Assembly (NCBI GenBank): GCA_000620545.1
Contig: JIBA01000012.1
Coordinates: forward strand, 434,001-498,000
DNA: 64,000 nt
Source: Intrasporangiaceae bacterium URHB0013
GTDB taxonomy: Bacteria > Actinomycetota > Actinomycetes > Actinomycetales > Dermatophilaceae
Reading direction: 5' to 3'
A program made the position numbers and the translations under genes. Below the pieces are notes generated by a model that did no database searches, was not told the DNA's origin, and worked only from the letters and a program-made list of their open reading frames with translations. Positions 1-64,000 of the stretch are shown piece by piece (the first letter of the stretch is position 1; each line of letters begins with the position of its first letter).

Positions 1-5
1 ACGAA

Positions 6-26
6 GTTGAGTGGAATAGACTCAAG
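6..26 (+). promoter_or_regulatory. HAIR element (HspR operator) upstream of clpB
   Basis: The sequence reads GTTGAGT, seven bases, ACTCAAG. It matches the known HspR-binding inverted repeat (CTTGAGT-N7-ACTCAAG) at 13 of 14 positions. It lies 50 bases upstream of the clpB start. In Streptomyces and mycobacteria HspR represses clpB and the dnaK operon through this site, so heat induction of this clpB by HspR is likely. The regulator gene itself is not in the window. Confidence 0.88.
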
Positions 27-75
27 TCAGAGCCAGTTGAACCCGAGTGAACCGATCCTCTCACCAGGAGTACGC

Positions 76-2637
76 ATGGACCTACAGCTGACCCACAAGG
101 CTGAGGAGGCACTTGCCCAGGCTGCGACGACCGCGACGGGCAAGCACCACCCGAACATCGAGCCGGCCCACCTGCTGCTCGCGCTGGCGGCCCAGAGCGG
201 CACCACCACGCCGGCCCTGCTCACCGCCGCCGGCTCGAGCGTCGCGGCTGCAACCGCGGCAGCGGAGCGCGCCATGGCGGCCATGCCGCAGGTGAGCGGC
301 GGCGCCCAGCCGCCGCAGCTCTCCGCGGCGGCCGGCCGCGTCGTCCAGCAGGCGCAGCAGTACATGACGGCGATGGGTGACTCCTACGTGTCCACCGACC
401 ACCTGTTGCTGGCGATCGCTCGCACGGGGCAGTTCGGCCTCTCCGCCGATGCGGTCGAGAGGGCGATCCCCGAACTGCGCGGCGGGCGCCCCGTGACGTC
501 CGACAACCCGGAGGGCACCTTCGAGGCGCTGTCCAAGTACGGCACGGACCTCACGGCCCGCGCACGGGAGGGCAAGCTCGACCCCGTCATCGGGCGCGAC
601 GCCGAGATCCGCCGCGTCGTGCAGGTGCTCTCGCGCCGGACGAAGAACAACCCCGTCCTCATCGGTGACCCGGGCGTCGGCAAGACCGCCGTCGTCGAGG
701 GCCTGGCCCAGCGCATCGTCGAGGGCGACGTGCCCGAGAGCCTGCGCGACAAGACGCTCTACGCGCTCGACCTCGGCTCGATGATCGCCGGGGCCAAGTA
801 CCGCGGCGAGTTCGAGGAGCGGCTCAAGGCCGTCCTCGAGGAGATCCAGGGCAGCGACGGCCAGATCGTCACCTTCATCGACGAGATCCACACCGTCGTC
901 GGCGCGGGGGCCGGTGGCGACAGCGCCATGGACGCGGGCAACATGCTCAAGCCGATGCTCGCCCGCGGCGAGCTCCGCCTCGTCGGCGCGACGACGCTCG
1001 ACGAGTACCGCAAGCACGTCGAGAAGGACGCCGCGCTCGAGCGCCGCTTCCAGCAGGTCTTCGTGGGCGAGCCGTCGGTCGAGGACACCATCGCCATCCT
1101 GCGCGGCCTCAAGGAGCGCTACGAGGGACACCACAAGGTGACGATCGCCGACTCGGCACTCGTCGCCGCGGCCAGCCTGTCCGACCGTTACATCAGCGGC
1201 CGCCAGCTGCCCGACAAGGCCATCGACCTCATCGACGAGGCGGCCTCCCGACTGCGCATGGAGATCGACTCGAGCCCCGTCGAGATCGACGAGCTCCGGC
1301 GTGTCGTCGACCGCCTCAAGATGGAGGAGTTCGCCCTCGAGCAGGAGAGCGACGCGGCGAGCAGGGACCGCCTCGAGCGCCTGCGCAAGGACCTCGCCGA
1401 CCGCTCCGAGGAGCTCGCGGCGCTCAACGCCCGGTGGGAGGCCGAGAAGTCCGGTCTCAATGCCGTCGGCGACCTCAAGGCACGCATCGACGACCTGCGC
1501 ACGCAGGCCGACCGCCTCCAGCGCGAGGGTGACCTCGCTGCTGCCTCCAAGATCCTCTACGGCGACCTGCCGACGCTCGAGAAGGAGCTCGCGACGGCCC
1601 AGGAGCGCGAGGCCGCAGCCACCTCGAACGACGACGAGCCGATGGTCAAGGAGGAGGTCGGCGCCGACGACATCGCGGACGTCATCTCCGCCTGGACCGG
1701 CATCCCCGCGGGTCGCCTTCTGGAGGGCGAGTCCCAGAAGCTGCTGCACATGGAGCAGCACATCGGGGCGCGGCTCATCGGCCAGACCGACGCGGTGCGG
1801 GCCGTCTCCGACGCGGTGCGCCGCACGCGCGCCGGCGTCTCCGACCCCGACCGGCCGACCGGCTCGTTCCTCTTCCTCGGCCCCACGGGTGTCGGCAAGA
1901 CGGAGCTCGCCAAGAGCCTGGCCGACTTCCTCTTCGACGACGAGCGGGCCATGGTGCGCATCGACATGTCGGAGTACTCCGAGAGGCACTCGGTCGCGCG
2001 CCTCATCGGTGCGCCCCCGGGCTACGTCGGCTACGAGGAGGGCGGCCAGCTGACCGAGGCCGTCCGCCGTCGGCCGTACTCCGTGATCCTGCTGGACGAG
2101 GTCGAGAAGGCGCACCCCGAGACCTTCGACATCCTGCTCCAGGTGCTCGACGACGGCCGCCTCACCGACGGCCAGGGGCGCACCGTCGACTTCCGCAACG
2201 TCATCCTGGTGCTCACCTCGAACCTCGGGTCGCAGTTCCTCACCGACCCGCTGCTCGGCCCGGAGGCTCGGCGCGAGTCCGTCATGGGCGTCGTCCGGTC
2301 GGCGTTCAAGCCCGAGTTCCTCAACCGTCTCGACGAGGTCGTGATCTTCGATGCCCTGAGCCACGACGACCTCGCCCACATCGTCGACCTGCAGGTCGAG
2401 GCCTTCGCCGAGCGGCTCTCCGAGCGGCGCATCGCCCTCGAGGTGACCGACGACGCGCGGCAGTGGCTCGCAGTCCGCGGCTACGACCCCGCCTACGGTG
2501 CGCGACCGTTGCGACGCCTCGTGCAGCGCGAGATCGGCGACCGGCTCGCCCGCGGCCTGCTCTCGGGCGAGGTGCGTGACGGCTCGACGGTCAAGGTCGG
2601 CGTCGACGCCGGGGGCGAGGCGCTCATCCTGGTCTGA
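76..2637 (+). CDS. clpB: ATP-dependent chaperone ClpB
   Basis: This is the Hsp100 disaggregase, which threads aggregated proteins through a hexameric ring together with DnaK. The product has 853 residues, the usual length. The order is an N-terminal Clp repeat domain (about 1-145), AAA-1 with Walker A GDPGVGKT near residue 197 and FIDEIHT near 266, a middle coiled coil (about 390-520), and AAA-2 with GPTGVGKT near 602. A ClpB C-terminal domain follows. The ATG at 76 was chosen because AGGAG sits six bases before it and the protein then opens with the typical [13 protein letters not shown]; the frame is open further upstream but carries no family sequence. There is no ClpP-binding IGF/L tripeptide in AAA-2 as far as I can see, which fits ClpB rather than ClpC. 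Transcription probably ends at the hairpin at 2674. Confidence 0.97.
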
Positions 2638-2673
2638 CCACGGACGGCCGTTCGTCCCCATTGGCCCGACCGG

Positions 2674-2707
2674 CCACGGAGGCCCCGCGCGTGCGGGGCC
2701 TCCGTGG
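2674..2707. terminator. Hairpin terminator between clpB and the convergent HAD gene
   Basis: A perfect 15-bp stem (CCACGGAGGCCCCGC and its complement) closes a four-base loop. It lies 37 bases after the clpB stop and 62 bases before the end of the minus-strand HAD gene, so it can serve both directions. There is no U tract, which is common in GC-rich actinobacteria. Confidence 0.8.
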
Positions 2708-2768
2708 TCGTACGCCCCGTTGCCGACGGTCATCCGTCGGCGGGAACGGCAGCGGTGGCAGCAGCGGC

Positions 2769-3365
2769 TCAGCGTGTGAAGAGCACTGCCTCCCAGCCGA
2801 ACTCACGCGCCGCGGCGACGTTGTCGTCCCGGTCGTCCGTGAACCACACCTCGGCACGTTCCACCACGCGCCCGAGGTCGGCCTCGATCGCCCGGTGGGC
2901 AGCGGCATACGCCAGCGGGTCCGGCTTGGCGACGCCGTAGTCGGCGCTGTTGAGGACTCCGTCGAAGAGCCGCGTGATGCCGAGCAGCTCCAGCTCCTGC
3001 GGCACGTGGTTGGTGCCGTTGGTGAAGACGTACGTCCGATGTCCCTCGGCGCGCAGCGCCTCGAGTCGCTCGACGGTCTCGTCGATGACGGAGCCGCGGT
3101 GTTCCCGCCATCGTGTCATCTGCCCGCGCACCGCCGCCGGCTCGGGGACGACCTCCTCGAGCGCGGCGCAGATGGCGGCATACCACTGCTCGAAGGTTCG
3201 GCGGCCCGTGATGGTCGGCAGGAGCAGGTCGCTGCGGAACGCCGTCGCCGCGACGTGCCCGGCCGGCAGGCCGAGGGCCGACTCGATGGCGGGGCCTGCG
3301 TCGCCCGGCGCGAAGTCCCGGACCACGCCGTCGAGGTCGAAGACGTGGGCGGCGTGCTCGCTCAC
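2769..3365 (-). CDS. HAD-superfamily hydrolase (putative phosphatase)
   Basis: The product has 198 residues with the four HAD motifs: FDLDGV near the N-terminus with the nucleophile and acid/base aspartates, TNGT in the middle, K in KPDPLAY, and FTDDRDDN towards the end. A small helical cap lies between motifs I and II, giving an HAD-IA (subtype with an alpha cap) layout like epoxide hydrolase N-terminal or phosphoglycolate-phosphatase-like enzymes. The substrate cannot be told from sequence. The GTG start overlaps the stop of the upstream minus-strand gene in a GTGA, which implies translational coupling with the membrane coiled-coil protein. Confidence 0.85.
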   Translation of the reverse strand: MSEHAAHVFDLDGVVRDFAPGDAGPAIESALGLPAGHVAATAFRSDLLLPTITGRRTFEQWYAAICAALEEVVPEPAAVRGQMTRWREHRGSVIDETVERLEALRAEGHRTYVFTNGTNHVPQELELLGITRLFDGVLNSADYGVAKPDPLAYAAAHRAIEADLGRVVERAEVWFTDDRDDNVAAAREFGWEAVLFTR

Positions 3366-4033
3366 ACCGTCGAGTCGCGCTGTTCGCGTTCGTCGACGGA
3401 GGTGGATCCGGCCGTGCTGTCGGACCGCTCGGGCGACTGGGTGACGTCGGTGGCCTCCGGACGGTCGGCGCGGTCGCCCGTGTGCGTCCCGGCGGGTCGC
3501 TCGACGCCGCCCGCGGAACCGCCCTCGTCGGCCCACGACGCGGTGCCCTCGTTGACGTTGCCCTCGGCGCGGCCCGTCACGACGTCGGCGACGGACGGAC
3601 GCTCGCGCTCACGCCACTCGGCCTCGCGGCGGGACAGCTCGGCCTCGCGGGCGTCGAGGCCCTCGCGCCGCGCCGACAGCTCGCTCTCACGGCGGCTCAG
3701 GTCCTCGTCGCGCAGGCCGGCCTCCTCGACACGGCGCTCGTGGTCCAGGCGCGCGGCCTCGGCGTTCTCCTCGACCTCGGTGAGGCGGGCGGCCTCCTTG
3801 TCCTCGCGGCGCAGGCGGGCTCGACGACGGGCGGCGGCCGAGATCATGGCCCAGCCGATCGCGAACAGCAGGACCGCGACCGCGCCGTAGATGACGAGCT
3901 CGAGTGGGGTCGCGTTGCGGCTGAAGCCGAAAGCGGTGACGGCCACCGTCCCCGGCGCGGCATGGGTCGCCAGGTAGGCGACGACACCGACTCCGGCGCC
4001 GACCAGCAGCAGGATGACTCCGAGCAGGGCCAT
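3362..4033 (-). CDS. Membrane protein with charged coiled coil, unknown function
   Basis: The product has 223 residues. Two hydrophobic segments (about 3-24 and 45-70) are followed by a long, highly charged Arg/Glu-rich stretch (about 72-150) with repeats of the type RRESELSARREGLDAREAEL, predicted to be a coiled coil, and then an acidic, low-complexity tail. I do not recognise a named family. The ATG at 4033 was chosen because AAGGAG lies nine bases before it. It is the first gene of a two-gene minus-strand unit with the HAD hydrolase, linked by a GTGA overlap. Function unknown; a membrane-anchored scaffold is only a guess. Confidence 0.75.
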   Translation of the reverse strand: MALLGVILLLVGAGVGVVAYLATHAAPGTVAVTAFGFSRNATPLELVIYGAVAVLLFAIGWAMISAAARRRARLRREDKEAARLTEVEENAEAARLDHERRVEEAGLRDEDLSRRESELSARREGLDAREAELSRREAEWRERERPSVADVVTGRAEGNVNEGTASWADEGGSAGGVERPAGTHTGDRADRPEATDVTQSPERSDSTAGSTSVDEREQRDSTV

Positions 4034-4139
4034 GGGTTCGCGCTCCTTCGTCAGGTGGCGGGTTGTCCCGCCGTGATCGTCCCCGACCCTAGCCATACCC
4101 ACATTGCCGTGGCGGGCCGGAGCCATGGCGCTCCTCGGT

Positions 4140-4145
4140 TAGCCT
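4140..4145 (+). promoter_or_regulatory. -10 box, leaderless promoter of the LprG-type gene
   Basis: TAGCCT stands seven bases before the ATG at 4153, the spacing expected when transcription starts at the first base of the start codon. Confidence 0.6.
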
Positions 4146-4152
4146 GACCCCC

Positions 4153-4863
4153 ATGCGCATCACGGGAAAGCTCGCCGCCGCTGCCCTGTCGGCGCTCTGT
4201 GTCGTCGGGGTGGCCTCCTGCTCGAGCGACCCGGAGACGTCCACGCCGAGTGCCACGCAGCTCTCGCCGGAGCAGCAGCTCGCGGCCGCCAAGGCCAAGG
4301 TCGACGCTGCGCCGTCGGTGCATCTCAAGCTCGCGAGCAGCAACGTCCCACAGGGCACGAGCGGCGTCGTGTCGGCCGACGGCTGGGGCAAGCACCCGCC
4401 GGCCTTCAAGGGCACCTTCAAGGTGTCGCTCAAGGGAGTGCAGGCCGACGCCGAGATCACCTCGCTCGACGGTCAGGTCTACGCGAAGCTGCCGCTCATC
4501 CCGGGCACCCGTCCCATCGACCCCAAGGCGTTCGGCCTGCCGGACCCGGCCGTGCTCTTCTCGCCCGACAAGGGGCTGACGACGCTGCTCACCGCGACGA
4601 CCTCGCCGGTGGCGGGCGAGAAGGTGCGACAGGGCTCCGAGGTGCTCTCGACGATCACGGGCACGGTGCCGGGCAAGGCGGTCGCCGACCTCTTCCTCAT
4701 CGGCGACAGCAACGGCACCTTCAACGTGACCTACGGCCTGACCGACTCCCAGGAGCTGCGCCAGGTCGTCATCACCGGACCGTTCTTCGGCGCCGGCACG
4801 ACGTCGACCTACACCCTGACGCTCGACCAGTACGGCCAGCCCGTCACGATCACCAAGCCGTGA
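4153..4863 (+). CDS. LppX/LprAFG-family lipoprotein (LprG-like)
   Basis: The product has 236 residues. A lipoprotein signal (about 1-22) ends in the lipobox GVASC, with Cys23 as the lipidation site. The mature part matches the LppX_LprAFG fold, which in mycobacteria binds triacylated lipids or lipoglycans and ferries them across the cell envelope. A non-lipidated cytosolic role is unlikely given the clear lipobox. The next gene, an MFS transporter eight bases downstream, corresponds to the P55 partner that sits next to lprG in Mycobacterium tuberculosis (Rv1411c-Rv1410c). The pairing supports lipid or lipoglycan export, but the cargo in an organism without mycolic acids is unknown. Confidence 0.88.
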   Translation: MRITGKLAAAALSALCVVGVASCSSDPETSTPSATQLSPEQQLAAAKAKVDAAPSVHLKLASSNVPQGTSGVVSADGWGKHPPAFKGTFKVSLKGVQADAEITSLDGQVYAKLPLIPGTRPIDPKAFGLPDPAVLFSPDKGLTTLLTATTSPVAGEKVRQGSEVLSTITGTVPGKAVADLFLIGDSNGTFNVTYGLTDSQELRQVVITGPFFGAGTTSTYTLTLDQYGQPVTITKP

Positions 4864-4870
4864 CGCGCCG

Positions 4871-6622
4871 GTGACGTCACCCGCACCGCCGGTGGCGGCC
4901 GGCACCACGCACCGTCTGGCGCTGCTCTCGGCCGCGTCCGCGGCGGTCGCGCTGGCCGCCGCCGACACGTATGTCGTGGTCCTCGCGCTGACCGACATGA
5001 TGGCCGGCGTCGGCATCGGCATCGACGCCCTCCAGCGGGCGACGCCGATCATCTCGGGATTCCTCCTCGGCTACGTCGCGGTGCTGCCGCTCATCGGTCG
5101 TCTGTCGGACCTGCTCGACCGCCGGCGCATCCTGCTCGGGTGCCTCCTCGTGTTCGTCGTCGGCTCGGCCGTCACGGCGCTCGCCGTCGAGATGCCCGTG
5201 CTCGTCAGCGGCCGGGTGCTCCAGGGCATCGGTGGTGGCGGGCTCGTCCCGGCCACCCTCGCCCTCGTCGCGGACCTGTGGCCGGCACACCGTCGCGGCA
5301 CCCCGCTCGGCGTCGTCGGTGCGGTGCAGGAGCTCGGCTCGGTGCTCGGCCCGGTGGTCGGGGCCGTCGTCCTCGCGTGGTCCGGATGGCGGGCCATCTT
5401 CTGGCTCAACGTCGCTGCAGCCCTCGTGTTGTATGCCGTCATCCACCTCCTCGGGGTGCGCTCGGCCCCGTCGGGGTCGGCTGGCGGCTCCGGAGCCGCA
5501 CCGCCACGCCGCCAGCGCGCGGTGTCGATGGCCGCGGGAGTGCTCCTGGTCCTTGCCCTCGGCGTCACCGGGCTGGCGCTCGCGGCCCCCGAGTCGCTCG
5601 TGGCCGACGTCACGCTCGGCGAGCCGTTCGTGCCCTTCGCCGGCAGCTCGCGGGTGCTGACGCCGATCGGCGCCGTGGGACTCGGGCTGCTCCTCGTCGT
5701 CGCCGTGCTGACCTTCCCTCGCTGGTGGGCCGTGCTGCGTCGGGCCGACCTCGTCGGCGCGCTGCTCGTGGCCGTCGCGCTCGGCAGCCTCGTCCTGACC
5801 TTCGCGTCGTCCGATCCGGAGAAGGAGGTCGTCGGCCCGCTCGGCTACAGCTTGCTGCCCGTCGGTGCCCTCGCCCTGGTCGCGCTCGCCTGGTGGCACC
5901 GTCACGCCGCCGACCCGCTCATCCCAAGAGGGGTCCTCGGCGCCCGCGGCGTGCGGTCACTGGTCGTCAGCCTCCTCGTCGGCGCTGCCCTGGTCGCGGT
6001 CGTCGTCGACGTGCCGCTCCTCGCCCGGCTCACCGACACCTATGACGAGACCGGCGCCGCGCTGGTCCTCGTCCGGTTCCTGCTCGCCGTCCCCGTCGGG
6101 GCCCTGCTCGGCGGGTGGTCGCTGCGTCGCCTGGGTGACGGTGCCGTGGCCGGGGTCGGCCTGCTCCTCGCCGGGGGCGGGCTCCTCGTCATGTCGGGCT
6201 GGACCCTCGAGTCGGTCAGCGACACGGCGCCGGCCACCATCGTGCTCGTCCTGGTCGGCCTGGGCATGGGCCTCGCGCTCGCGCCCGTCAACAACGCGGC
6301 GCTGGCCGACTCACCGCCAGATGCCCACGGTGTCGCGAGCTCCCTCGTCGTCGTGGCCCGGATGGTGGGCATGGTCGTCGGGCTCGCCCTGCTCACCTCG
6401 ATCGGCCTCAACCGCTACTTCGAGGCCGTGCGCCGGCTGCCGGACCAGCTCGACACCGATGCCCTCATCGGGGCCGGCGTGGTCCAGGTGCAGGCGGTCT
6501 TCCTCGGTGGGGCCATCGCGGCCCTGCTCGGGGGCGTCGTCGCGTTCACCCTCGGGGTCAGCGGCCGCACGGCTGCGAGGGACGCTGAGGACGCCGACGC
6601 ACCCCGCTTCGTCGCCCTCTGA
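4871..6622 (+). CDS. MFS transporter, P55/EmrB-like partner of the lipoprotein
   Basis: The product has 583 residues and about 14 hydrophobic segments, in the DHA2 size class. Motif A of the major facilitator superfamily appears as GRLSDLLDRRR near residue 75 and motif C-like GGGLVPATLALVADLWP near 125. It has the same size and position as the mycobacterial P55 efflux pump encoded next to lprG. It is probably a proton-driven exporter working with the preceding lipoprotein. GTG at 4871 follows the lipoprotein stop by seven bases; no strong ribosome-binding site is visible, so coupling by reinitiation is likely. Confidence 0.85.
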   Translation: MTSPAPPVAAGTTHRLALLSAASAAVALAAADTYVVVLALTDMMAGVGIGIDALQRATPIISGFLLGYVAVLPLIGRLSDLLDRRRILLGCLLVFVVGSAVTALAVEMPVLVSGRVLQGIGGGGLVPATLALVADLWPAHRRGTPLGVVGAVQELGSVLGPVVGAVVLAWSGWRAIFWLNVAAALVLYAVIHLLGVRSAPSGSAGGSGAAPPRRQRAVSMAAGVLLVLALGVTGLALAAPESLVADVTLGEPFVPFAGSSRVLTPIGAVGLGLLLVVAVLTFPRWWAVLRRADLVGALLVAVALGSLVLTFASSDPEKEVVGPLGYSLLPVGALALVALAWWHRHAADPLIPRGVLGARGVRSLVVSLLVGAALVAVVVDVPLLARLTDTYDETGAALVLVRFLLAVPVGALLGGWSLRRLGDGAVAGVGLLLAGGGLLVMSGWTLESVSDTAPATIVLVLVGLGMGLALAPVNNAALADSPPDAHGVASSLVVVARMVGMVVGLALLTSIGLNRYFEAVRRLPDQLDTDALIGAGVVQVQAVFLGGAIAALLGGVVAFTLGVSGRTAARDAEDADAPRFVAL

Positions 6623-6737
6623 CCGGCCCGTCCCGCAACACACCGAAGATCTGTCAGATCGCAGCGGTTGCAACCGCCACGAGAGGGCGACTACCGGGTG
6701 TGTTGCGGACGAGGACGAGGCGTGGTCGGGACGAGGG

Positions 6738-7655
6738 TCAGGATGGGGCGTCCTCGCGGGCGGCGACCCTTCCCGCGGCCCTTCCCGCGACCACGCCCGC
6801 GGCCAGGCCGGTCAGCTCGCGGACGATGAGGTCGGTCGCCTCGTAGGGCAGCATGTGACCCGCGGTGGGGACCTCGGTCCACCTCGAGTGCGGCAGTGCC
6901 AGCCAGAGGGCCCGGGACCGCTCGGTCGGCGTCAGCCGGTCGCGACGCCCGACGACGATCGACACCGGCAGCGCGCCGAGTGCAGCGAACGCGCCTCGCA
7001 CGTCGACCCGGGCCATCGGCCCGTGGAACGCGCCGAAGGTCGTCGTCCGGGTCGAGGCCACCTGCTCGCGCACCGCCGTCACGTGCTCCGGTGCAGGGGA
7101 GTCGCCGAAGAGCGAGGCTCGCTGCGCCTTGTAGCGTGCGGCCGGCCCCGCGGGCAGCGGCATCCCCTTGGCGAGAAGCCTCATGAAGCGCGCCTCGCCA
7201 CGACGGCTGCCGAGCTCGGTGCCGTGCGACGCCGTCGCGACGAGGAGGACGCCACGCACGCGTGCGGCGATCTCGTCGGGGAACTGGGCGGCATACGACA
7301 TCACCGTCATGCCGCCGAGGGAGTGACCACCCAGCACGACCGGCGACTCCGGGGGCACGACGGCGCGGACCACGGTGCGGAGGTCACGGCCGAGGTGGTC
7401 AACCGTCAGGGTGTCGATCTGACTGCGCCGCAAGCCGATCGGCGACCGCCCGTGACCGCGCTGGTCCCACAGAACGACGCGTAGCCCTGAGTCGGCGAGG
7501 GCGTCGACGACGGGACGCCAGCTCTCGTGGGTCAGGGTCCAGCCGTGCGCGAGCGCGATGGTCGGCGCGTCTGCGGGGGTGTCGCGCGCGCTGTGGACGT
7601 GCACCGAGAGCATCGTCCCGTCCGGCGTGACGACGGTGCGGGGGGTCTGCTCCAT
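6738..7655 (-). CDS. Alpha/beta-fold hydrolase
   Basis: The product has 305 residues. The oxyanion-hole motif HGWTL lies near residue 38, the nucleophile elbow GGHSLGG (Ser in GHSLG) near 114, an acid in VGRRDRLTP near 236 and the catalytic histidine in AGHMLPYE near 268. These make a complete Ser-Asp-His triad. The family includes esterases, haloperoxidase-like enzymes and lipases; the substrate is not predictable. The C-terminus is Ala/Gly/Arg-rich. Its ATG overlaps the xthA stop by one base (TGATG), so it is translated with xthA. Confidence 0.87.
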   Translation of the reverse strand: MEQTPRTVVTPDGTMLSVHVHSARDTPADAPTIALAHGWTLTHESWRPVVDALADSGLRVVLWDQRGHGRSPIGLRRSQIDTLTVDHLGRDLRTVVRAVVPPESPVVLGGHSLGGMTVMSYAAQFPDEIAARVRGVLLVATASHGTELGSRRGEARFMRLLAKGMPLPAGPAARYKAQRASLFGDSPAPEHVTAVREQVASTRTTTFGAFHGPMARVDVRGAFAALGALPVSIVVGRRDRLTPTERSRALWLALPHSRWTEVPTAGHMLPYEATDLIVRELTGLAAGVVAGRAAGRVAAREDAPS

Positions 7656-8446
7656 CACTCCCCGACCTGGAAGACGACGGGGGCGTGGTCGGACGCGCCC
7701 TTGCCCTTGCGCTCCTCGCGGTCGATGGCGGCTCCGACGACGCGCTCGGCGAGGGCGGGGGAGCACAGCGCGAAGTCGATGCGCATGCCCTGACGCTTCT
7801 GGAAGCGCAGCTGCGTGTAGTCCCAGTAGGTGAAGGTGCCGGGCTCGCTCGTGTGGGGCCGCACGACGTCGCTGAAGCCGGCGTCGACGACGCCCTGGAA
7901 GGCGGCGCGTTCGCCGGGCGACGTGTGCGTCCGGTTCTCGAAGAAGGGGACGCTCCACACGTCGGCGTCGGTCGGCGCGATGTTCCAGTCGCCGAGCAGG
8001 GCGATCTGTGCGGTCGGGTCCTCGGCGAGCCAGCCACGGCCGGCCACGGCGAGGGCCTCGAGCCAGGTCAGCTTGTAGCCGAGGTGCGGGTCGGCCAGGG
8101 AGCGTCCGTTGGGCACGTACAGCGACCACACGCGTACGCCGTTGCAGAGTGCCCCGATGGCCCGCGCCTCGAGGGCTGCCGGCTCGCCCCAGCCGGGCAT
8201 GCCGTCGAAGCCGACGCGGACGTCGTCGATGCCGACGCGCGAGACGATCGCGACGCCGTTCCACTGGTTGAGGCCGTGGTGGGCCACCTCGTAGCCGAGG
8301 GCCTCGAAGCGGTCCAGCGGGAACTGGTCCTCGCGCGCCTTGGTCTCCTGGATCGCGAGCACGTCGACATCGGCGCGTTCGAGCCAGGCGGCGACGCGGT
8401 CGACCCGGGATCGGATGGAGTTGACGTTCCAGGTGGCGATGCGCAC
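7655..8446 (-). CDS. xthA: Exodeoxyribonuclease III (AP endonuclease)
   Basis: The product has 263 residues of the EEP nuclease superfamily. It acts on abasic sites and 3' blocked ends in base-excision repair. The motifs seen are WNVNS at the start, QETK near residue 34, GDWNIAPTD in the centre (catalytic Asp/Asn) and SDHAPV near the C-terminus (catalytic His). The GTG start at 8446 begins the usual VRIATWNVN and has a TAGGGT box eight bases upstream, consistent with a leaderless transcript. It is coupled to the downstream hydrolase gene and divergent from the SDR gene. Confidence 0.95.
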   Translation of the reverse strand: MRIATWNVNSIRSRVDRVAAWLERADVDVLAIQETKAREDQFPLDRFEALGYEVAHHGLNQWNGVAIVSRVGIDDVRVGFDGMPGWGEPAALEARAIGALCNGVRVWSLYVPNGRSLADPHLGYKLTWLEALAVAGRGWLAEDPTAQIALLGDWNIAPTDADVWSVPFFENRTHTSPGERAAFQGVVDAGFSDVVRPHTSEPGTFTYWDYTQLRFQKRQGMRIDFALCSPALAERVVGAAIDREERKGKGASDHAPVVFQVGE

Positions 8447-8454
8447 AGTCGGCC

Positions 8455-8460
8455 ACCCTA
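8455..8460 (-). promoter_or_regulatory. -10 box, leaderless promoter of xthA
   Basis: On the minus strand TAGGGT lies eight bases before the GTG start of xthA. Confidence 0.5.
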
Positions 8461-8485
8461 GACCGCCGCGCCGACGGCCTGTGCC

Positions 8486-8491
8486 TAGGGT
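8486..8491 (+). promoter_or_regulatory. -10 box, leaderless promoter of the SDR gene
   Basis: TAGGGT lies seven bases before the ATG at 8499. The xthA promoter on the opposite strand is only about 30 bases away, so the two divergent promoters share their upstream DNA. Confidence 0.6.
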
Positions 8492-8498
8492 GAGGCCC

Positions 8499-9275
8499 AT
8501 GACCTCACCGCGGACGGCGCGACCCACCGCCCTCGTGACGGGCGCGAGCGCGGGCATCGGACACGAGTTCGCCCGCCAGCTCGCGGCGCGGCAGCACGAC
8601 CTCGTCCTCGTCGCCCGCGACCGCCAGCGCCTGGAGGCGGTGGCGGCGGAGCTGACGAGCCGGTATGCCGTCACCGCTGACATCCTCGTCGCCGACCTCT
8701 CCGACCGGTCGGCGCTGCAGACGGTCGCCGACCGCGTGGGCGACTCGGAGCGTCCCGTCGACGTGCTGGTCAACAACGCCGGCTACGGCCAGCGCCGCAG
8801 CTTCCTGCGCAACGACCTTGCCGACGAGGAGGCGGCGTTCGACGTGCTGACGCGTGCCGTGCTCGTCCTGTCCCACGCGGCCGGCGTCGCCATGCGTGAG
8901 CGCGGCCGTGGGCAGATCGTCAACGTCTCGTCCGTGGCCGGCTTCATCGCCTCCGGGTCGTACTCCGCAGCCAAGGCCTGGGTGACGACGTTCAGCGAGG
9001 GGTTGGCGAGCGAGCTCGGTGGCTCCGGTGTCACCGTGACCGCCCTGTGCCCGGGCTTCACCCACACGGAGTTCCAGCAGCGCGCGGGCATTAGCAAGCC
9101 CGGCCCCGGCTTCCTGTGGCTCGACCCGGCGAGGCTCGTCTCCGACTGCCTCGACGACGTCGACAAGGGGCGGGTCGTGTCGGTCCCGGGCCTGCAGTAC
9201 AAGGCGATCGTCGGGCTGCTCCGGTTCGTGCCGCGGTCGGTCGTGCGCCGCCAAGCCCGCCTCGTCCGTCGGTGA
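8499..9275 (+). CDS. Short-chain dehydrogenase/reductase
   Basis: The product has 258 residues, the length of a classical SDR. The NAD(P) motif TGASAGIG is near residue 14, NNAG near 90, the catalytic Ser in VNVSSVAG near 140, and YSAAK (Tyr and Lys) near 153. The sequence resembles the DltE-like or YqjQ-like ketoreductases annotated in many actinobacteria. An Arg in the first beta-alpha turn (ARDRQRLE) suggests NADPH preference. The substrate is unknown. The gene is monocistronic with its own leaderless promoter. Confidence 0.88.
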   Translation: MTSPRTARPTALVTGASAGIGHEFARQLAARQHDLVLVARDRQRLEAVAAELTSRYAVTADILVADLSDRSALQTVADRVGDSERPVDVLVNNAGYGQRRSFLRNDLADEEAAFDVLTRAVLVLSHAAGVAMRERGRGQIVNVSSVAGFIASGSYSAAKAWVTTFSEGLASELGGSGVTVTALCPGFTHTEFQQRAGISKPGPGFLWLDPARLVSDCLDDVDKGRVVSVPGLQYKAIVGLLRFVPRSVVRRQARLVRR

Positions 9276-9315
9276 CTCGCGATCTGACGAGGCTGTCCCG
9301 AGCCAGCGAGGGCCC

Positions 9316-9321
9316 TACGAT
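9316..9321 (+). promoter_or_regulatory. -10 box upstream of pyrE
   Basis: TACGAT lies eight bases before the GTG start at 9330, close to leaderless spacing. Confidence 0.5.
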
Positions 9322-9329
9322 GGAGCCTC

Positions 9330-9893
9330 GTGACCGTCACTGACACCGCCGCTGCCCGTGCCCGCCTGCTCGAGATCATCCGGGAGAAGGCGATCGTCCA
9401 CGGTCGCGTGACGCTCAGCTCCGGCAAGGAGGCCGACTACTACGTCGACCTGCGTCGCATCTCCCTCGACGGCGAGGCCGCCCCCCTCGTCGGGATCGTC
9501 ATGCGCGAGCTGACCAAGGACCTGCCGTATGCCGCCGTCGGTGGCCTCACGCTCGGCGCCGACCCCGTCGCGACCTCGATGCTGCACGCGGCCGCGGCCG
9601 CCGGCGAGCGCCTCGACGCCTTCGTCGTGCGCAAGGCCGGCAAGGCACACGGCCTCCAGCAGCGCATCGAGGGCCCGTCGATCACGGGCCGACAGGTGCT
9701 CGTCGTCGAGGACACCACGACGACCGGTGCCTCGCCGCTCGCCGCCGTCGAGGCAGCACGTGAGGACGGCGCCGACGTCGTCGCCGTCGCCACGATCGCC
9801 GACCGCGCCACCGGCGCCGGCGACCGGATCACCGCCGAAGCCGGCGTAGAGTACCGCTACGCGTTCTCGCTCGAGGAGCTCGGGCTCGCCTGA
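9330..9893 (+). CDS. pyrE: Orotate phosphoribosyltransferase
   Basis: The product has 187 residues and converts orotate and PRPP to OMP in pyrimidine synthesis. The PRPP-binding signature VVEDTTTTGAS lies near residue 125, and KAHG (catalytic loop lysine and following residues) near 105. Length and motifs fit the short actinobacterial PyrE. Its last 37 bases overlap the convergent minus-strand gene that ends at 9857, so the two transcripts are antisense at their 3' ends. Confidence 0.95.
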   Translation: MTVTDTAAARARLLEIIREKAIVHGRVTLSSGKEADYYVDLRRISLDGEAAPLVGIVMRELTKDLPYAAVGGLTLGADPVATSMLHAAAAAGERLDAFVVRKAGKAHGLQQRIEGPSITGRQVLVVEDTTTTGASPLAAVEAAREDGADVVAVATIADRATGAGDRITAEAGVEYRYAFSLEELGLA

Positions 9894-10537
9894 GGCCCGC
9901 TCGGGCGGCGCCCGACGCGGACGTCGAACCCCGCCCTCAGCGCCTCGACCGACGACGGTGGCGTGATCACCGTCGCGATGCCGGCGCGGGGGCGCTCGAC
10001 GGGCGTTGCGGCATACGTGTTGTCGGGCAGCCACGGCAGCAGGCCGCCACCGGCGACGACGGCGGGACCCGTTCGCAGCAGCACGTAGGTGCCGTCAGGG
10101 AGGTCATCCCACGCGTACGCGTGCAGCCGGCGGGTGCGGCGGCGCGGGTCCCAGCGCTCGTCGTGGAGCAGCCGGTCGAGCCCGGGGGCCGGCAGGTGGG
10201 TCGTGCGGTGGCTTGCCGCGACGAGGGCGCGGAACCGGCCGAAGTCCGCGCGACGGCACTCTGCGCAGGGGCGGTGTCCGGCCGCGAGCGCCAGCGCCTC
10301 GTCGAGGAAGAAGAGCGGTGTGTAGTGGCTGGGGTCCCACTGCCGCACACGGCGACCGCGGAAGTCGAGCAGGCACGTGATCCACGCACGACCGACGTGG
10401 TGTCGGCGCACGTCGCGGGTGCCGGCGCCGTCGTGGAGGCGGCCTCGGTTGCCCATGAGGTCGCCGCGCCCGGAGGCCGCGACGACGTCGCCGAAGGGGT
10501 CGACCCGGTTGCGGGCGGGGTTGCCGCGCGCGCTCAT
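9857..10537 (-). CDS. Conserved protein of unknown function with CxxC motif
   Basis: The product has 226 residues. The N-terminal part has NRVDPFGDVVA and LMGNRGRLHD, then a tryptophan-rich WITCLLDF segment, the motif RPCAECRRADFGRF near residue 105, and a C-terminal beta-rich part. I recognise it as a family found in actinobacteria and proteobacteria without assigned function. The RPCAECRR motif resembles the zinc-binding segment of the Ada N-terminal domain (KPCKRC), but only two cysteines are clear, so metal binding is uncertain. The ATG at 10537 overlaps the stop of the DUF1905 gene (ATGA), so the two are co-translated. Confidence 0.7.
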   Translation of the reverse strand: MSARGNPARNRVDPFGDVVAASGRGDLMGNRGRLHDGAGTRDVRRHHVGRAWITCLLDFRGRRVRQWDPSHYTPLFFLDEALALAAGHRPCAECRRADFGRFRALVAASHRTTHLPAPGLDRLLHDERWDPRRRTRRLHAYAWDDLPDGTYVLLRTGPAVVAGGGLLPWLPDNTYAATPVERPRAGIATVITPPSSVEALRAGFDVRVGRRPSGPQASPSSSSENA

Positions 10538-10827
10538 TCGAGGACCTCGAGCACGACCTCGGCCGGATCTCCCTCGTCCAGGCCCTCGGCCCGCCGGACC
10601 GCCTTCTTCACCGGGAGCACGTAGGCACCTCGCGTGGAGTCGGGGAACACCGACGTGGTCCATGACGTTGCCCCCACGGTCGCCCGGACACGCACCGAGC
10701 CGAAGCCGCGCGGCATCCGCGGGACCTCGCGGATGCGCGCCGAGGCGTCGTCACCGACCGTCACGAAGAACCATCCGCTCTGCGCCTCCCACCGCCACAG
10801 CTCGGCGGTGAACCGGAGTGTCGTCAT
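10534..10827 (-). CDS. DUF1905 domain protein
   Basis: The product has 97 residues. It shows the DUF1905 pattern: FTAELWRWE at the start, GFGSVRVRATVG in the centre and YVLPVKKAVRRAEGLDEGD near the end. The family forms a small beta-barrel and is often seen with YdeI-like proteins; no reaction is known. It leads a two-gene unit with the CxxC protein. A TAGCGT box six bases before the ATG supports a leaderless transcript. Confidence 0.85.
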   Translation of the reverse strand: MTTLRFTAELWRWEAQSGWFFVTVGDDASARIREVPRMPRGFGSVRVRATVGATSWTTSVFPDSTRGAYVLPVKKAVRRAEGLDEGDPAEVVLEVLE

Positions 10828-10833
10828 GACCCC

Positions 10834-10839
10834 ACGCTA
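10834..10839 (-). promoter_or_regulatory. -10 box, leaderless promoter of the DUF1905 gene
   Basis: On the minus strand TAGCGT lies six bases before the ATG at 10827. Confidence 0.55.
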
Positions 10840-10958
10840 TGACCCGGCACCGACAGGAACCGCGGGCGGCCGCGTGCCGTCGCACCGGTGGCCCCGGTCC
10901 GCGCGCGCGTCCGCGCACTAGGATCGGCACACTGACCGCCCTGATTTCGGGAGAACCC

Positions 10959-11699
10959 ATGATCTTCGTCTGGATCCTGCTCGGCCTCGTCGTGATCCTC
11001 GCCGTCGTGGGCGTCGTCATGTACAACGGCCTGATCGGCCTGCGCAACAAGGTCGAGGAGGGCTGGCGCCAGATCGACGTCGAGCTGAAGCGCCGCCACG
11101 ACCTCATCCCCAACCTCGTCGAGACCGTCAAGGGGTATGCCACCCACGAGCGGGGCACGCTCGAGGAGGTCATCGCCGCCCGCTCTGCTGCGATGTCCGG
11201 CGCCCCGACGCCCGCCGCCGCCGCCCAGGCCGAAGGCCAGCTGAGCCAGGCGCTCGGTCGCCTCATGGCCGTCGCCGAGGCCTACCCCGACCTCAAGGCC
11301 AACCAGAACTTCGCGGCGCTCCAGCAGGAGCTGACGAGCACCGAGGACCGCATCGCGAGCTCACGCCGCTACTACAACGCCCTCGTGCGCGAGCTCAACA
11401 CCAAGGTCGAGTCGGTGCCGTCCAACATCGTCGCCAACATGGCCGGCGTGAAGCGGGCCGAGTACTTCGAGGCGCCCGCCACCGAGGCCGTCGTCCCCAA
11501 CGTGTCCTTCGGCGACAACGCCGTCGGGGGTGCCGCCGCCCCGGCCGTCGCGCCCTCGACCCAGCCCGGCGCCGTCGGCGGCCCGTCTACGCAGCCCGGT
11601 GGTGCGCCGGGTGCGCTGCCCCAGGCCCAGGCTCCCGGTGCTGCCCAGCCGGATCCGACGTCCGACTCCACGACGGGTTCGGCCAACCCCGGCGCCTGA
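10959..11699 (+). CDS. LemA family protein
   Basis: The product has 246 residues. One N-terminal membrane helix (about 3-22) is followed by the four-helix LemA domain, with signature VEEGWRQIDVELKRRHDLIP near residue 30, LMAVAEAYPDLKAN near 100 and RYYNALVRELNT near 133. The last 65 residues are Pro/Gly/Ala/Gln-rich and disordered, longer than in most LemA proteins. The role of the family is unclear; it is a membrane protein often near TPM-domain or stress genes. The ATG at 10959 starts directly at the hydrophobic segment and is preceded by CGGGAGA. Confidence 0.9.
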   Translation: MIFVWILLGLVVILAVVGVVMYNGLIGLRNKVEEGWRQIDVELKRRHDLIPNLVETVKGYATHERGTLEEVIAARSAAMSGAPTPAAAAQAEGQLSQALGRLMAVAEAYPDLKANQNFAALQQELTSTEDRIASSRRYYNALVRELNTKVESVPSNIVANMAGVKRAEYFEAPATEAVVPNVSFGDNAVGGAAAPAVAPSTQPGAVGGPSTQPGGAPGALPQAQAPGAAQPDPTSDSTTGSANPGA

Positions 11700-11764
11700 C
11701 CCCACCACACTGCAGGCACGACGGCCGTGGGATCCGCTCGGAGCGTTCTGCCGTACCGCCCGCG

Positions 11765-12715
11765 TCAGCCCTTGACGTAGGAGAGCTTCTCGCAGACCCT
11801 TCCGTCACGCAGCCGCACGACGTCGACGCCGCGGACGTGCCCGGGGGAGCCGTCGGGGGCGACCCAGTCGAAGCGCCAGCGCAGCACGCCACGGTCACCG
11901 GCCACGAAGGATTCCTCCGCGGTGAAGGCGGGACTGCCCGTCTCGGTGAAGAGCGACTCCCACACCGAGCGCACGTCGGCCGCACCCTCATGGCGGAGGC
12001 CGTCCGGCGCGGGACCGGTGGCCTCGAAGACGCAGTCGTCGGTCATGAGCCTCATGATCGCGCCGACATCGCCCCGGCCGAAGGCCGCGACGAAGGCGGT
12101 GAAACCCGCGTGGGTCGGGCCCCAGGTGGCGTCGCGCCCGAAGCGCGCGAGGAGGTCGGCCTGCGCGCCACCACCTGACGGCATACGTGCTCCGACGGCG
12201 CCGCCGGAGCGGTAGGCCTCCTCCATGCCGTCGAACCACACCCCCACCTCGGCGACGAGCCCGGGGTCGAGCCTGCGGTCCCGTGCGGTCGCGACGGCGA
12301 GATCCCAGCCGTGCACGAGGTGGTCGGCGAGGAGCTGCCGGACGTACTCGTCCATCGACTCCTCGCCGTACGACAGCTGCACCGTGCCGTGTGACGGGAG
12401 CGTCTCGTCGACCGTGGCGAGGGCCTCGGCCGCTGCGGACGTCGCGGCACCCCGGGGGTCCTCACCGAGCAGGTCGCCGTCGAGCCTGCTGCCGACCTCG
12501 GCGATCGTGCGGCCGTGCATGAGCGGCGAGGTCCACAGGTCCTCGCCGGTGACGTGGTTGACGAGGTCGCGAACCGTCCAGTCGCTGCACGGTGTCGGCA
12601 GGTCCCACTGGTCGTCGGTGACCGCACCGACCTGTTGCGACCACCACTGGATGCTGCGCCGGTAGGACCGGCCGAGGTCGGAACCGGCCTGCGCGGTCTC
12701 GGTGACTGTCCCCAT
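11765..12715 (-). CDS. Maleylpyruvate-isomerase-like (DinB/MDMPI) protein fused to SnoaL-like domain
   Basis: The product has 316 residues in two parts. Residues 1-195 match the actinobacterial TIGR03086/MDMPI N-terminal family: a DinB-like helical bundle with WDLPTPCSDWTVRDLVNHV near 37 and a downstream DHLVHGWDLA histidine, the usual metal ligands. Residues 205-316 match an NTF2/SnoaL-like fold (FGRGDVGAIMRLMTDDCVFEA). The N-terminal family includes mycothiol-dependent isomerases; the fused pocket may bind a small polar substrate. Function is unproven. GGGGAG precedes the ATG by about ten bases. Confidence 0.78.
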   Translation of the reverse strand: MGTVTETAQAGSDLGRSYRRSIQWWSQQVGAVTDDQWDLPTPCSDWTVRDLVNHVTGEDLWTSPLMHGRTIAEVGSRLDGDLLGEDPRGAATSAAAEALATVDETLPSHGTVQLSYGEESMDEYVRQLLADHLVHGWDLAVATARDRRLDPGLVAEVGVWFDGMEEAYRSGGAVGARMPSGGGAQADLLARFGRDATWGPTHAGFTAFVAAFGRGDVGAIMRLMTDDCVFEATGPAPDGLRHEGAADVRSVWESLFTETGSPAFTAEESFVAGDRGVLRWRFDWVAPDGSPGHVRGVDVVRLRDGRVCEKLSYVKG

Positions 12716-12800
12716 GACGTGCTCCCCTCACCCCCCACCACCAGTGTGCTCCGGGCGCGGGGTGGGCGTCACGACATCGGTGGTTGAGGTGGGGACGTCG

Positions 12801-13526
12801 TCAGGACGTGCGGTCGTTGCCCGTCGCGTGGTCGGCGATGTCGCTCGCGGCCTCGGCCGCCTCGGCGGCCATGGCGGCGGCCTGGCGGCGGTGCTTGACG
12901 AACTCGTAGACCATCGGCAGCACGGACACGGCGACGATGAGCAGGACGGCGATCTCCAGCTTGTCGGACAGCCACGGGAAGGTCTGGCCGAGGAAGTAGC
13001 CGAGGAGGGTCAGGCCGGCGACCCACAGCACGGCGCCGACGGCGCTCCAGGTGAAGAAGCGACGGCGCTCCATCCGGCTGACCCCGGCGACGACGGTGAT
13101 GAAGGTGCGCACGATCGGCACGAAGCGGCCGATGACGAGGGCCTTGTTGCCGTGCTTGTCGAAGAAGGCCGTGGTCTCGTCGAAGTACTTCTTCTTGAGG
13201 ATCCGGCCGTCCCGCTCGTAGAGCGGCGAGCCGACGCCGCGCCCGATCTCGTAGCCGACGACGTTGCCGAGGAAGGCCGCAGCGCACAGCGCGACGATCG
13301 CGACGCCGAGGTTGACGTGAACCTGGCCGGTCGCGATGAACAGGCCGACGGCGAAGAGCAGCGAGTCGCCAGGCAGGATCGGGAAGAGCAGCCCGCACTC
13401 GATGAAGACGATGGCGATGGCGATCCAGAAGAAGGCGGCGCCGTACTGCTCGAGCAGGTAGGCGGGGTCCATCCACTTGGGGCCGAGGGCCGGGGCGACG
13501 GCCGGCAGGGCGGCGAGAGCGTGCAT
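12801..13526 (-). CDS. DedA family membrane protein
   Basis: The product has 241 residues of the DedA/SNARE-associated (VTT) family. Segments are: an amphipathic re-entrant region with FIECGLLFPILPGDSLL near 42, GRFVPIVRTFITVVAG near 135, and several membrane helices. The conserved acidic residue and the Arg in GRFVPIVRT fit DedA proteins. These are lipid scramblase/flippase-like and support undecaprenyl-phosphate or phospholipid recycling. The C-terminal tail is Ala-rich and soluble. A TACCCT box seven bases upstream of the ATG supports a leaderless start. Confidence 0.9.
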   Translation of the reverse strand: MHALAALPAVAPALGPKWMDPAYLLEQYGAAFFWIAIAIVFIECGLLFPILPGDSLLFAVGLFIATGQVHVNLGVAIVALCAAAFLGNVVGYEIGRGVGSPLYERDGRILKKKYFDETTAFFDKHGNKALVIGRFVPIVRTFITVVAGVSRMERRRFFTWSAVGAVLWVAGLTLLGYFLGQTFPWLSDKLEIAVLLIVAVSVLPMVYEFVKHRRQAAAMAAEAAEAASDIADHATGNDRTS

Positions 13527-13819
13527 GCGTCACAGGGTATGCCGTGTGCCGGTGACCGCCTTCATCCGCGCTGTGAGCCCCCTGTGGGTCTCGAGCGGGT
13601 CTCGAAGGCGTATCGATGGGACGACGTCCCTTCCATCGGGTCGCGGGGTCGGTTCACGATGGACGCGGGAGCGAGGGAGGAGGGCCGGCACCTGCCGGAA
13701 CACTCGGGGCCGCGGATGCCACGGCTGACGCGACGGCGGACGTGCCGCCCTCCTCCTGATCCCCAGCGCCGCCCGGGTGGGACGGCTGTGGGTCGGCCAG
13801 CGCGGTCAGGGCTGCGCCC
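13527..13819. other. Intergenic region upstream of the DedA gene
   Basis: These 293 bases contain no convincing gene. A 13-bp palindrome GGGACGACGTCCC lies at 13618-13630, and a copy of the GTATGCC word lies at 13537 next to the DedA -10 box (minus-strand TACCCT at 13534-13539). The rest is GC-rich without clear RNA structure. Confidence 0.5.
13534..13539 (-). promoter_or_regulatory. -10 box, leaderless promoter of the DedA gene
   Basis: On the minus strand TACCCT lies seven bases before the ATG at 13526. It overlaps a copy of the CGGCATAC-type word by four bases. Confidence 0.55.
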
Positions 13820-14446
13820 TCAGGCGATCGGCAGGTCCGCGAGGTTCACGGCGGCGACCGCCACGGTCGCGATGGCGGACAGCACGAGCAGCAGCCGCGC
13901 GGGCCGGAAGCGGAAGCTCGACGTGACGCCGGAGAAGAAGAGCGCGACCGCGAGCAGGATGGTGTTGATGACGTAGTCGTGCGACACCTCGCCGGCCCGC
14001 AGGGCCTCCTTGCTCGACGCATCCGCCTTGGCGGTGGCCGCGCGGTAGGGCCCGAGCTGGGCGTCGAGGTAGCTCCTGTCGTCGATGAGCGGCGTCGGCG
14101 TGCCGCCCGCCCTGATCGTGGCCTCCCACTCGTCGATCACCGGGAGCACCTCCTCGCGGATGAGGGTCGCACGGTAGAACGCGACGAGCTGGGTGTTCTT
14201 GGCCTGCACGGCCTGCGCGTACTGCGCGATCATGCTGCTGTCGTAGCTGACCTTCTGGGTGGCGACACCGAAGAGTCGGCTGGCCTCGACCCGCTGGTCG
14301 GTCGACGTGCTCGTCGCCGTGCTCTGCGCCCCGTTCCACTGGGCTGCCTGGTAGCCGCACCACGCGGTGCCCACCGTGGCGAGGCCGAGCACGAGCACGG
14401 TGACCATCTCGATCAACCGGTCGATGAAGGAGCCCTCGGGGTTCAT
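13820..14446 (-). CDS. Three-helix membrane protein, DUF4337-like
   Basis: The product has 208 residues. One membrane helix lies near 14-36, a soluble helical domain spans about 40-155, and two further helices lie near 157-178 and 184-205. The opening motif (VGTAWCGYQAAQWNGAQS) and layout resemble DUF4337-type proteins; I hold that family name loosely. Its ATG overlaps the stop of the SPFH gene (ATGA), so the two products are made together and may form one membrane assembly. Function unknown. Confidence 0.72.
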   Translation of the reverse strand: MNPEGSFIDRLIEMVTVLVLGLATVGTAWCGYQAAQWNGAQSTATSTSTDQRVEASRLFGVATQKVSYDSSMIAQYAQAVQAKNTQLVAFYRATLIREEVLPVIDEWEATIRAGGTPTPLIDDRSYLDAQLGPYRAATAKADASSKEALRAGEVSHDYVINTILLAVALFFSGVTSSFRFRPARLLLVLSAIATVAVAAVNLADLPIA

Positions 14447-15351
14447 TGCGGCTCGGTGGTCGTCGGCTGGTCAGCGGCGGCCGGCTCGTTGGCCGGGGTG
14501 TCCTCGCGCACCGTGAGGCCCAGTCTGCCGGGGCCGTAGCCGGGTCGGCGGCGGCCCACCTGCACGCCGTCGGAGCGCTGGACGAGGTCGCGCCACAGGT
14601 CCGTCTCCCGGTAGCGCCACGCATCCTCGCTGAGGGTCGTGATCTGCTGCTCGAGCCGGCCGTCGTTCTGCGCTCGGGCGATCCTGGTGGCCGCCTCGGC
14701 CTCCTCGAGGGCGAGCTCGAAGGTGGCCCGCACGGTGGCCTGGATGACCTCACCGGTGCGGCCGAGGTCGACGGGGCCGAGCACGAAGCCTGCGACGCGG
14801 ATGCCGTGCTCCTCCAGCGCGGCGGTGACGGCCTGACCGAGCCTCGCCTCGGTGTCGGACCGGTCCCGGCCGAAGAGGGACTCGACGGTGATCGCGGGGT
14901 CGCTGAGAGCTCGGCTGATCGCTCGACCGCTCTCGTCACGGACGAGGCCGTCGACGCCCTCCGGGCCGAACCGCTCGTGCACCGTGCGGAGGCGTTCGGG
15001 AATGATCGCGTAGCGCACCGTGTACGCGACCTCGGCCAGGGCCCGGTCGCCCAGTGCGCAGCTCAGGCTGGGGCCCGTCCGGTCGAGCTGCGACGCAGCG
15101 GAGGAGGCATCCTGGCCGGCGCGGTATGCCATCTCCACCGACGGGTACTCGACGACCATCGTCTTGCGCAGCAGCGGCACCCAGTGCCGGCCTGGTGGCA
15201 GCGAGTGCTCGGTCGCCTTGCCGTTCTTGAGCACCAGTCCGAGGGTGCCTGCCGGGATCTTGATGACCGAGGCCAGGACCACCATCCACGCGAGGATCCC
15301 GATCATCGGCACGAGGAGCACGAGGAGGATCACGACCGCTGCGGTGCTCAT
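14443..15351 (-). CDS. SPFH/Band 7 domain membrane protein
   Basis: The product has 302 residues. An N-terminal membrane helix (about 4-28) is followed by an SPFH core (about 30-230): IPAGTLGLVLKNG, LPPGRHWVPLL, and a C-terminal helical arm rich in Ala/Glu. The tail is Pro/Thr-rich. SPFH proteins oligomerise at membranes and organise proteases or lipids. It is the first gene of a coupled pair with the three-helix membrane protein. The ATG at 15351 was chosen because it places the hydrophobic helix at the N-terminus. Confidence 0.83.
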   Translation of the reverse strand: MSTAAVVILLVLLVPMIGILAWMVVLASVIKIPAGTLGLVLKNGKATEHSLPPGRHWVPLLRKTMVVEYPSVEMAYRAGQDASSAASQLDRTGPSLSCALGDRALAEVAYTVRYAIIPERLRTVHERFGPEGVDGLVRDESGRAISRALSDPAITVESLFGRDRSDTEARLGQAVTAALEEHGIRVAGFVLGPVDLGRTGEVIQATVRATFELALEEAEAATRIARAQNDGRLEQQITTLSEDAWRYRETDLWRDLVQRSDGVQVGRRRPGYGPGRLGLTVREDTPANEPAAADQPTTTEPQ

Positions 15352-15511
15352 GTCGGTCGCCCGGACGTCGCGGAGGTCGTAGAGGTCGAGGGTCGCATCG
15401 CGGGTCTCCTGTCGCCACCTGGCCGTGCGTCGCTGTGTCGTCCGGCCGTTCACCCGGTCGTTAGTCTTCCGGGCATCCGATGTGACACCAGAATGAACCG
15501 GAGGGGAAGCA

Positions 15512-16234
15512 GTGGCATCGACCGAAGGGGGTGAGACGCCGCCCGGCCCGACCGTGCCGACCGAGCACACGGAGCCGACCCGGCCGACGGAGCCGATCCA
15601 GCCGACCCAGCCGACCCAGCCGACCACGCCGGTCGGCGTCGGGCCGTGGGCGGGTGCCTGGCCCGGAGGCGACCACTGGGACCCCGAGCTGCTCGAGCAC
15701 GGCGACCGGCGCAACGTCGTCGACGCGTACCGCTACTGGCGCCACGAGGCGATCGTCGCCGACCTCGACGCCAAGCGGCACGACTTCCACGTCGCCGTCG
15801 AGAACTGGGGCCACGACTTCAACATCGGCTCGGTCATCCGCACGGCGAACGCCATGGGCGCCCGCGCCTTCCACATCGTCGGGAGGCGACGGTGGAACCG
15901 GCGCGGCGCCATGGTCACCGACCGCTACCAGCACGAGCACCACCACCCGGACGCCTCGTCGCTGGCCGCGTGGGCGACCGCCGAGGGTCTCACGCTGGTC
16001 GGGGTCGACAACCTGCCCGGCTCGCTGCCCATCGAGACGTTCGACCTGCCGCGTCGGTGCGTGCTCGTGTTCGGGCAGGAGGGTCCCGGCCTGTCCGAGC
16101 CGATGCGCGGCGAGTGTGCCGCCGTCCTGCATATCGAGCAGTTCGGCTCGACCCGGTCGATCAACGCGGGGGCGGCGGCGGCGATCGCGATGCACGCCTG
16201 GGTGCGTCGGCACGTCTTCGAGCAGCAGGTGTAG
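15512..16234 (+). CDS. SpoU-type RNA 2'-O-methyltransferase
   Basis: The product has 240 residues. The SPOUT core covers about 80-235: NWGHDFNIGSVIRTANAMGA (motif 1, with the conserved Asn and Arg), VLVFGQEGPGLS (motif 2) and STRSINAGAAAAIAMH (motif 3, the AdoMet knot). It methylates a ribose in tRNA or rRNA; the exact nucleotide cannot be told. The first 40 residues form a Pro-Thr-rich repeat (units of PTE/PTQ), encoded by tandem CCGACCCAG-like repeats, which is a non-family extension. GTG at 15512 is preceded by GAGGGGAAGC. Confidence 0.9.
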   Translation: MASTEGGETPPGPTVPTEHTEPTRPTEPIQPTQPTQPTTPVGVGPWAGAWPGGDHWDPELLEHGDRRNVVDAYRYWRHEAIVADLDAKRHDFHVAVENWGHDFNIGSVIRTANAMGARAFHIVGRRRWNRRGAMVTDRYQHEHHHPDASSLAAWATAEGLTLVGVDNLPGSLPIETFDLPRRCVLVFGQEGPGLSEPMRGECAAVLHIEQFGSTRSINAGAAAAIAMHAWVRRHVFEQQV

Positions 16235-16235
16235 C

Positions 16236-17435
16236 TCAGCCCTGCGGGTCGCGGCCGCGCCAGCGCAACGGCTCCTCGGCGTACTCCTCGACGACGTGCG
16301 CGGCGACCCCCACCGACCTGGCCACCTGGAAGACGACCTCACCCGACTCGGCGGGCAGGCCCAGCGCCTGCAGCACCGCGGCGCTCGCGAGGTCGATGTT
16401 GGGCAGCGCGCCGGTGCGCTCGCCGACGAGCGTGACGAGGCCTTCGACGCGCCGGCGCAACCGGGTGGTGCCACGTCGGCGCCAGAGTGCCTCGAGGACG
16501 ACGTCGGCCCGCGGGTCGCCTCCGGGGTAGAGGAAGTGCCCGAAGCCGGCCACCCCGCCGCGCTCGCGCAGTGATCGGGCCACGAGGACCGCGGGGTCGA
16601 CACCGTCGGCGAGCAGGGCGTGAGCGGACACCGGTGCGGCGCCGTGGAGCGGCCCGGCCATCGCGGCGTAGGCGGCCGAGAGGCAGTCGTGCAGCCCGGC
16701 ACGGGTCGAGGCGGCGACCCGTGCGGCGACGGTCGATGCCGTGAGGCCGTGGTCGAGCAGGGCGACGAGCAGCACCCGGAGCACGGCGACGTCGCCCGGT
16801 GCCGACGGTGAGCCACCGAGCACCTGCAGCACGAGCGCCGTGAGGTCGGGACGCGCGAGCTCGCGCCTCGCGCGGGCGGACCCCCCGCCACCGCCGGCGA
16901 CGAGGGTCAGCGCGCCCCGCAGGGTCGGGAGCGCTGCGGCCCTCACCCGCTCGGGGTCGGTGTCGGAGGCGAAGGGGTCGGCTGCGGCGAGCAGCTGGAG
17001 GGCCACGGGCATACGGCGTTCGAGGGGGAGGGCCGACAAGCGGATGTCGACTCCGGACCGAGCGTCCGGAATGGCTCGCGAGACAGGCGCACCCATCACG
17101 AGGGCCGCTGCCTCCTCGAGCGACCCCAGCGCCACGACGTCGCCGAGGGGCCGGCCACGGTAGAAGAGCTCACCATCGACCTGGCTGCTCACCGCCGTGG
17201 CGACGCTCCGGAACCGGAGCACCGGCTGGGGGCCGCCAGGGGGACGGGTCGCCGAGGCCATGATGTCGATCTGTGTCCGGTCGAAGAGACTCTCCTGCTG
17301 GCCGGGTCGGCGCTCGCTGCGCAGCAGCCCCCGGCTGACGTAGGCATAGAGCGTCGCCCGCTTGACGCCGAGCCGCTGCGCTGCCTCCGTCGTCGTGATC
17401 CACGTGCCCAGCGGGGTGCCGCTCGTTCCGTCCAT
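16236..17435 (-). CDS. Helix-turn-helix/citrate synthase fusion protein
   Basis: The product has 399 residues. Residues 12-60 form a MerR/AlpA-type HTH (TTTEAAQRLGVKRATLYAYV) followed by a citrate-synthase-like domain (about 70-395). The three catalytic regions are recognisable: GPLHGAA (His), GFGHFLY (His) and PNIDLA (Asp), so the enzyme site may be intact or serve as a ligand pocket. Citrate synthases normally have no DNA-binding domain, so a metabolite-sensing regulator is a reasonable inference. The gene diverges from a second citrate synthase homologue, with a block of TTGATC palindromes between them. It ends one base after the convergent SpoU stop. Confidence 0.85.
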   Translation of the reverse strand: MDGTSGTPLGTWITTTEAAQRLGVKRATLYAYVSRGLLRSERRPGQQESLFDRTQIDIMASATRPPGGPQPVLRFRSVATAVSSQVDGELFYRGRPLGDVVALGSLEEAAALVMGAPVSRAIPDARSGVDIRLSALPLERRMPVALQLLAAADPFASDTDPERVRAAALPTLRGALTLVAGGGGGSARARRELARPDLTALVLQVLGGSPSAPGDVAVLRVLLVALLDHGLTASTVAARVAASTRAGLHDCLSAAYAAMAGPLHGAAPVSAHALLADGVDPAVLVARSLRERGGVAGFGHFLYPGGDPRADVVLEALWRRRGTTRLRRRVEGLVTLVGERTGALPNIDLASAAVLQALGLPAESGEVVFQVARSVGVAAHVVEEYAEEPLRWRGRDPQG

Positions 17436-17453
17436 GTCGCTCCCTGCACTCGT

Positions 17454-17503
17454 GTTGATCAGATCAACGTTGACTGGATCAACATTGACGGTGTTGATCA
17501 ACA
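17454..17503. promoter_or_regulatory. Operator block between the two citrate synthase homologues
   Basis: GTTGATCAGATCAAC (17454-17468) and GTTGACTGGATCAAC (17469-17483) are adjacent 15-base palindromes, followed by ATTGAC and the perfect palindrome TGTTGATCAACA (17492-17503). Four to five TTGAT/ATCAA half-sites thus fill the 105-base gap between divergent starts. The natural candidate to bind them is the HTH protein encoded on the left, which would control itself and its neighbour. Confidence 0.75.
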
Positions 17504-17540
17504 TCGCTGATGGTGAGAAGTGAACCCGAGAGGAGCACCC

Positions 17541-18749
17541 ATGTCCACCCACACCACGATCCCGACCTCCACCCCGCCACCCACCGACGACGGCGGCTTC
17601 ATCACGGTCCCGAAGGGCCTCGCGAAGGTGGTCGTCACCGACACCGCGCTGGGCGACGTTCGCGGCGACGAGGGCTTCTTCCACTACCGCCAGTACTCCG
17701 CGGTCGAGCTGGCCGAGCAGGTCGGCTTCGAGCAGGCCTGGCACCTGTTCGAGCGCGGCCACCTCCCGGACGACGACGAGCTGTCGGCGTTCACGGTCGA
17801 GGTCGGGCGGCTGCGCGTCATGCCGCCGGAGCTCGCCGACCTGCTCCCCGCCATCTGCTCGTCGACGAACGACTCGCTCCAGGTCCTGCGCACCGCGCTG
17901 TCCGCCTGGGGCGGCATCACCGGTCTCCGCCCGCTCTACGACTGCGCCGAGGAGGAGAAGGCCGCAGCCGCCCTCGCCGCCGTGGCCGTCACCCCGACGA
18001 TCCTGGCCGCTGCACACCGCCTCCACCGGGGACTCGAGCCGGTGCCGGCAGACCCGACCCTCGGCCACGCCGCGGACTACCTGCGCATGGTGACCGGGCG
18101 GCTGCCCTCCGCGCGCGATGCCCGCGCCGTCGAGCAGTACCTCGTCGCGACGATGGACCATGGCTTCAACGCCTCCACCTTCACGGCGCGGGTCATCGCG
18201 AGCACAGGAGCCGACCTGGCGGCCTGCCTCGTCGGGGCCATCGGCTCGTTCTCCGGACCCAAGCACGGCGGCGCCCCGAGCCGGGCCCTCGAGGCACTCG
18301 ACGAGATCGGCACTCTCGACCGGGCCGACGTGTGGGTGCGTGAGCGCATCGGGTCGGGCGAGCGGATCATGGGCTTCGGCCACGCCGTCTACCGCACTCG
18401 CGACCCGCGCTCCGAGATGCTCAAGGCGATCGCCCGCCGCTGGGACGACCCTCTCGTCGACCTCGCGGTCGGGGTGGAGGACGCCATCGAGACGGCGCTG
18501 GCGGAGCTCAAGCCCGGGCGGGAACTCCACGCCAACGTCGAGTTCTACGCGGGCGTCGTCATGAAGCTGGCAGGCCTCGATCCGTCGATGTTCACGCCGA
18601 CGTTCTGCGTCGCCCGCGTCGTCGGCTGGACCGCGAACGTCCTCGAGCAGAGCCGGGACCCGAAGATCATCCGCCCTGCAGCGCGTTACGTCGGGCCGCC
18701 GCCACCCCAGCCCGTGCCGACCGGCACGCGCACAAGGCAGGCCTCCTGA
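17541..18749 (+). CDS. Citrate synthase / 2-methylcitrate synthase homologue
   Basis: The product has 402 residues. The citrate synthase fold is complete: SGPKHGGAP (His, with Lys where most have Leu), MGFGHAVYRTRDPR (His and the Arg of the substrate site) and HANVEFYAG, where the third catalytic position is Glu rather than Asp. Glu at this place is seen in some actinobacterial CitA-type paralogues. The reaction is probably condensation of oxaloacetate with acetyl- or propionyl-CoA. GAGAGGAGC lies before the ATG at 17541. The gene is divergent from the HTH-fused paralogue and likely under its control. Two Pro-rich ends flank the domain. Confidence 0.88.
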   Translation: MSTHTTIPTSTPPPTDDGGFITVPKGLAKVVVTDTALGDVRGDEGFFHYRQYSAVELAEQVGFEQAWHLFERGHLPDDDELSAFTVEVGRLRVMPPELADLLPAICSSTNDSLQVLRTALSAWGGITGLRPLYDCAEEEKAAAALAAVAVTPTILAAAHRLHRGLEPVPADPTLGHAADYLRMVTGRLPSARDARAVEQYLVATMDHGFNASTFTARVIASTGADLAACLVGAIGSFSGPKHGGAPSRALEALDEIGTLDRADVWVRERIGSGERIMGFGHAVYRTRDPRSEMLKAIARRWDDPLVDLAVGVEDAIETALAELKPGRELHANVEFYAGVVMKLAGLDPSMFTPTFCVARVVGWTANVLEQSRDPKIIRPAARYVGPPPPQPVPTGTRTRQAS

Positions 18750-19085
18750 CCGGCCGCGGGCATCGAGCAGGCCCCGACGCATCCGGTTGCCGGGGCCTGC
18801 TCGGCGCGACCGGGGGAGCATCCGGTCGCTGGTCGTCGCCCGGAGCCCTCCGAACGTCATGTTCACGGTAGGGCAGAACGGGCCTCCGCGGTCGCCGTTC
18901 GGGTCAGGACTCGACAACGTGGTGTCAAGGAACCGTAGGCATCCCGTAAGGAGAGCCCAGCGCCGGCCGGAGGGCGAGACCGAAACATCACGCCATACGG
19001 CATTCGTCCCTTTTCAACCTTGCTGAACTCGTGCGACGACGCCACGCGCGCTCCTCCGTAGCGACGGGGTGCGTCCCGCCGCTCG
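18750..19085. other. Intergenic region between convergent citrate synthase and ABC permease genes
   Basis: These 336 bases contain the terminator at 18764-18803. The remainder (18804-19085) shows no gene or clear RNA fold. A somewhat less GC-rich stretch lies at about 18900-19030. Confidence 0.5.
18764..18803. terminator. Hairpin terminator after the citrate synthase gene
   Basis: A perfect 13-bp stem (CGAGCAGGCCCCG and its complement) closes a 14-base loop, 15 bases after the stop codon. It has no U tract. Confidence 0.75.
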
Positions 19086-20417
19086 TCAGTCCGCCGTGCG
19101 GAGAGCCTGTTTCCACGACATCCGACCCCTGGTCTGCATCAGGGATCGCCGGTACACCTTCTCGCCGATGAGCACGGTCCCGGCGGAGAAGGCCGCCATG
19201 ACGAGCAGGGCCACGACCGGCTCCCACCACGCCGCGTCGCCCGCGATGATGCGGCCCGGCATCGTGACGACGGACAGGATCGGCACGAAGGAGGCGATCT
19301 TGAGGGCCGTGCCGCTCAGGGCGAAGCTCGCGAAGTAGACGAGCATGAGCACCGTCGTCAACGGGGAGGTCGTCGACTGGAGGTCCTCGGTGCGCGAGGC
19401 GAGGGCACCCGCGACGGCGAAGAGGCAGGCCAGCGCGAAGAAGCCGACGGCGAAGAAGACGATGAACCAGACGACCGCGGTCGAGAGCCCGGGAAGGAGA
19501 GAGGACCACTCCGTGAACGAGACGCCGACGAGTCCGACGCCGGCGAAGAGCACGACCTGGGCCAGGGCGATGACGGAGTTGCCGACCACCTTGCCGGCCA
19601 GCAGGGCGCGCAGCGGGATCGCCGTCGCGATGATCTCGACGAGACGGGACTGCTTCTCCTCGACGACGCTTGCCGCGATCTGCTGCCCGAACATCAGGAC
19701 CCCCATGAAGAAGAGGAGCGCGAAGGCGAACGTCGCCGCCTGCACGAAGCCCCGGTTCGTCGTCTGTCCGTCGAAGCGGTCGGCCGTCAGGGTCGCGCCA
19801 CGCTCGAGCGCCTCGACCGTCAGGCCCGCAGCGGCTGCGTTGCGGTCCAGCGCAGCGTCGCGCACGGCACCTTCGAGCGGGGTCTGCAACGACAGCGACA
19901 CGTCGTCACCGGACGTGAGGGCCCAGCCGGACGTCGTCTCGTGCAGCCACGCGTCGATGTCGCCCCGGTCGACGGCGGACCGTGCCGCGTCCTCACCGGC
20001 GACGGTGCTCGGCGTGATGACGACCGTGTCGCTGCTCGTCCTCGCCGACGCGACGGCCTGTTCGACGAGGCGCGTGCCCTCTGCGGACGACACCGCGACG
20101 GTGTAGGTCGTGGTCTTGCCCGCCTGCCAGGCCGAGAAGGCCGCGAAGCCGGCGATGAACACCAGGGTGAAGAGGGTGGAGAAGAGGAACGTGCGGTTCG
20201 TGACCCGCACGACGATCTCGCGCACGGCCACGATCACCCAGGGCCGGCCGTCTCCCGCCGGCTCCTGTCCGTCGGCAGCGAAGCCGCCCGGGCCGCCGGT
20301 GCCACCGGTGACGCCCAAGCCGTCCGAGCCACTCGGGGCGCCGGTGGTTGCCGACGTCGCGGTGCTCCCCGGGCCGCCGGTGCGGCCCGGTTCGGGGCGC
20401 TGCTGGATGGTGCTCAT
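19086..20417 (-). CDS. ABC-2 type exporter permease (NatB-like)
   Basis: The product has 443 residues. After a Gly/Pro-rich disordered N-terminus (about 1-58) there is a first membrane helix (near 75-97), an extracellular loop of about 130 residues, and five to six membrane helices in the C-terminal half, with the ABC-2 motif VVEEKQSRLVEIIATAIPLRALLAGK near 250. This is the layout of NatB/YhaP permeases, which extrude sodium, peptides or drugs. The ATG overlaps the stop of the ATPase gene, so the two form one transporter. It is the last gene of a four-gene minus-strand cluster with a two-component system. Confidence 0.88.
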   Translation of the reverse strand: MSTIQQRPEPGRTGGPGSTATSATTGAPSGSDGLGVTGGTGGPGGFAADGQEPAGDGRPWVIVAVREIVVRVTNRTFLFSTLFTLVFIAGFAAFSAWQAGKTTTYTVAVSSAEGTRLVEQAVASARTSSDTVVITPSTVAGEDAARSAVDRGDIDAWLHETTSGWALTSGDDVSLSLQTPLEGAVRDAALDRNAAAAGLTVEALERGATLTADRFDGQTTNRGFVQAATFAFALLFFMGVLMFGQQIAASVVEEKQSRLVEIIATAIPLRALLAGKVVGNSVIALAQVVLFAGVGLVGVSFTEWSSLLPGLSTAVVWFIVFFAVGFFALACLFAVAGALASRTEDLQSTTSPLTTVLMLVYFASFALSGTALKIASFVPILSVVTMPGRIIAGDAAWWEPVVALLVMAAFSAGTVLIGEKVYRRSLMQTRGRMSWKQALRTAD

Positions 20418-21340
20418 GCCGTCACCTCACGGTAGATCTGGGCCAGGCTCGGCCGCTGGGGGGAGAACTCGTGCACCTCGCCGCGTCGCAGGGCCTCCTC
20501 GAGGAGCACCCGCTCGGCGCCGTGCTCGATGATCTCGAGCAGCGCCGTGCGGCCCTCGACGTCGACGGCATGCACACCGCTGATGCCACGGACCCACCCG
20601 GCGTCGCCGGAGAGGACGAGGCGGTGCCGCGCGACCGACGTGGCCCGCAGGTCGTCGGGGGTGCCGGAGGCGACGACGCGACCCTTGGCGAGCACGACGA
20701 GGCGCTCGCACAGCCGCTCGACGAGGTCCAGCTGGTGGGAGGAGAAGAGCACCGGCACTCCGCGGGAGGTGTGCTCTCGCAGCAGGTCGGCCATGTTGTC
20801 GACGGCCGCCGGGTCGAGCCCGCTGAAGGGCTCGTCGAGCACGAGTGCGCGCGGCGCTCCCATGAGGGCGGCGATGATCTGCACCCGCTGCTGGTTGCCG
20901 AGCGACAGCTTCTCGACGTGGTCCTTGGCGCGCTCGGCGAGACCGAGGCGCTCGAGGTGGGCCGTGACCGACGCCTTCGCCACCGCGCCGCTGAGCCCTC
21001 GCAGCCGACCGAGGTAGACGAGCTGGTCGAGCACCGCCTGCTTGGGATAGAGACCCCGCTCCTCGGGCATGTAGCCGAACTGACGACGGTCGAGGGCCGT
21101 GATCGGCCGGCCCTCCCAGAGCACCTCTCCGCCGGTCGGGGCGAGGACGCCCATGATCATCCGCATCGTCGTCGTCTTGCCGGCGCCGTTGCCGCCGACG
21201 AAGCCGGTCAGCTGACCGGCGCCGACGACGAAGCTGACGTCGTCGACGGCGCGGATCTCCCCGAACGTGCGGGTCAGGTGCCGCAGCTCGATGTCGGTCG
21301 TGGCGCGTGCTCTGGCACGCGAGTCCCCGTGTTCGCTCAT
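20414..21340 (-). CDS. ABC transporter ATP-binding protein (NatA-like)
   Basis: The product has 308 residues. Walker A GGNGAGKTT is near residue 50, the Q-loop region FGYMPEERGLYPKQ near 88, signature LSLGNQQRVQ near 143, Walker B ALVLDEPFSGLD near 163 and the H-loop FSSHQLD near 197. The LSLGNQQ signature and the C-terminal DUF4162-like extension are typical of NatA/YhaQ proteins. It is coupled to the permease by a four-base overlap. The ATG at 21340 has TAGCGT seven bases upstream, so the transcript can be leaderless. Confidence 0.92.
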   Translation of the reverse strand: MSEHGDSRARARATTDIELRHLTRTFGEIRAVDDVSFVVGAGQLTGFVGGNGAGKTTTMRMIMGVLAPTGGEVLWEGRPITALDRRQFGYMPEERGLYPKQAVLDQLVYLGRLRGLSGAVAKASVTAHLERLGLAERAKDHVEKLSLGNQQRVQIIAALMGAPRALVLDEPFSGLDPAAVDNMADLLREHTSRGVPVLFSSHQLDLVERLCERLVVLAKGRVVASGTPDDLRATSVARHRLVLSGDAGWVRGISGVHAVDVEGRTALLEIIEHGAERVLLEEALRRGEVHEFSPQRPSLAQIYREVTA

Positions 21341-21347
21341 GCGACCC

Positions 21348-21353
21348 ACGCTA
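21348..21353 (-). promoter_or_regulatory. -10 box, leaderless promoter of the ABC operon
   Basis: On the minus strand TAGCGT lies seven bases before the ATG at 21340, in the 36-base gap after the response regulator gene. Confidence 0.55.
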
Positions 21354-21376
21354 GGGCGGTTCGCCGGGTGGGAGGA

Positions 21377-22135
21377 TCAGCCGCCCGACTGACCTTCGGG
21401 GTCCCCCGGGAGGATGAGCCCCGCCTCGTAGGCGAGCACGACGGCCTGGACGCGGTCGCGCAGGTGGAGCTTGGCGAAGACGTTGGACAGGTGCGTCTTG
21501 ACGGTCGCTTCACCGACGAACAGCCGCGTGGCGACCTCGGCGTTGGACAGGCCGCGGCCGACGAGCCCGAGCACCTCGAGCTCGCGCGGCGTGAGGTCGT
21601 CGAGCCGTGGGTCGCGCGGACCGGGCGCCTCCGCCGCGTTCGAGGCGAACGACCTGCCTGCGTATGCCGTGTGCACGAGTCCGTCAGCGGGCGTGCGGTC
21701 CGCACGAGGTGCGCTCGTCATCTGCTCGATGACCCTTCGCGTCACCTCCGGCGCGAGCAGCGCGTGCCCGTCGGCGACGGCCCGGACCGCCTCGACGAGG
21801 TGCTCGGCGTCGGAGTTCTTGAGCAGGAACCCGCTGGCGCCGGCGCGGAGTCCCGCGAACACGTAGTCATCGCGGTCGAACGTCGTGAGGATCACGACCT
21901 TGGACAGGTCGTCGTCCACGATGAGGCGCGTCGCCTCGATGCCGTCCATGACCGGCATCTGCACGTCCATGAGCACGACGTCAGGGCGCAGCTCGCGGGT
22001 CAGCCGCACCGCCTCGGCGCCGTCGCTCGCCTCGCCGACGACCTCGAGGTCGTCCTCCACCGAGAGGATGAGCGAGAAGCCGGAGCGCACGAGCCGGTGG
22101 TCGTCGACGAGCAGGACGCGGGTGGGTGCCGTCAC
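21377..22135 (-). CDS. NarL/LuxR-family response regulator
   Basis: The product has 252 residues. The receiver domain (about 5-120) has the acidic pair DD near 11, the phospho-acceptor Asp in VVLMDVQMPVMDG near 56 and the Lys in LLKNSDAEHL near 106. A 30-residue linker rich in Ala/Asp leads to a LuxR HTH (about 180-245: LTPRELEVLGLVGRGLSNAEV). The ATG overlaps the kinase stop by four bases, so this is its partner. The adjacent ABC exporter is the likely target, as with many actinobacterial drug- or peptide-responsive systems. Confidence 0.93.
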   Translation of the reverse strand: MTAPTRVLLVDDHRLVRSGFSLILSVEDDLEVVGEASDGAEAVRLTRELRPDVVLMDVQMPVMDGIEATRLIVDDDLSKVVILTTFDRDDYVFAGLRAGASGFLLKNSDAEHLVEAVRAVADGHALLAPEVTRRVIEQMTSAPRADRTPADGLVHTAYAGRSFASNAAEAPGPRDPRLDDLTPRELEVLGLVGRGLSNAEVATRLFVGEATVKTHLSNVFAKLHLRDRVQAVVLAYEAGLILPGDPEGQSGG

Positions 22136-23496
22136 GACGCCTCCTCGGGCAGCGGCATACGCACTCGGACGCGGTAGCCGCCGGTCACGCGCGGTCCGAT
22201 CTCGCTCACGCCGCCGTGGGCCGCGAGGCGCTCGCGGACGCCGAGCAGCCCGAGGCCGGTGCCCGAGGTGCCGGACCGTGGGCGCCCGTCATCGAGCACC
22301 TCCACCTCGGCGTACCCGTGGGCGAAGCCGGGCTCGGGTCGTCGGTCCACCCGGACGAACACCGTGGCGGCAGACGCGCTGGAGTGGCGACGGATGTTCG
22401 ACAGTGCCTCCTGCACCGTGCGGTAGAGGGAGAGCCCCACCGGGTCCGGCACGGCCGCGACGGCGCCGGGGGCGTCCTCGACGACCTGGCAGTCGACGTG
22501 CACGCCGGCGGCAGTCACCTCCTCGACGAGGGCGGGCACGTCGGCGAGCCTCGGCTCGGGGGAGCGCGTGCCGTCGGGCCTGTCGTCCTCCCCCGAACGC
22601 AGCGTGCCGAGCAGCTCGCGCATCTGCGTGACCGCCTCACGGGACGACGTCTCGACCGACCTCAGCGCCGTCTCGGCTGCCTCGGTGTCCCTCCGCAGCA
22701 CCCGCCGGGCGGCGGCCGCCTGGATGCCGATCACCGAGACGTGGTGGGCCACGACGTCGTGGAGCTCGCGGGCGATGCGCAGCCGCTCCTCGACCACGGC
22801 CTGCCGCTGCAGGCTCGTGGCCTGGGCGTCGATGGTGCGGGCCTGCTCCGCGAGGCGGTCGCGCTGGAGAGCTGATCGCCAGGCCGCCTGGCCGCCGATG
22901 ATGGCACCGCCGAAGTAGAAGACGTTGATGAGCAGCGTGTAGATCACGAAGGCGCCGGCCGGGCTGAAGAGGCCCTGGTGGGTCAGCGGCTGGTCGCTGC
23001 GGCTCATCGCCTCCTCGACGCCGCTGCCGACGGCGAACTGCCAGGTGAGCCAGCCGAACATGAGCAGCACGACCCCGATGACGACGCCGATCATCGCTCG
23101 TCGGTCGCGGGCCCAGGCGACACCGGTGAAGAGGGCGAAGAAGTAGACGACCTGCATCGGCACCGAGACCGCGACGGCCGGCATGATGAGCCCGAAGGCG
23201 AACAGGTGCAGGGACAGTCCTGCGGCGACGAGCAGGGGCCAGCGCCGGCGCCACACGAGGGGCACCGTGCCGACGAGAACGGCGACGTGCGGCCAGAGCC
23301 AGGAGTCCTGCTGCCCTCCGAGGGCGTCGATGCTCCGCAGCAGCTCCACGCCCAGCGACCCGGAGACGAGGAAGGCGAGGGCGACCCACGTGTCGACGCG
23401 CCGCGTCCGTGCGGGGTCGTCCGGGCGTCGCTCCCAGTCGGTGTCGACGCCGGCCCACGTCTCGACGCGTGCGATCAGTGTGGGGCCCCCGGACAT
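22132..23496 (-). CDS. Sensor histidine kinase (HisKA_3/NarX type)
   Basis: The product has 454 residues. There are five to six membrane helices in the first 190 residues with little extracellular sequence, then a HisKA_3 dimerisation domain with phospho-accepting His in RELHDVVAHHVSV near 240, and a HATPase_c domain ending in GTGLGLLGVRERLAAHGG near 420. Lack of a large sensor loop suggests an intramembrane or envelope-stress signal, often through the neighbouring exporter. The ATG at 23496 was chosen because TAGGCT sits seven bases upstream. Confidence 0.92.
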   Translation of the reverse strand: MSGGPTLIARVETWAGVDTDWERRPDDPARTRRVDTWVALAFLVSGSLGVELLRSIDALGGQQDSWLWPHVAVLVGTVPLVWRRRWPLLVAAGLSLHLFAFGLIMPAVAVSVPMQVVYFFALFTGVAWARDRRAMIGVVIGVVLLMFGWLTWQFAVGSGVEEAMSRSDQPLTHQGLFSPAGAFVIYTLLINVFYFGGAIIGGQAAWRSALQRDRLAEQARTIDAQATSLQRQAVVEERLRIARELHDVVAHHVSVIGIQAAAARRVLRRDTEAAETALRSVETSSREAVTQMRELLGTLRSGEDDRPDGTRSPEPRLADVPALVEEVTAAGVHVDCQVVEDAPGAVAAVPDPVGLSLYRTVQEALSNIRRHSSASAATVFVRVDRRPEPGFAHGYAEVEVLDDGRPRSGTSGTGLGLLGVRERLAAHGGVSEIGPRVTGGYRVRVRMPLPEEAS

Positions 23497-23503
23497 GACG
23501 CCC

Positions 23504-23509
23504 AGCCTA
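23504..23509 (-). promoter_or_regulatory. -10 box, leaderless promoter of the histidine kinase gene
   Basis: On the minus strand TAGGCT lies seven bases before the ATG at 23496. Confidence 0.6.
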
Positions 23510-23572
23510 GGCACAGTCGTGCAGCACCGGCTCCCCCGTGAGGAGGAAGCCGGGAGGTGGCGGCCCGGGCGC

Positions 23573-23578
23573 TACGGT
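23573..23578 (+). promoter_or_regulatory. -10 box, leaderless promoter of the M24 peptidase gene
   Basis: TACGGT lies six bases before the ATG at 23585. Confidence 0.55.
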
Positions 23579-23584
23579 CGGCGC

Positions 23585-24712
23585 ATGGGTGTCAGCTCCT
23601 CCGTCCTCGACGTCACGACCATGCGCTCCCGGCTCGACCGGCTCCGGCGCCACGCGACCGGCGCGGGCGTGGCGACCACCGTCGTGTCGCCCGGCTCCGA
23701 CCTGCGCTACCTCACCGGCATCGCCGGCTCGTCCTTCGAGCGGCTGACGGCTCTCGTCGTCCCGAGCGACGCCGCCGTCGCGCCGGTGTTCGTCTCGCCC
23801 GCGCTCGAGTACGCGGGTCTCGGCCATGTGCCCCTGGGCGAGCTCGGCGTCGAGGTGCGCACGTGGGTCGACGGCGAGGACCCGTATGCCCTGGCGCTCG
23901 GCGGAGTCCCGGGCGGTCGCGTCGCGGTGTCGGACATGACGCCGGCGCTCCACCTGCTGCGGTTGCGCGATGCGGGGGCCACCGAGCAGCAGCTCGCCGG
24001 ACCGGTGCTGCGAGAGCTGCGGATGCGCAAGGACGCGGTCGAGCTCGCGGAGCTGCGCGCCGCGGGAGCGGCCATCGACCGAGTGCACGCCCGGGTCGGC
24101 GACTGGCTCAGGGTGGGGCGCACCGAGGCCGACGTTGCCGCCGACATCGCGGCTGCCATCCTCGAGGAGGGCCATGCCGCAGCGGAGTTCGTGATCGTCG
24201 GCTCGGGTCCCAACGGCGCCAGCCCGCACCACTCGGTCAGCGACCGTGTCATCGAGGACGGCGACGTCGTCGTCGTCGACATCGGCGGCCCCCTGCCGTC
24301 CGGCTACGGCTCCGACAGCACCAGGACGTACGCCCTCGGGTCGCCCCGTGAGCCCGACGTGGTCTCCGCGTATGCCGCGCTGCAGGCGGCGCAGCAGGCG
24401 TCCGTCGAGTCCGTGCGCCCGGGAGTGACGTGCGAGGCCGTCGACCGTGCGGCCCGCGACGTTCTCGCCGAGGCCGGGCTCGCCGAGCACTTCATCCACC
24501 GCACGGGTCACGGCATCGGTCTCGACGGCCACGAGGAGCCCTACATCGTCGCCGGAAACGACCTGTCCGTCGAGCCAGGCATGACCTTCAGCATCGAGCC
24601 CGGCGTCTATCTCGCCGGGCGGTGGGGCGCACGCATCGAGGACATCGTGGCCGTCACCGACGACGGCGTGGAGCGCTTCAACACGCGCCCGACGGAGCTC
24701 GTGACCCTCTGA
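23585..24712 (+). CDS. M24-family metallopeptidase (Xaa-Pro aminopeptidase-like)
   Basis: The product has 375 residues. A creatinase-like N-terminal domain (about 1-140) precedes the pita-bread catalytic domain. The five metal ligands are visible: Asp in VVDIGG and Asp in SDSTRTY, His in HRTGHGIG, Glu in SIEPGVY and Glu in RIEDI. These fit Xaa-Pro dipeptidase or aminopeptidase P, which release residues next to proline. It is monocistronic with a leaderless promoter and diverges from the kinase gene. Confidence 0.92.
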   Translation: MGVSSSVLDVTTMRSRLDRLRRHATGAGVATTVVSPGSDLRYLTGIAGSSFERLTALVVPSDAAVAPVFVSPALEYAGLGHVPLGELGVEVRTWVDGEDPYALALGGVPGGRVAVSDMTPALHLLRLRDAGATEQQLAGPVLRELRMRKDAVELAELRAAGAAIDRVHARVGDWLRVGRTEADVAADIAAAILEEGHAAAEFVIVGSGPNGASPHHSVSDRVIEDGDVVVVDIGGPLPSGYGSDSTRTYALGSPREPDVVSAYAALQAAQQASVESVRPGVTCEAVDRAARDVLAEAGLAEHFIHRTGHGIGLDGHEEPYIVAGNDLSVEPGMTFSIEPGVYLAGRWGARIEDIVAVTDDGVERFNTRPTELVTL

Positions 24713-24794
24713 CCGTCGAGCCGGTCGGCGACCGAGCGAGATCGACGTGCGATCCCGCCCGTCGGCCGGTCACGTCCGCGGGCCGGCCCGGGCG

Positions 24795-26249
24795 TCAGGA
24801 GTCGAAGCCGACGCCGAGGCGGTCGAGCGTGCGCAGCCAGAGGTTGCGGCGGCCGGTGCGGTCCTCGGCGGCGAGGGACGACCGCGTCGCCCGCACGGCG
24901 GCATACCGGATGGGCTCCGGCGGAAAGGGGATCGGCTTGCGCCGCACCATTCCGAGCCGGGTGAGCTCCGTGTCCTTCCCGTCGACGAGATCCAGGGCTA
25001 CGGCCGCGCCGAAGCGGGTGGAGGCGACGCCCAGCCCGGTGTAGCCGACGGCATACGCCATCCGTCCGCCGAGTGCGGTGCCGAACACCGGTGTGAAGCG
25101 CGATGTCGTGTCGATGACGCCGGCCCAGCGATGCGTGAACCGGATGCCCTCGAGCTGCGGGAAGAGGTCCAGGAAGTGGTCGGCGAGGAGACCGTGAGAG
25201 GCGTCCGACTGCTCGAGCGCGGGATCGACGCGGCCCGGGAAGTGGTAGTTGGCGTCGTAGCCGCCGAAGAGCACCCGGTCATCGAGCGTCCTTCGGTAGT
25301 AGTGGAACTGGTTGCCCGCATCGGTGAGTCCCTCGCGTCCCTGCCAGCCGACGGACGCGAGCTGGGCCGGCGTCAGCGGCTCGGTCATGAGGACGTGGTC
25401 GTAGACCGGGAGCACCCAGGCGCTGAGGCGCTTGAGCACCCCCGGTGACGCGTTGGTGCCGAGGACCACCCGACGCGCGTGGATGGAGCCGCCGTCGAGC
25501 GACACCCTGACGCCGACGCCCTCCGCGTCGAATCCCGTTGCGCGCGTGTGCTCGTGGACGCGGACACCGAGCGACTCCGCGGCGCGCGCGAGCCCCCAGA
25601 CGAGGCGCGCCGGGTCGACGAGGGCGACCTCGGGGTCGTACATCCCGGCGAGGTAGCGTGGTGAGTCGACGCGCGCCCGCGACTGCCCGGCGTCGAGCAG
25701 CTCGACCGGCATCCCGTGGGCGCGGTGCAGCTCGAAGGACTCGCGCACCGACGTGACCTGGTGCTCGGTGAGGGCGAGGGTCAGCTCACCCGGCACGTGG
25801 TGGTCCGCGTCGATGCCGTATGCCGTCAGCGCCTTCTCGATGGCCGCGACGTTCTCCGCCGCGAGCCGGTCGAGGGCCCGCATCTCGTCCGGCCAGCAGC
25901 CGACTCCCTGGGCGAGTCCGTGGGTCAGTGACGGGGCCAGGAAGCCGCCGTTGCGCCCAGAAGCGCCGTCGCCCAGGCGTCCGGCGTCGACGACGACGAC
26001 GTCACGCCCCGGGTCGGCCTCCTTGGCCTGGATCGCGGCCCACAGCCCGGTGAACCCGCCTCCGACGACGAGCAGGTCGGTGCGTGGTGCGGCGCCGGTC
26101 AGGGCCGCCCGCGGGTCGGGTCGTTCGGGCCGGTCGGTCCAGAACGGGACGGGACGCGCGTCGGCGAGAGCAGCGGCGGCGCGCTCGCTGAGGACGCCCG
26201 ACGGACGGTCGGGGTCACGGGAGCGCTTGCGGCGCGAGGAAACAGGCAT
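24795..26249 (-). CDS. FAD-dependent amine/amino-acid oxidoreductase (DAO family)
   Basis: The product has 484 residues. The dinucleotide motif VVGGGFTGLWAA lies near residue 60, GASGRNGGFLAPSLTHG near 98, and a C-terminal GYTGLGVASTRFGAAVA near 405 contributes to FAD binding. The layout matches the PuuB/OrdL-like oxidases of the D-amino-acid oxidase superfamily, which oxidise amines such as gamma-glutamylputrescine. The substrate is unproven. The N-terminal 50 residues are a charged extension. It diverges from the next GNAT gene with only 29 bases between starts. Confidence 0.87.
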   Translation of the reverse strand: MPVSSRRKRSRDPDRPSGVLSERAAAALADARPVPFWTDRPERPDPRAALTGAAPRTDLLVVGGGFTGLWAAIQAKEADPGRDVVVVDAGRLGDGASGRNGGFLAPSLTHGLAQGVGCWPDEMRALDRLAAENVAAIEKALTAYGIDADHHVPGELTLALTEHQVTSVRESFELHRAHGMPVELLDAGQSRARVDSPRYLAGMYDPEVALVDPARLVWGLARAAESLGVRVHEHTRATGFDAEGVGVRVSLDGGSIHARRVVLGTNASPGVLKRLSAWVLPVYDHVLMTEPLTPAQLASVGWQGREGLTDAGNQFHYYRRTLDDRVLFGGYDANYHFPGRVDPALEQSDASHGLLADHFLDLFPQLEGIRFTHRWAGVIDTTSRFTPVFGTALGGRMAYAVGYTGLGVASTRFGAAVALDLVDGKDTELTRLGMVRRKPIPFPPEPIRYAAVRATRSSLAAEDRTGRRNLWLRTLDRLGVGFDS

Positions 26250-26278
26250 GACGAGACGGATCAGACCATGCTTGGCTG

Positions 26279-27169
26279 GTGCCTGTGAACCCCCGTTCGC
26301 TCCAGAGCGATCCCGAACCCGCCGCCGAGCCCGCCGGGCGCGCCGAACGTGCCGCCGAACCCGCCGAACCCGCCGAGCCCGTCGCCGAGCAGCTGCTGCG
26401 GGTGTTCCACGACCAGACGCGCGCGCCCGTCCCGCTGGGCACGGCGGAGCGGCCCCTGGAGCTGGACGGCCCCGTGCGCAAGCACTACGACCTCGACCCG
26501 GCCGGCCACTTCGCGATGGTCGAGAGCCCCGACGGTCTCGGTGACGACCCCGACGGACTCGTCGCGCGGGTGCGCGACTTCTTCGCCGAGCGCGGCCAGC
26601 GCGTCGAGTGGAAGACGTACGACTACGACGAGCCGCGCGACCTCGGCGAGCGCCTGGAGGCGGCCGGCTTCGTCCGCGAGGACGACGAGGCCCTCATCCT
26701 CGGCGAGGCCGCCCCGCTGGCCGCGCAGGACCTGGCCCTCCCCGACGGTGTCGTCGTCCGGGCGGCGGACTCCTTCGAGGACTTCGTGCGGATGCGCACC
26801 ATGTCCGAGACCGTCTGGGGCGGGGACCAGGCCTGGGTCACGGAGTCGCTCCATCCCGAGTGGGTGGCCCGGCCCGACTCGATGGACGTCGTCGTCGTGG
26901 AGGAGTCCCGTGAGGGACCCGTGCTCTGCGCGGCGCGGGGCGAGTACGACACGAGTAGCTTCACCGGCCTGTGGGGCGGGTCGACCCTCTCGTCGTGGCG
27001 CGGCCGCGGCCTCTACCGCGCCACCCTGCTCCACCGCGCTCGGCTGGGTCTCGACCGGGGCAAGGAGTACGTCCGCGTCGATGCGTCCCCCGACTCCGAG
27101 CCGATCCTGCGCCGCCTCGGCCTGCACCGCGTGGCGACGACGACGCCGTACGTCTTCGACCCCCGCTGA
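26279..27169 (+). CDS. GNAT-family N-acetyltransferase
   Basis: The product has 296 residues. The first 40 residues are a Glu/Pro/Ala repeat (EPAEPAEP). The acetyl-CoA-binding motif is SSWRGRGLYRATLLHRA near residue 240, followed by the usual C-terminal strand with ILRRLGLHRVATT. A second, degenerate GNAT-like half occupies about 50-140. The closest pattern in this window is the GNAT at 47257, which has the same tandem layout. The substrate is unknown. GTG at 26279 is preferred over GTG at 26285 because CATGCT lies six bases upstream, a leaderless spacing. Confidence 0.8.
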   Translation: MPVNPRSLQSDPEPAAEPAGRAERAAEPAEPAEPVAEQLLRVFHDQTRAPVPLGTAERPLELDGPVRKHYDLDPAGHFAMVESPDGLGDDPDGLVARVRDFFAERGQRVEWKTYDYDEPRDLGERLEAAGFVREDDEALILGEAAPLAAQDLALPDGVVVRAADSFEDFVRMRTMSETVWGGDQAWVTESLHPEWVARPDSMDVVVVEESREGPVLCAARGEYDTSSFTGLWGGSTLSSWRGRGLYRATLLHRARLGLDRGKEYVRVDASPDSEPILRRLGLHRVATTTPYVFDPR

Positions 27170-27272
27170 GCGGGCGCTCACCGGTGGGTGGGCACCCGTG
27201 GGCCCGTGACGGCATACGTGGCAGGATTCGCGGCGGATCGGAAACCCGCTCACCAGAACAGCAGGAGTAGCA

Positions 27273-28301
27273 ATGCCCATCGCCACCCCCGAGGTGTATG
27301 CCGACATGCTCGACCGCGCGAAGGCCGGCTCCTTCGCGTACCCCGCCATCAACGTCTCGAGCTCGCAGACGCTGAACGCCGCGCTCAAGGGCTTCGCCGA
27401 CGCGGGCTCCGACGGCATCATCCAGGTCTCGACGGGCGGCGCCGACTACCTCTCCGGCCCGAGCATCAAGAACATGGTGAGCGGCTCGCTGGCCTTCGCT
27501 GCGTACGCCCACGAGGTGGCCAAGAACTACCCCGTCCACATCGCCCTGCACACCGACCACTGTCCGAAGGACAAGCTCGACGGCTTCGTGCGCCCGCTCC
27601 TCGCGGCGAGCACCGAGCGCGTCCAGGCCGGTGGCACGCCGTGGTTCCAGTCGCACATGTGGGACGGCTCGGCGGTGCCGCTCGACGAGAACCTGTCGAT
27701 CGCGCAGGAGCTGCTCGCCCTGGCCAAGGCCGCGAACGTCATCCTCGAGATCGAGGTCGGCGTCGTGGGTGGCGAGGAGGACGGCGTCGAGGGTGCCATC
27801 GACGACAAGCTCTACTCGACCCCCGACGACGCCATCGCGACGGTCAAGGCGCTCGGCTCCGGTGAGAACGGCCGCTACCTGACGGCCCTCACCTTCGGCA
27901 ACGTCCACGGGGTCTACAAGCCCGGCAACGTGAAGCTGCGCCCCGAGATCCTGCTGCAGGCCCAGCAGGCGGCCGCCAAGGAGCTCGGCCTGTCCGACGA
28001 GGCACGCCCGTTCGACCTCGTCTTCCACGGCGGCTCCGGCTCGCTGCCGGAGGAGATCGCGGCCGCCGTGGACCACGGCGTCATCAAGATGAACGTCGAC
28101 ACCGACACGCAGTACGCCTTCACCCGCAGGATCGCCGACTGGATGATCTCGGGCTACGCCGGTGTGCTCAAGGTCGACGGCGAGGTCGGCAACAAGAAGC
28201 AGTACGACCCGCGCGCCTGGGGCAAGGCGGCCGAGGAGGCCATGGCGGTGCGCGTCGTCGAGGCCTGCACCGCGCTGCGCTCGGCGGGGACGCACCAGTG
28301 A
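27273..28301 (+). CDS. fbaA: Class II fructose-bisphosphate aldolase
   Basis: The product has 342 residues and cleaves fructose 1,6-bisphosphate in glycolysis with a zinc ion. The pattern is standard for the long class IIA form: ALHTDHCPK (Asp and zinc-binding His), EIEVGVVGGEEDG near 170, TFGNVHGVY (His), HGGSGS near 255 (zinc His) and KMNVDTDTQYAFT near 280. AGGAG lies eight bases upstream of the ATG. It is followed at a four-base overlap by the DUF3151 gene, a conserved actinobacterial order. Confidence 0.96.
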   Translation: MPIATPEVYADMLDRAKAGSFAYPAINVSSSQTLNAALKGFADAGSDGIIQVSTGGADYLSGPSIKNMVSGSLAFAAYAHEVAKNYPVHIALHTDHCPKDKLDGFVRPLLAASTERVQAGGTPWFQSHMWDGSAVPLDENLSIAQELLALAKAANVILEIEVGVVGGEEDGVEGAIDDKLYSTPDDAIATVKALGSGENGRYLTALTFGNVHGVYKPGNVKLRPEILLQAQQAAAKELGLSDEARPFDLVFHGGSGSLPEEIAAAVDHGVIKMNVDTDTQYAFTRRIADWMISGYAGVLKVDGEVGNKKQYDPRAWGKAAEEAMAVRVVEACTALRSAGTHQ

Positions 28302-28705
28302 GCGACAACCTGCTCGGCATCCCCGAGACCCGCCTCGCCGTAGACCCGGCCGCCGAGAAGATCGACGCCGGGGTCGACCCGGTGCAGGTGGCGGCGGCCT
28401 TCCCCGCGAGCTCGCTCGCATGGGCGGTCCTCGCGGAGGATGCCCTCGCCGACGGTGACCGCGACGTCGAGGCCTACGCCTACGCCCGGACCGGCTACCA
28501 CCGGGCGCTCGACTCGCTGCGCAAGTCCGGCTGGCGCGGCCAGGGCCCGGTGCCGTGGTCGCACGAGCCCAACCGCGGCTTCCTGCGTGCCCTCGCCGCG
28601 CTCGCCCGGGCGGCGCGGGCGATCGGCGAGAGCGACGAGGAGGCGCGCTGCACGCAGTTCCTGCGCGACAGCTCGGCCGAGGCGGCGCGCGAGCTCGGCC
28701 TCTGA
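28298..28705 (+). CDS. DUF3151 domain protein
   Basis: The product has 135 residues and matches DUF3151 end to end, including ASSLAWAVLAEDAL near 37, YAYARTGYHRALDSLR near 60 and PVPWSHEPNRGFLRAL near 83. The family is confined to actinobacteria and lies near fba and purA in mycobacteria as well. Its function is not known. The helical repeats suggest a small TPR-like scaffold (inference). GTG overlaps the aldolase stop (GTGA). Confidence 0.9.
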   Translation: MSDNLLGIPETRLAVDPAAEKIDAGVDPVQVAAAFPASSLAWAVLAEDALADGDRDVEAYAYARTGYHRALDSLRKSGWRGQGPVPWSHEPNRGFLRALAALARAARAIGESDEEARCTQFLRDSSAEAARELGL

Positions 28706-28721
28706 GGCCCTGCCTCGCCTC

Positions 28722-29525
28722 ATGACGCTCTTCTGCTCCGACGTCGACGGCACGCTGCTCGACCACCGACGCACGCTGTCCTCCCGCACCGTCGCCGCCA
28801 TCCGGGCGGTGCGGGAGGCCGGCCACGCGTTCGTGCTCTGCTCGTCGCGGATGCCGGCGTCCCTGGAGGGCCTCGAGCGCCTGTGTGGTGTCGAGCCGAC
28901 CCCGCTCATCGCCTACAACGGCGGCCTCGTGCTGCGCGCCGACCGCTCTGTCGTGACCGACGTGTCGATCGCGCCCGACGACGCGCGAGCCGTCTACGAC
29001 GAGTCCGTCGGCCTCCACCTCCACGCGAGCTTCTTCGTCGGTGACGACTGGTACGCGTGGGGTCCGGACGAGTGGACCGAGCGCGAGGCGACCATCACCG
29101 CCGTCGACCCCCGGCCCGAGTCGGCGCACGACTACGTGTCGGGTGGGGGTGTGGACAGGCAGCCGCCGCACAAGGTCATGGCCATGGGCGACCCGGCGTC
29201 GGTCGCCACCCTCGAGGCGGCGCTCGAGGGGCGGCCGGGCCTCGTGGCCTACCGGTCCAAGGCCACCTACCTCGAGATCGCCAGCGCCGGCTGCTCCAAG
29301 GGCGAGGGGCTGCGCGCGCTCGCGGGTGAGCTCGGCGTCGACGTGGCCGACACGGTCTTCTTCGGCGACAACCACAACGACGTGTCCGCCTTCGCCGTCG
29401 CGGGCACGGCCGTCGCGGTCGCCAACGCCGTCGACCCCGCCCTCGAGGCAGCCTCGGTCGTCACCGGCCACCACCGCGAGGACGGCGTGGCCGCGTACCT
29501 CGAGGAGTGGCTGGCGCGCCACTGA
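28722..29525 (+). CDS. Cof-type HAD-IIB hydrolase
   Basis: The product has 267 residues. Motif I CSDVDGTLLDH (residues 5-15), motif II LCSSRMP near 39, a Cof-type C2 cap in the middle, motif III Lys in SKGEGLRAL near 193 and motif IV FFGDNHNDVSAFAVAG near 210. These enzymes dephosphorylate sugar phosphates or flavin/pyridoxal phosphates. The substrate is undefined. It follows DUF3151 by 16 bases and probably belongs to the fba unit. Confidence 0.9.
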   Translation: MTLFCSDVDGTLLDHRRTLSSRTVAAIRAVREAGHAFVLCSSRMPASLEGLERLCGVEPTPLIAYNGGLVLRADRSVVTDVSIAPDDARAVYDESVGLHLHASFFVGDDWYAWGPDEWTEREATITAVDPRPESAHDYVSGGGVDRQPPHKVMAMGDPASVATLEAALEGRPGLVAYRSKATYLEIASAGCSKGEGLRALAGELGVDVADTVFFGDNHNDVSAFAVAGTAVAVANAVDPALEAASVVTGHHREDGVAAYLEEWLARH

Positions 29526-29692
29526 GCGGACCGCCATCCGGCGCCGGCGGTGATCTGTGCTGAGGGCCGAGGTTCGGGTTCGGTCCGGCGACCTGTCGGG
29601 GGACCGAGCCCAGACCGCCCGACCGAGGCGTTGTCCCCACCCCGCGCCGGCCGGCCCCCACCGTCCACACACGCTCGGGAACGGCTGGCGCC

Positions 29693-29710
29693 TCACCTCC
29701 TCCGAGGTGA
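29693..29710 (+). promoter_or_regulatory. Hairpin covering the ribosome-binding site of the AbiEi-like gene
   Basis: TCACCTC, four bases, GAGGTGA forms a perfect 7-bp stem ending ten bases before the ATG at 29721. The right arm is the best Shine-Dalgarno candidate of the gene, so the fold would hide it. Confidence 0.5.
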
Positions 29711-29720
29711 CGGTCGGTCC

Positions 29721-30670
29721 ATGCAGCTGTCCCTCATCGCCCACGACGACGTCTTCCCCCTCGCTCGGGCCCTCGCCGTCGGCATCGACCGACCCGAGCT
29801 GCGGCGGCTCACCAGGCAGGGCCGGGTGCACCGACTGCACCACGGGTGGTTCTCCACCCGGGAGCCGGCCGACGACGAGGACCGGCACCGACTGAGGCTC
29901 GCCGCCCTGCTCCAGCAGTACGCCTCCCGCGCCGTGGCCAGCGACGCCTCGGCACTGCTCTTGCTCGGGTTGCCGACCTACGAGCCGGACTGGGCGGTCG
30001 CGCACCTCATGCGAACCGGCCCGACCGGCGCGAAGCGCACCAAGGCGCATCGCAAGCCCGACCTCGTGGTCCGCCCCTGCCTCGACGACGAGCACGCGGC
30101 CCGCCTGCCGGCGACCGAGCGGGCGGTGCATCCCGCCGTGGCCATCGCGCTGGCGGGCCTCACCGACCCGTGCGCGTTCCTGGTTCCGGCCGACGCCGCC
30201 CTCCGCGAGCGCCGCGTCACGGTGGACGAGCTCCGGCTCGCCGCCGAGGTGATCGGTCGGCGTCCCGGCATCGAGCGCGTCAGGGCCGCGGTGCAACGGT
30301 GCGACGCGCGCCACGAGTCACCGGGCGAGACGGTCGCCGCCTCGGTGCTGCACCGCCTCGGCTTCCGGACGGTCCCGCAGTTCGTCGTCCCGGGCACCGA
30401 GCCGTTCACCCCAGGCGGCCGGGGCTACCGTGCCGATGCCGGAATCGTCGGCACGAAGGTGCTCGTGGAGTTCGACGGGCGGTCCAAGTACGCATCACCC
30501 CAGGACCTGTGGGAGGAAAGCGTCGCGAGGACCGGATCCGCTCTCTCGGATGGGAGGTGGTCCGGCTCACGTGGGCCGACCTGCAGCACCCCGAGCGAGT
30601 CCGAGCGCTGGTGGAGGCGGCCCTGCGTCGCGCTGCGGCGGCCCGCCCCGCTGGAGGGGTCCGTGGGTGA
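29721..30670 (+). pseudogene. AbiEi-like/DUF559 nuclease-fold protein, frameshifted
   Basis: The first 265 codons encode an AbiEi-type HTH (about 1-50: DRPELRRLTRQGRVHRLHHG), a helical middle, and a DUF559/VSR-like PD-(D/E)XK core with YRADAGIVGTKVLVEFDG near 240. At about 30515-30520 (LWEE/KRREDR junction, DNA GGAGGAAAGCG) the reading frame leaves the family pattern; the -1 frame continues it as RIRSLGWEVVRLTWADL and ends at 30670. One missing base, as in GAGGAGAAG becoming GAGGAAAG, explains this. It could be a true mutation, a sequencing error or, less likely, programmed frameshifting. If unbroken it would be about 316 residues. A second member lies at 53519-54586. Confidence 0.75.
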
Positions 30671-30834
30671 GTCGGCGATGCGTCTCCGAGCCCGCGACCA
30701 GCGTTGGTTCCGACGACATGTCGCCGGACCGAAGCCGGGTCGACCGATCCTGCACAGATCCCGCGGCAGGAGCGGCGTGGCCTGACACGAGCCGGCGTGA
30801 CCGGAGGGCGTCGGGGACACCGCCCGGCAACCGA

Positions 30835-32187
<1,353 letters not shown>

Positions 32188-32253
32188 CGCACCGCACCGT
32201 CACGCCGTCACGCAGCGCACGGCATACGAAAGCCTTTGGAACCGAGGGAAACC

Positions 32254-34048
32254 CATGACTGAAGTCGTCACCCCGCTCGACTGGGTCACGCGTCTGGCCG
32301 ACGACGTGATCGCGGAGGCGCAGGAGCGCAACCCCGGTGAGACGATCATTTGCGCGTCCGGGATCAGCCCGTCCGGCCCGATCCACCTGGGTAACTTCCG
32401 CGAGCTGATCACGCCGCACCTCGTCGCGGACGAGATCAGGCGGCGTGGCATCGACTGCGAGCACATCCTCAGCTGGGACGACTTCGACCGCTTCCGGCGC
32501 GTCCCGAAGAACCTTGCTGGAGTGGACGACTCGTGGGAGCAGTACATCGGTATGCCGCTGACCTCCGTGCCGCCGCCGGCAGGCTCGCCGCACGCGAGCT
32601 GGGCCGACCACTTCAAGGCACCGCTCCTCGAGGCGATGGCGGCCACCGGCATCGAGGTGCGCCAGATCAGCCAGACCGAGCAGTACCGCGCCGGTGTCTA
32701 TCGCGAGCAGGTGCTCCTGGCCATGCGCGAGCGTTTCGCCATCGACAAGGTGCTCGACCAGTACCGCACGCTCGAGGCGGTCGAGGCTGCACGGCAGAAG
32801 TCGACCGGCAAGGGCAAGGGCGGCCAGCAGCGGGGCGGCGGCAGCCCCGCCAAGCTCACCGAGGAGCAGGCCGCGGCGGCCACCGAGGCCGAGCGCGGCT
32901 CGGGCGCCGCGTCCGAGGACGACGGCAGCGAGGGCAAGGCCGGCTACTACCCCTACAAGCCGTTCTGCAGCGTGTGCGGCACCGACTTCACGACCGTCAC
33001 GGCCTACGACGACGACAGCCACGAGCTGACCTATGACTGCACCAGGTGCGGCCACGCCGAGACCGTCGACCTCGACACCTTCACCAACGGCAAGCTCGTG
33101 TGGAAGGTCGACTGGCCGATGCGCTGGGGGCACGAGCACGTCGTGTTCGAGCCGTCGGGCGTCGACCACCAGAGCCCCGGCAGCAGCTTCGTCGTCGGCA
33201 AGGACCTCGCGCCGATCTTCGGCTGGGAGCGCCCGGTCGGCCCGATGTACGCCTTCGTCGGCATCGCCGGCATGGCCAAGATGAGCTCGAGCAAGGGCGG
33301 CGTGCCGATCCCGACCGACGCGCTCGAGGTGATGGAGGCGCCGGTGCTGCGCTGGCTCTACGCCCGTCGCCGGCCCAACCAGAGTTTCGACGTCGCCTTC
33401 GGACCCGAGCTCCAGCGGCTCTACGACGAGTGGGACGCGTTGGGGCGCAAGGTGGCCGACGGATCGGCCCAGGCTGCTGACCTCGCTGCGCACCTGCGCG
33501 CCACGTCGACGGCAGCGGGGGTGCTGCCCTCCACACCCCGCCCGATGCCCTTCCGCACCATCGCCTCGGTCATCGACGTGACGCAGGGCGACGAGGAGCA
33601 GGCGGTCCGCATCCTCAGCGAGCTCGACCCCGACAACCCTGTGGCCTCGACCGAGGACCTGCGGCCCCGGCTCGACTGCGCCGAGCGCTGGATGCTCGGC
33701 TACGTGCCGGCCGAGGACCGCACCGTCGTGCGCAGCGAACCCGACGCGGAGCTGCTCGGCAGCCTCGACGGGCAGCAGCAGGAGTCACTGCGCCTGCTCG
33801 CCGAGGGGCTCGACGAGCACTGGTCGCTCGACGGCCTGACGCACCTCGTCTACGGCGTACCGAAGATCCAGCGCGGCATCGACCCCGAGGCCAAGGTCAA
33901 GGACCCGGAGCTCTCGGCCGCCCAGCGCGCCTTCTTCGTCCTCGTCTACCGGCTGCTCGTCGGGAAGGACACCGGACCGCGACTGCCCACGCTGCTCCTC
34001 GCCGTCGGCGCCGACCGCGTCCGCACCCTCGTCGGCCACGGCGCCTGA
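32254..34048 (+). CDS. lysS: Class I lysyl-tRNA synthetase
   Basis: The product has 598 residues and charges tRNA-Lys. It is the class I (archaeal-type, LysK) enzyme: HIGH appears as HLGN in PIHLGNFRE near residue 45 and KMSKS as KMSSSKG near 350. Two CxxC pairs (CSVC near 240 and CTRC near 263) form a zinc site. A low-complexity insertion rich in Gly/Lys/Glu spans about 190-228. Class I LysRS is uncommon in bacteria, though it is known in spirochaetes, some alphaproteobacteria and some actinobacteria. Whether a class II copy exists elsewhere cannot be seen here. The ATG at 32254 lies 66 bases after purA. Confidence 0.94.
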
Positions 34049-34092
34049 GCCGTCGCACGGGCAGTCACCCGGGGAGCCGGTCGGGCATGGAG

Positions 34093-34236
34093 CGGGCGAG
34101 GGGCGAGATGCAGGGGGGTTGCATCTCGTCCCTCGCCCGGTGCGTCGTCCACATGGGGGGCGGGACTTCGCCGAACGCCAAGGGTCTCGGGGGGAGGAGA
34201 CGGCGGGGAGGGTAGGTTCGCGCTCCTTGGCGTTGA
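34093..34236 (-). ncRNA. 6C-type small RNA, 3' hairpin doubling as terminator
   Basis: On the minus strand two hairpins each carry a loop with exactly six C. The first is GTCTC-CTCCCCCC-GAGAC (34201 to 34184), inside a larger stem AACGCCAAGG/CCTTGGCGTT (34234-34225 with 34183-34174). The second is a 20-bp stem with one wobble, closed by ACCCCCC (34140 to 34093). Two C6-loop hairpins define the 6C RNA class of actinobacteria. The long second stem also sits 45 bases after lysS and would terminate it on the plus strand. Exact 5' end and promoter are not resolved; the surrounding 34237-34482 holds an A/T-richer stretch at about 34270-34310 but no gene. Confidence 0.68.
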
Positions 34237-34482
34237 AGCAATCATCCCCCCGCGTGGGGGCCGCGTCGACGGTTCGTGGAATCCTTGAACAAGTCTTTAC
34301 CTAAACGAAAAGGGCCCAGACCGACCATCCTGCGTCCGCGTCAACCCGGGTGACGACATTGCGTCGCCACCGCTCGGGCAAACGGCGAAGTCTGCTCCCA
34401 TCGGCCTCGAAATCAGGACGACCGAACCACAACAAATCGCCCCGACCCCCGGGGGAGTGGTTACCGGTCGGCGCCGGGCAGA

Positions 34483-36801
34483 TCAGGACAGGACGGTCAT
34501 CCGGTGCGCCGCGCGAGTCAGGGCGACGTAGAGGACCCGGACGCCGCCAGGCGACTCTCGCGTGATCTCCTCGGGATCGACGACGACGGTCGCGTCGTAC
34601 TCGAGGCCCTTGGTCGACATCGGGTCGATGACCTGCACGCGTCCGTCACCGAGCGTCTCGACCGTCGCGAGGCGTGCGGCGTGCGCCGCAGGGGTGATGA
34701 CGGCGATCGCTCCCTCGACCTGCCCCAGCAGCGACTCGACGGCGGCACGGACCGAGGCGAGCGGATCGGGACCCAGGAGTCCCTGGACGGGGTCGATCCC
34801 CGTCTCGCGCACGGCCTGGGGGATGTCCGCGTCGGGCACCTCACGGCGGATGACCTCCGCCGCGTGGTCGAAGATCTCGCGCGCGTTGCGGTAGTTGGTG
34901 TCCATGTGGAACCGCTGGCGCGCCTGGGACCCGAAGGCCTCCTCGCGCGCGGCAGCCGCCTCGCTCGCGTCGGGCCACGAAGCCTGGGCGGCGTCCCCGA
35001 CCACGGTCCACGAGGCATACCGGCCCCGGCGGCCGATCATCCGCCACTGCATGGGGGAGAGGTCCTGCGCCTCGTCGACGAGGACGTGGGCGTACTCGTC
35101 GGGCTTGCCGATGCGGCCGGACAGGAGCTTGTCGCGCGGGTCCGTGACCACGAGTGGCGCGCCGGTGTCGCGGGCAGCGCTGACGACCGGCTGCACCTCG
35201 GTCACGCCATACTGGCTGAGGTCGTCGAGCTCCTCGATCTCGTAGAAGCCGCGCTCCTCCTTGGGGGCCTCCTGGACGGGGCCGACGCGGGCCGCGACGT
35301 CGTCGATGAGCGCGACGTCGGCCACCGACCACGTGCCGGTCTCGAGGGCGAGACGGAAGGAGGCGGCCAGCGGCTCGATCTCGTCGTCGCGCAGGGTGCC
35401 CCTGGCGTGGCGCCGCACGAGCTCAGGGTCGCCGAGCCAGAGCAGCACCTCGCGGGGGTCGACCTGCGGCCACCAGGCTTGCATGAACGACTCGACGTCG
35501 AGGTGGTCCTCCCACTTGTCGAGGAACTCCTCCTTGGCCTCGCGCTCGCCGGTGATGCCGAGGGAGGCCCAGGCGGCCTCCCCGAGGGCGTCCTGGGCGG
35601 CCGCCGTGCCCGTGTTGCGCTGGTGCTGGCGCAGCACCTGGGCGCGGACCCGGTCGAGCACACGCGTCTCGAGCCGGACCGGGCGGCCGGCCACCATGGC
35701 GCGGAACTCGGTCGGGGTCCCGGGGACGCGGCCGCGGGCGGCGGCGCCGAGCAGGGTGCGGATGCGGGTCGAGCCCTTGGTGCGCGCGACCGACGGGGAG
35801 TCGAAGCGTTCGGTGTGCACGACGTCGAGGACGTCACCGAGGGCGCGGAGGATGACGCTCTCCTCTCCCAGCGAGGGGAGCACGCGCTCGATGTAGGCCG
35901 TGTAGGCCCCCGACGGGCCGACGACGAGGATGCCGCCGGACTCGAAGCGGCGCCGGTCGGAATAGAGCAGGTAGGCCGCACGGTGCAGTGCGACGACGGT
36001 CTTGCCGGTCCCCGGGCCGCCCGTGATCTCGGTGACGCCGCGGGCGCTGGCCCGGATCGCCTCGTCCTGGTGGGCCTGGATCGTGGCGACGATGTCGCGC
36101 ATGCGCTCGCCGCGGCTGCGGGTCAGGGCCGCCATGAGCGCGCCGTCACCGACGACGACGAGGTCGTCGGGTGCCTCGGGCACCATGAGGTCGTCCTCGA
36201 TGCCGATGACGACGGTGCCGCGACTACGCAGGACGCGCCGGCGCAGGACGCCCATCGGCTGCGTCGGCGTCGCGCGGTAGAACGCGGAGGCCGCGGGCGC
36301 GCGCCAGTCGATGACGAGCGGCTCGTAGTCGTCGTCGCGCACACCGAGGCGTCCGATGTAGCGGATCTCGCGGTCGCCGCCGGAGCTGCCGTCGGACGGG
36401 CGGTGGCCGGTGCCGTTGCCGTCGGCCGCCCCGGCGCGGAGCATCGCGTGGTCGACGTCGAGGCGCCCGAAGACGAGCCCCTCGTACTGCGTGTCGAGAG
36501 CGGTGCGCCGCTTGGCCGCATGGAACATCAGGGCGTCCCGCTCGAAGAGGGCGGCGCCCTCGGCGTCACCGACCTCGACCTGGCGCCCGAAGTGGCTGCG
36601 GGCGAGACCCTCGGCCTGGACGCTGTCGGCGCGCACGCCGGCCTTCTCCAGCTCCTCGTGGACCCGGTCGACGTGGGCCTGCTCGACGGCGATCTCGCGG
36701 GCGAGCTCGTCGGGGATGCTCTTGGTCGACACCGATGAGGGGCCCCGTGATCCGGGCGCGCTGGTCCGCTGGGACGATGCGTTCGAAGTGCTCACTGACA
36801 T
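34483..36801 (-). CDS. HelD/HelR-like ATPase, RNA polymerase recycling factor
   Basis: The product has 772 residues. It is a UvrD-like SF1 ATPase without full helicase architecture: an N-terminal charged helical arm (about 30-110), Walker A GGPGTGKT near 262, Walker B HVLVDEAQDLS near 555, and a C-terminal GLEYD and YVALTRA motif VI. The N-terminal arm and SEQ layout match HelD, which pries RNA polymerase off DNA; actinobacterial HelR members also protect against rifamycins. No rifamycin-associated element was seen upstream. The ATG at 36801 was used; other Met further in are possible. It is divergent from a GNAT gene. Confidence 0.9.
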   Translation of the reverse strand: MSVSTSNASSQRTSAPGSRGPSSVSTKSIPDELAREIAVEQAHVDRVHEELEKAGVRADSVQAEGLARSHFGRQVEVGDAEGAALFERDALMFHAAKRRTALDTQYEGLVFGRLDVDHAMLRAGAADGNGTGHRPSDGSSGGDREIRYIGRLGVRDDDYEPLVIDWRAPAASAFYRATPTQPMGVLRRRVLRSRGTVVIGIEDDLMVPEAPDDLVVVGDGALMAALTRSRGERMRDIVATIQAHQDEAIRASARGVTEITGGPGTGKTVVALHRAAYLLYSDRRRFESGGILVVGPSGAYTAYIERVLPSLGEESVILRALGDVLDVVHTERFDSPSVARTKGSTRIRTLLGAAARGRVPGTPTEFRAMVAGRPVRLETRVLDRVRAQVLRQHQRNTGTAAAQDALGEAAWASLGITGEREAKEEFLDKWEDHLDVESFMQAWWPQVDPREVLLWLGDPELVRRHARGTLRDDEIEPLAASFRLALETGTWSVADVALIDDVAARVGPVQEAPKEERGFYEIEELDDLSQYGVTEVQPVVSAARDTGAPLVVTDPRDKLLSGRIGKPDEYAHVLVDEAQDLSPMQWRMIGRRGRYASWTVVGDAAQASWPDASEAAAAREEAFGSQARQRFHMDTNYRNAREIFDHAAEVIRREVPDADIPQAVRETGIDPVQGLLGPDPLASVRAAVESLLGQVEGAIAVITPAAHAARLATVETLGDGRVQVIDPMSTKGLEYDATVVVDPEEITRESPGGVRVLYVALTRAAHRMTVLS

Positions 36802-36859
36802 CCAAGGATTCTGAGGGACGCCTCGGCGGCGCGGGAACCATCAAGTCTACTGTCAGTCC

Positions 36860-37483
36860 ATGCCGAACGAGCTCTGTGTCCCGCCCACCGGCGCGCCGCT
36901 CGTCGGCCGCTTCGTCCGCCTCGACGTGACGACCCCCGACGACAGTGCCGCGCTCTTCGCCGTCTACTCCGACCCGCGCTGCTACGAGCAGGGATTCGCC
37001 ATGATGCGGCCGCACACGTCGATGGCTGAGACGGAGGCTCTCGTGGCGGCCGCGGTGGCGGCCCGCGGAGCCGGCCGGACGGCATACACGATCAGGCTCG
37101 TCGCCGATGGCGACCTCGGTCCGGCGGGCACCGTCGTCGGCTCGAGCTCGCTCGGTGACGTCGACACGGATCGCGAGCACGTGCACCTCGGGTGGACGAT
37201 GTACGGCTCCCGCTGGTGGGGCACGCAGGTCAACCCGGAGAGCAAGTTCCTGCTCCTCGCCCACGCGTTCGAGACGTGCGGCTTCGGGCGGGTCAAGCTC
37301 CAGACCGACGTCGTCAACGCCCGCTCTCGCGCGGCGATCCTCAAGCTGGGGGCGACGTTCGAGGGAGTCACCCGTCGCGACGTGCGCCGCGCTGACGGCT
37401 CGTGGCGCGACTCCGCCGTGCACTCGATCCTCGTCGACGAGTGGCCCAGGGTCCGGACGGGGCTGCTGGCGCGCCTCGGCTGA
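36860..37483 (+). CDS. GNAT acetyltransferase (RimJ/RimL-like)
   Basis: The product has 207 residues. The fold follows RimJ/RimL or Pat-type members: VHLGWTMYGSRWWGTQVN near residue 110 in place of the usual GYGTEA loop, KLQTDVVNARSRAAILKLGA near 150 and a terminal FEGVTRRDVRRADGSWRDS. The NxxS-type NARSRAAI motif is typical of enzymes that acetylate protein N-termini or small amines. Target unknown. Confidence 0.85.
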   Translation: MPNELCVPPTGAPLVGRFVRLDVTTPDDSAALFAVYSDPRCYEQGFAMMRPHTSMAETEALVAAAVAARGAGRTAYTIRLVADGDLGPAGTVVGSSSLGDVDTDREHVHLGWTMYGSRWWGTQVNPESKFLLLAHAFETCGFGRVKLQTDVVNARSRAAILKLGATFEGVTRRDVRRADGSWRDSAVHSILVDEWPRVRTGLLARLG

Positions 37484-37593
37484 GTGCTCGGCTCCTCACG
37501 GGGGTGCGACGACGAGACTGCCCGGCGCGCCGTGGTCGGCTCGGTGACCTCCGGGCGTCGAGACGTCGTGGCAGGACGGGCGGGGTGAGCCAA

Positions 37594-37599
37594 TAGGCT
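37594..37599 (+). promoter_or_regulatory. -10 box, leaderless promoter of purD
   Basis: TAGGCT lies seven bases before the GTG at 37607. Confidence 0.62.
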
Positions 37600-37606
37600 G
37601 GGCGCC

Positions 37607-38893
37607 GTGAAGGTCCTCGTGCTCGGCTCCGGCGCCCGTGAACACGCACTCGTCAAGGCCGTCGCGGCCGATCCCGAGGTCGACGCGGTCATCGCCGCGC
37701 CCGGCAACCCGGGGATCGACGCGACCGCCCTCTGCGTCCCCGTCGACATCCTCGACGGGGACGCGGTTGCCGCCCTGGCGCGCGAGCACGAGGTCGACCT
37801 CGTCGTCGTGGGGCCCGAGGCCCCGCTCGTCGCGGGCGTTGCCGACGTATGCCGTGCGGCCGGGTTCGCCGTGTTCGGGCCCTCCGCGGAGGCGGCCCGT
37901 CTCGAGGGCAGCAAGTCCTTCGCCAAGGAGGTCATGGCGGCGGCCGACGTGCCGACCGCCCTGGCCCACGTCTGCACGACGATCGACGAGGTCGAGGCCG
38001 CCCTCGACGGCCTCGGCGCCCCGCACGTGGTCAAGGACGACGGACTCGCGGCCGGCAAGGGCGTCGTCGTCACCGACTCGCGCGAGGCAGCCGTCGAGCA
38101 CGCCCGCGCCTGCCTCGCCAAGCCGGACGGGCGCCTCGTCGTGGAGGAGTTCCTCGACGGGCCGGAGGTGTCGGTCTTCTGCCTCAGCGACGGGGAGACG
38201 GTCGTCGCGCTCGCGCCGGCCCAGGACTTCAAGCGCGTCGGCGACGACGACGCGGGCCCCAACACCGGCGGCATGGGCGCCTACTCGCCGCTCGACTGGG
38301 CGCCGGACGGGCTCGCCGACGACATCGTGCGGCGCGTGGCCCAGCCGACCATCGACGAGATGCGCCGTCGAGGCACACCCTTCGTCGGCGTCCTCTACGT
38401 CGGACTCGCCCTCACGTCGCGCGGGCCACGGGTTATCGAGTTCAACGCGCGCTTCGGCGATCCCGACGGCCAGGCGTCGCTCGCCCGACTCGAGACGCCC
38501 GTCGCGCAGCTGCTCCTCGCCGCCGCCACCGGTGGCCTCGCCGAGTTCGGTCGGCTCCGCTGGTCGGCAGACCACGCGGTCGTGGTGGTGGTCGCCTCCG
38601 CGGGCTATCCCACCTCGCCGAGGACCGGTGACCCGATCAGCGGGCTCGACGCCGCGGCCGAGGTGCCCGGCACCGTCGTGCTCCACGCCGGCACCGCGCT
38701 GGACGACAGCGGCATGCTCGTCTCCGCCGGCGGGCGTGTGCTCGACGTCGTTTCCGTTGCGCCCTCGCTCGCGAAGGCCCGGCACGCGGCCTACGACGCC
38801 GTGGCCGTCATCGAGCTCGACGGGGCGCACCACCGCACGGACATCGGGCTGCGTGCCGAACGCGGCGACGTCATGAGCGGAGGCGTCCGGTGA
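37607..38893 (+). CDS. purD: Phosphoribosylamine-glycine ligase (GARS)
   Basis: The product has 428 residues and joins phosphoribosylamine to glycine (step 2 of purine synthesis). The signature VLVLGSGAREHAL opens the protein, GPEAPLVAGVAD lies near 68, an ATP-grasp core follows with DGLAAGKGV near 146, RFGDPDGQ (GARS signature) near 283. Length is standard. The GTG start fits a leaderless transcript, and purC overlaps its stop. Confidence 0.96.
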   Translation: MKVLVLGSGAREHALVKAVAADPEVDAVIAAPGNPGIDATALCVPVDILDGDAVAALAREHEVDLVVVGPEAPLVAGVADVCRAAGFAVFGPSAEAARLEGSKSFAKEVMAAADVPTALAHVCTTIDEVEAALDGLGAPHVVKDDGLAAGKGVVVTDSREAAVEHARACLAKPDGRLVVEEFLDGPEVSVFCLSDGETVVALAPAQDFKRVGDDDAGPNTGGMGAYSPLDWAPDGLADDIVRRVAQPTIDEMRRRGTPFVGVLYVGLALTSRGPRVIEFNARFGDPDGQASLARLETPVAQLLLAAATGGLAEFGRLRWSADHAVVVVVASAGYPTSPRTGDPISGLDAAAEVPGTVVLHAGTALDDSGMLVSAGGRVLDVVSVAPSLAKARHAAYDAVAVIELDGAHHRTDIGLRAERGDVMSGGVR

Positions 38894-39783
38894 GTGCGCT
38901 CGACCTGCCCGGCTACGCCCCCGTCTACTCGGGCAAGGTCCGCGACCTCTATGTCCCGGTCGACGCCGAGGCCGGTGGCGTGCCCGACCGCCTGCTCCTC
39001 GTCGCGTCGGACCGGCTCTCGGCGTACGACTGGATGATGTCGCCCGAGATCCCCGACAAGGGTGCGGTGCTGACGCGACTGTCCCTCTGGTGGTTCGACC
39101 AGCTCTCGGACCTCGTGCCCAACCACGTCGTGTCGACGGACGTTCCCGCCGCCGTGGCCGGGCGCGCGGTGCTCGTGCGCCGGCTCGACATGCTCAAGGT
39201 CGAGGCCATCGCGAGGGCCTACCTCACCGGAGGCGGCCTCGAGGAGTACCAGCAGAAGGGCTCCGTCTCGGGCGTCAGGCTGCCCGAAGGTCTCGTCGAC
39301 GGGTCCAGGCTGCCCGAGCCGGTCTTCACCCCGACGACCAAGGCGCCCGTCGGCGAGCACGATCTGCCGATGTCGCCCGACGAGGTCGAGGCCGAGGTCG
39401 GCGCCGAGCTCGCGGAGGAGGTGTCGCGGCTGACGCGCGCGATCCTCGCCAGGGGCAACGAGATCGCTGCCGAGCGCGGCATCCTCATCGCCGACACGAA
39501 GGTCGAGTTCGGCCTCTCACCCGACGGCACGGGAGGGGTGGTGCTCGCCGACGAGGTGCTGACCCCGGACTCGTCCCGCTTCTGGCCGGCAGACCTCTGG
39601 GAGCCCGGCCATCCGCAGCCGTCCTATGACAAGCAGTTCGTGCGGGACTGGCTCACCTCACCAGAGTCGGGCTGGGACCGCAAGGCCGGCGGGCCTCCTC
39701 CAGAGCTGCCCGAGCACGTCGTCGAGCAGACGCGCGCGAAGTACGTCGAGGCCTACGAGCGGCTCACCGGCGAGACCTTCTGA
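38890..39783 (+). CDS. purC: SAICAR synthetase
   Basis: The product has 297 residues and ligates aspartate to CAIR (step 8 in the path). Features are YSGKVRDLY near 13, LVASDRLSAYDWMM near 36, the family signature VEAIARAYLTGGGLEEY near 104, and LIADTKVEFG near 200. It is the longer form, about 300 residues, as in actinobacteria and yeast. GTG overlaps the purD stop in GTGA, so the two are coupled. Confidence 0.96.
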   Translation: MSALDLPGYAPVYSGKVRDLYVPVDAEAGGVPDRLLLVASDRLSAYDWMMSPEIPDKGAVLTRLSLWWFDQLSDLVPNHVVSTDVPAAVAGRAVLVRRLDMLKVEAIARAYLTGGGLEEYQQKGSVSGVRLPEGLVDGSRLPEPVFTPTTKAPVGEHDLPMSPDEVEAEVGAELAEEVSRLTRAILARGNEIAAERGILIADTKVEFGLSPDGTGGVVLADEVLTPDSSRFWPADLWEPGHPQPSYDKQFVRDWLTSPESGWDRKAGGPPPELPEHVVEQTRAKYVEAYERLTGETF

Positions 39784-39849
39784 CGCCCGCGGTCACCGTC
39801 GGTGTGCCGTCGGTGTGCCCTCGGTGCGCCGTCGGTGGCCGCGGGCGTC
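39782..39849. terminator. Stem-loop with 11-bp tandem repeats in its loop, downstream of purC
   Basis: A perfect 11-bp stem (GACGCCCGCGG, 39782-39792, with its complement at 39839-39849) starts in the purC stop codon. The 46-base loop is filled with GTCGGTGTGCC twice, CTCGGTGCGCC and GTCGGTGGCC; a stray CTTCGGTGCGCC follows the stem. It separates purC from the convergent gene ending at 39870. Confidence 0.65.
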
Positions 39850-39869
39850 CCTTCGGTGCGCCGGCCCGG

Positions 39870-41132
39870 TCAGCCGGTCGCCGGGCCGGCGTCGTGAAGG
39901 ATCTTCAGGCTCGTCCGCCGGACGAAGTCCTGCACCTCGGCATGGCGGTCCGGCTCGTCGTCACCGCCGCCCGCGTACCACCAGTCCCGGGCCCACGTCA
40001 CGAGCGGCGCGTCCCGCGGGAGGCCCTCGGCGGCACGGTCGGCCGCGGCGCGCTTTGACAGCTGCTCTCCGCTGTCGGACAGGCACCAGGCGCGGCACAG
40101 CGACAGCACCGAGTAGGCCTGTCCTCCCACCGTTCTCATGTCTTCCACCCAGAGCGGCCAGTCGCGCACGTGGGCCAGGAACGCGGCGCGCACCACGTCG
40201 CGACCGATGGCCGGGAGCACGTCGACCGCGGGCGGGCCGGCCAGCGCCCGGCCCCGGTTCCGCACCCCGGCCCACGTCACCACCCGGTGCGGCGTCGCCG
40301 GAAGGAGGTGGAGGGCCTCGCCGGGACTGATCCGCATGATCCGGTCCGAGACGTTCGAGTGGCCGCCCGTCGCGTACATCTCCACCGTGGACCGGGCGCA
40401 CGTCTCGACCTCGATGCGTCCACGCCAGGCGGGATGCCGTGCCACCAGGGCAGCGTGCACGGGCGCGACCGCCGCCAGCATCGCCTCATCCGGCGGGCGG
40501 GCGACCACGGCGAGGACGTCGAGGTCACTGCGTGCCGGTGCGAAGTCGCCGTAGACGAGAGAACCGTGGGCGTAGAGCCCGACGAGGTGGTCCCCGAGGG
40601 CCGTCGTGAGGCCGGCCGTGAGATCTGCGAGCACCGCCTCGGGTCCCACGCGTCGCCGCATGACGACGCGCTGTCCCAGCCCGTCGAGTCCGATACGGCG
40701 CTCGCTCGCACGTAGCGCGTGCAGGCTCGGGCCCAGGTCCTCGACCACCTCGAACCCGTGGCGGAGGTAGAACGGCATGTTCCACGGCACATCCGCGAAC
40801 GTGCAGAGGGTGAGCGAGTCGTGCCCGGTCAGGGCGGCCCACTCCGCGGCCGCCTCGACCAGGGCGCCGCCGACGCCGCGGCGCGCGGCGGCAGGGTGCA
40901 CCGACAGCTGCTCGAGGTGGGACTCGCCTCCCACGACCTCGAGCCGGGCGAACCCAACGACCGGGTCGCCGGCGACGAGTACACCTGCCGCCCTCCCGAG
41001 CTCGTCGACCGTCGTGACCACTCGCGGCAGGGGCCCGATGCCGTGCTCCGCGAACAGCTCGTCGGAGGCCGCCTCGATGGTGGGGAGAACGGCGAGCTCG
41101 TGGGGTCGCGCGGCGCGCACCGGAAGGCTCAC
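39870..41132 (-). CDS. GNAT acetyltransferase fused to AadA-like nucleotidyltransferase
   Basis: The product has 420 residues. Residues 1-150 form a GNAT domain (LSVHPAAARRGVGGALVEA acetyl-CoA loop, then WNMPFYLRHGFEVVEDLG). Residues 165-415 form a nucleotidyltransferase of the AadA/ANT(3'') type: GS-YG-SD-D arrangement (GSLVYGDFAPARSDLD, about 188-204) and the DUF4111-like helical part with LSLCRAWCLSDSGEQLSKRAA. Bifunctional acetyltransferase-adenylyltransferase proteins are known in aminoglycoside resistance, but this domain order and substrate are unverified. GTG at 41132 begins the GNAT domain; an upstream ATG would run into the divergent gene. Confidence 0.8.
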   Translation of the reverse strand: MSLPVRAARPHELAVLPTIEAASDELFAEHGIGPLPRVVTTVDELGRAAGVLVAGDPVVGFARLEVVGGESHLEQLSVHPAAARRGVGGALVEAAAEWAALTGHDSLTLCTFADVPWNMPFYLRHGFEVVEDLGPSLHALRASERRIGLDGLGQRVVMRRRVGPEAVLADLTAGLTTALGDHLVGLYAHGSLVYGDFAPARSDLDVLAVVARPPDEAMLAAVAPVHAALVARHPAWRGRIEVETCARSTVEMYATGGHSNVSDRIMRISPGEALHLLPATPHRVVTWAGVRNRGRALAGPPAVDVLPAIGRDVVRAAFLAHVRDWPLWVEDMRTVGGQAYSVLSLCRAWCLSDSGEQLSKRAAADRAAEGLPRDAPLVTWARDWWYAGGGDDEPDRHAEVQDFVRRTSLKILHDAGPATG

Positions 41133-41196
41133 GCGGGCAGTCTGCCACCCGGCACACGGCCGGAGCCGAGCCCACCCGCTGTGGCACGCTGGGCCC

Positions 41197-41826
41197 ATGA
41201 CCGAGCCTGTCGCCGACTCCACCTCCGACGCTCCCGGGGAGCGTTACCTACTGCGCCAGAAGCTGACGCTCATGGTCAACCGCTACGAGGTCATCCGAGC
41301 CGACGAGAACGGCAAGGAGCTGGGTCTGCTGTGCTTCGCCGAGCAGAAGCGGATGGCGGCCAAGGAGCAGGTCACCTTCTACACCGACTCGGCGAAGACG
41401 CATCCACTCTTCGGGTTCAAGGCCCGCAAGCGCATCGACCTCAGCTCGGGCTACGACGTCGTGGACAGCCAGGGGCTGCCGATCGGCTGGTTCAAGAAGC
41501 AGTTCAAGGCCTCGCTCGTGAACTCGACGTGGATCCTCGGGCTACCGGACGGACGCGAGTTCCTCGGTCGCGAGCGCAACGCCAAGGTCGCGGTCATCCG
41601 GCGCGTCTGGGACTTCGTCCCGGTCGTCGGTGACCTGGGTTCGCCATGGCTCTTCCACTTCGACTTCGCCGCCCCCGACGGGTCGCTCGCCCTCAGCTCC
41701 ACGAAGAAGGCCGGCATCACGGACGTCTACCACGTGACGCTCCCGGCCCTCGCCGACGGCAAGCCCATCGACTGGCGCGTCGGCATGGCGATGGCGGTCG
41801 CGCTCGACGCCCTGCAGTCGCGTTGA
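41197..41826 (+). CDS. LURP-one-related (LOR)/scramblase-like protein
   Basis: The product has 209 residues. The fold pattern is that of the LOR/phospholipid-scramblase-like superfamily (YxxLRQKLTLMVNRYEV at the start, several beta strands of the type GLLCFAEQK, KVAVIRRVWDFV, and a C-terminal helix MAMAVALDALQSR). Bacterial members have no firm function; membrane lipid binding or sensing is suggested for the family. It is divergent from the GNAT-AadA fusion, with 64 bases between starts. Confidence 0.72.
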   Translation: MTEPVADSTSDAPGERYLLRQKLTLMVNRYEVIRADENGKELGLLCFAEQKRMAAKEQVTFYTDSAKTHPLFGFKARKRIDLSSGYDVVDSQGLPIGWFKKQFKASLVNSTWILGLPDGREFLGRERNAKVAVIRRVWDFVPVVGDLGSPWLFHFDFAAPDGSLALSSTKKAGITDVYHVTLPALADGKPIDWRVGMAMAVALDALQSR

Positions 41827-41857
41827 GACGCCGTCCGGGCGGCCCCACGGCGCCCGA

Positions 41858-41863
41858 TAGACT
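41858..41863 (+). promoter_or_regulatory. Candidate -10 box of purSQL
   Basis: TAGACT lies about 57 bases upstream of the purS ATG. The leader has GGGAG before the start codon and no obvious purine riboswitch fold. Confidence 0.4.
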
Positions 41864-41920
41864 CGGGCCGTCCCGCGGGACACCCTCCATCCCCATCCAG
41901 CCCAGGGAGAAGCACCACTG

Positions 41921-42286
41921 ATGGGAAGCATCGTCGTCGACGTCATGCTCAAGCCCGAGATCCTCGACCCCCAGGGACAGGCCGTCGGTGGCGCCCTGCC
42001 ACGGCTCGGGATCAACGGTTTCACCGACGTCCGCCAGGGCAAGCGCTTCGTGCTCACGGTCGAGGGTGACGTCACGGACGAGCACCTCGCCGCAGCTCGC
42101 GAGGCCGCCGAGACCCTCCTGTCCAACCCCGTCATCGAGGACGTCGTCTCCGTGCACGTGGGCGACGAGGGCCCCGTGGCCGACGATGTGGTGGCCGAGA
42201 GCCCGGCGGACGAGGACGCCGTTGACGAGAGTGCGGCTGAGGAGACAGACGGCGAGCCCGGCGAGGCGGAGGACGACGAGCAGTGA
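41921..42286 (+). CDS. purS: Phosphoribosylformylglycinamidine synthase subunit PurS
   Basis: The product has 121 residues. The first 82 are a standard PurS ([21 protein letters not shown], then VRQGKRFVL and SNPVIEDV), which bridges PurQ and PurL. The last 38 residues are an acidic extension with about half Asp/Glu, absent from the usual 80-residue PurS. The extension may be a flexible tail; its role is unknown. GGGAG precedes the ATG; purQ overlaps by four bases. Confidence 0.93.
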
Positions 42287-42978
42287 GGATCGGCGTCGTC
42301 ACGTTCCCCGGCTCGCTCGACGACCGCGACGCGGCGCGTGCCGTGCGCGAGTGCGGCGGCGAGGCCATCCCGCTCTGGCACGGCGACGCGGACCTCCGAG
42401 GGGTCGACGCGGTCATCCTGCCCGGAGGCTTCTCCTACGGCGACTACCTCCGCTGCGGCGCCATCGCGCGCTTCGCGCCGGTCATGGATGCCCTGGTGCC
42501 CGCGGCCCGGGGCGGTCTGCCGGTCCTCGGCATCTGCAACGGCTTCCAGGTGCTCACCGAGAGCCACCTGCTCCCCGGCGCGCTGATCCGCAACGACCAC
42601 CGCAAGTTCAACTGCGTCGACCAGCGGCTGGTCGTCGAGAACGCCTCCACCGCATGGACGTCCGACTTCGAGGCCGGGCAGGAGATCACCGTCGTCCTCA
42701 AGAACGGCGAGGGTGGCTTCGTCGCCGACGAGAAGACGCTCGACATCCTCGAGGGCGAGGGTCGCGTCGTCTTCCGCTACGTCGCCGACGCCGAGGGGCG
42801 CAACCCTAACGGCTCCTACCGCCACATCGCCGGCATCACGAACGAGCGGGGCAACGTCGTCGGGCTGATGCCGCACCCCGAGCACGCCGTCGAGGAGGGC
42901 TACGGCCCCAGCCTCGACGGTCGAGGCTTCTTCACCTCGATCATCAAGCAGACCCTCGAGAGCGCAGCCACCGCATGA
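42283..42978 (+). CDS. purQ: Phosphoribosylformylglycinamidine synthase subunit PurQ
   Basis: The product has 231 residues. It is the class I glutaminase subunit of FGAM synthase: [16 protein letters not shown] near 49, nucleophile Cys in [11 protein letters not shown] near 86, and His/Glu in [10 protein letters not shown] near 204. GTG overlaps the purS stop (GTGA) and the stop overlaps the purL ATG, so subunits are made in ratio. Confidence 0.97.
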
Positions 42979-45272
42979 GCGACACCCAGACCTTGTCCCT
43001 CGACACCGTCGAGCACGCCGCGACGACGCCCGACGTCGAGCAGCCGTGGGCCGAGCTCGGCCTCAAGGCGGACGAGTACGCCAACATCCGAGACATCCTC
43101 GGGCGTCGGCCGACCATCGCCGAGCTCGCGATGTACTCCGTCATGTGGAGCGAGCACTGCTCCTACAAGTCGAGCAAGATCCATTTCTCGCTGTGGGGCG
43201 AGAACACGACCGACGAGATGCGCGAGAAGCTCCTCGTCGGCATCGGTGAGAACGCCGGCGTCGTCGACATCGGCGACGGCTGGGCCGTGACCTTCAAGGT
43301 CGAGTCGCACAACCACCCGTCCTACGTCGAGCCGTACCAGGGCGCCGCGACCGGCGTCGGTGGCATCATCCGCGACATCATGTCGATGGGGGCACGCCCG
43401 ATCGCCGTCATGGACCCGCTGCGCTTCGGCAACCTGCACCACCCCGACACCCAGCGCGTCCTGCCGGGCGTCGTCGCGGGCGTCGGCGGCTACGGCAACT
43501 GCATCGGGCTGCCCAACATCGGTGGCGAGGTCGTCTTCGACGACTGCTACCAGGGCAACCCGCTCGTCAACGCGCTCTGCGTGGGTGCGATGCGCATCGA
43601 GGACATCCACCTCGCCAGGGCGTCCGGCGTCGGCAACAAGGTCATCCTCTTCGGTGCCAAGACCGGCGGCGACGGGATCGGTGGCGTCTCGGTGCTCGCG
43701 TCCGAGACCTTCGCCGCGGGCGGACCGACCAAGCGTCCGGCCGTCCAGGTCGGCGACCCCTTCGCCGAGAAGGTGCTCATCGAGTGCTGCCTCGACCTCT
43801 ACAAGGCGGGCGTCGTCGACGGCATCCAGGACCTCGGTGGTGCCGGGCTCTCCTGTGCCACCAGCGAGCTCGCTTCGAACGGTGACGGCGGCATGCAGGT
43901 CGAGCTCGACCTCGTGCCGCTCCGCGACGCGAGCCTGCAGCCGCAGGAGATCCTCATGTCGGAGTCCCAGGAACGCATGATGGCGGTCGTCGAGCCGAAG
44001 CACCTCGAGGAGTTCCTGGCCATCACCGACAACTGGGACGTCGAGGCGACGGTCATCGGTGAGGTCACCGACGGCGACCACCTCGTCATCACCTGGCACG
44101 GTGAGGTCATCGTCGACGTGCCGCCGCGCTCGGTCGCCCACGAGGGCCCGACGTACGACCGTCCGCTGGCCCGACCGGCATACCTCGACGGTCTCAACGC
44201 CGCGGGCACGGCGACGCTGGCCCGGCCCGGCTCCGGCGACGAGATCCGCGCACAGCTGCTGACGCTCGTCGGCTCGCCCAACCTCTGCGACAAGTCGTGG
44301 ATCACCGACCAGTACGACCGCTACGTCATGGGCAACACCGCGCTCGCGCAGCCCGACGACTCGGGGGTCGTACGCGTCGACGAGGAGACGGGCCGCGGCG
44401 TCGCCGTGTCGACCGACTGCAACGGCCGCTTCGCCAAACTGGACCCGTATGCGGGCGCACAGCTCGCGCTCGCCGAGGCCTACCGCAACGTCGCCACGGT
44501 CGGTGCCGCGCCACTCGCGGTCACCGACTGCCTCAACTTCGGCTCGCCGGAGGACCCGGGTGTCATGTGGCAGTTCCGCGAGGCGATCCGTGGCATCGCC
44601 GAGGGGTGCCGGTTCCTCGGGATCCCCGTCACCGGCGGCAACGTGTCGTTCTACAACCAGACGGGGGACGTGGCGATCCACCCGACCCCGGTCATCGGTG
44701 TGCTCGGCGTCATGGAGGACGTCTCCAGGCGTTCGGGTTCCGGCTTCCGCAGCGACGACGCCCACGTCTACCTCCTCGGCACGACCCGTGACGAGCTCGA
44801 CGGCTCCGAGTGGGCGCACGTCGTCCACAAGCATCTCGGTGGTCTCCCGCCGAAGGTCGACCTCGCGGCCGAACAGGCCCTCGGTCGGGTCCTCGTCGAG
44901 GCGGCCCGCACCGGGGTCGTCGAGGCGGCGCACGACCTGTCGGAGGGTGGCCTGGCCATCGCGCTCGCCGAGGCGTGCATGCGACACGGTGTCGGGGTGA
45001 CGGTCGACGGTCTCGACGGGGTCGGCTCCGACGCCGAGGGCAACCCGCTCGACGCCTTCACGGCGCTCTTCTCCGAGTCGAGCGCTCGGGCTCTCGTCGC
45101 CGTGCCCGTCGGCCACGCGGCCGAGTTCGAGGCGATGCTCGGCGACGTGCCGCATGCCCGCATCGGGGTGACGGGCGGGCGGGACCTCGAGGTCGTCGGC
45201 CACTTCTCCGTCTCGATCGCCGAGCTCAAGTCGGCCCACGAGTTCACGCTTCCCGCCGTCTTCGGCGGCTGA
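42975..45272 (+). CDS. purL: Phosphoribosylformylglycinamidine synthase subunit PurL (small form)
   Basis: The product has 765 residues, the small PurL that needs PurQ and PurS. Motifs include [15 protein letters not shown] near 56, [21 protein letters not shown] near 97, [16 protein letters not shown] near 233, and [10 protein letters not shown] near 517. It forms FGAM from FGAR with ATP and ammonia channelled from PurQ. It ends the purSQL operon; the DNA after it (45273-45387) has degenerate repeats of CTCCCGGCGC but no strong terminator. Confidence 0.97.
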
Positions 45273-45387
45273 CGGCTCCCGGCGCCCGACGGCCTCCCGG
45301 CGCGTGGCGGCACCTCCCGGAGTCTGGAAGTTCCCGGCACCGGACGCCTCCCGCGGCGCGGCGAAGGTGGTCGCGCGTCGGTGAGGC

Positions 45388-46404
45388 TCAGCGCCAGCCC
45401 AGCTCCGGAGCCAGATGGGTCAGCACGCTCTCGATGACGTGCGCGTTGTAGTCGACACCGAGCTGGTTCGGGACCGTGAGGAGCAGGGTGTCGGCGGCAG
45501 CGATGGCGGTGTCCTCGGCCAGCTCGCGCACGAGCTGGTCCGGCTCACCGGCATACGACCGTCCGAACCGCGCGAGGCCACCCTCGAGGTGCCCGACCTG
45601 GTCGCGGCTGGCGGTCTCCCGGAAGAAGAGCTGTCGGTCGAGGTCGCTGACGAGCGGGAAGATGCTGCGGCTGACCGACACGCGCGGCTCACGGCCGTGA
45701 CCTGCGGCGGTCCAGGCGTCGCGGAACCGCTGGATCTGCTCGGCCTGCAGCTCGTGGAACGGCACGCCGGTGTCCTCGGTGAGCAGGGTCGAGCTCATCA
45801 GGTTCATCCCCTGCTCGGCGGTCCACTCGGCCGTCGCTCGCGACCCGGCGCCCCACCAGATGCGGTCGCGCAGGCCGGGCGAGTGTGGCTCGATGGGGAG
45901 CAGGCCCGGCGGGTTGGGGAACATCGGCCTCGGGTTCGGCTCCGCGAAGCCCTCGCCTCGGATGACCTCGAGGAAGGCACGCGTGTGCTCGCGGGCCATG
46001 GCGGCGTGGTCGCCGTTCTCCGGCTCGTGGCCGAAGTAGCGGAAGCCGTCGATGACCTGCTCGGGTGACCCGCGGCTGATGCCGAGCTGCAGCCGGCCGC
46101 CGGAGATGAGGTCGGCGGCGCCCGCGTCCTCGGCCATGTAGAGCGGGTTCTCGTAGCGCATGTCGATGACACCGGTGCCGATCTCGATGCGGCTGGTGCG
46201 AGCTCCGACAGCCGCGAGGAGCGGGAAGGGCGAGGCGAGCTGCCGGGCGAAGTGGTGCACGCGGAAGTAGGCGCCGTCGGCGCCGAGCTCCTCGGCGGCG
46301 ACCGCGAGGTCGATCGACTGGAGCAGTGCGTCGGACGCCGAGCGCGTCTGCGAGTGCGGCGACGGCGTCCAGTGCCCGAACGAGAGAAAGCCGATGTTCT
46401 TCAC
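45388..46404 (-). CDS. LLM-class flavin-dependent oxidoreductase
   Basis: The product has 338 residues of the bacterial luciferase-like fold: FGHWTPSPHSQTR at the start, AEELGADGAYFRVHHFA near 36, ALELGTGVIDMRYENP-type segment near 75, GGRLQLGISRGSPEQV near 104. It is closest to FMN-dependent LLM monooxygenases of the alkanal-monooxygenase type. The start is GTG, read here as Met. Substrate unknown. It is the downstream minus-strand neighbour of the methyltransferase-like gene. Confidence 0.85.
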   Translation of the reverse strand: MKNIGFLSFGHWTPSPHSQTRSASDALLQSIDLAVAAEELGADGAYFRVHHFARQLASPFPLLAAVGARTSRIEIGTGVIDMRYENPLYMAEDAGAADLISGGRLQLGISRGSPEQVIDGFRYFGHEPENGDHAAMAREHTRAFLEVIRGEGFAEPNPRPMFPNPPGLLPIEPHSPGLRDRIWWGAGSRATAEWTAEQGMNLMSSTLLTEDTGVPFHELQAEQIQRFRDAWTAAGHGREPRVSVSRSIFPLVSDLDRQLFFRETASRDQVGHLEGGLARFGRSYAGEPDQLVRELAEDTAIAAADTLLLTVPNQLGVDYNAHVIESVLTHLAPELGWR

Positions 46405-46441
46405 GACCCGTGCAACAACGGCCGGCTCGTGATGCTTCCGC

Positions 46442-47260
46442 TCAGCGGGCGCGCCACTTCCCGGCGTCCGGTGGTGGCGGACTCGGCGTGCCGGTCTCGT
46501 CGAAGGGCCGGGCGCCGGCGAGCAGCCGCATCAGCGCTGCCCCGTCACGCAGCCCGGTCGGCAGGTTGGCCCGGGCCACGTCACGCCGCAGGGTCTCGAC
46601 GGGCAGAGGCGACCAGCTCGCGACCAGCACCGAGTTGCCGAAGCGCCGACCCTTGAGCACCTCGTGCGTCGCGATGAGGGCGACGTGCGGCAGCGACGTG
46701 GCCACGGTGACGACCACCCTTGCCACCCAACGCATCCCGGGCTCGTCGGCCAGGTTCCACAGTGCCGTCCCGGTCGGTTTGAGCACCCGGGCCACGCCCT
46801 GGGCGTATGCCGTCCCGACCAGCTCCGCGGGCACGCGGCCTCCCGCGTAGGCGTCCGTCACGACGACGTCGGCCGAGCCGTCCTTGAGCGACCGCAGCCC
46901 GGTCAGCCCGTCGACGGGACGCACCCGGATCCGGTGCCGCCGGGGGAGCGGGATCTCCCGGCGAACGAGCTCGGTGAGGGCCTCGTCGGGCTCGAGGACG
47001 ATCTGCGGCGACCCCGGACGGGTGGCCTCGACCCAGCGCGGCAGGGTCAGCCCGGCGCCGCCGACGTGCGTGACCCCCAGCGGTCCGGCCGGCAGCGCGT
47101 CGATGGCGAGGGCGAGGTGCTGGACGTACTCGAAGACGAGCAGCGTCGGGTCGTCGGGCTGCACGTGCGACTGCGGGGAGCCGTCCATGTGCACGGTGAC
47201 GCCGCCGCGCTCATCCCATTCCAGCGAGACGTGCTGCGCGGCAGGCGAACCCGCGCTCAC
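46442..47260 (-). CDS. Spermidine synthase-like methyltransferase-fold protein
   Basis: The product has 272 residues. The Rossmann-type motif I reads THVGGAGLTLPRWVEA near 66, an acidic end of strand 2 VLEPDEALTELVR near 92, DGLTGLRSLKDGSADVVVTDAYAGG near 118. This is the spermidine/spermine synthase-like family annotated as fused MFS/spermidine synthase or SAM-dependent methyltransferase in actinobacteria. The catalytic Asp seen in true polyamine synthases matches only loosely (VVVTDAY). Its start overlaps the GNAT stop (GTGA). Confidence 0.8.
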   Translation of the reverse strand: MSAGSPAAQHVSLEWDERGGVTVHMDGSPQSHVQPDDPTLLVFEYVQHLALAIDALPAGPLGVTHVGGAGLTLPRWVEATRPGSPQIVLEPDEALTELVRREIPLPRRHRIRVRPVDGLTGLRSLKDGSADVVVTDAYAGGRVPAELVGTAYAQGVARVLKPTGTALWNLADEPGMRWVARVVVTVATSLPHVALIATHEVLKGRRFGNSVLVASWSPLPVETLRRDVARANLPTGLRDGAALMRLLAGARPFDETGTPSPPPPDAGKWRAR

Positions 47261-48060
47261 CCGAGGTCCAGGACGAGTGTGCGTTCCTCGCCGTAGCGGG
47301 TGAAGCCGATCCGCCGCAGGATCGGTGACGATGTGTCGACGACCCCGTGGGTCAGGGCGAGCGTCGCACCGGCAGCGCGCGCGGCCTCCAGCCGGGCAGC
47401 AAGGACGGCGCGGTAGGCGCCACGCCCGCGCAGGGCGCCGTGCGTGCTGCCGCCCCAGAGACGGCATACGTCATCGGCGAGCGTGAAGCCGCCGGTGCCC
47501 GCCGGCCGGCCGTCCACGTAGGCCACCCAGCGCCCGCCCGACCCGTCTGCGAGACCGCGCTGCGTCTCGGCCAGCGCCGTGGCGACCTGCTCGGCCGTCG
47601 GTTCCTCGCCGCCGAAGGCGTCGTTGCCGATGAGGATCGCGTCCCGCACCGTCGGCTCGTCGTCGGCGCGCCGCACCTCGACGTCGTCGGGCACGGCGAG
47701 ATCCGGTACGCCGTCCTCGAGCGGGAGGGCGAGCACGTCCATCCGGTCGACGACCGTCGCGCCACGGCGGACGAGCTCGGGCTCGAGCCCCGAAGGCCGG
47801 GTGAACGCCGAGAGCCGCCACCAGAGTCGGTCGCGACCCAGCTCGCGCGCGACCGCGCTGATCTCGTCGGCGAGGTCGACGGCATCGCGCTCGGAGCCGA
47901 ACACCCGCGCCGACGTCGGCGTCAGGAAGTAGTCGGGGTAGGCCACGACGACGTACTCGTCGTTCAGCACGTGCGGCGCGCCCTCCGGCACCCAGACCCA
48001 CGCGTTGGAGGCGGCCAGGACCGCGGCCGCGTCCCACACCCGGTTGCGCGAGGTGGCCAC
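47257..48060 (-). CDS. Tandem GNAT-family acetyltransferase
   Basis: The product has 267 residues. The C-terminal half holds the GNAT motif HGALRGRGAYRAVLAARLEAAR near 215 and the terminal SPILRRIGFTRYGEER; the N-terminal half is a diverged second GNAT-like repeat. The layout is like that of the GNAT at 26279. Substrate unknown. GTG start; coupled to the following methyltransferase-like gene; five bases separate it from the VOC gene. Confidence 0.82.
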   Translation of the reverse strand: MATSRNRVWDAAAVLAASNAWVWVPEGAPHVLNDEYVVVAYPDYFLTPTSARVFGSERDAVDLADEISAVARELGRDRLWWRLSAFTRPSGLEPELVRRGATVVDRMDVLALPLEDGVPDLAVPDDVEVRRADDEPTVRDAILIGNDAFGGEEPTAEQVATALAETQRGLADGSGGRWVAYVDGRPAGTGGFTLADDVCRLWGGSTHGALRGRGAYRAVLAARLEAARAAGATLALTHGVVDTSSPILRRIGFTRYGEERTLVLDLG

Positions 48061-48065
48061 GCCCG

Positions 48066-48491
48066 TCAGGCGCCCATCGCGTCGGTGCCGTCGGACATGA
48101 CGTTGGAGATGATGCCGAAGATGTTGCCGTCGGGATCGTGGAGGTAGGCGAGCCTGCCGACGCCGGGCATGTCGGCCGGCGCCAGCGCCTCCGATCCGCC
48201 GAGCTCGAGTCCCTTGGCGAACAGCCCGTCCACGTCCTCGACGCCCACGACGATGTTGCAGCCGCTGACCGGGCCGCCGATCTCGGGGGCGGGCCCCTGG
48301 CGCTGGGTCAGGCCGCCGTTGATGCCGTTGCCCGAGCCGCCCTGGCGGATCGAGCCCTCACCGGTGTCGATGACCCAGTAGGGCGCGTCGCCGAAACGCT
48401 GGAACGACCAGCCGAGCAGCGAGGAGTAGAAGTCGGCGAGGCGCTCGGGCTCCGAGCCGTGGATCTCGAAGTGGACGACGAGGTTGGACAT
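48066..48491 (-). CDS. VOC-family (glyoxalase-like) protein
   Basis: The product has 141 residues with two beta-alpha-beta-beta-beta modules: VVHFEIHGSEPERLADFYSSLLGW at the start and GCNIVVGVEDVDGLFAKGLELGG, then HDPDGNIFGIIS at the end. This is the pattern of glyoxalase/bleomycin-resistance or PhnB-like proteins; metal ligands (His in VHFEI, Glu near the end missing) look incomplete. GGAGGAGCC precedes the ATG at 48491. It is the first gene of the four-gene minus-strand run. Confidence 0.83.
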   Translation of the reverse strand: MSNLVVHFEIHGSEPERLADFYSSLLGWSFQRFGDAPYWVIDTGEGSIRQGGSGNGINGGLTQRQGPAPEIGGPVSGCNIVVGVEDVDGLFAKGLELGGSEALAPADMPGVGRLAYLHDPDGNIFGIISNVMSDGTDAMGA

Positions 48492-48625
48492 GGCTCCTCC
48501 TTCTCTCCTGCACCGGATGGCGCCGGCGGGTGGTCCGCCACGGTCGCTCCGAGGCTCTTGCCCGACGCTATTGCCCGCCGCCGACAGGCACAACGGCGTC
48601 CCGGTTCGTCATCACCCCGACCGGC

Positions 48626-48631
48626 TACGGT
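48626..48631 (+). promoter_or_regulatory. -10 box, leaderless promoter of the second LLM gene
   Basis: TACGGT lies six bases before the ATG at 48638. Confidence 0.55.
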
Positions 48632-48637
48632 CGTGGC

Positions 48638-49519
48638 ATGCGATTCGGTCTGGCGATCCTGCCCGAGTACCCGTGGTCCGAGGCCGAGCCGATGTGGCGC
48701 GAGGCGGAGCAGATGGGCTTCGACCACGCCTGGACCTTCGACCACGTGACGTGGGGCGGCTTGCCCGAGTCGCCGTGGTTCGCCGCCGTGCCGACGCTCG
48801 CCGCGGCGGCCGCCGTCACCGACCGCATCACGCTCGGCACGTTCGTGTCGTCGCCCAACAACCACCACCCCGTCCAGTACATGCGTGAGGTCCTTGCCCT
48901 CGACGACATCTCGGGCGGGCGCTTCCTCCTCGGCATCGGCACGGGTGGTGACCTCGACGCGCGCATCACGGGTGAGGACCTCGCCGTGCGTGACCGCGTC
49001 GCCCGCTTCCACGAGTTCGCCGCCCTCCTCGACCGGCTCCTCAGCGACGACCACGTCACCACGGACGGTCGCTTCTACGCCGCCCGCGACGTGCGCACCC
49101 TCCCCGGCCCGGTCCGGGGCGGTGACACGGGCAACCGGGTGCCGCTCGTCGTCGCGGCCAACGGTCCCAAGTCGATCCGCCTCGCGGTCGAGCGCGGTGA
49201 CGGCTGGATGACCTACGGCGGCAACGCAGACACCGATGACGACTGGTGGGCCCTCGTGGCGGGGCACGTCCGCCGCGTCGACGACGCCCTCGCCGCGGCA
49301 GGCCGCGACGGTGACGGCTTCACGCGCTACCTCAACCTCGACGCCGCGCCGACCTTCTCGCTGACGAGTGCAGCCACCTTCGAGGACGCGGTGGGGCGCG
49401 CGGCCGACCTCGGCTTCACCGACGTCATCACCCACTGGCCGCGGGCGACCGAGCCCTTCCGGGGCGCGCGTGACGTCCTCGACGAGGTCGTCGCCGACGT
49501 CATCCCCCGGCTGCGCTGA
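48638..49519 (+). CDS. LLM-class oxidoreductase, likely F420-dependent
   Basis: The product has 293 residues. The opening RFGLAILPEYPWSEAEPMWREAE, HAWTFDHVTWGG near 30, LGTFVSSPNNHHPVQ near 70 and GRFLLGIGTGGDLDAR near 98 fit the F420-dependent branch (MSMEG-type, N5,N10-methylene-H4MPT reductase-like). F420 use is inferred from family resemblance. It starts with a leaderless promoter and diverges from the VOC gene. Confidence 0.85.
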   Translation: MRFGLAILPEYPWSEAEPMWREAEQMGFDHAWTFDHVTWGGLPESPWFAAVPTLAAAAAVTDRITLGTFVSSPNNHHPVQYMREVLALDDISGGRFLLGIGTGGDLDARITGEDLAVRDRVARFHEFAALLDRLLSDDHVTTDGRFYAARDVRTLPGPVRGGDTGNRVPLVVAANGPKSIRLAVERGDGWMTYGGNADTDDDWWALVAGHVRRVDDALAAAGRDGDGFTRYLNLDAAPTFSLTSAATFEDAVGRAADLGFTDVITHWPRATEPFRGARDVLDEVVADVIPRLR

Positions 49520-49549
49520 GGGCTGCTCCTCGCCGTCGCGGGCCGCCGA

Positions 49550-49555
49550 TAGCCT
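49550..49555 (+). promoter_or_regulatory. -10 box, leaderless promoter of the SCP2-like gene
   Basis: TAGCCT lies seven bases before the ATG at 49563, which itself lies inside a GTATGCC word. Confidence 0.6.
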
Positions 49556-49562
49556 GCGAGGT

Positions 49563-49943
49563 ATGCCACCACGCCGCCGAACTCCTGTCGCCGAGGGACA
49601 CGCTGCGCTCGAGGCATGCCGAGCGGCAGAGTGGGCTGCCGACCGCCGGACGACCGCGACGGCCGTGCGTTACACGCTGGAGGAGCTCGCGACCATCGCT
49701 CCCGGGCGCACCGTCGAGGTGCGCGTGCCGCCGCACGGGGCCGTGCAGTGCATCGAGGGGCCGGTGCACACGCGCGGCACCCCGCCCAACGTCATCGAGA
49801 CCGATGCGGCGACGTGGCTGCGCCTCGCTGTCGGGGACCTGGCGTGGCAGTCGGCGCTCGACGGTGCGCTCGTTCGGGCGAGCGGCCAGCGAGCCCACCT
49901 CGACGGCCTCCTGCCGCTCGCCTCGCTTAGGCTGGGCTCGTGA
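49563..49943 (+). CDS. Sterol-carrier (SCP2-like) family protein
   Basis: The product has 126 residues, resembling the small actinobacterial sterol carrier family proteins: RYTLEELATIAPGRTVEVRVPP, then VQCIEGPVHTRGTPPNVIETDAATWLRLAVG, and a C-terminal helix. The SCP2 fold holds a hydrophobic pocket. The gene lies upstream of purF in many actinobacteria, but ligand and role are unknown. The following small membrane gene overlaps it by four bases. Confidence 0.83.
   Translation: MPPRRRTPVAEGHAALEACRAAEWAADRRTTATAVRYTLEELATIAPGRTVEVRVPPHGAVQCIEGPVHTRGTPPNVIETDAATWLRLAVGDLAWQSALDGALVRASGQRAHLDGLLPLASLRLGS
49928..49933 (+). promoter_or_regulatory. -10 box inside the SCP2-like gene, leaderless start for the small membrane gene
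   Basis: TAGGCT lies six bases before GTG 49940, within the end of the preceding coding sequence, giving the downstream genes a possible own promoter. Confidence 0.45.
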
Positions 49944-50188
49944 CCCAGCCCTCGCCGACGAGCAGCCCGAACCGCCCCCGCATCCCGAACTTCAAGCGCT
50001 TCCTCATCACCGGTGCGGTTCTGGGTTTCATCGTGGGCGCGCTCATCTCGGCCCTCGGCGACCCGGTGGAGGGCTACACCGCGTCGTCCGGCGCGCTCTA
50101 CATCGGTGCATTCGGCGCCTTCATCGGCACCGGCGTCGCCGGCGTCATCGGCATCCTCCTCGACCGGTCCGGTCGCGACCAGTCGTGA
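49940..50188 (+). CDS. Small membrane protein, unknown function
   Basis: The product has 82 residues with two membrane helices (about 21-41 and 52-73) and Pro/Ser-rich N-terminus. Short charged segments flank the helices. It sits between the SCP2-like and the CoA-transferase genes with four-base overlaps on both sides, so it belongs to that operon. I do not recognise a named family beyond conserved actinobacterial membrane proteins of this size. Confidence 0.78.
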   Translation: MTQPSPTSSPNRPRIPNFKRFLITGAVLGFIVGALISALGDPVEGYTASSGALYIGAFGAFIGTGVAGVIGILLDRSGRDQS

Positions 50189-51369
50189 CCGCGCCGGTCG
50201 GCGACGCGGAGGACGTCCCTGGCGCGCGAATGGGACCCCTTGCCGGGGTCCGCGTCGTGGAGCTGGCCGGCATCGGTCCGGCGCCGTTCGCGGCGATGCT
50301 CCTCGCCGACCTGGGCGCCGACGTCATCCGCATCGACCGACCCGGCGAGTCCGCTCTGCCGGTGCCGCTGCCACCTGAGGCCGACCTGCTGCGGCGAGGC
50401 CGTCCTTCGGTGGCGCTCGACCTCAAGCACCCGGAGGGGCTCGCGACCACCCTGGCCCTCGTCGAGCGAGCCGACGTGCTCGTCGAGGGGTACCGACCCG
50501 GCGTCGCCGAGCGCCTCGGCCTCGGGCCCGACGACTGCCTGGCCCGCAACCCCCGGCTCGTGTACGGCCGGATGACCGGCTGGGGCCAGGACGGTCCCCT
50601 CGCCCACGCGGCCGGGCACGACATCGGCTACGTGGCCGTCACCGGCGCCCTGCACGCCATCGGCCGCTCCGGCGGACCGCCGCAGGTCCCGGTCAACCTC
50701 GTCGGCGACTTCGGCGGCGGCGCGCTCTACCTCGTCGTCGGCGTGCTCGCCGCCCTTCTCGAGCGCCGCACGAGCGGCCGCGGACAGGTCGTCGACGCCG
50801 CGATCGTCGACGGCACGGCCCACCTCTCCTCGCTCGTCGTCGGTCTTGTGTCGGCCGGCCTCTGGACCGACCGTCGGGGCACCAACCTCCTCGACACGGG
50901 CGCCCCGTTCTACGACGTCTACGAGACGAGCGACGGCGGCTGGCTCGCGGTCGGCCCGCTGGAGCACGCCTTCTACGCCGAGCTGTTGCGACTGCTCGAC
51001 CTCACCGACACGGCCCCCGACCGCCTCGACCCGAGCCAGTGGCCGGCCCTGCGCGCGTTGTTGGCCGACACCTTCCGCAGGCGGACCCGGGACGCGTGGG
51101 CGGCGATCTTCGAGGGCACCGACGCCTGCGTCGTGCCGGTCCTCAGCTACGCCGAGGCACCCAGCCACCCGCACCTGGCCGCACGCGGTACCTACATCAC
51201 GCACCACGGGGTCGTGCAGCCCGCCCCCGCGCCTCGCTTCTCGCGTACCCTCGCCGCGCTCGGCACGCCTCCCTCGACGCCGGGCGCCGACACCCGGTCG
51301 GCCCTCACCGCGTGGGGCATCGCCGACGTCGACGGGCTGATCGCCTCGGGCGCCGCGTCCACACCATGA
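50185..51369 (+). CDS. CaiB/BaiF family CoA-transferase or racemase (AMACR-like)
   Basis: The product has 394 residues. GPLAGVRVVELAGIGPAPFAAMLLADLGADV near 18, YGRMTGWGQDGPL near 128, catalytic-type Asp in NLVGDFGGGALYL near 173 and the C-terminal small domain. The pattern is close to alpha-methylacyl-CoA racemase, where His (AGHDIGY) and Asp act as the proton shuttle; both are present. Substrate is likely a branched 2-methylacyl-CoA (inference). GTG start overlaps the small membrane gene stop; thpR overlaps its end (ATGA). Confidence 0.88.
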   Translation: MTAPVGDAEDVPGARMGPLAGVRVVELAGIGPAPFAAMLLADLGADVIRIDRPGESALPVPLPPEADLLRRGRPSVALDLKHPEGLATTLALVERADVLVEGYRPGVAERLGLGPDDCLARNPRLVYGRMTGWGQDGPLAHAAGHDIGYVAVTGALHAIGRSGGPPQVPVNLVGDFGGGALYLVVGVLAALLERRTSGRGQVVDAAIVDGTAHLSSLVVGLVSAGLWTDRRGTNLLDTGAPFYDVYETSDGGWLAVGPLEHAFYAELLRLLDLTDTAPDRLDPSQWPALRALLADTFRRRTRDAWAAIFEGTDACVVPVLSYAEAPSHPHLAARGTYITHHGVVQPAPAPRFSRTLAALGTPPSTPGADTRSALTAWGIADVDGLIASGAASTP

Positions 51370-51926
51370 GGCTCTTCATCGCCGTCGTCCCGCCTGACGA
51401 CGTGCTCGACGACCTCGAGGAGCACCTCGAGCCACGACGCGAGGCCGGCCCAGAGATCCGCTGGACCGACCGCCACCAGTGGCATGTCACCCTCGCCTTC
51501 CTCGGCGCCGTCCCCGAGGCACGCCTCGACGACGTCACCGACGCGCTCGCGCGGTCCGCCGGGCGGCGTGACCCGCTCATCCTGCAGCTCGCCGGAGCCG
51601 GAGCCTTCCCCAACCCGTACGCCGCCCGAGTCCTCTGGGCCGGTGTCGAGCAGGTCCGCGGTGACCTCGGTGCGGTGGCAGGCGGCATACGCCGTGCGTC
51701 GACATCGGCGGGGGCGACGCCCGACGGCACGCGCTTCCACCCGCACCTGACGCTCGGACGCTTCCACCGTCCCACCGAGGCGACCCGCTGGATCCGGGCG
51801 CTCGAGGCGTGGGAGGGGCCAGCCTGGCGGGTCGACCACCTGGCGCTCGTGGAGTCACACCTCGGGGAAGGGCGGGGGCGCCGTCCCCGCTACGAGGTGC
51901 TGGCGGAGCTGCCGCTGCGGTCCTGA
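51366..51926 (+). CDS. thpR: RNA 2',3'-cyclic phosphodiesterase (2H family)
   Basis: The product has 186 residues. The two HxTx motifs of the 2H phosphoesterases are clear: HVTL in WHVTLAFLG near residue 40 and HLTL in HPHLTLGRF near 131. ThpR opens 2',3'-cyclic phosphates on RNA ends. It is the last gene of the SCP2-membrane-CaiB-thpR run; a tandem repeat covers its stop codon. Confidence 0.92.
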   Translation: MRLFIAVVPPDDVLDDLEEHLEPRREAGPEIRWTDRHQWHVTLAFLGAVPEARLDDVTDALARSAGRRDPLILQLAGAGAFPNPYAARVLWAGVEQVRGDLGAVAGGIRRASTSAGATPDGTRFHPHLTLGRFHRPTEATRWIRALEAWEGPAWRVDHLALVESHLGEGRGRRPRYEVLAELPLRS

Positions 51927-51968
51927 ACCGCGGTCCTGAACCGCGGCGCTAACCGCGGCCCTCACCGC
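51919..51968. repeat. Four tandem 12-13-bp repeats between thpR and purF
   Basis: Two exact copies of GGTCCTGAACCGC (51919-51944) are followed by GGCGCTAACCGC and GGCCCTCACCGC. Each junction makes CCGCGG. The first copy contains the thpR stop; a fifth partial copy (GGTCCGGTCGG) follows. The array lies 38 bases before the purF start. Confidence 0.75.
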
Positions 51969-52005
51969 GGTCCGGTCGGCCTCGGGCATGTGGGACACTG
52001 GCGAC

Positions 52006-53568
52006 GTGGCACGTGGCGACGGTCGTTTGAACCATGACCTCATCCCCGGCGAGAAGGGCCCGCAGGATGCCTGCGGGGTCTTCGGCGTCTGGGCTCCGGG
52101 GGAGGACGTCGCGAAGCTGACGTACTTCGGGCTCTATGCTCTGCAGCACCGCGGGCAGGAGTCGGCCGGCATCGCCACCGGTGACGGGGAGAAGATCCTC
52201 GTCTACAAGGACATGGGCCTCGTCTCGCAGGTCTTCGACGAGACCGCGCTCAGCTCGCTCCGTGGCCACATCGCCATCGGTCACACGCGCTACTCCACCA
52301 CCGGCGGCTCCACCTGGGAGAACGCCCAGCCGACTCTCGGCGGCACCGGCCACAGCACGCTGGCGCTCGCCCACAACGGCAACCTCATCAACACCGTCGA
52401 GCTCAGGGCCCTCGTCGACGAGCACTTCGGCGGCGCGCGCGTCACCGGTGAGCTCGCCCGCGGAAACACCTCGGACACGGCTCTCGTCACGACGTTGCTC
52501 TCGGCCGACGAGGACCGCACCCCCGAGCAGGCCGCCCTCGACCTGCTGCCCAAGCTGCGGGGCGCGTTCTCCTTCGTCTTCATGGACGAGACGACGTTGT
52601 ATGCCGCCCGCGACCCGTGGGGTGTGCGTCCCCTCGCGCTCGGCCGCCTCGAGCGGGGCTGGGTCGTCGCGTCGGAAACCGCTGCGCTGCAGACCATCGG
52701 CGCTGCCGTCATCCGCGAGGTCGAGCCCGGCGAGCTCATCGTCATCGACGAGGACGGCCTGCGCTCGCACAAGTTCGCGGAGCCGCAGCCCAAGGGCTGT
52801 GTGTTCGAGTACGTCTACCTCGCCCGCCCGGACGCCGTGATCCGCGGCCGGGTCGTGCACGAGGCCCGCGTCGAGATGGGCCGCGTCCTGGCGCGTGAGC
52901 ACCCGGTCGAGGCTGACCTGGTCATCGGCGTCCCGGAGTCGGGCGTGCCTGCGGCTGTAGGTTATTCACAGGAGTCGGGCATCCCGTTCGGCCAGGGCTT
53001 CGTCAAGAACGCCTACGTCGGGCGCACCTTCATCCAGCCCTCGCAGACCCTGCGCCAGCTCGGCATCCGGCTCAAGCTCAACCCGCTCGAGCACACGATC
53101 CGCGGCAAGCGCCTCGTCGTCGTCGACGACTCGATCGTGCGCGGCAACACCCAGCGCGCGCAGATCCGGATGCTCCGCGAGGCGGGAGCGGCCGAGGTGC
53201 ACGTGCGGATCAGCTCGCCGCCCGTGCAGTGGCCGTGCTTCTACGGCATCGACTTTGCGACACGGGCCGAGCTCATCGCGACGGGTCTCGGCGTCGAGGA
53301 GATCCGTGCCTCGATCGGAGCCGACTCGCTCGGCTACATCTCCGAGGAGGGCATGATCGGCGCGACAAACCAGCCTGCCGACGAGCTGTGCTCGGCATGC
53401 TTCACCGGTCGCTACCCGATCGAGCTGCCCGAGGACGGCCGCATCGGCAAGCACGTCCTCGAGACGCTGCCGTTGTCGGTCCGCACCGGCCACGACCGCT
53501 CGGTCGACGTCGAGGGCGTCAGCCTCGGCGTGGGCCTCGGTGGCGAGAACGCCCTCCAGCACCCCTGA
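52006..53568 (+). CDS. purF: Amidophosphoribosyltransferase
   Basis: The product has 520 residues and performs the first committed step of purine synthesis. The glutaminase nucleophile is Cys23 in DACGVFG, so a 22-residue propeptide must be removed. The PRPP motif VVVDDSIVRGNT is near 367. Cysteines in KGCVFEY, WPCFYGID and ELCSACFTG fit the Bacillus-type enzyme with a [4Fe-4S] cluster. The GTG at 52006 gives the family start MARGDGRLNHD; GACACT six bases upstream is a weak -10 box. The last 50 bases are overlapped antisense by the nuclease gene that follows. Confidence 0.96.
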   Translation: MARGDGRLNHDLIPGEKGPQDACGVFGVWAPGEDVAKLTYFGLYALQHRGQESAGIATGDGEKILVYKDMGLVSQVFDETALSSLRGHIAIGHTRYSTTGGSTWENAQPTLGGTGHSTLALAHNGNLINTVELRALVDEHFGGARVTGELARGNTSDTALVTTLLSADEDRTPEQAALDLLPKLRGAFSFVFMDETTLYAARDPWGVRPLALGRLERGWVVASETAALQTIGAAVIREVEPGELIVIDEDGLRSHKFAEPQPKGCVFEYVYLARPDAVIRGRVVHEARVEMGRVLAREHPVEADLVIGVPESGVPAAVGYSQESGIPFGQGFVKNAYVGRTFIQPSQTLRQLGIRLKLNPLEHTIRGKRLVVVDDSIVRGNTQRAQIRMLREAGAAEVHVRISSPPVQWPCFYGIDFATRAELIATGLGVEEIRASIGADSLGYISEEGMIGATNQPADELCSACFTGRYPIELPEDGRIGKHVLETLPLSVRTGHDRSVDVEGVSLGVGLGGENALQHP

Positions 53569-54586
53569 CCGTTCTGCGCCCTGCTCCTCCGGCGGTTCGA
53601 TGTATTCGACGGTCACTCGTGACCGCGGAATACATCGAACCGGCGGCCGGTGTGGGTGTGTGCAGCGGCAACCTGGTCGAGGAAGAGATCGGGCTCGAGG
53701 CGCAGGCCTCCTGCACGAGCCGGACTCGGACCCGGCTGGCCGCGATGACGTCGATGCGTAGCACCCGGTCGCCCGCAAGCACGAGGGCGTTCTGGCGCAG
53801 GTTGTCCATCATGACGTTCAGGCCCTGACGGTGGTGCGCGCCGTCGATCTCGACCACGAGGTCGCAGCAGTCCCACCGGACATCGAGGTAGATGCGTCCC
53901 CGTGCGCCGTGCCGGACGACCTGACGGCTCGGCTCGGGCAGGCCGCGTCGTCGACAGCGACGCGCGAAATCCAGCTCGCCCAGGGACTCGACGCCCGACG
54001 CGATGTCTCGAACCACCGCCGAGATGAACGCCCTTCGCGTGCGTCCACGAACGGATCGTTGAGCCGCGGCCAGAAGGGGCGGAGTCGTGAGCTTCTGCTG
54101 GACGGTCATGAGCAGCACGAGAGCTGCCTGCCGATCCGAGACCGCCCAGTGAGCAGCGCGGACCGCGGCCACCGCCGGACGTACTCGCGGCACCCCCGAT
54201 GCGAGCACCTCATCAGGAACGCGACGAATGATCTTGTGGACCGTGATGCCCCGGGTGGCGACGGTGTTGTGGTTGTGCTTGGCGGACACGTGGACCCGGT
54301 CGTCCTCGTAGCCCTTCATCCCGGCAGCCTGCAGCGCGGTCACCCCGTCGATGGCCGCGATCGACTCCCCGACCTCCCAGACCGCGCGCCATCGTCGGGC
54401 GACGACATCGAGCGGTGCGGTGTGGACCGCGACGGTCTGCCTGCCGTGCATCCGCCACCGACCCGACTCGACGGCTCGGCGGACGTGGATCTCGCTCAGC
54501 CCGGCGGCATACAGCTGGCGGCGCGACACGACTCCGTCTTGGCTCTGCGCCAGTCTGCGCGCCGTGGCGAGCCGTTCCCTGTCCAT
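53519..54586 (-). CDS. DUF559/AbiEi-like nuclease-fold protein bracketed by palindromes
   Basis: The product is up to 355 residues. It starts with an AbiEi-type HTH (about 1-45: GVVSRRQLYAAGLSEIHVRRAV), a helical middle, and a PD-(D/E)XK-like DUF559 core: ELDFARRC, YLDVRWDCCDLVVEIDG and DNLRQNALVLAGDRVLRID near 270. After RIDVIA the frame loses the family pattern; another minus frame encodes GLRLEPDLFLDQVAAA just downstream and stops inside the palindrome, so a roughly 35-base insertion or frameshift may have altered the C-terminus. As read, the frame runs through palindrome copy A and 50 bases into purF antisense. The gene sits between purF and purM, which are normally adjacent. Confidence 0.72.
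   Translation of the reverse strand: MDRERLATARRLAQSQDGVVSRRQLYAAGLSEIHVRRAVESGRWRMHGRQTVAVHTAPLDVVARRWRAVWEVGESIAAIDGVTALQAAGMKGYEDDRVHVSAKHNHNTVATRGITVHKIIRRVPDEVLASGVPRVRPAVAAVRAAHWAVSDRQAALVLLMTVQQKLTTPPLLAAAQRSVRGRTRRAFISAVVRDIASGVESLGELDFARRCRRRGLPEPSRQVVRHGARGRIYLDVRWDCCDLVVEIDGAHHRQGLNVMMDNLRQNALVLAGDRVLRIDVIAASRVRVRLVQEACASSPISSSTRLPLHTPTPAAGSMYSAVTSDRRIHRTAGGAGRRTVRGAGGRSRHRGPRRG
53589..53646. repeat. Palindromic repeat copy A, 3' side of the nuclease gene
   Basis: A 58-base near-perfect palindrome. The arms GGTTCGATGTATTC (53594-53607) and GAATACATCGAACC (53628-53641) pair fully, a 2x2 internal loop follows, then CGGTCAC/GTGACCG around a two-base loop. Bases 53598-53646 match copy B at 45 of 49 positions in the same orientation. 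Confidence 0.9.
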
Positions 54587-54685
54587 GGCCTGAGGCTGGC
54601 GCACCGAGGGCGGCTGAGCGATCGTGAAGGCCAGCCCTGTGGACGCCGCGCACCGGGGCCCGGGGGGTGTGGACTCGTCACGCTC

Positions 54686-54739
54686 CCGGTCGATGTGTTC
54701 GACGGTCACCCGTGACAGCCGAATACATCGAACCGGCGG
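54686..54739. repeat. Palindromic repeat copy B, 5' side of the nuclease gene
   Basis: The same palindrome as copy A with slightly weaker pairing: TCGATGTGTTCG pairs with CGAATACATCGA with one G-T wobble, and GTCAC with GTGAC. It lies 100 bases upstream of the nuclease ATG and just before the purM promoter. The 49-base core (54691-54739) starts 1,093 bases after that of copy A. Confidence 0.9.
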
Positions 54740-54775
54740 GGGCGGGACCGGAGGGGCGCGCGGCGGGGGCGCCGG

Positions 54776-54781
54776 TAGGCT
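54776..54781 (+). promoter_or_regulatory. -10 box, leaderless promoter of purM
   Basis: TAGGCT lies seven bases before GTG 54789, so purM has its own promoter downstream of the palindrome islet. Confidence 0.62.
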
Positions 54782-54788
54782 GGGGCGC

Positions 54789-55919
54789 GTGAGCGACGCC
54801 CCCATCACGTATGCCTCGGCCGGAGTCGACGTCGAAGCGGGTGACAAGGCCGTCGAGCTGATGAAGGCATCGGTGCGACGCGCCACCCGGCCAGAGGTCG
54901 TCGGCGGCCTCGGCGGCTTCGCCGGCATGTTCGACGCGAGCGCGATCGCCCGGATGACCCGCCCGATCCTGGCGACGAGCACCGACGGCGTCGGCACCAA
55001 GGTCGCCATCGCGCAGGCCCTCGACGTGCACGACACCATCGGCTTCGACCTCGTCGGCATGGTCGTCGACGACATCGTCGTCTGCGGGGCCGAGCCGCTC
55101 TTCATGACCGACTACATCGCCACCGGCAAGGTCGTGCCCGAGCGCATCGCCGCCATCGTCGGCGGCATCGCGCGCGCCTGCGAGGAGGCGGGGGTCGCCC
55201 TCGTCGGTGGCGAGACCGCGGAGCACCCGGGCCTGCTCGAGCCCGACGAGTACGACGTCGCCGGGGCGGCCACCGGCGTCGTGGAGCATGCCGCCGTGCT
55301 GGGTCCCCAGCGCGTCGCCGACGGTGACGTCGTGGTGGCGCTCGCGAGCAGCGGCCTGCACAGCAACGGCTACAGCCTCGTGCGGCGCGTCGTCGCGAGT
55401 GCCGGCTGGTCCCTGGACCGCCACGTCGACGACTTCGGTCGAACGCTCGGTGAGGAGCTGCTCGAGCCGACCCGCATCTACACCAAGCCGCTGCTCGAGC
55501 TCATCGCCGCGGACGGCGTCGACGTGCACGCCCTGAGCCACGTCACCGGGGGCGGGCTCGCCGCGAACCTCGCTCGCGTGCTGCCGACCGGCTCCTTCGC
55601 CCGCGTCGACCGCTCGACGTGGACGCCACCGGCCGTCTTCCGCACGATCCAGGATATCGGCCGCGTGCCGCAGGCCGACATCGAGCGCACCCTCAATCAG
55701 GGCATCGGCTTCGTCGCGGTGCTCCCGGAGGCCCAGGCGGAGCGGGCGATCGAGCTGAGCGAGGCCCGCGGCATACGCGCGTGGCGTCTCGGCGAGGTCA
55801 CCACCGAGGAGCGCGCGCACGCCGACGGGCTCGTCGCGGGCGGCACCGAGATCGTGCGCGGTGCCAAGGGTGTCGACGGCGGCGCCGTCCAGGTCGTGGG
55901 ACAGCACCCGACCGCCTGA
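54789..55919 (+). CDS. purM: Phosphoribosylformylglycinamidine cyclo-ligase (AIR synthetase)
   Basis: The product has 376 residues. Signatures are TSTDGVGTKVAIAQ near 64, VVDDIVVCGAEPLFMTDYIATGK near 90, GGETAEHPG near 142, SSGLHSNGYSLVR near 193 and HVTGGGLAANLARVLP near 257. It closes the imidazole ring to AIR. GTG was chosen for the leaderless promoter and the family N-terminus ITYASAGVDVEAGDKAV. Confidence 0.97.
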   Translation: MSDAPITYASAGVDVEAGDKAVELMKASVRRATRPEVVGGLGGFAGMFDASAIARMTRPILATSTDGVGTKVAIAQALDVHDTIGFDLVGMVVDDIVVCGAEPLFMTDYIATGKVVPERIAAIVGGIARACEEAGVALVGGETAEHPGLLEPDEYDVAGAATGVVEHAAVLGPQRVADGDVVVALASSGLHSNGYSLVRRVVASAGWSLDRHVDDFGRTLGEELLEPTRIYTKPLLELIAADGVDVHALSHVTGGGLAANLARVLPTGSFARVDRSTWTPPAVFRTIQDIGRVPQADIERTLNQGIGFVAVLPEAQAERAIELSEARGIRAWRLGEVTTEERAHADGLVAGGTEIVRGAKGVDGGAVQVVGQHPTA

Positions 55920-55963
55920 CCGTTTGGTGAGCCTCGCCGACCGGCGGGTTCAGACATGACGAA

Positions 55964-55992
55964 GCCCGCACCACCCGGGAGGGCGTGCGGGC
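55964..55992. terminator. Hairpin downstream of purM
   Basis: GCCCGCA (55964-55970) pairs with TGCGGGC (55986-55992) around a 15-base loop, 44 bases after the purM stop and 131 bases before the end of the convergent DUF3073 gene. Confidence 0.6.
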
Positions 55993-56123
55993 ATCGTTGC
56001 GTCACTCCGACGCGACCCGGCCACTGGTGCCGAAGGCGTCGGTTGCCACGAGGGCAGCACCGACCGCGCGCCGGGTGTGAACACCCGACGCACGAGGTGC
56101 AGACGGAAGGGGAGCGGGCGGGA

Positions 56124-56318
56124 TCAACTCCCGCCCGTGGCCCACTTCCCGTATTCGTCGTACTCGTCGTCGTCGACGGATCGTGGCTGGTTGGAGACGT
56201 CGCGTTGCGACGGCCCGTGCAGCTCACGCTCCAGCGCGCTCAAGTCCGTGTCAGGTGTGTAGTACTTGAGCTGCCGTGCGACCTTGGTCTGCTTGGCTTT
56301 GGCTCGGCCGCGCCCCAT
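56124..56318 (-). CDS. DUF3073 protein
   Basis: The product has 64 residues: MGRGRAKAKQTKVARQLKYY at the start, then TDLSALERELHG, and a Tyr/Asp-rich tail ending in GKWATGGS. It matches DUF3073, a small basic/acidic actinobacterial protein whose gene lies next to purM in mycobacteria too. Function unknown. GAGGGGG precedes the ATG at 56318. Confidence 0.92.
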   Translation of the reverse strand: MGRGRAKAKQTKVARQLKYYTPDTDLSALERELHGPSQRDVSNQPRSVDDDEYDEYGKWATGGS

Positions 56319-56790
56319 GGCGTGACCCCCTCGTGCGTCGTGCCGGGACGGCATCGCTCCTCGGAGAACCGGGTGGCTCTTCGATGTCCGCGTAGCGGCC
56401 CCGGGAATGTGTGTGTTCTCGTGGTGCTAACGCTACATGAGTGAGGCAAGTCCCGCGCCCGCGCACCCTCGGCTCGCCGGGGCGCGTCCTGCCTCCGTGC
56501 TCCCGGGGCCCGTCGCCGGCCCCGGTCCAGGCGGCTTCCGCGGAGCTGATGCCCGCAAAGGCGCCCATCGGGGTCCCGACTCGCGGGTCGAGCTCAAGCC
56601 GGACCGCCGTCGGTCGGGCTCGCGGGCACTGCCGGAGCTGCCGTATACACCCTGCGCCTCGGAAGCGGGGTGATTTGACTCTTTTCAGTGTTTAACCGCA
56701 ATTAAGCCGGGCGAGACTTTACCCTTGCTTTACTGAGCCCCGATTGGGGCGCATGCGTGTCGCTGCACCTAGCGACAGGGCGGTGGGGAT
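56319..56790. other. Intergenic region between divergent DUF3073 and bldC
   Basis: These 472 bases contain no convincing gene. The last 120 bases before bldC (about 56670-56750) are clearly less GC-rich than the rest, with TTGACT, TTTAACCG and TTTACCCTTGCTTTACTG, and probably hold the bldC promoter or promoters. I could not fix a -10/-35 pair. The long leader is in keeping with bldC elsewhere being under developmental control. Confidence 0.5.
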
Positions 56791-56988
56791 ATGACAATGA
56801 CGACTCAGGATCGACACGAGACCGAGAAACTTCTCACTCCTGCCGAGGTGGCGGCCCTCTTCCGAGTGGACCCGAAGACGGTCACTCGCTGGGCCAAGGC
56901 AGGAAAGCTGACTTCGATCCGGACCCTTGGTGGGCACCGGAGGTATCGCGAGTCAGAGGTACGCGACCTTCTGGGCGGCGGGCACTGA
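56791..56988 (+). CDS. bldC: BldC-family transcriptional regulator
   Basis: The product has 65 residues, a lone MerR-like winged HTH: LLTPAEVAALFRVDPKTVTR (HTH) and RTLGGHRRYRESEVRDLL (wing). The core is almost identical to Streptomyces BldC, which binds direct repeats cooperatively and delays development. In Streptomyces bldC also lies downstream of purF-purM. ATG at 56791 or 56797 are both possible; GGTGGGG precedes the first. The role in a non-sporulating host would be stress or growth-phase control (inference). Confidence 0.95.
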   Translation: MTMTTQDRHETEKLLTPAEVAALFRVDPKTVTRWAKAGKLTSIRTLGGHRRYRESEVRDLLGGGH

Positions 56989-57290
56989 GCTCGGCCGAAC
57001 AGTTGGAGCAGCCGGTCAGGTCATCGGCGGAGGGCACCACACGGCGCACCTCCCGACGGCGATCCGACCGGTGGATGGATGCGGGAAGCCTGTGCTCAAG
57101 CCCGGCCGTGGGGGACGGACTGACGCACATGGCGCGCTTCACGACGCCATCATCGCCAGGGCGCAGGGACGAGGGCGGCCCGGGAGGTGGTGGCGTCGAG
57201 CGCGCGCCGCTGCGTCGGCCATGACGACGAGGTCACCGGGTGCTCTGCTCCCGCCCCGGCGACGTCGGTGGGTGAGCCTAGGGTGGCGAG
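56989..57290. other. Intergenic region after bldC
   Basis: These 302 bases hold no supported gene, no clear hairpin terminator and no repeat. The end carries the promoter of the next gene. Confidence 0.45.
57279..57284 (+). promoter_or_regulatory. -10 box, leaderless promoter of the VOC gene
   Basis: TAGGGT lies six bases before the ATG at 57291. Confidence 0.58.
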
Positions 57291-57728
57291 ATGAGGACCT
57301 CACCGGACATCACCGCCATCACTCTCGGCGTGCGCGACGTCGAGCGGTCCCGCGCCTTCTACGTCGACGGCCTCGGCTTCCGGTCCGTGCTCCAGCTGCC
57401 CGAGATCAGCTTCGTCCAGGGCGCACCCGGCCAGCTCCTCGCGTTGTGGGACGTCACCGCGATGCCGAGCGAGTACGGCGATGTCGCCCACGGGCCGTCC
57501 GCGCCGCCCGTGTCGCTCGGCCACAACGTGGCCGCGGCCGAGGAGGTCGAGCAGCTGTATGCCGCCGCGCTCGCTGCCGGGGCGAGCTCCGTCTCGGCTC
57601 CCAGCGTGCGCGAGTGGGGCGGGGTGAGCGCGTGCGTGGCCGACCCCGACGGCTACCGGTGGGACTTCGTCCACAACCCGGGCTTCCGGGTCGACCCCGA
57701 CGGCACGGTCCACCTGGGTGACGTCTAG
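57291..57728 (+). CDS. VOC-family (glyoxalase-like) protein
   Basis: The product has 145 residues. Two VOC modules: ITLGVRDVERSRAFYVDGLGF and, after SLGHNVAAAEEVEQLYAAALAAGA, the closing VADPDGYRWDFVHNP. It is of the PhnB/glyoxalase-like type with unknown substrate. Its stop codon overlaps that of the convergent nucleotidyltransferase gene in CTAG. Confidence 0.85.
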   Translation: MRTSPDITAITLGVRDVERSRAFYVDGLGFRSVLQLPEISFVQGAPGQLLALWDVTAMPSEYGDVAHGPSAPPVSLGHNVAAAEEVEQLYAAALAAGASSVSAPSVREWGGVSACVADPDGYRWDFVHNPGFRVDPDGTVHLGDV

Positions 57729-58375
57729 GCGAGCCGCGCCCGCCACGCGTGGTCGGCGCGCTGCTGCGACACGGCTCGTCGGACGAGGTCGACCTGGCGG
57801 GGGTCGAGCAGCGGCAGGGCCGCCTCGAGGTCGGCGTCGTCCTTGGGCCTGCCCGAGGCTGCCTTGTGCGCGAGCACGAGCTCCGGTCGCAGGAAGCGCA
57901 CGCCGTCGCGCTCCCACGTCGCCTCGTCCAGCGGCAGCACGAGCGACGGGTCGCGCTTGAAGACCCACCGGCCGTCCCGGTCCGGGTTGAGCAGGACCTC
58001 GCCACGCCATGGCGCCAGGGCATGCCGACGCACCCAGACCTGCTCGGCGTGGTCGGGAACCTCGCGGCCGGGCGGCAGGTGGAGCAGCCCGCGGTCGCTT
58101 GCGGCCCACAGGTGCCAGTCCGCCTCGAGGTGGGCGCGCACCGCACCGACGTCACGACGAAGGACCGACAGGTCGATGTCCTCGTGCGGGCGGACGACGC
58201 CCGTGAACGCCTCGATGGCCCAGCCCCCCGCGACCCACCACGGGACGCCGACCCCGGCCATCACCTCGCCGGCCTCGGACGGCGTCCACGGCTGCTGGGG
58301 GCCGTAGATCCGCTCGAAGTCGTTGTGCTCCAGTCGGTCAGGTACGGCCCCTGCGACCTGGTCTGCATCGCCCAC
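57725..58375 (-). CDS. Aminoglycoside-type nucleotidyltransferase domain protein
   Basis: The product has 216 residues. The nucleotidyltransferase signature is present near residues 48-70: AGGWAIEAFTG followed by RPHEDIDLSVLRRD, giving GGW and D-x-D. HEDID is typical of the ANT(2'')/LinB-like group. A C-terminal helix bundle carries PELVLAHKAASGRPKDDADL. Many chromosomal members are not resistance genes, so drug modification is only a possibility. It is convergent with the VOC gene. Confidence 0.82.
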   Translation of the reverse strand: MGDADQVAGAVPDRLEHNDFERIYGPQQPWTPSEAGEVMAGVGVPWWVAGGWAIEAFTGVVRPHEDIDLSVLRRDVGAVRAHLEADWHLWAASDRGLLHLPPGREVPDHAEQVWVRRHALAPWRGEVLLNPDRDGRWVFKRDPSLVLPLDEATWERDGVRFLRPELVLAHKAASGRPKDDADLEAALPLLDPRQVDLVRRAVSQQRADHAWRARLA

Positions 58376-58404
58376 GAGGCCACGCTAGCGGCGAGGCGTG
58401 TCCG

Positions 58405-60042
58405 TCAGTGGCCGAGGGCGCGCAGCTGGAGGCGCAGGGCCAGACGCGTCTCCGGGTCGTGCAGGTCGAGGTCGACGACGTCCGACAGGCGCTGCATCCG
58501 GTAGCGGAGCGTGTTGGGGTGCACGTGGACGCGAGCGGCCGCAGCCCGTGGGTCGCCGGGATGGTCCAGCCACGCCGCGACCGTCTCGAGGTATGCCGTG
58601 TGGTGCGTCTCGTCGTGCTCGCGCAGGCCGGCGACCGGGCCGAGCAGCTCCTCCGTCCAGATGCCGCCGAGGGCGCGGGCGTTCGTGACGGCGGCCCACG
58701 CGTCCTCGACCGTGGTCGTGGTGCCGGTGACGCGACCGGCGTCTCGCAGGCGCTGCACCTCGGTGGCCTCACGTCGCGACCGGTCGAGGTCGACCGTGCG
58801 GGAGACCCGACCGCCGGCGCTCGCCGTGGCCGTCGGCGTGACCCCTGCCACCTCCTCGACGACGCCCAGCAGCCACTCCCACGTGCCGGGGGAGGCGTCG
58901 CCGGGCACGTCACGCACGAGGGTCAGGGCGACGCCGTCGAAGACCGCGAGGAGAGGCTGGCGCCACGACCGGCGTCGGGCGGCCGACTCCCACACGTCGA
59001 GCTCGCGCTGGGTGTCCCGGGGCGCGTCGTCGCCGGCAGCGTCGTCGCGATGGGCTCCCGAGAGCACGACGACCCGCCACGGCGCGGAGGGCAACCAGCC
59101 CTCGGCCTCGAGGGTGTCGCCGCTGAGCACGGCACGCAGCCGGTCAGCCGAGACACGCCGGGCGAGATCTGCCTGCGAACGCAGTCGCAGCAGGTGCAGG
59201 GCCACGACCGAGGCGGTCTGGACGAGCGAGGCCATGACGTGTTCGGGCGGCTCCTCGTCGACGACCGCCCAGATCGAGCCGAGCCACTCCGTGCCGGCCC
59301 TGACGGGCACGACGACGCGCGCCCGCAGCCCGCGCCCGGCCGGCACGAAGAACGGCTCGTCCGACCGCGCCAGGCGCCGGAACACGCCGCGCCCCCGGAG
59401 GTTGGCGATGACCTCGTCCGGCACGCGGCGGCCGACGATCGTCGAGACGCGCGCGGGATCCGCGACGTCCTGCGTCGAGGAGTAGGCGAGCACCCGCGAC
59501 TGGGTGTCCTCGATCGTGATGGGAGCCGCGACGAGGGCGGCGCAGGCGTCGGCGAGGGCGAAGAGCTCGTCGAGGACCGGGCCCTCGGCGCGCAGGGCCG
59601 GCCCGCTCGCGGCCCGGTCGAGCACCCCACGGAGCAGCCACACGACGTGGGCCCACGACGCGTGGTCGGCGAGCTCGACGAGGCTGACGCCGAAGCGGTC
59701 GGCGGCGGCGCGGACCTGCTGGTTGCGGGCGGCGGCCCGCCGCAGCACCACGGCGCCGCAGTCCACGGCGGCGGCCCCCTCGAGCAGGGCTGCCGCGTCG
59801 GCCGCACCCTCCACCCCGACGCCGAGGAGCAGGTCGCCGGCCTGGCCGAAGACGCCTGACCCCGGCTCCGCGAGGGTCACGTCGTCCACCGCTGGGCCAC
59901 CGACGTCGACGACGACCGTGAGCAGGCCACCACCGAGCGTGCCGACCAGCTGTGAGATCGGCAGACCGACCGGGGTCGTCGAGGAGGTGCGCGTTGCAGC
60001 CGCCCGGGAACGTCGGCGGGGGCGGGAGGGGGCGGACGGCAT
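58405..60042 (-). CDS. PucR-family transcriptional regulator
   Basis: The product has 545 residues. An N-terminal PucR-like domain (about 25-150) and a central GGDEF-like CdaR fold (about 290-420) precede a C-terminal PucR HTH: HHTAYLETVAAWLDHPGDPR and AAARVHVHPNTLRYRMQRL near 515. Such regulators activate purine or amino-acid catabolism genes. It diverges from the D-amino-acid dehydrogenase gene, with a palindrome between them, so it probably controls that gene. The first 25 residues are basic and may be an over-extension. Confidence 0.88.
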   Translation of the reverse strand: MPSAPSRPRRRSRAAATRTSSTTPVGLPISQLVGTLGGGLLTVVVDVGGPAVDDVTLAEPGSGVFGQAGDLLLGVGVEGAADAAALLEGAAAVDCGAVVLRRAAARNQQVRAAADRFGVSLVELADHASWAHVVWLLRGVLDRAASGPALRAEGPVLDELFALADACAALVAAPITIEDTQSRVLAYSSTQDVADPARVSTIVGRRVPDEVIANLRGRGVFRRLARSDEPFFVPAGRGLRARVVVPVRAGTEWLGSIWAVVDEEPPEHVMASLVQTASVVALHLLRLRSQADLARRVSADRLRAVLSGDTLEAEGWLPSAPWRVVVLSGAHRDDAAGDDAPRDTQRELDVWESAARRRSWRQPLLAVFDGVALTLVRDVPGDASPGTWEWLLGVVEEVAGVTPTATASAGGRVSRTVDLDRSRREATEVQRLRDAGRVTGTTTTVEDAWAAVTNARALGGIWTEELLGPVAGLREHDETHHTAYLETVAAWLDHPGDPRAAAARVHVHPNTLRYRMQRLSDVVDLDLHDPETRLALRLQLRALGH

Positions 60043-60052
60043 ACCTCATCAT

Positions 60053-60087
60053 CGCTCACGTGACTGTGCTGGGGGCACAAGTGAGCG
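60053..60087. promoter_or_regulatory. Palindrome between PucR and dadA-like genes
   Basis: CGCTCAC (60053-60059) and GTGAGCG (60081-60087) flank an inner TGTGC/GCACA repeat; the left arm also forms TCACGTGA. It lies in the 140-base divergent gap and is a candidate operator for the PucR protein. Confidence 0.45.
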
Positions 60088-60182
60088 GGGCAACTCTGGT
60101 ACCGCAGCCCCATGGGCCTGCCCGCTGCCGGACCGACCATGGAGGTAGGCACTCGCCCATATCTGACACAGGAGTCGATCGC

Positions 60183-61451
60183 ATGTCCGTTGCCCCCGCC
60201 GCCGGTACCCCCGTCCCCGACCGCGTTGCCGTCGTCGGCGCCGGCATGGTCGGTCTCGCCACCGCCTGGTTCCTCCAGGAGCGGGGCGTCGAGGTCACCG
60301 TCATCGACCGCGACGGCGTGGCCGCTGGCGCGTCCTGGGGCAACGCGGGCTGGCTGACGCCGGGCATCACGACGCCGCTGCCCGAGCCGGCCGTGCTGAA
60401 GTACGGCCTGCGCGCCGTGCTCAGCCCGAGCTCGCCAGTCTACGTGCCGCCGAGTGCGCGTCCCGACTTCCTCCGCTTCGTCACCGGCTTCACGCGCCAC
60501 AGCACGATGAAGGCCTGGAAGAGGGCCATGGGTGCCCTCGTGCCCGTCAACGACCTGTCGCTGCAGAGCTTCGACCTGCTCAAGGCCGGTGGCGTCGACG
60601 CCGACACCTACGAGGCGAAGTCGTTCACCGCCGCCTACCGCACGGCGGAGGAGCGCCAGACCCTCCTCGAGGAGATCGAGCACATCCACGCCTCCGGTGG
60701 CGACATCACCTTCGACGTGCTCAGCGGCGACGAGGCACGCGCCATCGAGCCGGCCCTCTCCGACGAGATCGGCGCCGCGATCGTGCTCCACGGCCAGCGC
60801 TTCATCAACCCGGGTGCGTACGTCGCCGCGCTCGCCGACTCGGTCACCGCCCGCGGCGGCAAGATCGTCACCGGCAGTGCCGTCGAGCGCATCGTCGACA
60901 CCCCGACCGGCGTCCTCGTCACGAACGACTTCGGCCAGGCTGAGCACTACGACGCCGTCGTCGTCGCGACCGGCGCGTGGCTCGGCAAGCTGGCGCGGGA
61001 GTTCGGCGTCAAGCGGGTCGTGCAGGCCGGCCGCGGCTACTCCTTCAGCGTCGCCGTCGACGACCTTCCCAACGGCCCTGTCTACTTCCCGGCCGCCCGC
61101 GTCGCGTGCACGCCGGTGGGAGACCGCCTCCGCGTCGCCGGGATGATGGAGTTCCGCCAGCCGGAGGCCGCGCTCGACCCACGTCGCATCCAGGCCATCG
61201 TCGACTCGGCCCGTCCGCTGCTCACCGGCGCCGACCTCGACCACCGGCAGGACGAATGGGTCGGCTCGCGCCCGTGCACGATCGACGGGCTGCCGCTCAT
61301 CGGCGCCTCGCGCAACCCCAAGGTCTTCGTCGCCGGCGGCCACGGCATGTGGGGCATCACCCTCGGGCCCGTGACCGGGCGCCTGCTCGCCGAGCAGATC
61401 GTGACCGGCCGCGCGCCCGAGCAGCTGTCGCCGTTCGACCCCCTGCGCTGA
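60183..61451 (+). CDS. D-amino-acid dehydrogenase-like FAD oxidoreductase
   Basis: The product has 422 residues. The FAD motif VVGAGMVGLATAWFL lies near residue 18, VIDRDGVAAGASWGNAGWLTPG near 39, and the closing GGHGMWGITLGPVTGRLLAE near 383. This is the DadA branch of the DAO superfamily, which deaminates D-amino acids and passes electrons to quinone; other amines are possible. AGGAG sits ten bases before the ATG. The divergent PucR regulator supports a catabolic role. Confidence 0.87.
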   Translation: MSVAPAAGTPVPDRVAVVGAGMVGLATAWFLQERGVEVTVIDRDGVAAGASWGNAGWLTPGITTPLPEPAVLKYGLRAVLSPSSPVYVPPSARPDFLRFVTGFTRHSTMKAWKRAMGALVPVNDLSLQSFDLLKAGGVDADTYEAKSFTAAYRTAEERQTLLEEIEHIHASGGDITFDVLSGDEARAIEPALSDEIGAAIVLHGQRFINPGAYVAALADSVTARGGKIVTGSAVERIVDTPTGVLVTNDFGQAEHYDAVVVATGAWLGKLAREFGVKRVVQAGRGYSFSVAVDDLPNGPVYFPAARVACTPVGDRLRVAGMMEFRQPEAALDPRRIQAIVDSARPLLTGADLDHRQDEWVGSRPCTIDGLPLIGASRNPKVFVAGGHGMWGITLGPVTGRLLAEQIVTGRAPEQLSPFDPLR

Positions 61452-61516
61452 CCAATCCGCCGCGCTGACCGACCCGCTGCACAGACCGACCGCCGCGCCG
61501 GGTCACCCGAGCGCCG

Positions 61517-61557
61517 GACGGGGCCCACTCGACGAACCTCGTCAGGTGGGCCCCGTC
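61517..61557. terminator. Hairpin terminator between dadA-like and GH13 genes
   Basis: GACGGGGCCCAC (61517-61528) pairs with GTGGGCCCCGTC (61546-61557); the loop contains a further GACGA/TCGTC pair. It lies between convergent genes and can serve both. Confidence 0.78.
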
Positions 61558-61615
61558 GCGTCTCTGCGCCCGCGGAGGCCAGCGCCGGCTCCCGAGCCGG
61601 CAGTTGCCGCGTACC

Positions 61616-63385
61616 TCAGGCGGGGGTGAGGACGACGAGGCTGTACGCGCCGACCGAGACGGTGGTGCTCGCGGGCTGGTCGTCGAGCGGCTCCTCCACC
61701 GCGTCGACGTCGTGGGTCTCGTGGCCCGCGAAGAGGGCGCTGTAGGTGGCCGCGTCGGAGTTGAAGCGGACCACCCACGACCCGGCGGACGGCATACCCG
61801 TCGTGATGTCGCGGGCCTCCGCGCTCGCGTTGACGACGACCACCGCGACGTCCTCGTCCGAGCGGCGCGCCCAGACGAGGGCCTTCGCCTCGTCGTCGAG
61901 GTGCAGCACCTCGAAGCCGTCGCCGCGCAGACCTCGCGAGACGCCGTCGACGTCGCGGCGCAGGTGGATGAGGTCCCGAGCGAGCCGGACGATGTCGCGG
62001 AACTGCTCGGCGCGCTCCCAGTCGAGCGGTACGTCGTCGCGGAACCACTCGTCCTCGAGGAACTCCTGGCCCTGGAAGAGCATCGGGATGCCCGGCGTCG
62101 TCAGCGCGATAGCCAGCCCGAGCGTCGCGCGCTTCTGCGCCGCCCAGCCGCTCGGGTCCTCGCCGTCGACCTCGTGCGGGACGCGGAGCTTGCCGTTGGC
62201 GACCTCGTCGTGGCTCTCGGTGTAGACGATGCGCCGGAACGGCTCGTCGACGCCGCGCAACGCATCGGCCAGCTCGGTCATCGAACGGTCGCCGTCGTCG
62301 ACGGTGGTCAGCAGGCGCCGGACGGGGTGGACGAAGGTCGTGTCCCACTGGGCGTGGAAGCCGGCGCCGCCCTCGTCGGTGGCGGTGATCGCCGGGTCGG
62401 ACTGGAGGTCCTCGGCGATGAGGATCTTGTCGGGATGGCGCTCGCGGATCGTCGTCGTGAGCGAGCGCAGGACGTCCCAACCCTCCGGCAGGTCGCCGGT
62501 GCCGAGCCCGTCGATGGTGCGCACGTAGAGCGTCGCGTCGAACCGCAGGCCGTCGAGGTGGAACTCCTCGAGCCACATCAGGGCGTTGTCGTGCAGGTAG
62601 GCGCGAACCTCCGGGCGACCGTAGTCGGGACGGGTTTCCCCCCACGGTGTCGACGAGCGCTCGTCGTTGTAGAAGTAGATGCCGCCCTTGCCCTCCTCGC
62701 TCCACCCGTCGAACTGCCACAGGGCGAGGTCGCTCGGGCCGTAGTGGTTGATGACGACGTCGAGGATGACCGCGATGCCGTGAGCGTGGGCCTCCTTGAC
62801 GAAGCCCTTGAGGGCGTCGGCGCCGCCGTAGCCGCTCTCGACCGCGAAGGGATTGGACGGGTTGTAGCCCCACGAGTAGTCGCCGGCGAACTCGGCCACC
62901 GGCATGAGCTCGATGGCGTTGATGCCGAGCTCGGCCAGGTAGCCGAGCTTGCCGGCCAGGCCACCGAGGTCACCCGCATCACCCTCGGCTGCGACGAACG
63001 AGCCGATGTGGGTCTCGTAGACGACGAGCTCGTCATGGGGCGGGCAGCCGAACGTGTCGCCCGCCCAGTCGAAGGCGTCCCGGTCGTAGACGACGGCGTT
63101 GCCCGAGGAGTTGGTGACGACGCGGGCGCGGGGGTCGATGCGCATGAGGCGCTGGTCCCCGTTGGTGATGACGAACTGGTACTCCGCGCCCGGACGCACG
63201 CCCGCGACGTCGGCGTACCAGTGGCCGTTGTCCTCGGGAACCATCGGGTGGCCGTCCTCCGACCAGTCGGTGAAGGTCCCCGTGACCGCGACGCCGTCGG
63301 CGTGCGGAGCCCACACGCGGAAAGCGGTCCCGTCCTCATGGGGCATGGACCCGAGTCCTGGGCGCGGGGCGTCGTGCTCGGACAT
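61616..63385 (-). CDS. GH13 alpha-glucan-active enzyme with CBM48 (branching-enzyme-like)
   Basis: The product has 589 residues. A CBM48-type domain (about 10-100: FRVWAPHADGVAVTGTFTDW) precedes a GH13 barrel: VVINHYG near 217, nucleophile Asp in GLRFDAT near 298, acid/base Glu in ILIAEDLQ near 344, and TESHDEV near 410, followed by a beta-rich C-terminal domain. The layout fits branching enzymes or maltooligosyltrehalose trehalohydrolase-like proteins, but it is shorter than typical GlgB (about 730). The exact reaction is open. ATG at 63385. Confidence 0.88.
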   Translation of the reverse strand: MSEHDAPRPGLGSMPHEDGTAFRVWAPHADGVAVTGTFTDWSEDGHPMVPEDNGHWYADVAGVRPGAEYQFVITNGDQRLMRIDPRARVVTNSSGNAVVYDRDAFDWAGDTFGCPPHDELVVYETHIGSFVAAEGDAGDLGGLAGKLGYLAELGINAIELMPVAEFAGDYSWGYNPSNPFAVESGYGGADALKGFVKEAHAHGIAVILDVVINHYGPSDLALWQFDGWSEEGKGGIYFYNDERSSTPWGETRPDYGRPEVRAYLHDNALMWLEEFHLDGLRFDATLYVRTIDGLGTGDLPEGWDVLRSLTTTIRERHPDKILIAEDLQSDPAITATDEGGAGFHAQWDTTFVHPVRRLLTTVDDGDRSMTELADALRGVDEPFRRIVYTESHDEVANGKLRVPHEVDGEDPSGWAAQKRATLGLAIALTTPGIPMLFQGQEFLEDEWFRDDVPLDWERAEQFRDIVRLARDLIHLRRDVDGVSRGLRGDGFEVLHLDDEAKALVWARRSDEDVAVVVVNASAEARDITTGMPSAGSWVVRFNSDAATYSALFAGHETHDVDAVEEPLDDQPASTTVSVGAYSLVVLTPA

Positions 63386-63551
63386 GCTGGCTCCAGTCGG
63401 TTGGTGAGGGGCGGCCCGAGCGAAGAACGCGCTGCCGGGACCGCTTGGAGTCGTACCCGCTCCGGTGGGGTCGGCGGACACGGCCTCCGCCGGGCAGACC
63501 GGGCTCGGCCGCGCTCGACAGGATCGGCCGGCGTCGGTCGTCATGGCGGGC

Positions 63552-64000
63552 TCAGCCGACGAGGAGGTATGCCGGGTGCTCGGGGAGCGCTCCGGTGTCC
63601 CGGAGGCGTCGGGCCAGGTGCAGGGCGCCGTCGAGCGCCCGGCCACGGGCGGGGCAGAGGCTCGCTCCGTGCCCCACCTCGGCGAGGCGGGCGTCGAGGG
63701 CGTCGGCGACCACGCGTGCGGCGAGCAGGCCGCCGGTGGCCGTGAGGACCGGGTCGTCGAGACCCTCCGCCGCCCGGAGCAGGGAGTCGGCGAGGTCGGC
63801 TCCCGAGCGCACGCAGAGGGCTCGGGCCACAGGGTCGTCGGCGGCGGCTGCCGTCACGAGAGGGGCGACCGAGGCCAGGCGCTCGGGCGCGTCGGGGCTC
63901 GTCATGACGAGCCGTGGCCAACCCTCGGGCGGCCCGAGCAGGCGGGTGGCCGCGGACAGGAGGGCTGGCGACCCATCGGCGAGGCCGTCGCCGGCGCGTA
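63552..64000 (-). CDS. BadF/BadG-type N-acetylglucosamine kinase-like protein (C-terminal part)
   Basis: The reading frame is open from the window edge to the stop at 63552 (about 148 residues); the N-terminus lies beyond 64000. Visible are LASVAPLVTAAAADDPVARAL, a helical stretch and VLTATGGLLAARVV, which match the C-terminal half of BadF/BadG/BcrA-type ATPases annotated as GlcNAc kinases. The ASKHA fold would bind ATP and sugar; catalytic motifs are in the missing part. Internal ATG codons should not be taken as the start. Confidence 0.7.
   Translation of the reverse strand, partial: RAGDGLADGSPALLSAATRLLGPPEGWPRLVMTSPDAPERLASVAPLVTAAAADDPVARALCVRSGADLADSLLRAAEGLDDPVLTATGGLLAARVVADALDARLAEVGHGASLCPARGRALDGALHLARRLRDTGALPEHPAYLLVG

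Follow-up and report, generated by a model that had tools for sequence, protein, structure and literature searches.

We describe a gene bracketed by two copies of a palindrome, lying between the purine-synthesis genes purF and purM in the genome of a soil actinobacterium (G000, 4.57 Mb). The window, the whole stretch of DNA that was analysed, spans 64,000 nucleotides (G000:C10:434001-498000). The features that concern us are the following:

51988..53568, plus strand: purF, the left neighbour (TIGR01134)
53519..54586, minus strand: reading frame of the cassette gene, with an AbiEi-type winged helix, an AbiEi C-terminal fold and then a PD-(D/E)XK-like nuclease domain
53589..53646, no strand assigned: palindrome copy A (type A), on the 3' side of the nuclease gene (covariance-model match G000:C10:487589-487646)
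53709..53743, minus strand: 35-bp out-of-frame insertion relative to the G003 orthologue, after the catalytic core
54682..54739, no strand assigned: palindrome copy B (type A), 5' of the nuclease gene, upstream of purM (covariance-model match G000:C10:488682-488739)
54789..55919, plus strand: purM, the right neighbour (TIGR00878; start taken from the sequence)

The original prediction placed a DUF559/AbiEi-like gene between purF and purM, flanked by two copies of one palindrome and accompanied by no transposase. Matches to TIGR01134, TIGR00878 and AbiEi_4 confirm the gene order. Copies A (53597-53646) and B (54690-54739) are 92% identical over 50 nt, against an earlier figure of 45 of 49, and are spaced 1,093 bases apart. 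The sole gene lying between purF and purM has matches of the AbiEi/nuclease type, and no DDE, serine, or tyrosine recombinase was found there; nor is there a toxin partner beside the window gene, whose neighbours are purF and purM. Copy A begins 20 bases after the purF stop. Compared with dinucleotide shuffles, it folds with z of -5.1 and -7.1 on the two strands, and copy B with z of -2.5 and -3.0. When up to 2 mismatches are allowed, the arm TTCGATGTATTC is found 4 times within the window, all inside the two copies, where 0.45 occurrences are expected. Both copies are among the sequences from which the covariance model was built. A search for an Rfam identity returned only sub-threshold microRNA-model matches to the long hairpin, and was set aside.

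Copy A had also been placed within the 3' end of the coding frame. The overlap is real, and is partly the product of the 35-bp insertion, which alters the C-terminus of the window gene and lets its frame read through copy A. In the G003 orthologue, the gene's own stop codon falls inside the palindrome. The window copy of the gene, carrying this insertion, may be decaying. The window holds a second AbiEi/nuclease family gene (29739-30752, plus strand), which has no matched flanking palindromes (z about 1).

The protein family combines features of an antitoxin and a nuclease. The window gene has an AbiEi_4 winged helix (Pfam), and its intact relatives have a DUF559/PvuRts1I-like PD-(D/E)XK region, which bears out the PD-(D/E)XK-like core and HTH originally recognized. 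Profile matches of the nuclease region include PvuRts1I (E 0.0023) and 3hrl (E 0.044), and DUF559 is matched at E<=0.01 in 8 of 18 relatives. Across 18 relatives, D235 and E246 are invariant and D248 nearly so (numbering of L154, a Humibacillus protein). In the modeled structure of a relative that shares 73% identity with the G003 orthologue, the helix/strand order at residues 185-279 is consistent with a PD-(D/E)XK core; the AbiEi antitoxin fold occupies residues 1-196 of the relative, structural matches spanning 1-195 of the model. Sequence and modeled topology together point to a nuclease domain with the core fold, a catalytic D, and E-x-(K/D). Among the proteins scanned there is no match to an HUH/Y1 transposase, Pfam giving only AbiEi and DUF559/PvuRts1I/MTES_1575 REase-type matches. 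Three aligned members at locus iota (L115, L121, and L138) lack the catalytic E-x-D-G motif and have LVQS in its place. L121 and L138 are bracketed by repeats all the same, and thus an active nuclease in cis is not always needed.

The family is widespread. Of 118 genomes sampled from the class, 102 contain a match at E <= 1e-10, with up to 21 matches per genome; databases annotate little in these genes apart from the antitoxin helix and one domain of unknown function. The L154 protein has no match among 72,556 plasmid records, and one match, an unannotated record, among 50,697 phage records.

Bracketing by matched repeats was assessed in nine genomes of the genus, the window's own included, where a protein search and a PF13338 search, together with follow-up regions, yielded 56 distinct family genes; extra regions around weak PF13338 matches hold no family gene by the family HMM and stand outside the 56. 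Up to 400 bases on each side were compared by local alignment in both orientations, and scored against dinucleotide-preserving shuffles, for 54 of the 56 genes (the other two have short flanks). Matched flanking repeats reach z>4 at 36 of 54 genes and z>6 at 32; 18 genes are without matched flanks at z>4. The 36 include the window gene and L119, which pass only with the gene boundary moved inward of the palindrome: boundaries were hand-set for these two and L065, the initial ones of the window gene and L119 having run past a palindrome. At least one gene exceeds z 6 at 13 of the 19 genus loci. The shared repeat is more palindromic than its 40 shuffles in 24 of the 36 bracketed genes and not clearly palindromic in 12; the two repeats are inverted in 21 cases and direct in 15.

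Controls gave few such matches. Random segments of window DNA with the same geometry passed z>4 in 2 of 136 cases and z>6 in 1 of 136. Among 37 window genes called by codon-position GC, a set that includes the family gene at 29,739-30,752 and excludes the cassette gene, none rose above z 4. With the compared flanks shifted 500, 700, or 1000 bases further out, no more than 1 locus (0 or 1) per set of 19-25 passed z>4. For the 20 best-scoring genes, 0-9% of cross-locus pairs reach the score of the gene's own pair. Beyond the genus, 18 of 20 loci in named genomes beat all 100 shuffles (L169 and L173 fail; three of the 20, L156, L157, and L172, are taken as the same sites as L068, L074, and L079). 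Class-wide, 25 of 29 loci pass z>4 and 22 pass z>6, these loci being the best match of the best-scoring genomes, with a bias towards close relatives of the query. The suggestion of a palindrome-associated nuclease element is thereby supported: other family genes are bracketed in the genus, in the named genomes, and across the class.

Several loci merit separate mention. At locus theta, a family gene overlooked by the PF13338 search (L212:614-1785, G004:C9) has a near-identical pair of ~70-nt palindromes on its flanks, and its palindrome differs from that at the same site in G002. Long direct repeats that are not clearly palindromic flank family genes at L127 (G007:C33:438000-441500; 173 nt) and L120 (G005:C319; ~130 nt), as in target-duplication insertion. 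The palindrome at locus delta was rejected as a cassette end; this hairpin belongs to a neighbor gene and is present without the family gene too.

Each gene lineage has its own palindrome, of ~45-70 nt, at both ends. TTCGATGTATTC is the window's example; others in the genus are GGTTCGAGGTGATC, TTTGAGGTAGACGCG, GTGGAGTTCTTCCGGCACC, ACCGAGTAGGTCACAAC, and TTTCGCGCGCTC. The GGACGTCATACG palindrome is found at several Nocardioides and Marmoricola loci, and the CGTCCGAAGA palindrome in Kribbella as well as in two family f15 genomes. Paralogous cassettes within one genome have different palindromes, among those compared by eye. A palindrome type can be common to cassettes at different loci: type A occurs at purF-purM and rseP-dxr, and type A' at purF-purM and alpha. 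Among 25 type-A copies, two-sided changes that keep pairing number 69 cells, compared with 27.5 +/- 4.3 in shuffled data (0 of 500 shuffles reach the observed value) and 8-18 in slid controls. The copies come from 32 pattern matches, 4 of other length and 3 not palindromic being left out; the signal is that of the inner 12 pairs, the outer seven being fixed by the search pattern. These two-sided changes argue that base pairing itself is conserved, through selection or a copying mechanism.

Type-A palindromes are rare. The pattern matches 4 times in G000 (both flanking copies included), once in G001, 3 times in G002, 9 in G003, 2 in G004, 6 in G005, 4 in G006, 0 in G007, and 3 in G008; both G004 matches counted here and one in G006 have no palindromicity beyond the arms. 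A reversed control pattern has 0 matches in all nine genus genomes. These low counts (0-9 pattern matches per genome, 9 genomes) rule out a genome-wide terminator repeat, which had been named as an outcome that would undo the original prediction. The number of palindromes is not clearly tied to the presence of the gene, because G005, a genome 74% complete, has six type-A matches and no type-A gene was found in it. The covariance-model search scored 150 of ~1,300-2,400 candidates per genome.

Palindromes also occur alone. The original prediction asked whether other copies flank family genes: type A does so at rseP-dxr in G006, and the two further copies in the window's own genome do not, no family gene being found near them by tblastn. 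No family match was found around solo palindromes in 18 loci. Many solo copies lie directly after stop codons or in 3' spacers, where terminators sit. At solo site L149, the palindrome is present in G003 and G008, decayed in G000, and absent with clean junctions in G001, G002, G004, and G007; G006 has a different spacer. At L144 it is present in G003, G000, and G004, decayed in G001, and absent in G002, G006, G007, and G008. At these two sites, solo palindromes appear to be present or absent as units. Tandem arrangements were seen as well: at L075 (G000:C2:4500-11500), A' palindromes form tandem arrays resembling the BIMEs of REP elements, with some four units to either side of the gene in the stretch viewed, and the vacant alpha site of G002 (L181, G002:C12:36000-37500) is a tandem array of palindromic units of other sequence, with no family gene.

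Most family genes of the genus fall into ~12 orthologous sites. At the sites compared for vacancy (alpha, beta, gamma, delta, eps, zeta, eta, theta, rseP-dxr, and purF-purM) the family gene is missing in at least one species. Across the 9 genus genomes, purF-purM is a simple junction in 5 (G002, G004, G005, G006, and G007), holds an unrelated gene in 1 (G008), and holds a cassette in 3. This patchy presence disposes of a stable vertical locus, the other outcome that would have counted against the original prediction. The cassettes of G000 and G003 are type A and share one orientation, with genes 79% and flanks 94% identical. The cassette of G001 is type A', inverted, and 70% identical to that of G003, with flanks at 93%. 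In G006 and G007, decayed A'-type halves seem, by eye, to persist at the junction. Locus iota presents a similar picture: between G002 and G004, the cassette is inverted and 72% identical, the flanks are 95-96% identical, and homology stops in or near the palindromes. At these two loci, the alignments indicate that the cassette is replaced and inverted between palindromes. A ~1.1-kb difference in the serS 3' spacer of relatives was considered as a further family cassette and discarded; it has no family match in 7 loci and looks oxidoreductase-like by eye.

Locus alpha allows the histories of gene, palindrome, and flanks to be compared. By eye, the palindromes are type A' in G003, G000, G007, and G008, and type A'' in G004, G005, and G001. 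The gene tree splits exactly by palindrome type (100/100) and rejects a grouping of G004 with G007 (p 2e-8). The downstream flank tree joins G004 and G007 (99/99), the upstream flank gives no resolved tree, and the palindrome grouping is rejected by each flank (p 0.001 upstream, 0.016 downstream). In these trees two of the genes, those of G001 and G007, are broken, and the branch of G001 is long. At this one locus, the trees indicate that palindrome type is inherited together with the gene rather than with its surroundings. In addition, an A''-like half palindrome lies beyond the A' palindrome of G007, which hints at the loss or replacement of an earlier cassette.

The site between rseP and dxr exists in two states. 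G006 has palindrome-gene-palindrome, and at the same position G003 has one intact type-A palindrome and G004 a nearly intact one. By eye, the palindromes of G001, G002, G007, and G008 are decayed, and none is clear in G000 (8 genomes compared, G005 left out). One- and two-palindrome states of the same site therefore seem to occur, at this one locus. Insertion into a palindrome and excision leaving one account for it equally, because G006 is the most divergent genus genome (purM 92%). In G008, half of a type-A palindrome at this site (L180, G008:C1:120100-121600) runs straight into a GGAGGTGATC-type palindrome, possibly a nested insertion.

Several explanations can be weighed against these observations. 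Regulation would have the AbiEi-type protein repress its own gene via the upstream palindrome, with the downstream copy a terminator or second operator kept similar by the same protein, and solo copies serving as further operators or terminators. We consider this unlikely: it does not predict the exchange of the gene with both palindromes against unchanged flanks, the one- and two-palindrome states at rseP-dxr, or the tandem palindrome arrays, and a duplex operator gives no reason for two-sided compensatory changes at variable positions. Equally doubtful is the swapping of defense genes, in which restriction-like genes at fixed sites are exchanged by ordinary homologous recombination, and the palindromes are hairpin terminators made alike by gene conversion or template switching. 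All 10 proteins scanned match PADLOC AbiEi models, orthologous cassette positions are kept in many species, and quasi-palindrome correction could likewise maintain stem pairing, as this explanation would have it. However, none of the 37 window-called genes has matched flanks at z>4, exchange tracts end at or near palindromes while flanks retain their own history, and a palindrome type is common to different loci yet differs among the paralogous cassettes of one genome (compared by eye). The ending of exchange tracts at or near palindromes is explained by neither regulation nor defense-gene swapping.

The palindromes might instead be the true mobile units, REP/MITE-like sequences moved by something else, with the nuclease gene riding between two of them. 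Solo copies that are gained or lost as units, many of them in 3' spacers, are what such units would produce; even so, pairs match the gene lineage across the class, and type-A copies are as few as 0-9 pattern matches per genome. We regard this as very improbable.

We favor, at about even odds (a probability of roughly 0.5), the reading that palindrome-gene-palindrome is a mobile, replaceable, transposase-less cassette with palindromic ends, in which an AbiEi-fold module is fused to a PD-(D/E)XK-like nuclease. In the mechanism we propose, the protein would bind its own palindrome, in double-stranded form or extruded as a hairpin, and would nick or cut it; recombinational repair would then copy the cassette into a palindrome-holding site. 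Recombination between both ends would remove the cassette and leave a solo palindrome, which would decay, in a manner comparable to a solo LTR. Points that weigh against this reading are the 18 genus genes without matched flanks, the neighbor's hairpin at locus delta, the bracketed iota proteins that lack E-x-D-G, the type-A matches of G005, where no type-A gene was found, the solo copies at terminator-like positions, and the 12 bracketed genes whose repeat is not clearly palindromic. More tentatively, and short of even odds, these cassettes could constitute a new family of transposase-less selfish elements in most actinobacterial genomes: the AbiEi-type and PD-(D/E)XK fusion would recognize and cut its own palindrome or hairpin and spread by recombination, palindrome and protein specificity would co-diversify as lock and key, and solo copies would be empty targets or scars.

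Judged from sequence, the same arrangement turns up repeatedly among actinobacteria, with a separate palindrome for every gene lineage. It appears to enter and leave genomes as a single unit, and it looks like a selfish DNA element of an undescribed kind. A search of open-licence literature, which excludes preprints and most subscription journals, gave nothing relevant to palindromes around the DUF559/AbiEi family among the matches listed. Should the cassettes prove to be nuclease elements with palindromic ends, a large and so far hidden stock of selfish DNA could be read. It would supply many natural nuclease/palindrome pairs for studying the origin of new nuclease specificities, and would represent a second, independent invention of the REP/RAYT design, allowing direct tests of why such systems persist.

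The cassettes share features with several known systems. Free-standing homing endonuclease genes are selfish nucleases at fixed sites, with patchy presence and replacement by recombination. Homing usually destroys the target site, whereas the ends of the cassettes are palindromes and both copies persist after insertion. Integron cassettes with attC resemble them in that a gene and an imperfect palindrome travel as a cassette; in contrast, there is no integrase between purF and purM, and here a palindrome stands at both ends. Unlike insertion sequences and transposons, the cassette has no DDE, serine, or tyrosine recombinase. The type IV toxin-antitoxin system AbiE shares the AbiEi antitoxin fold (residues 1-196 of the relative), but no AbiEii nucleotidyltransferase toxin adjoins the window gene, its place being taken by a fused nuclease domain.

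Restriction-modification genes inserted with long target duplication (Kobayashi and colleagues; PMC3031569) combine a transposase-less nuclease gene, a long flanking repeat, and an unoccupied site with one copy. The rseP-dxr site likewise has the flanking repeat once where it is unoccupied (G006 versus G003 and G004), with insertion and excision both possible. The cassettes differ in that no methyltransferase lies beside the window gene (its neighbors are purF and purM), and in that their repeat is a lineage-specific palindrome also found solo elsewhere.

The resemblance to REP/RAYT units, noted in the original prediction, is the closest. One enzyme gene between two cognate palindromes is found in both. 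PMC2817692 describes REP palindromes that vary with the enzyme and carry complementary mutations, some tandem arrays, and solo palindromes elsewhere, all of which are shared with the cassettes. It also gives usually >100 copies of a REP palindrome per genome, with far fewer in some strains; the type-A palindrome, with 0-9 pattern matches per genome, lacks this high copy number. A GT(A/G)G head, which marks one end of REP palindromes, was not noticed among the cassette copies viewed. The enzyme differs as well, having an AbiEi fold and a PD-(D/E)XK-like domain with no HUH/Y1 match, and cassette palindromes are 45-70 nt long and of mixed orientation (21 inverted, 15 direct), whereas REPs at RAYTs are inverted. 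REP/RAYT, with its unrelated enzyme, is thus the nearest analogy to the cassettes, by design rather than descent.
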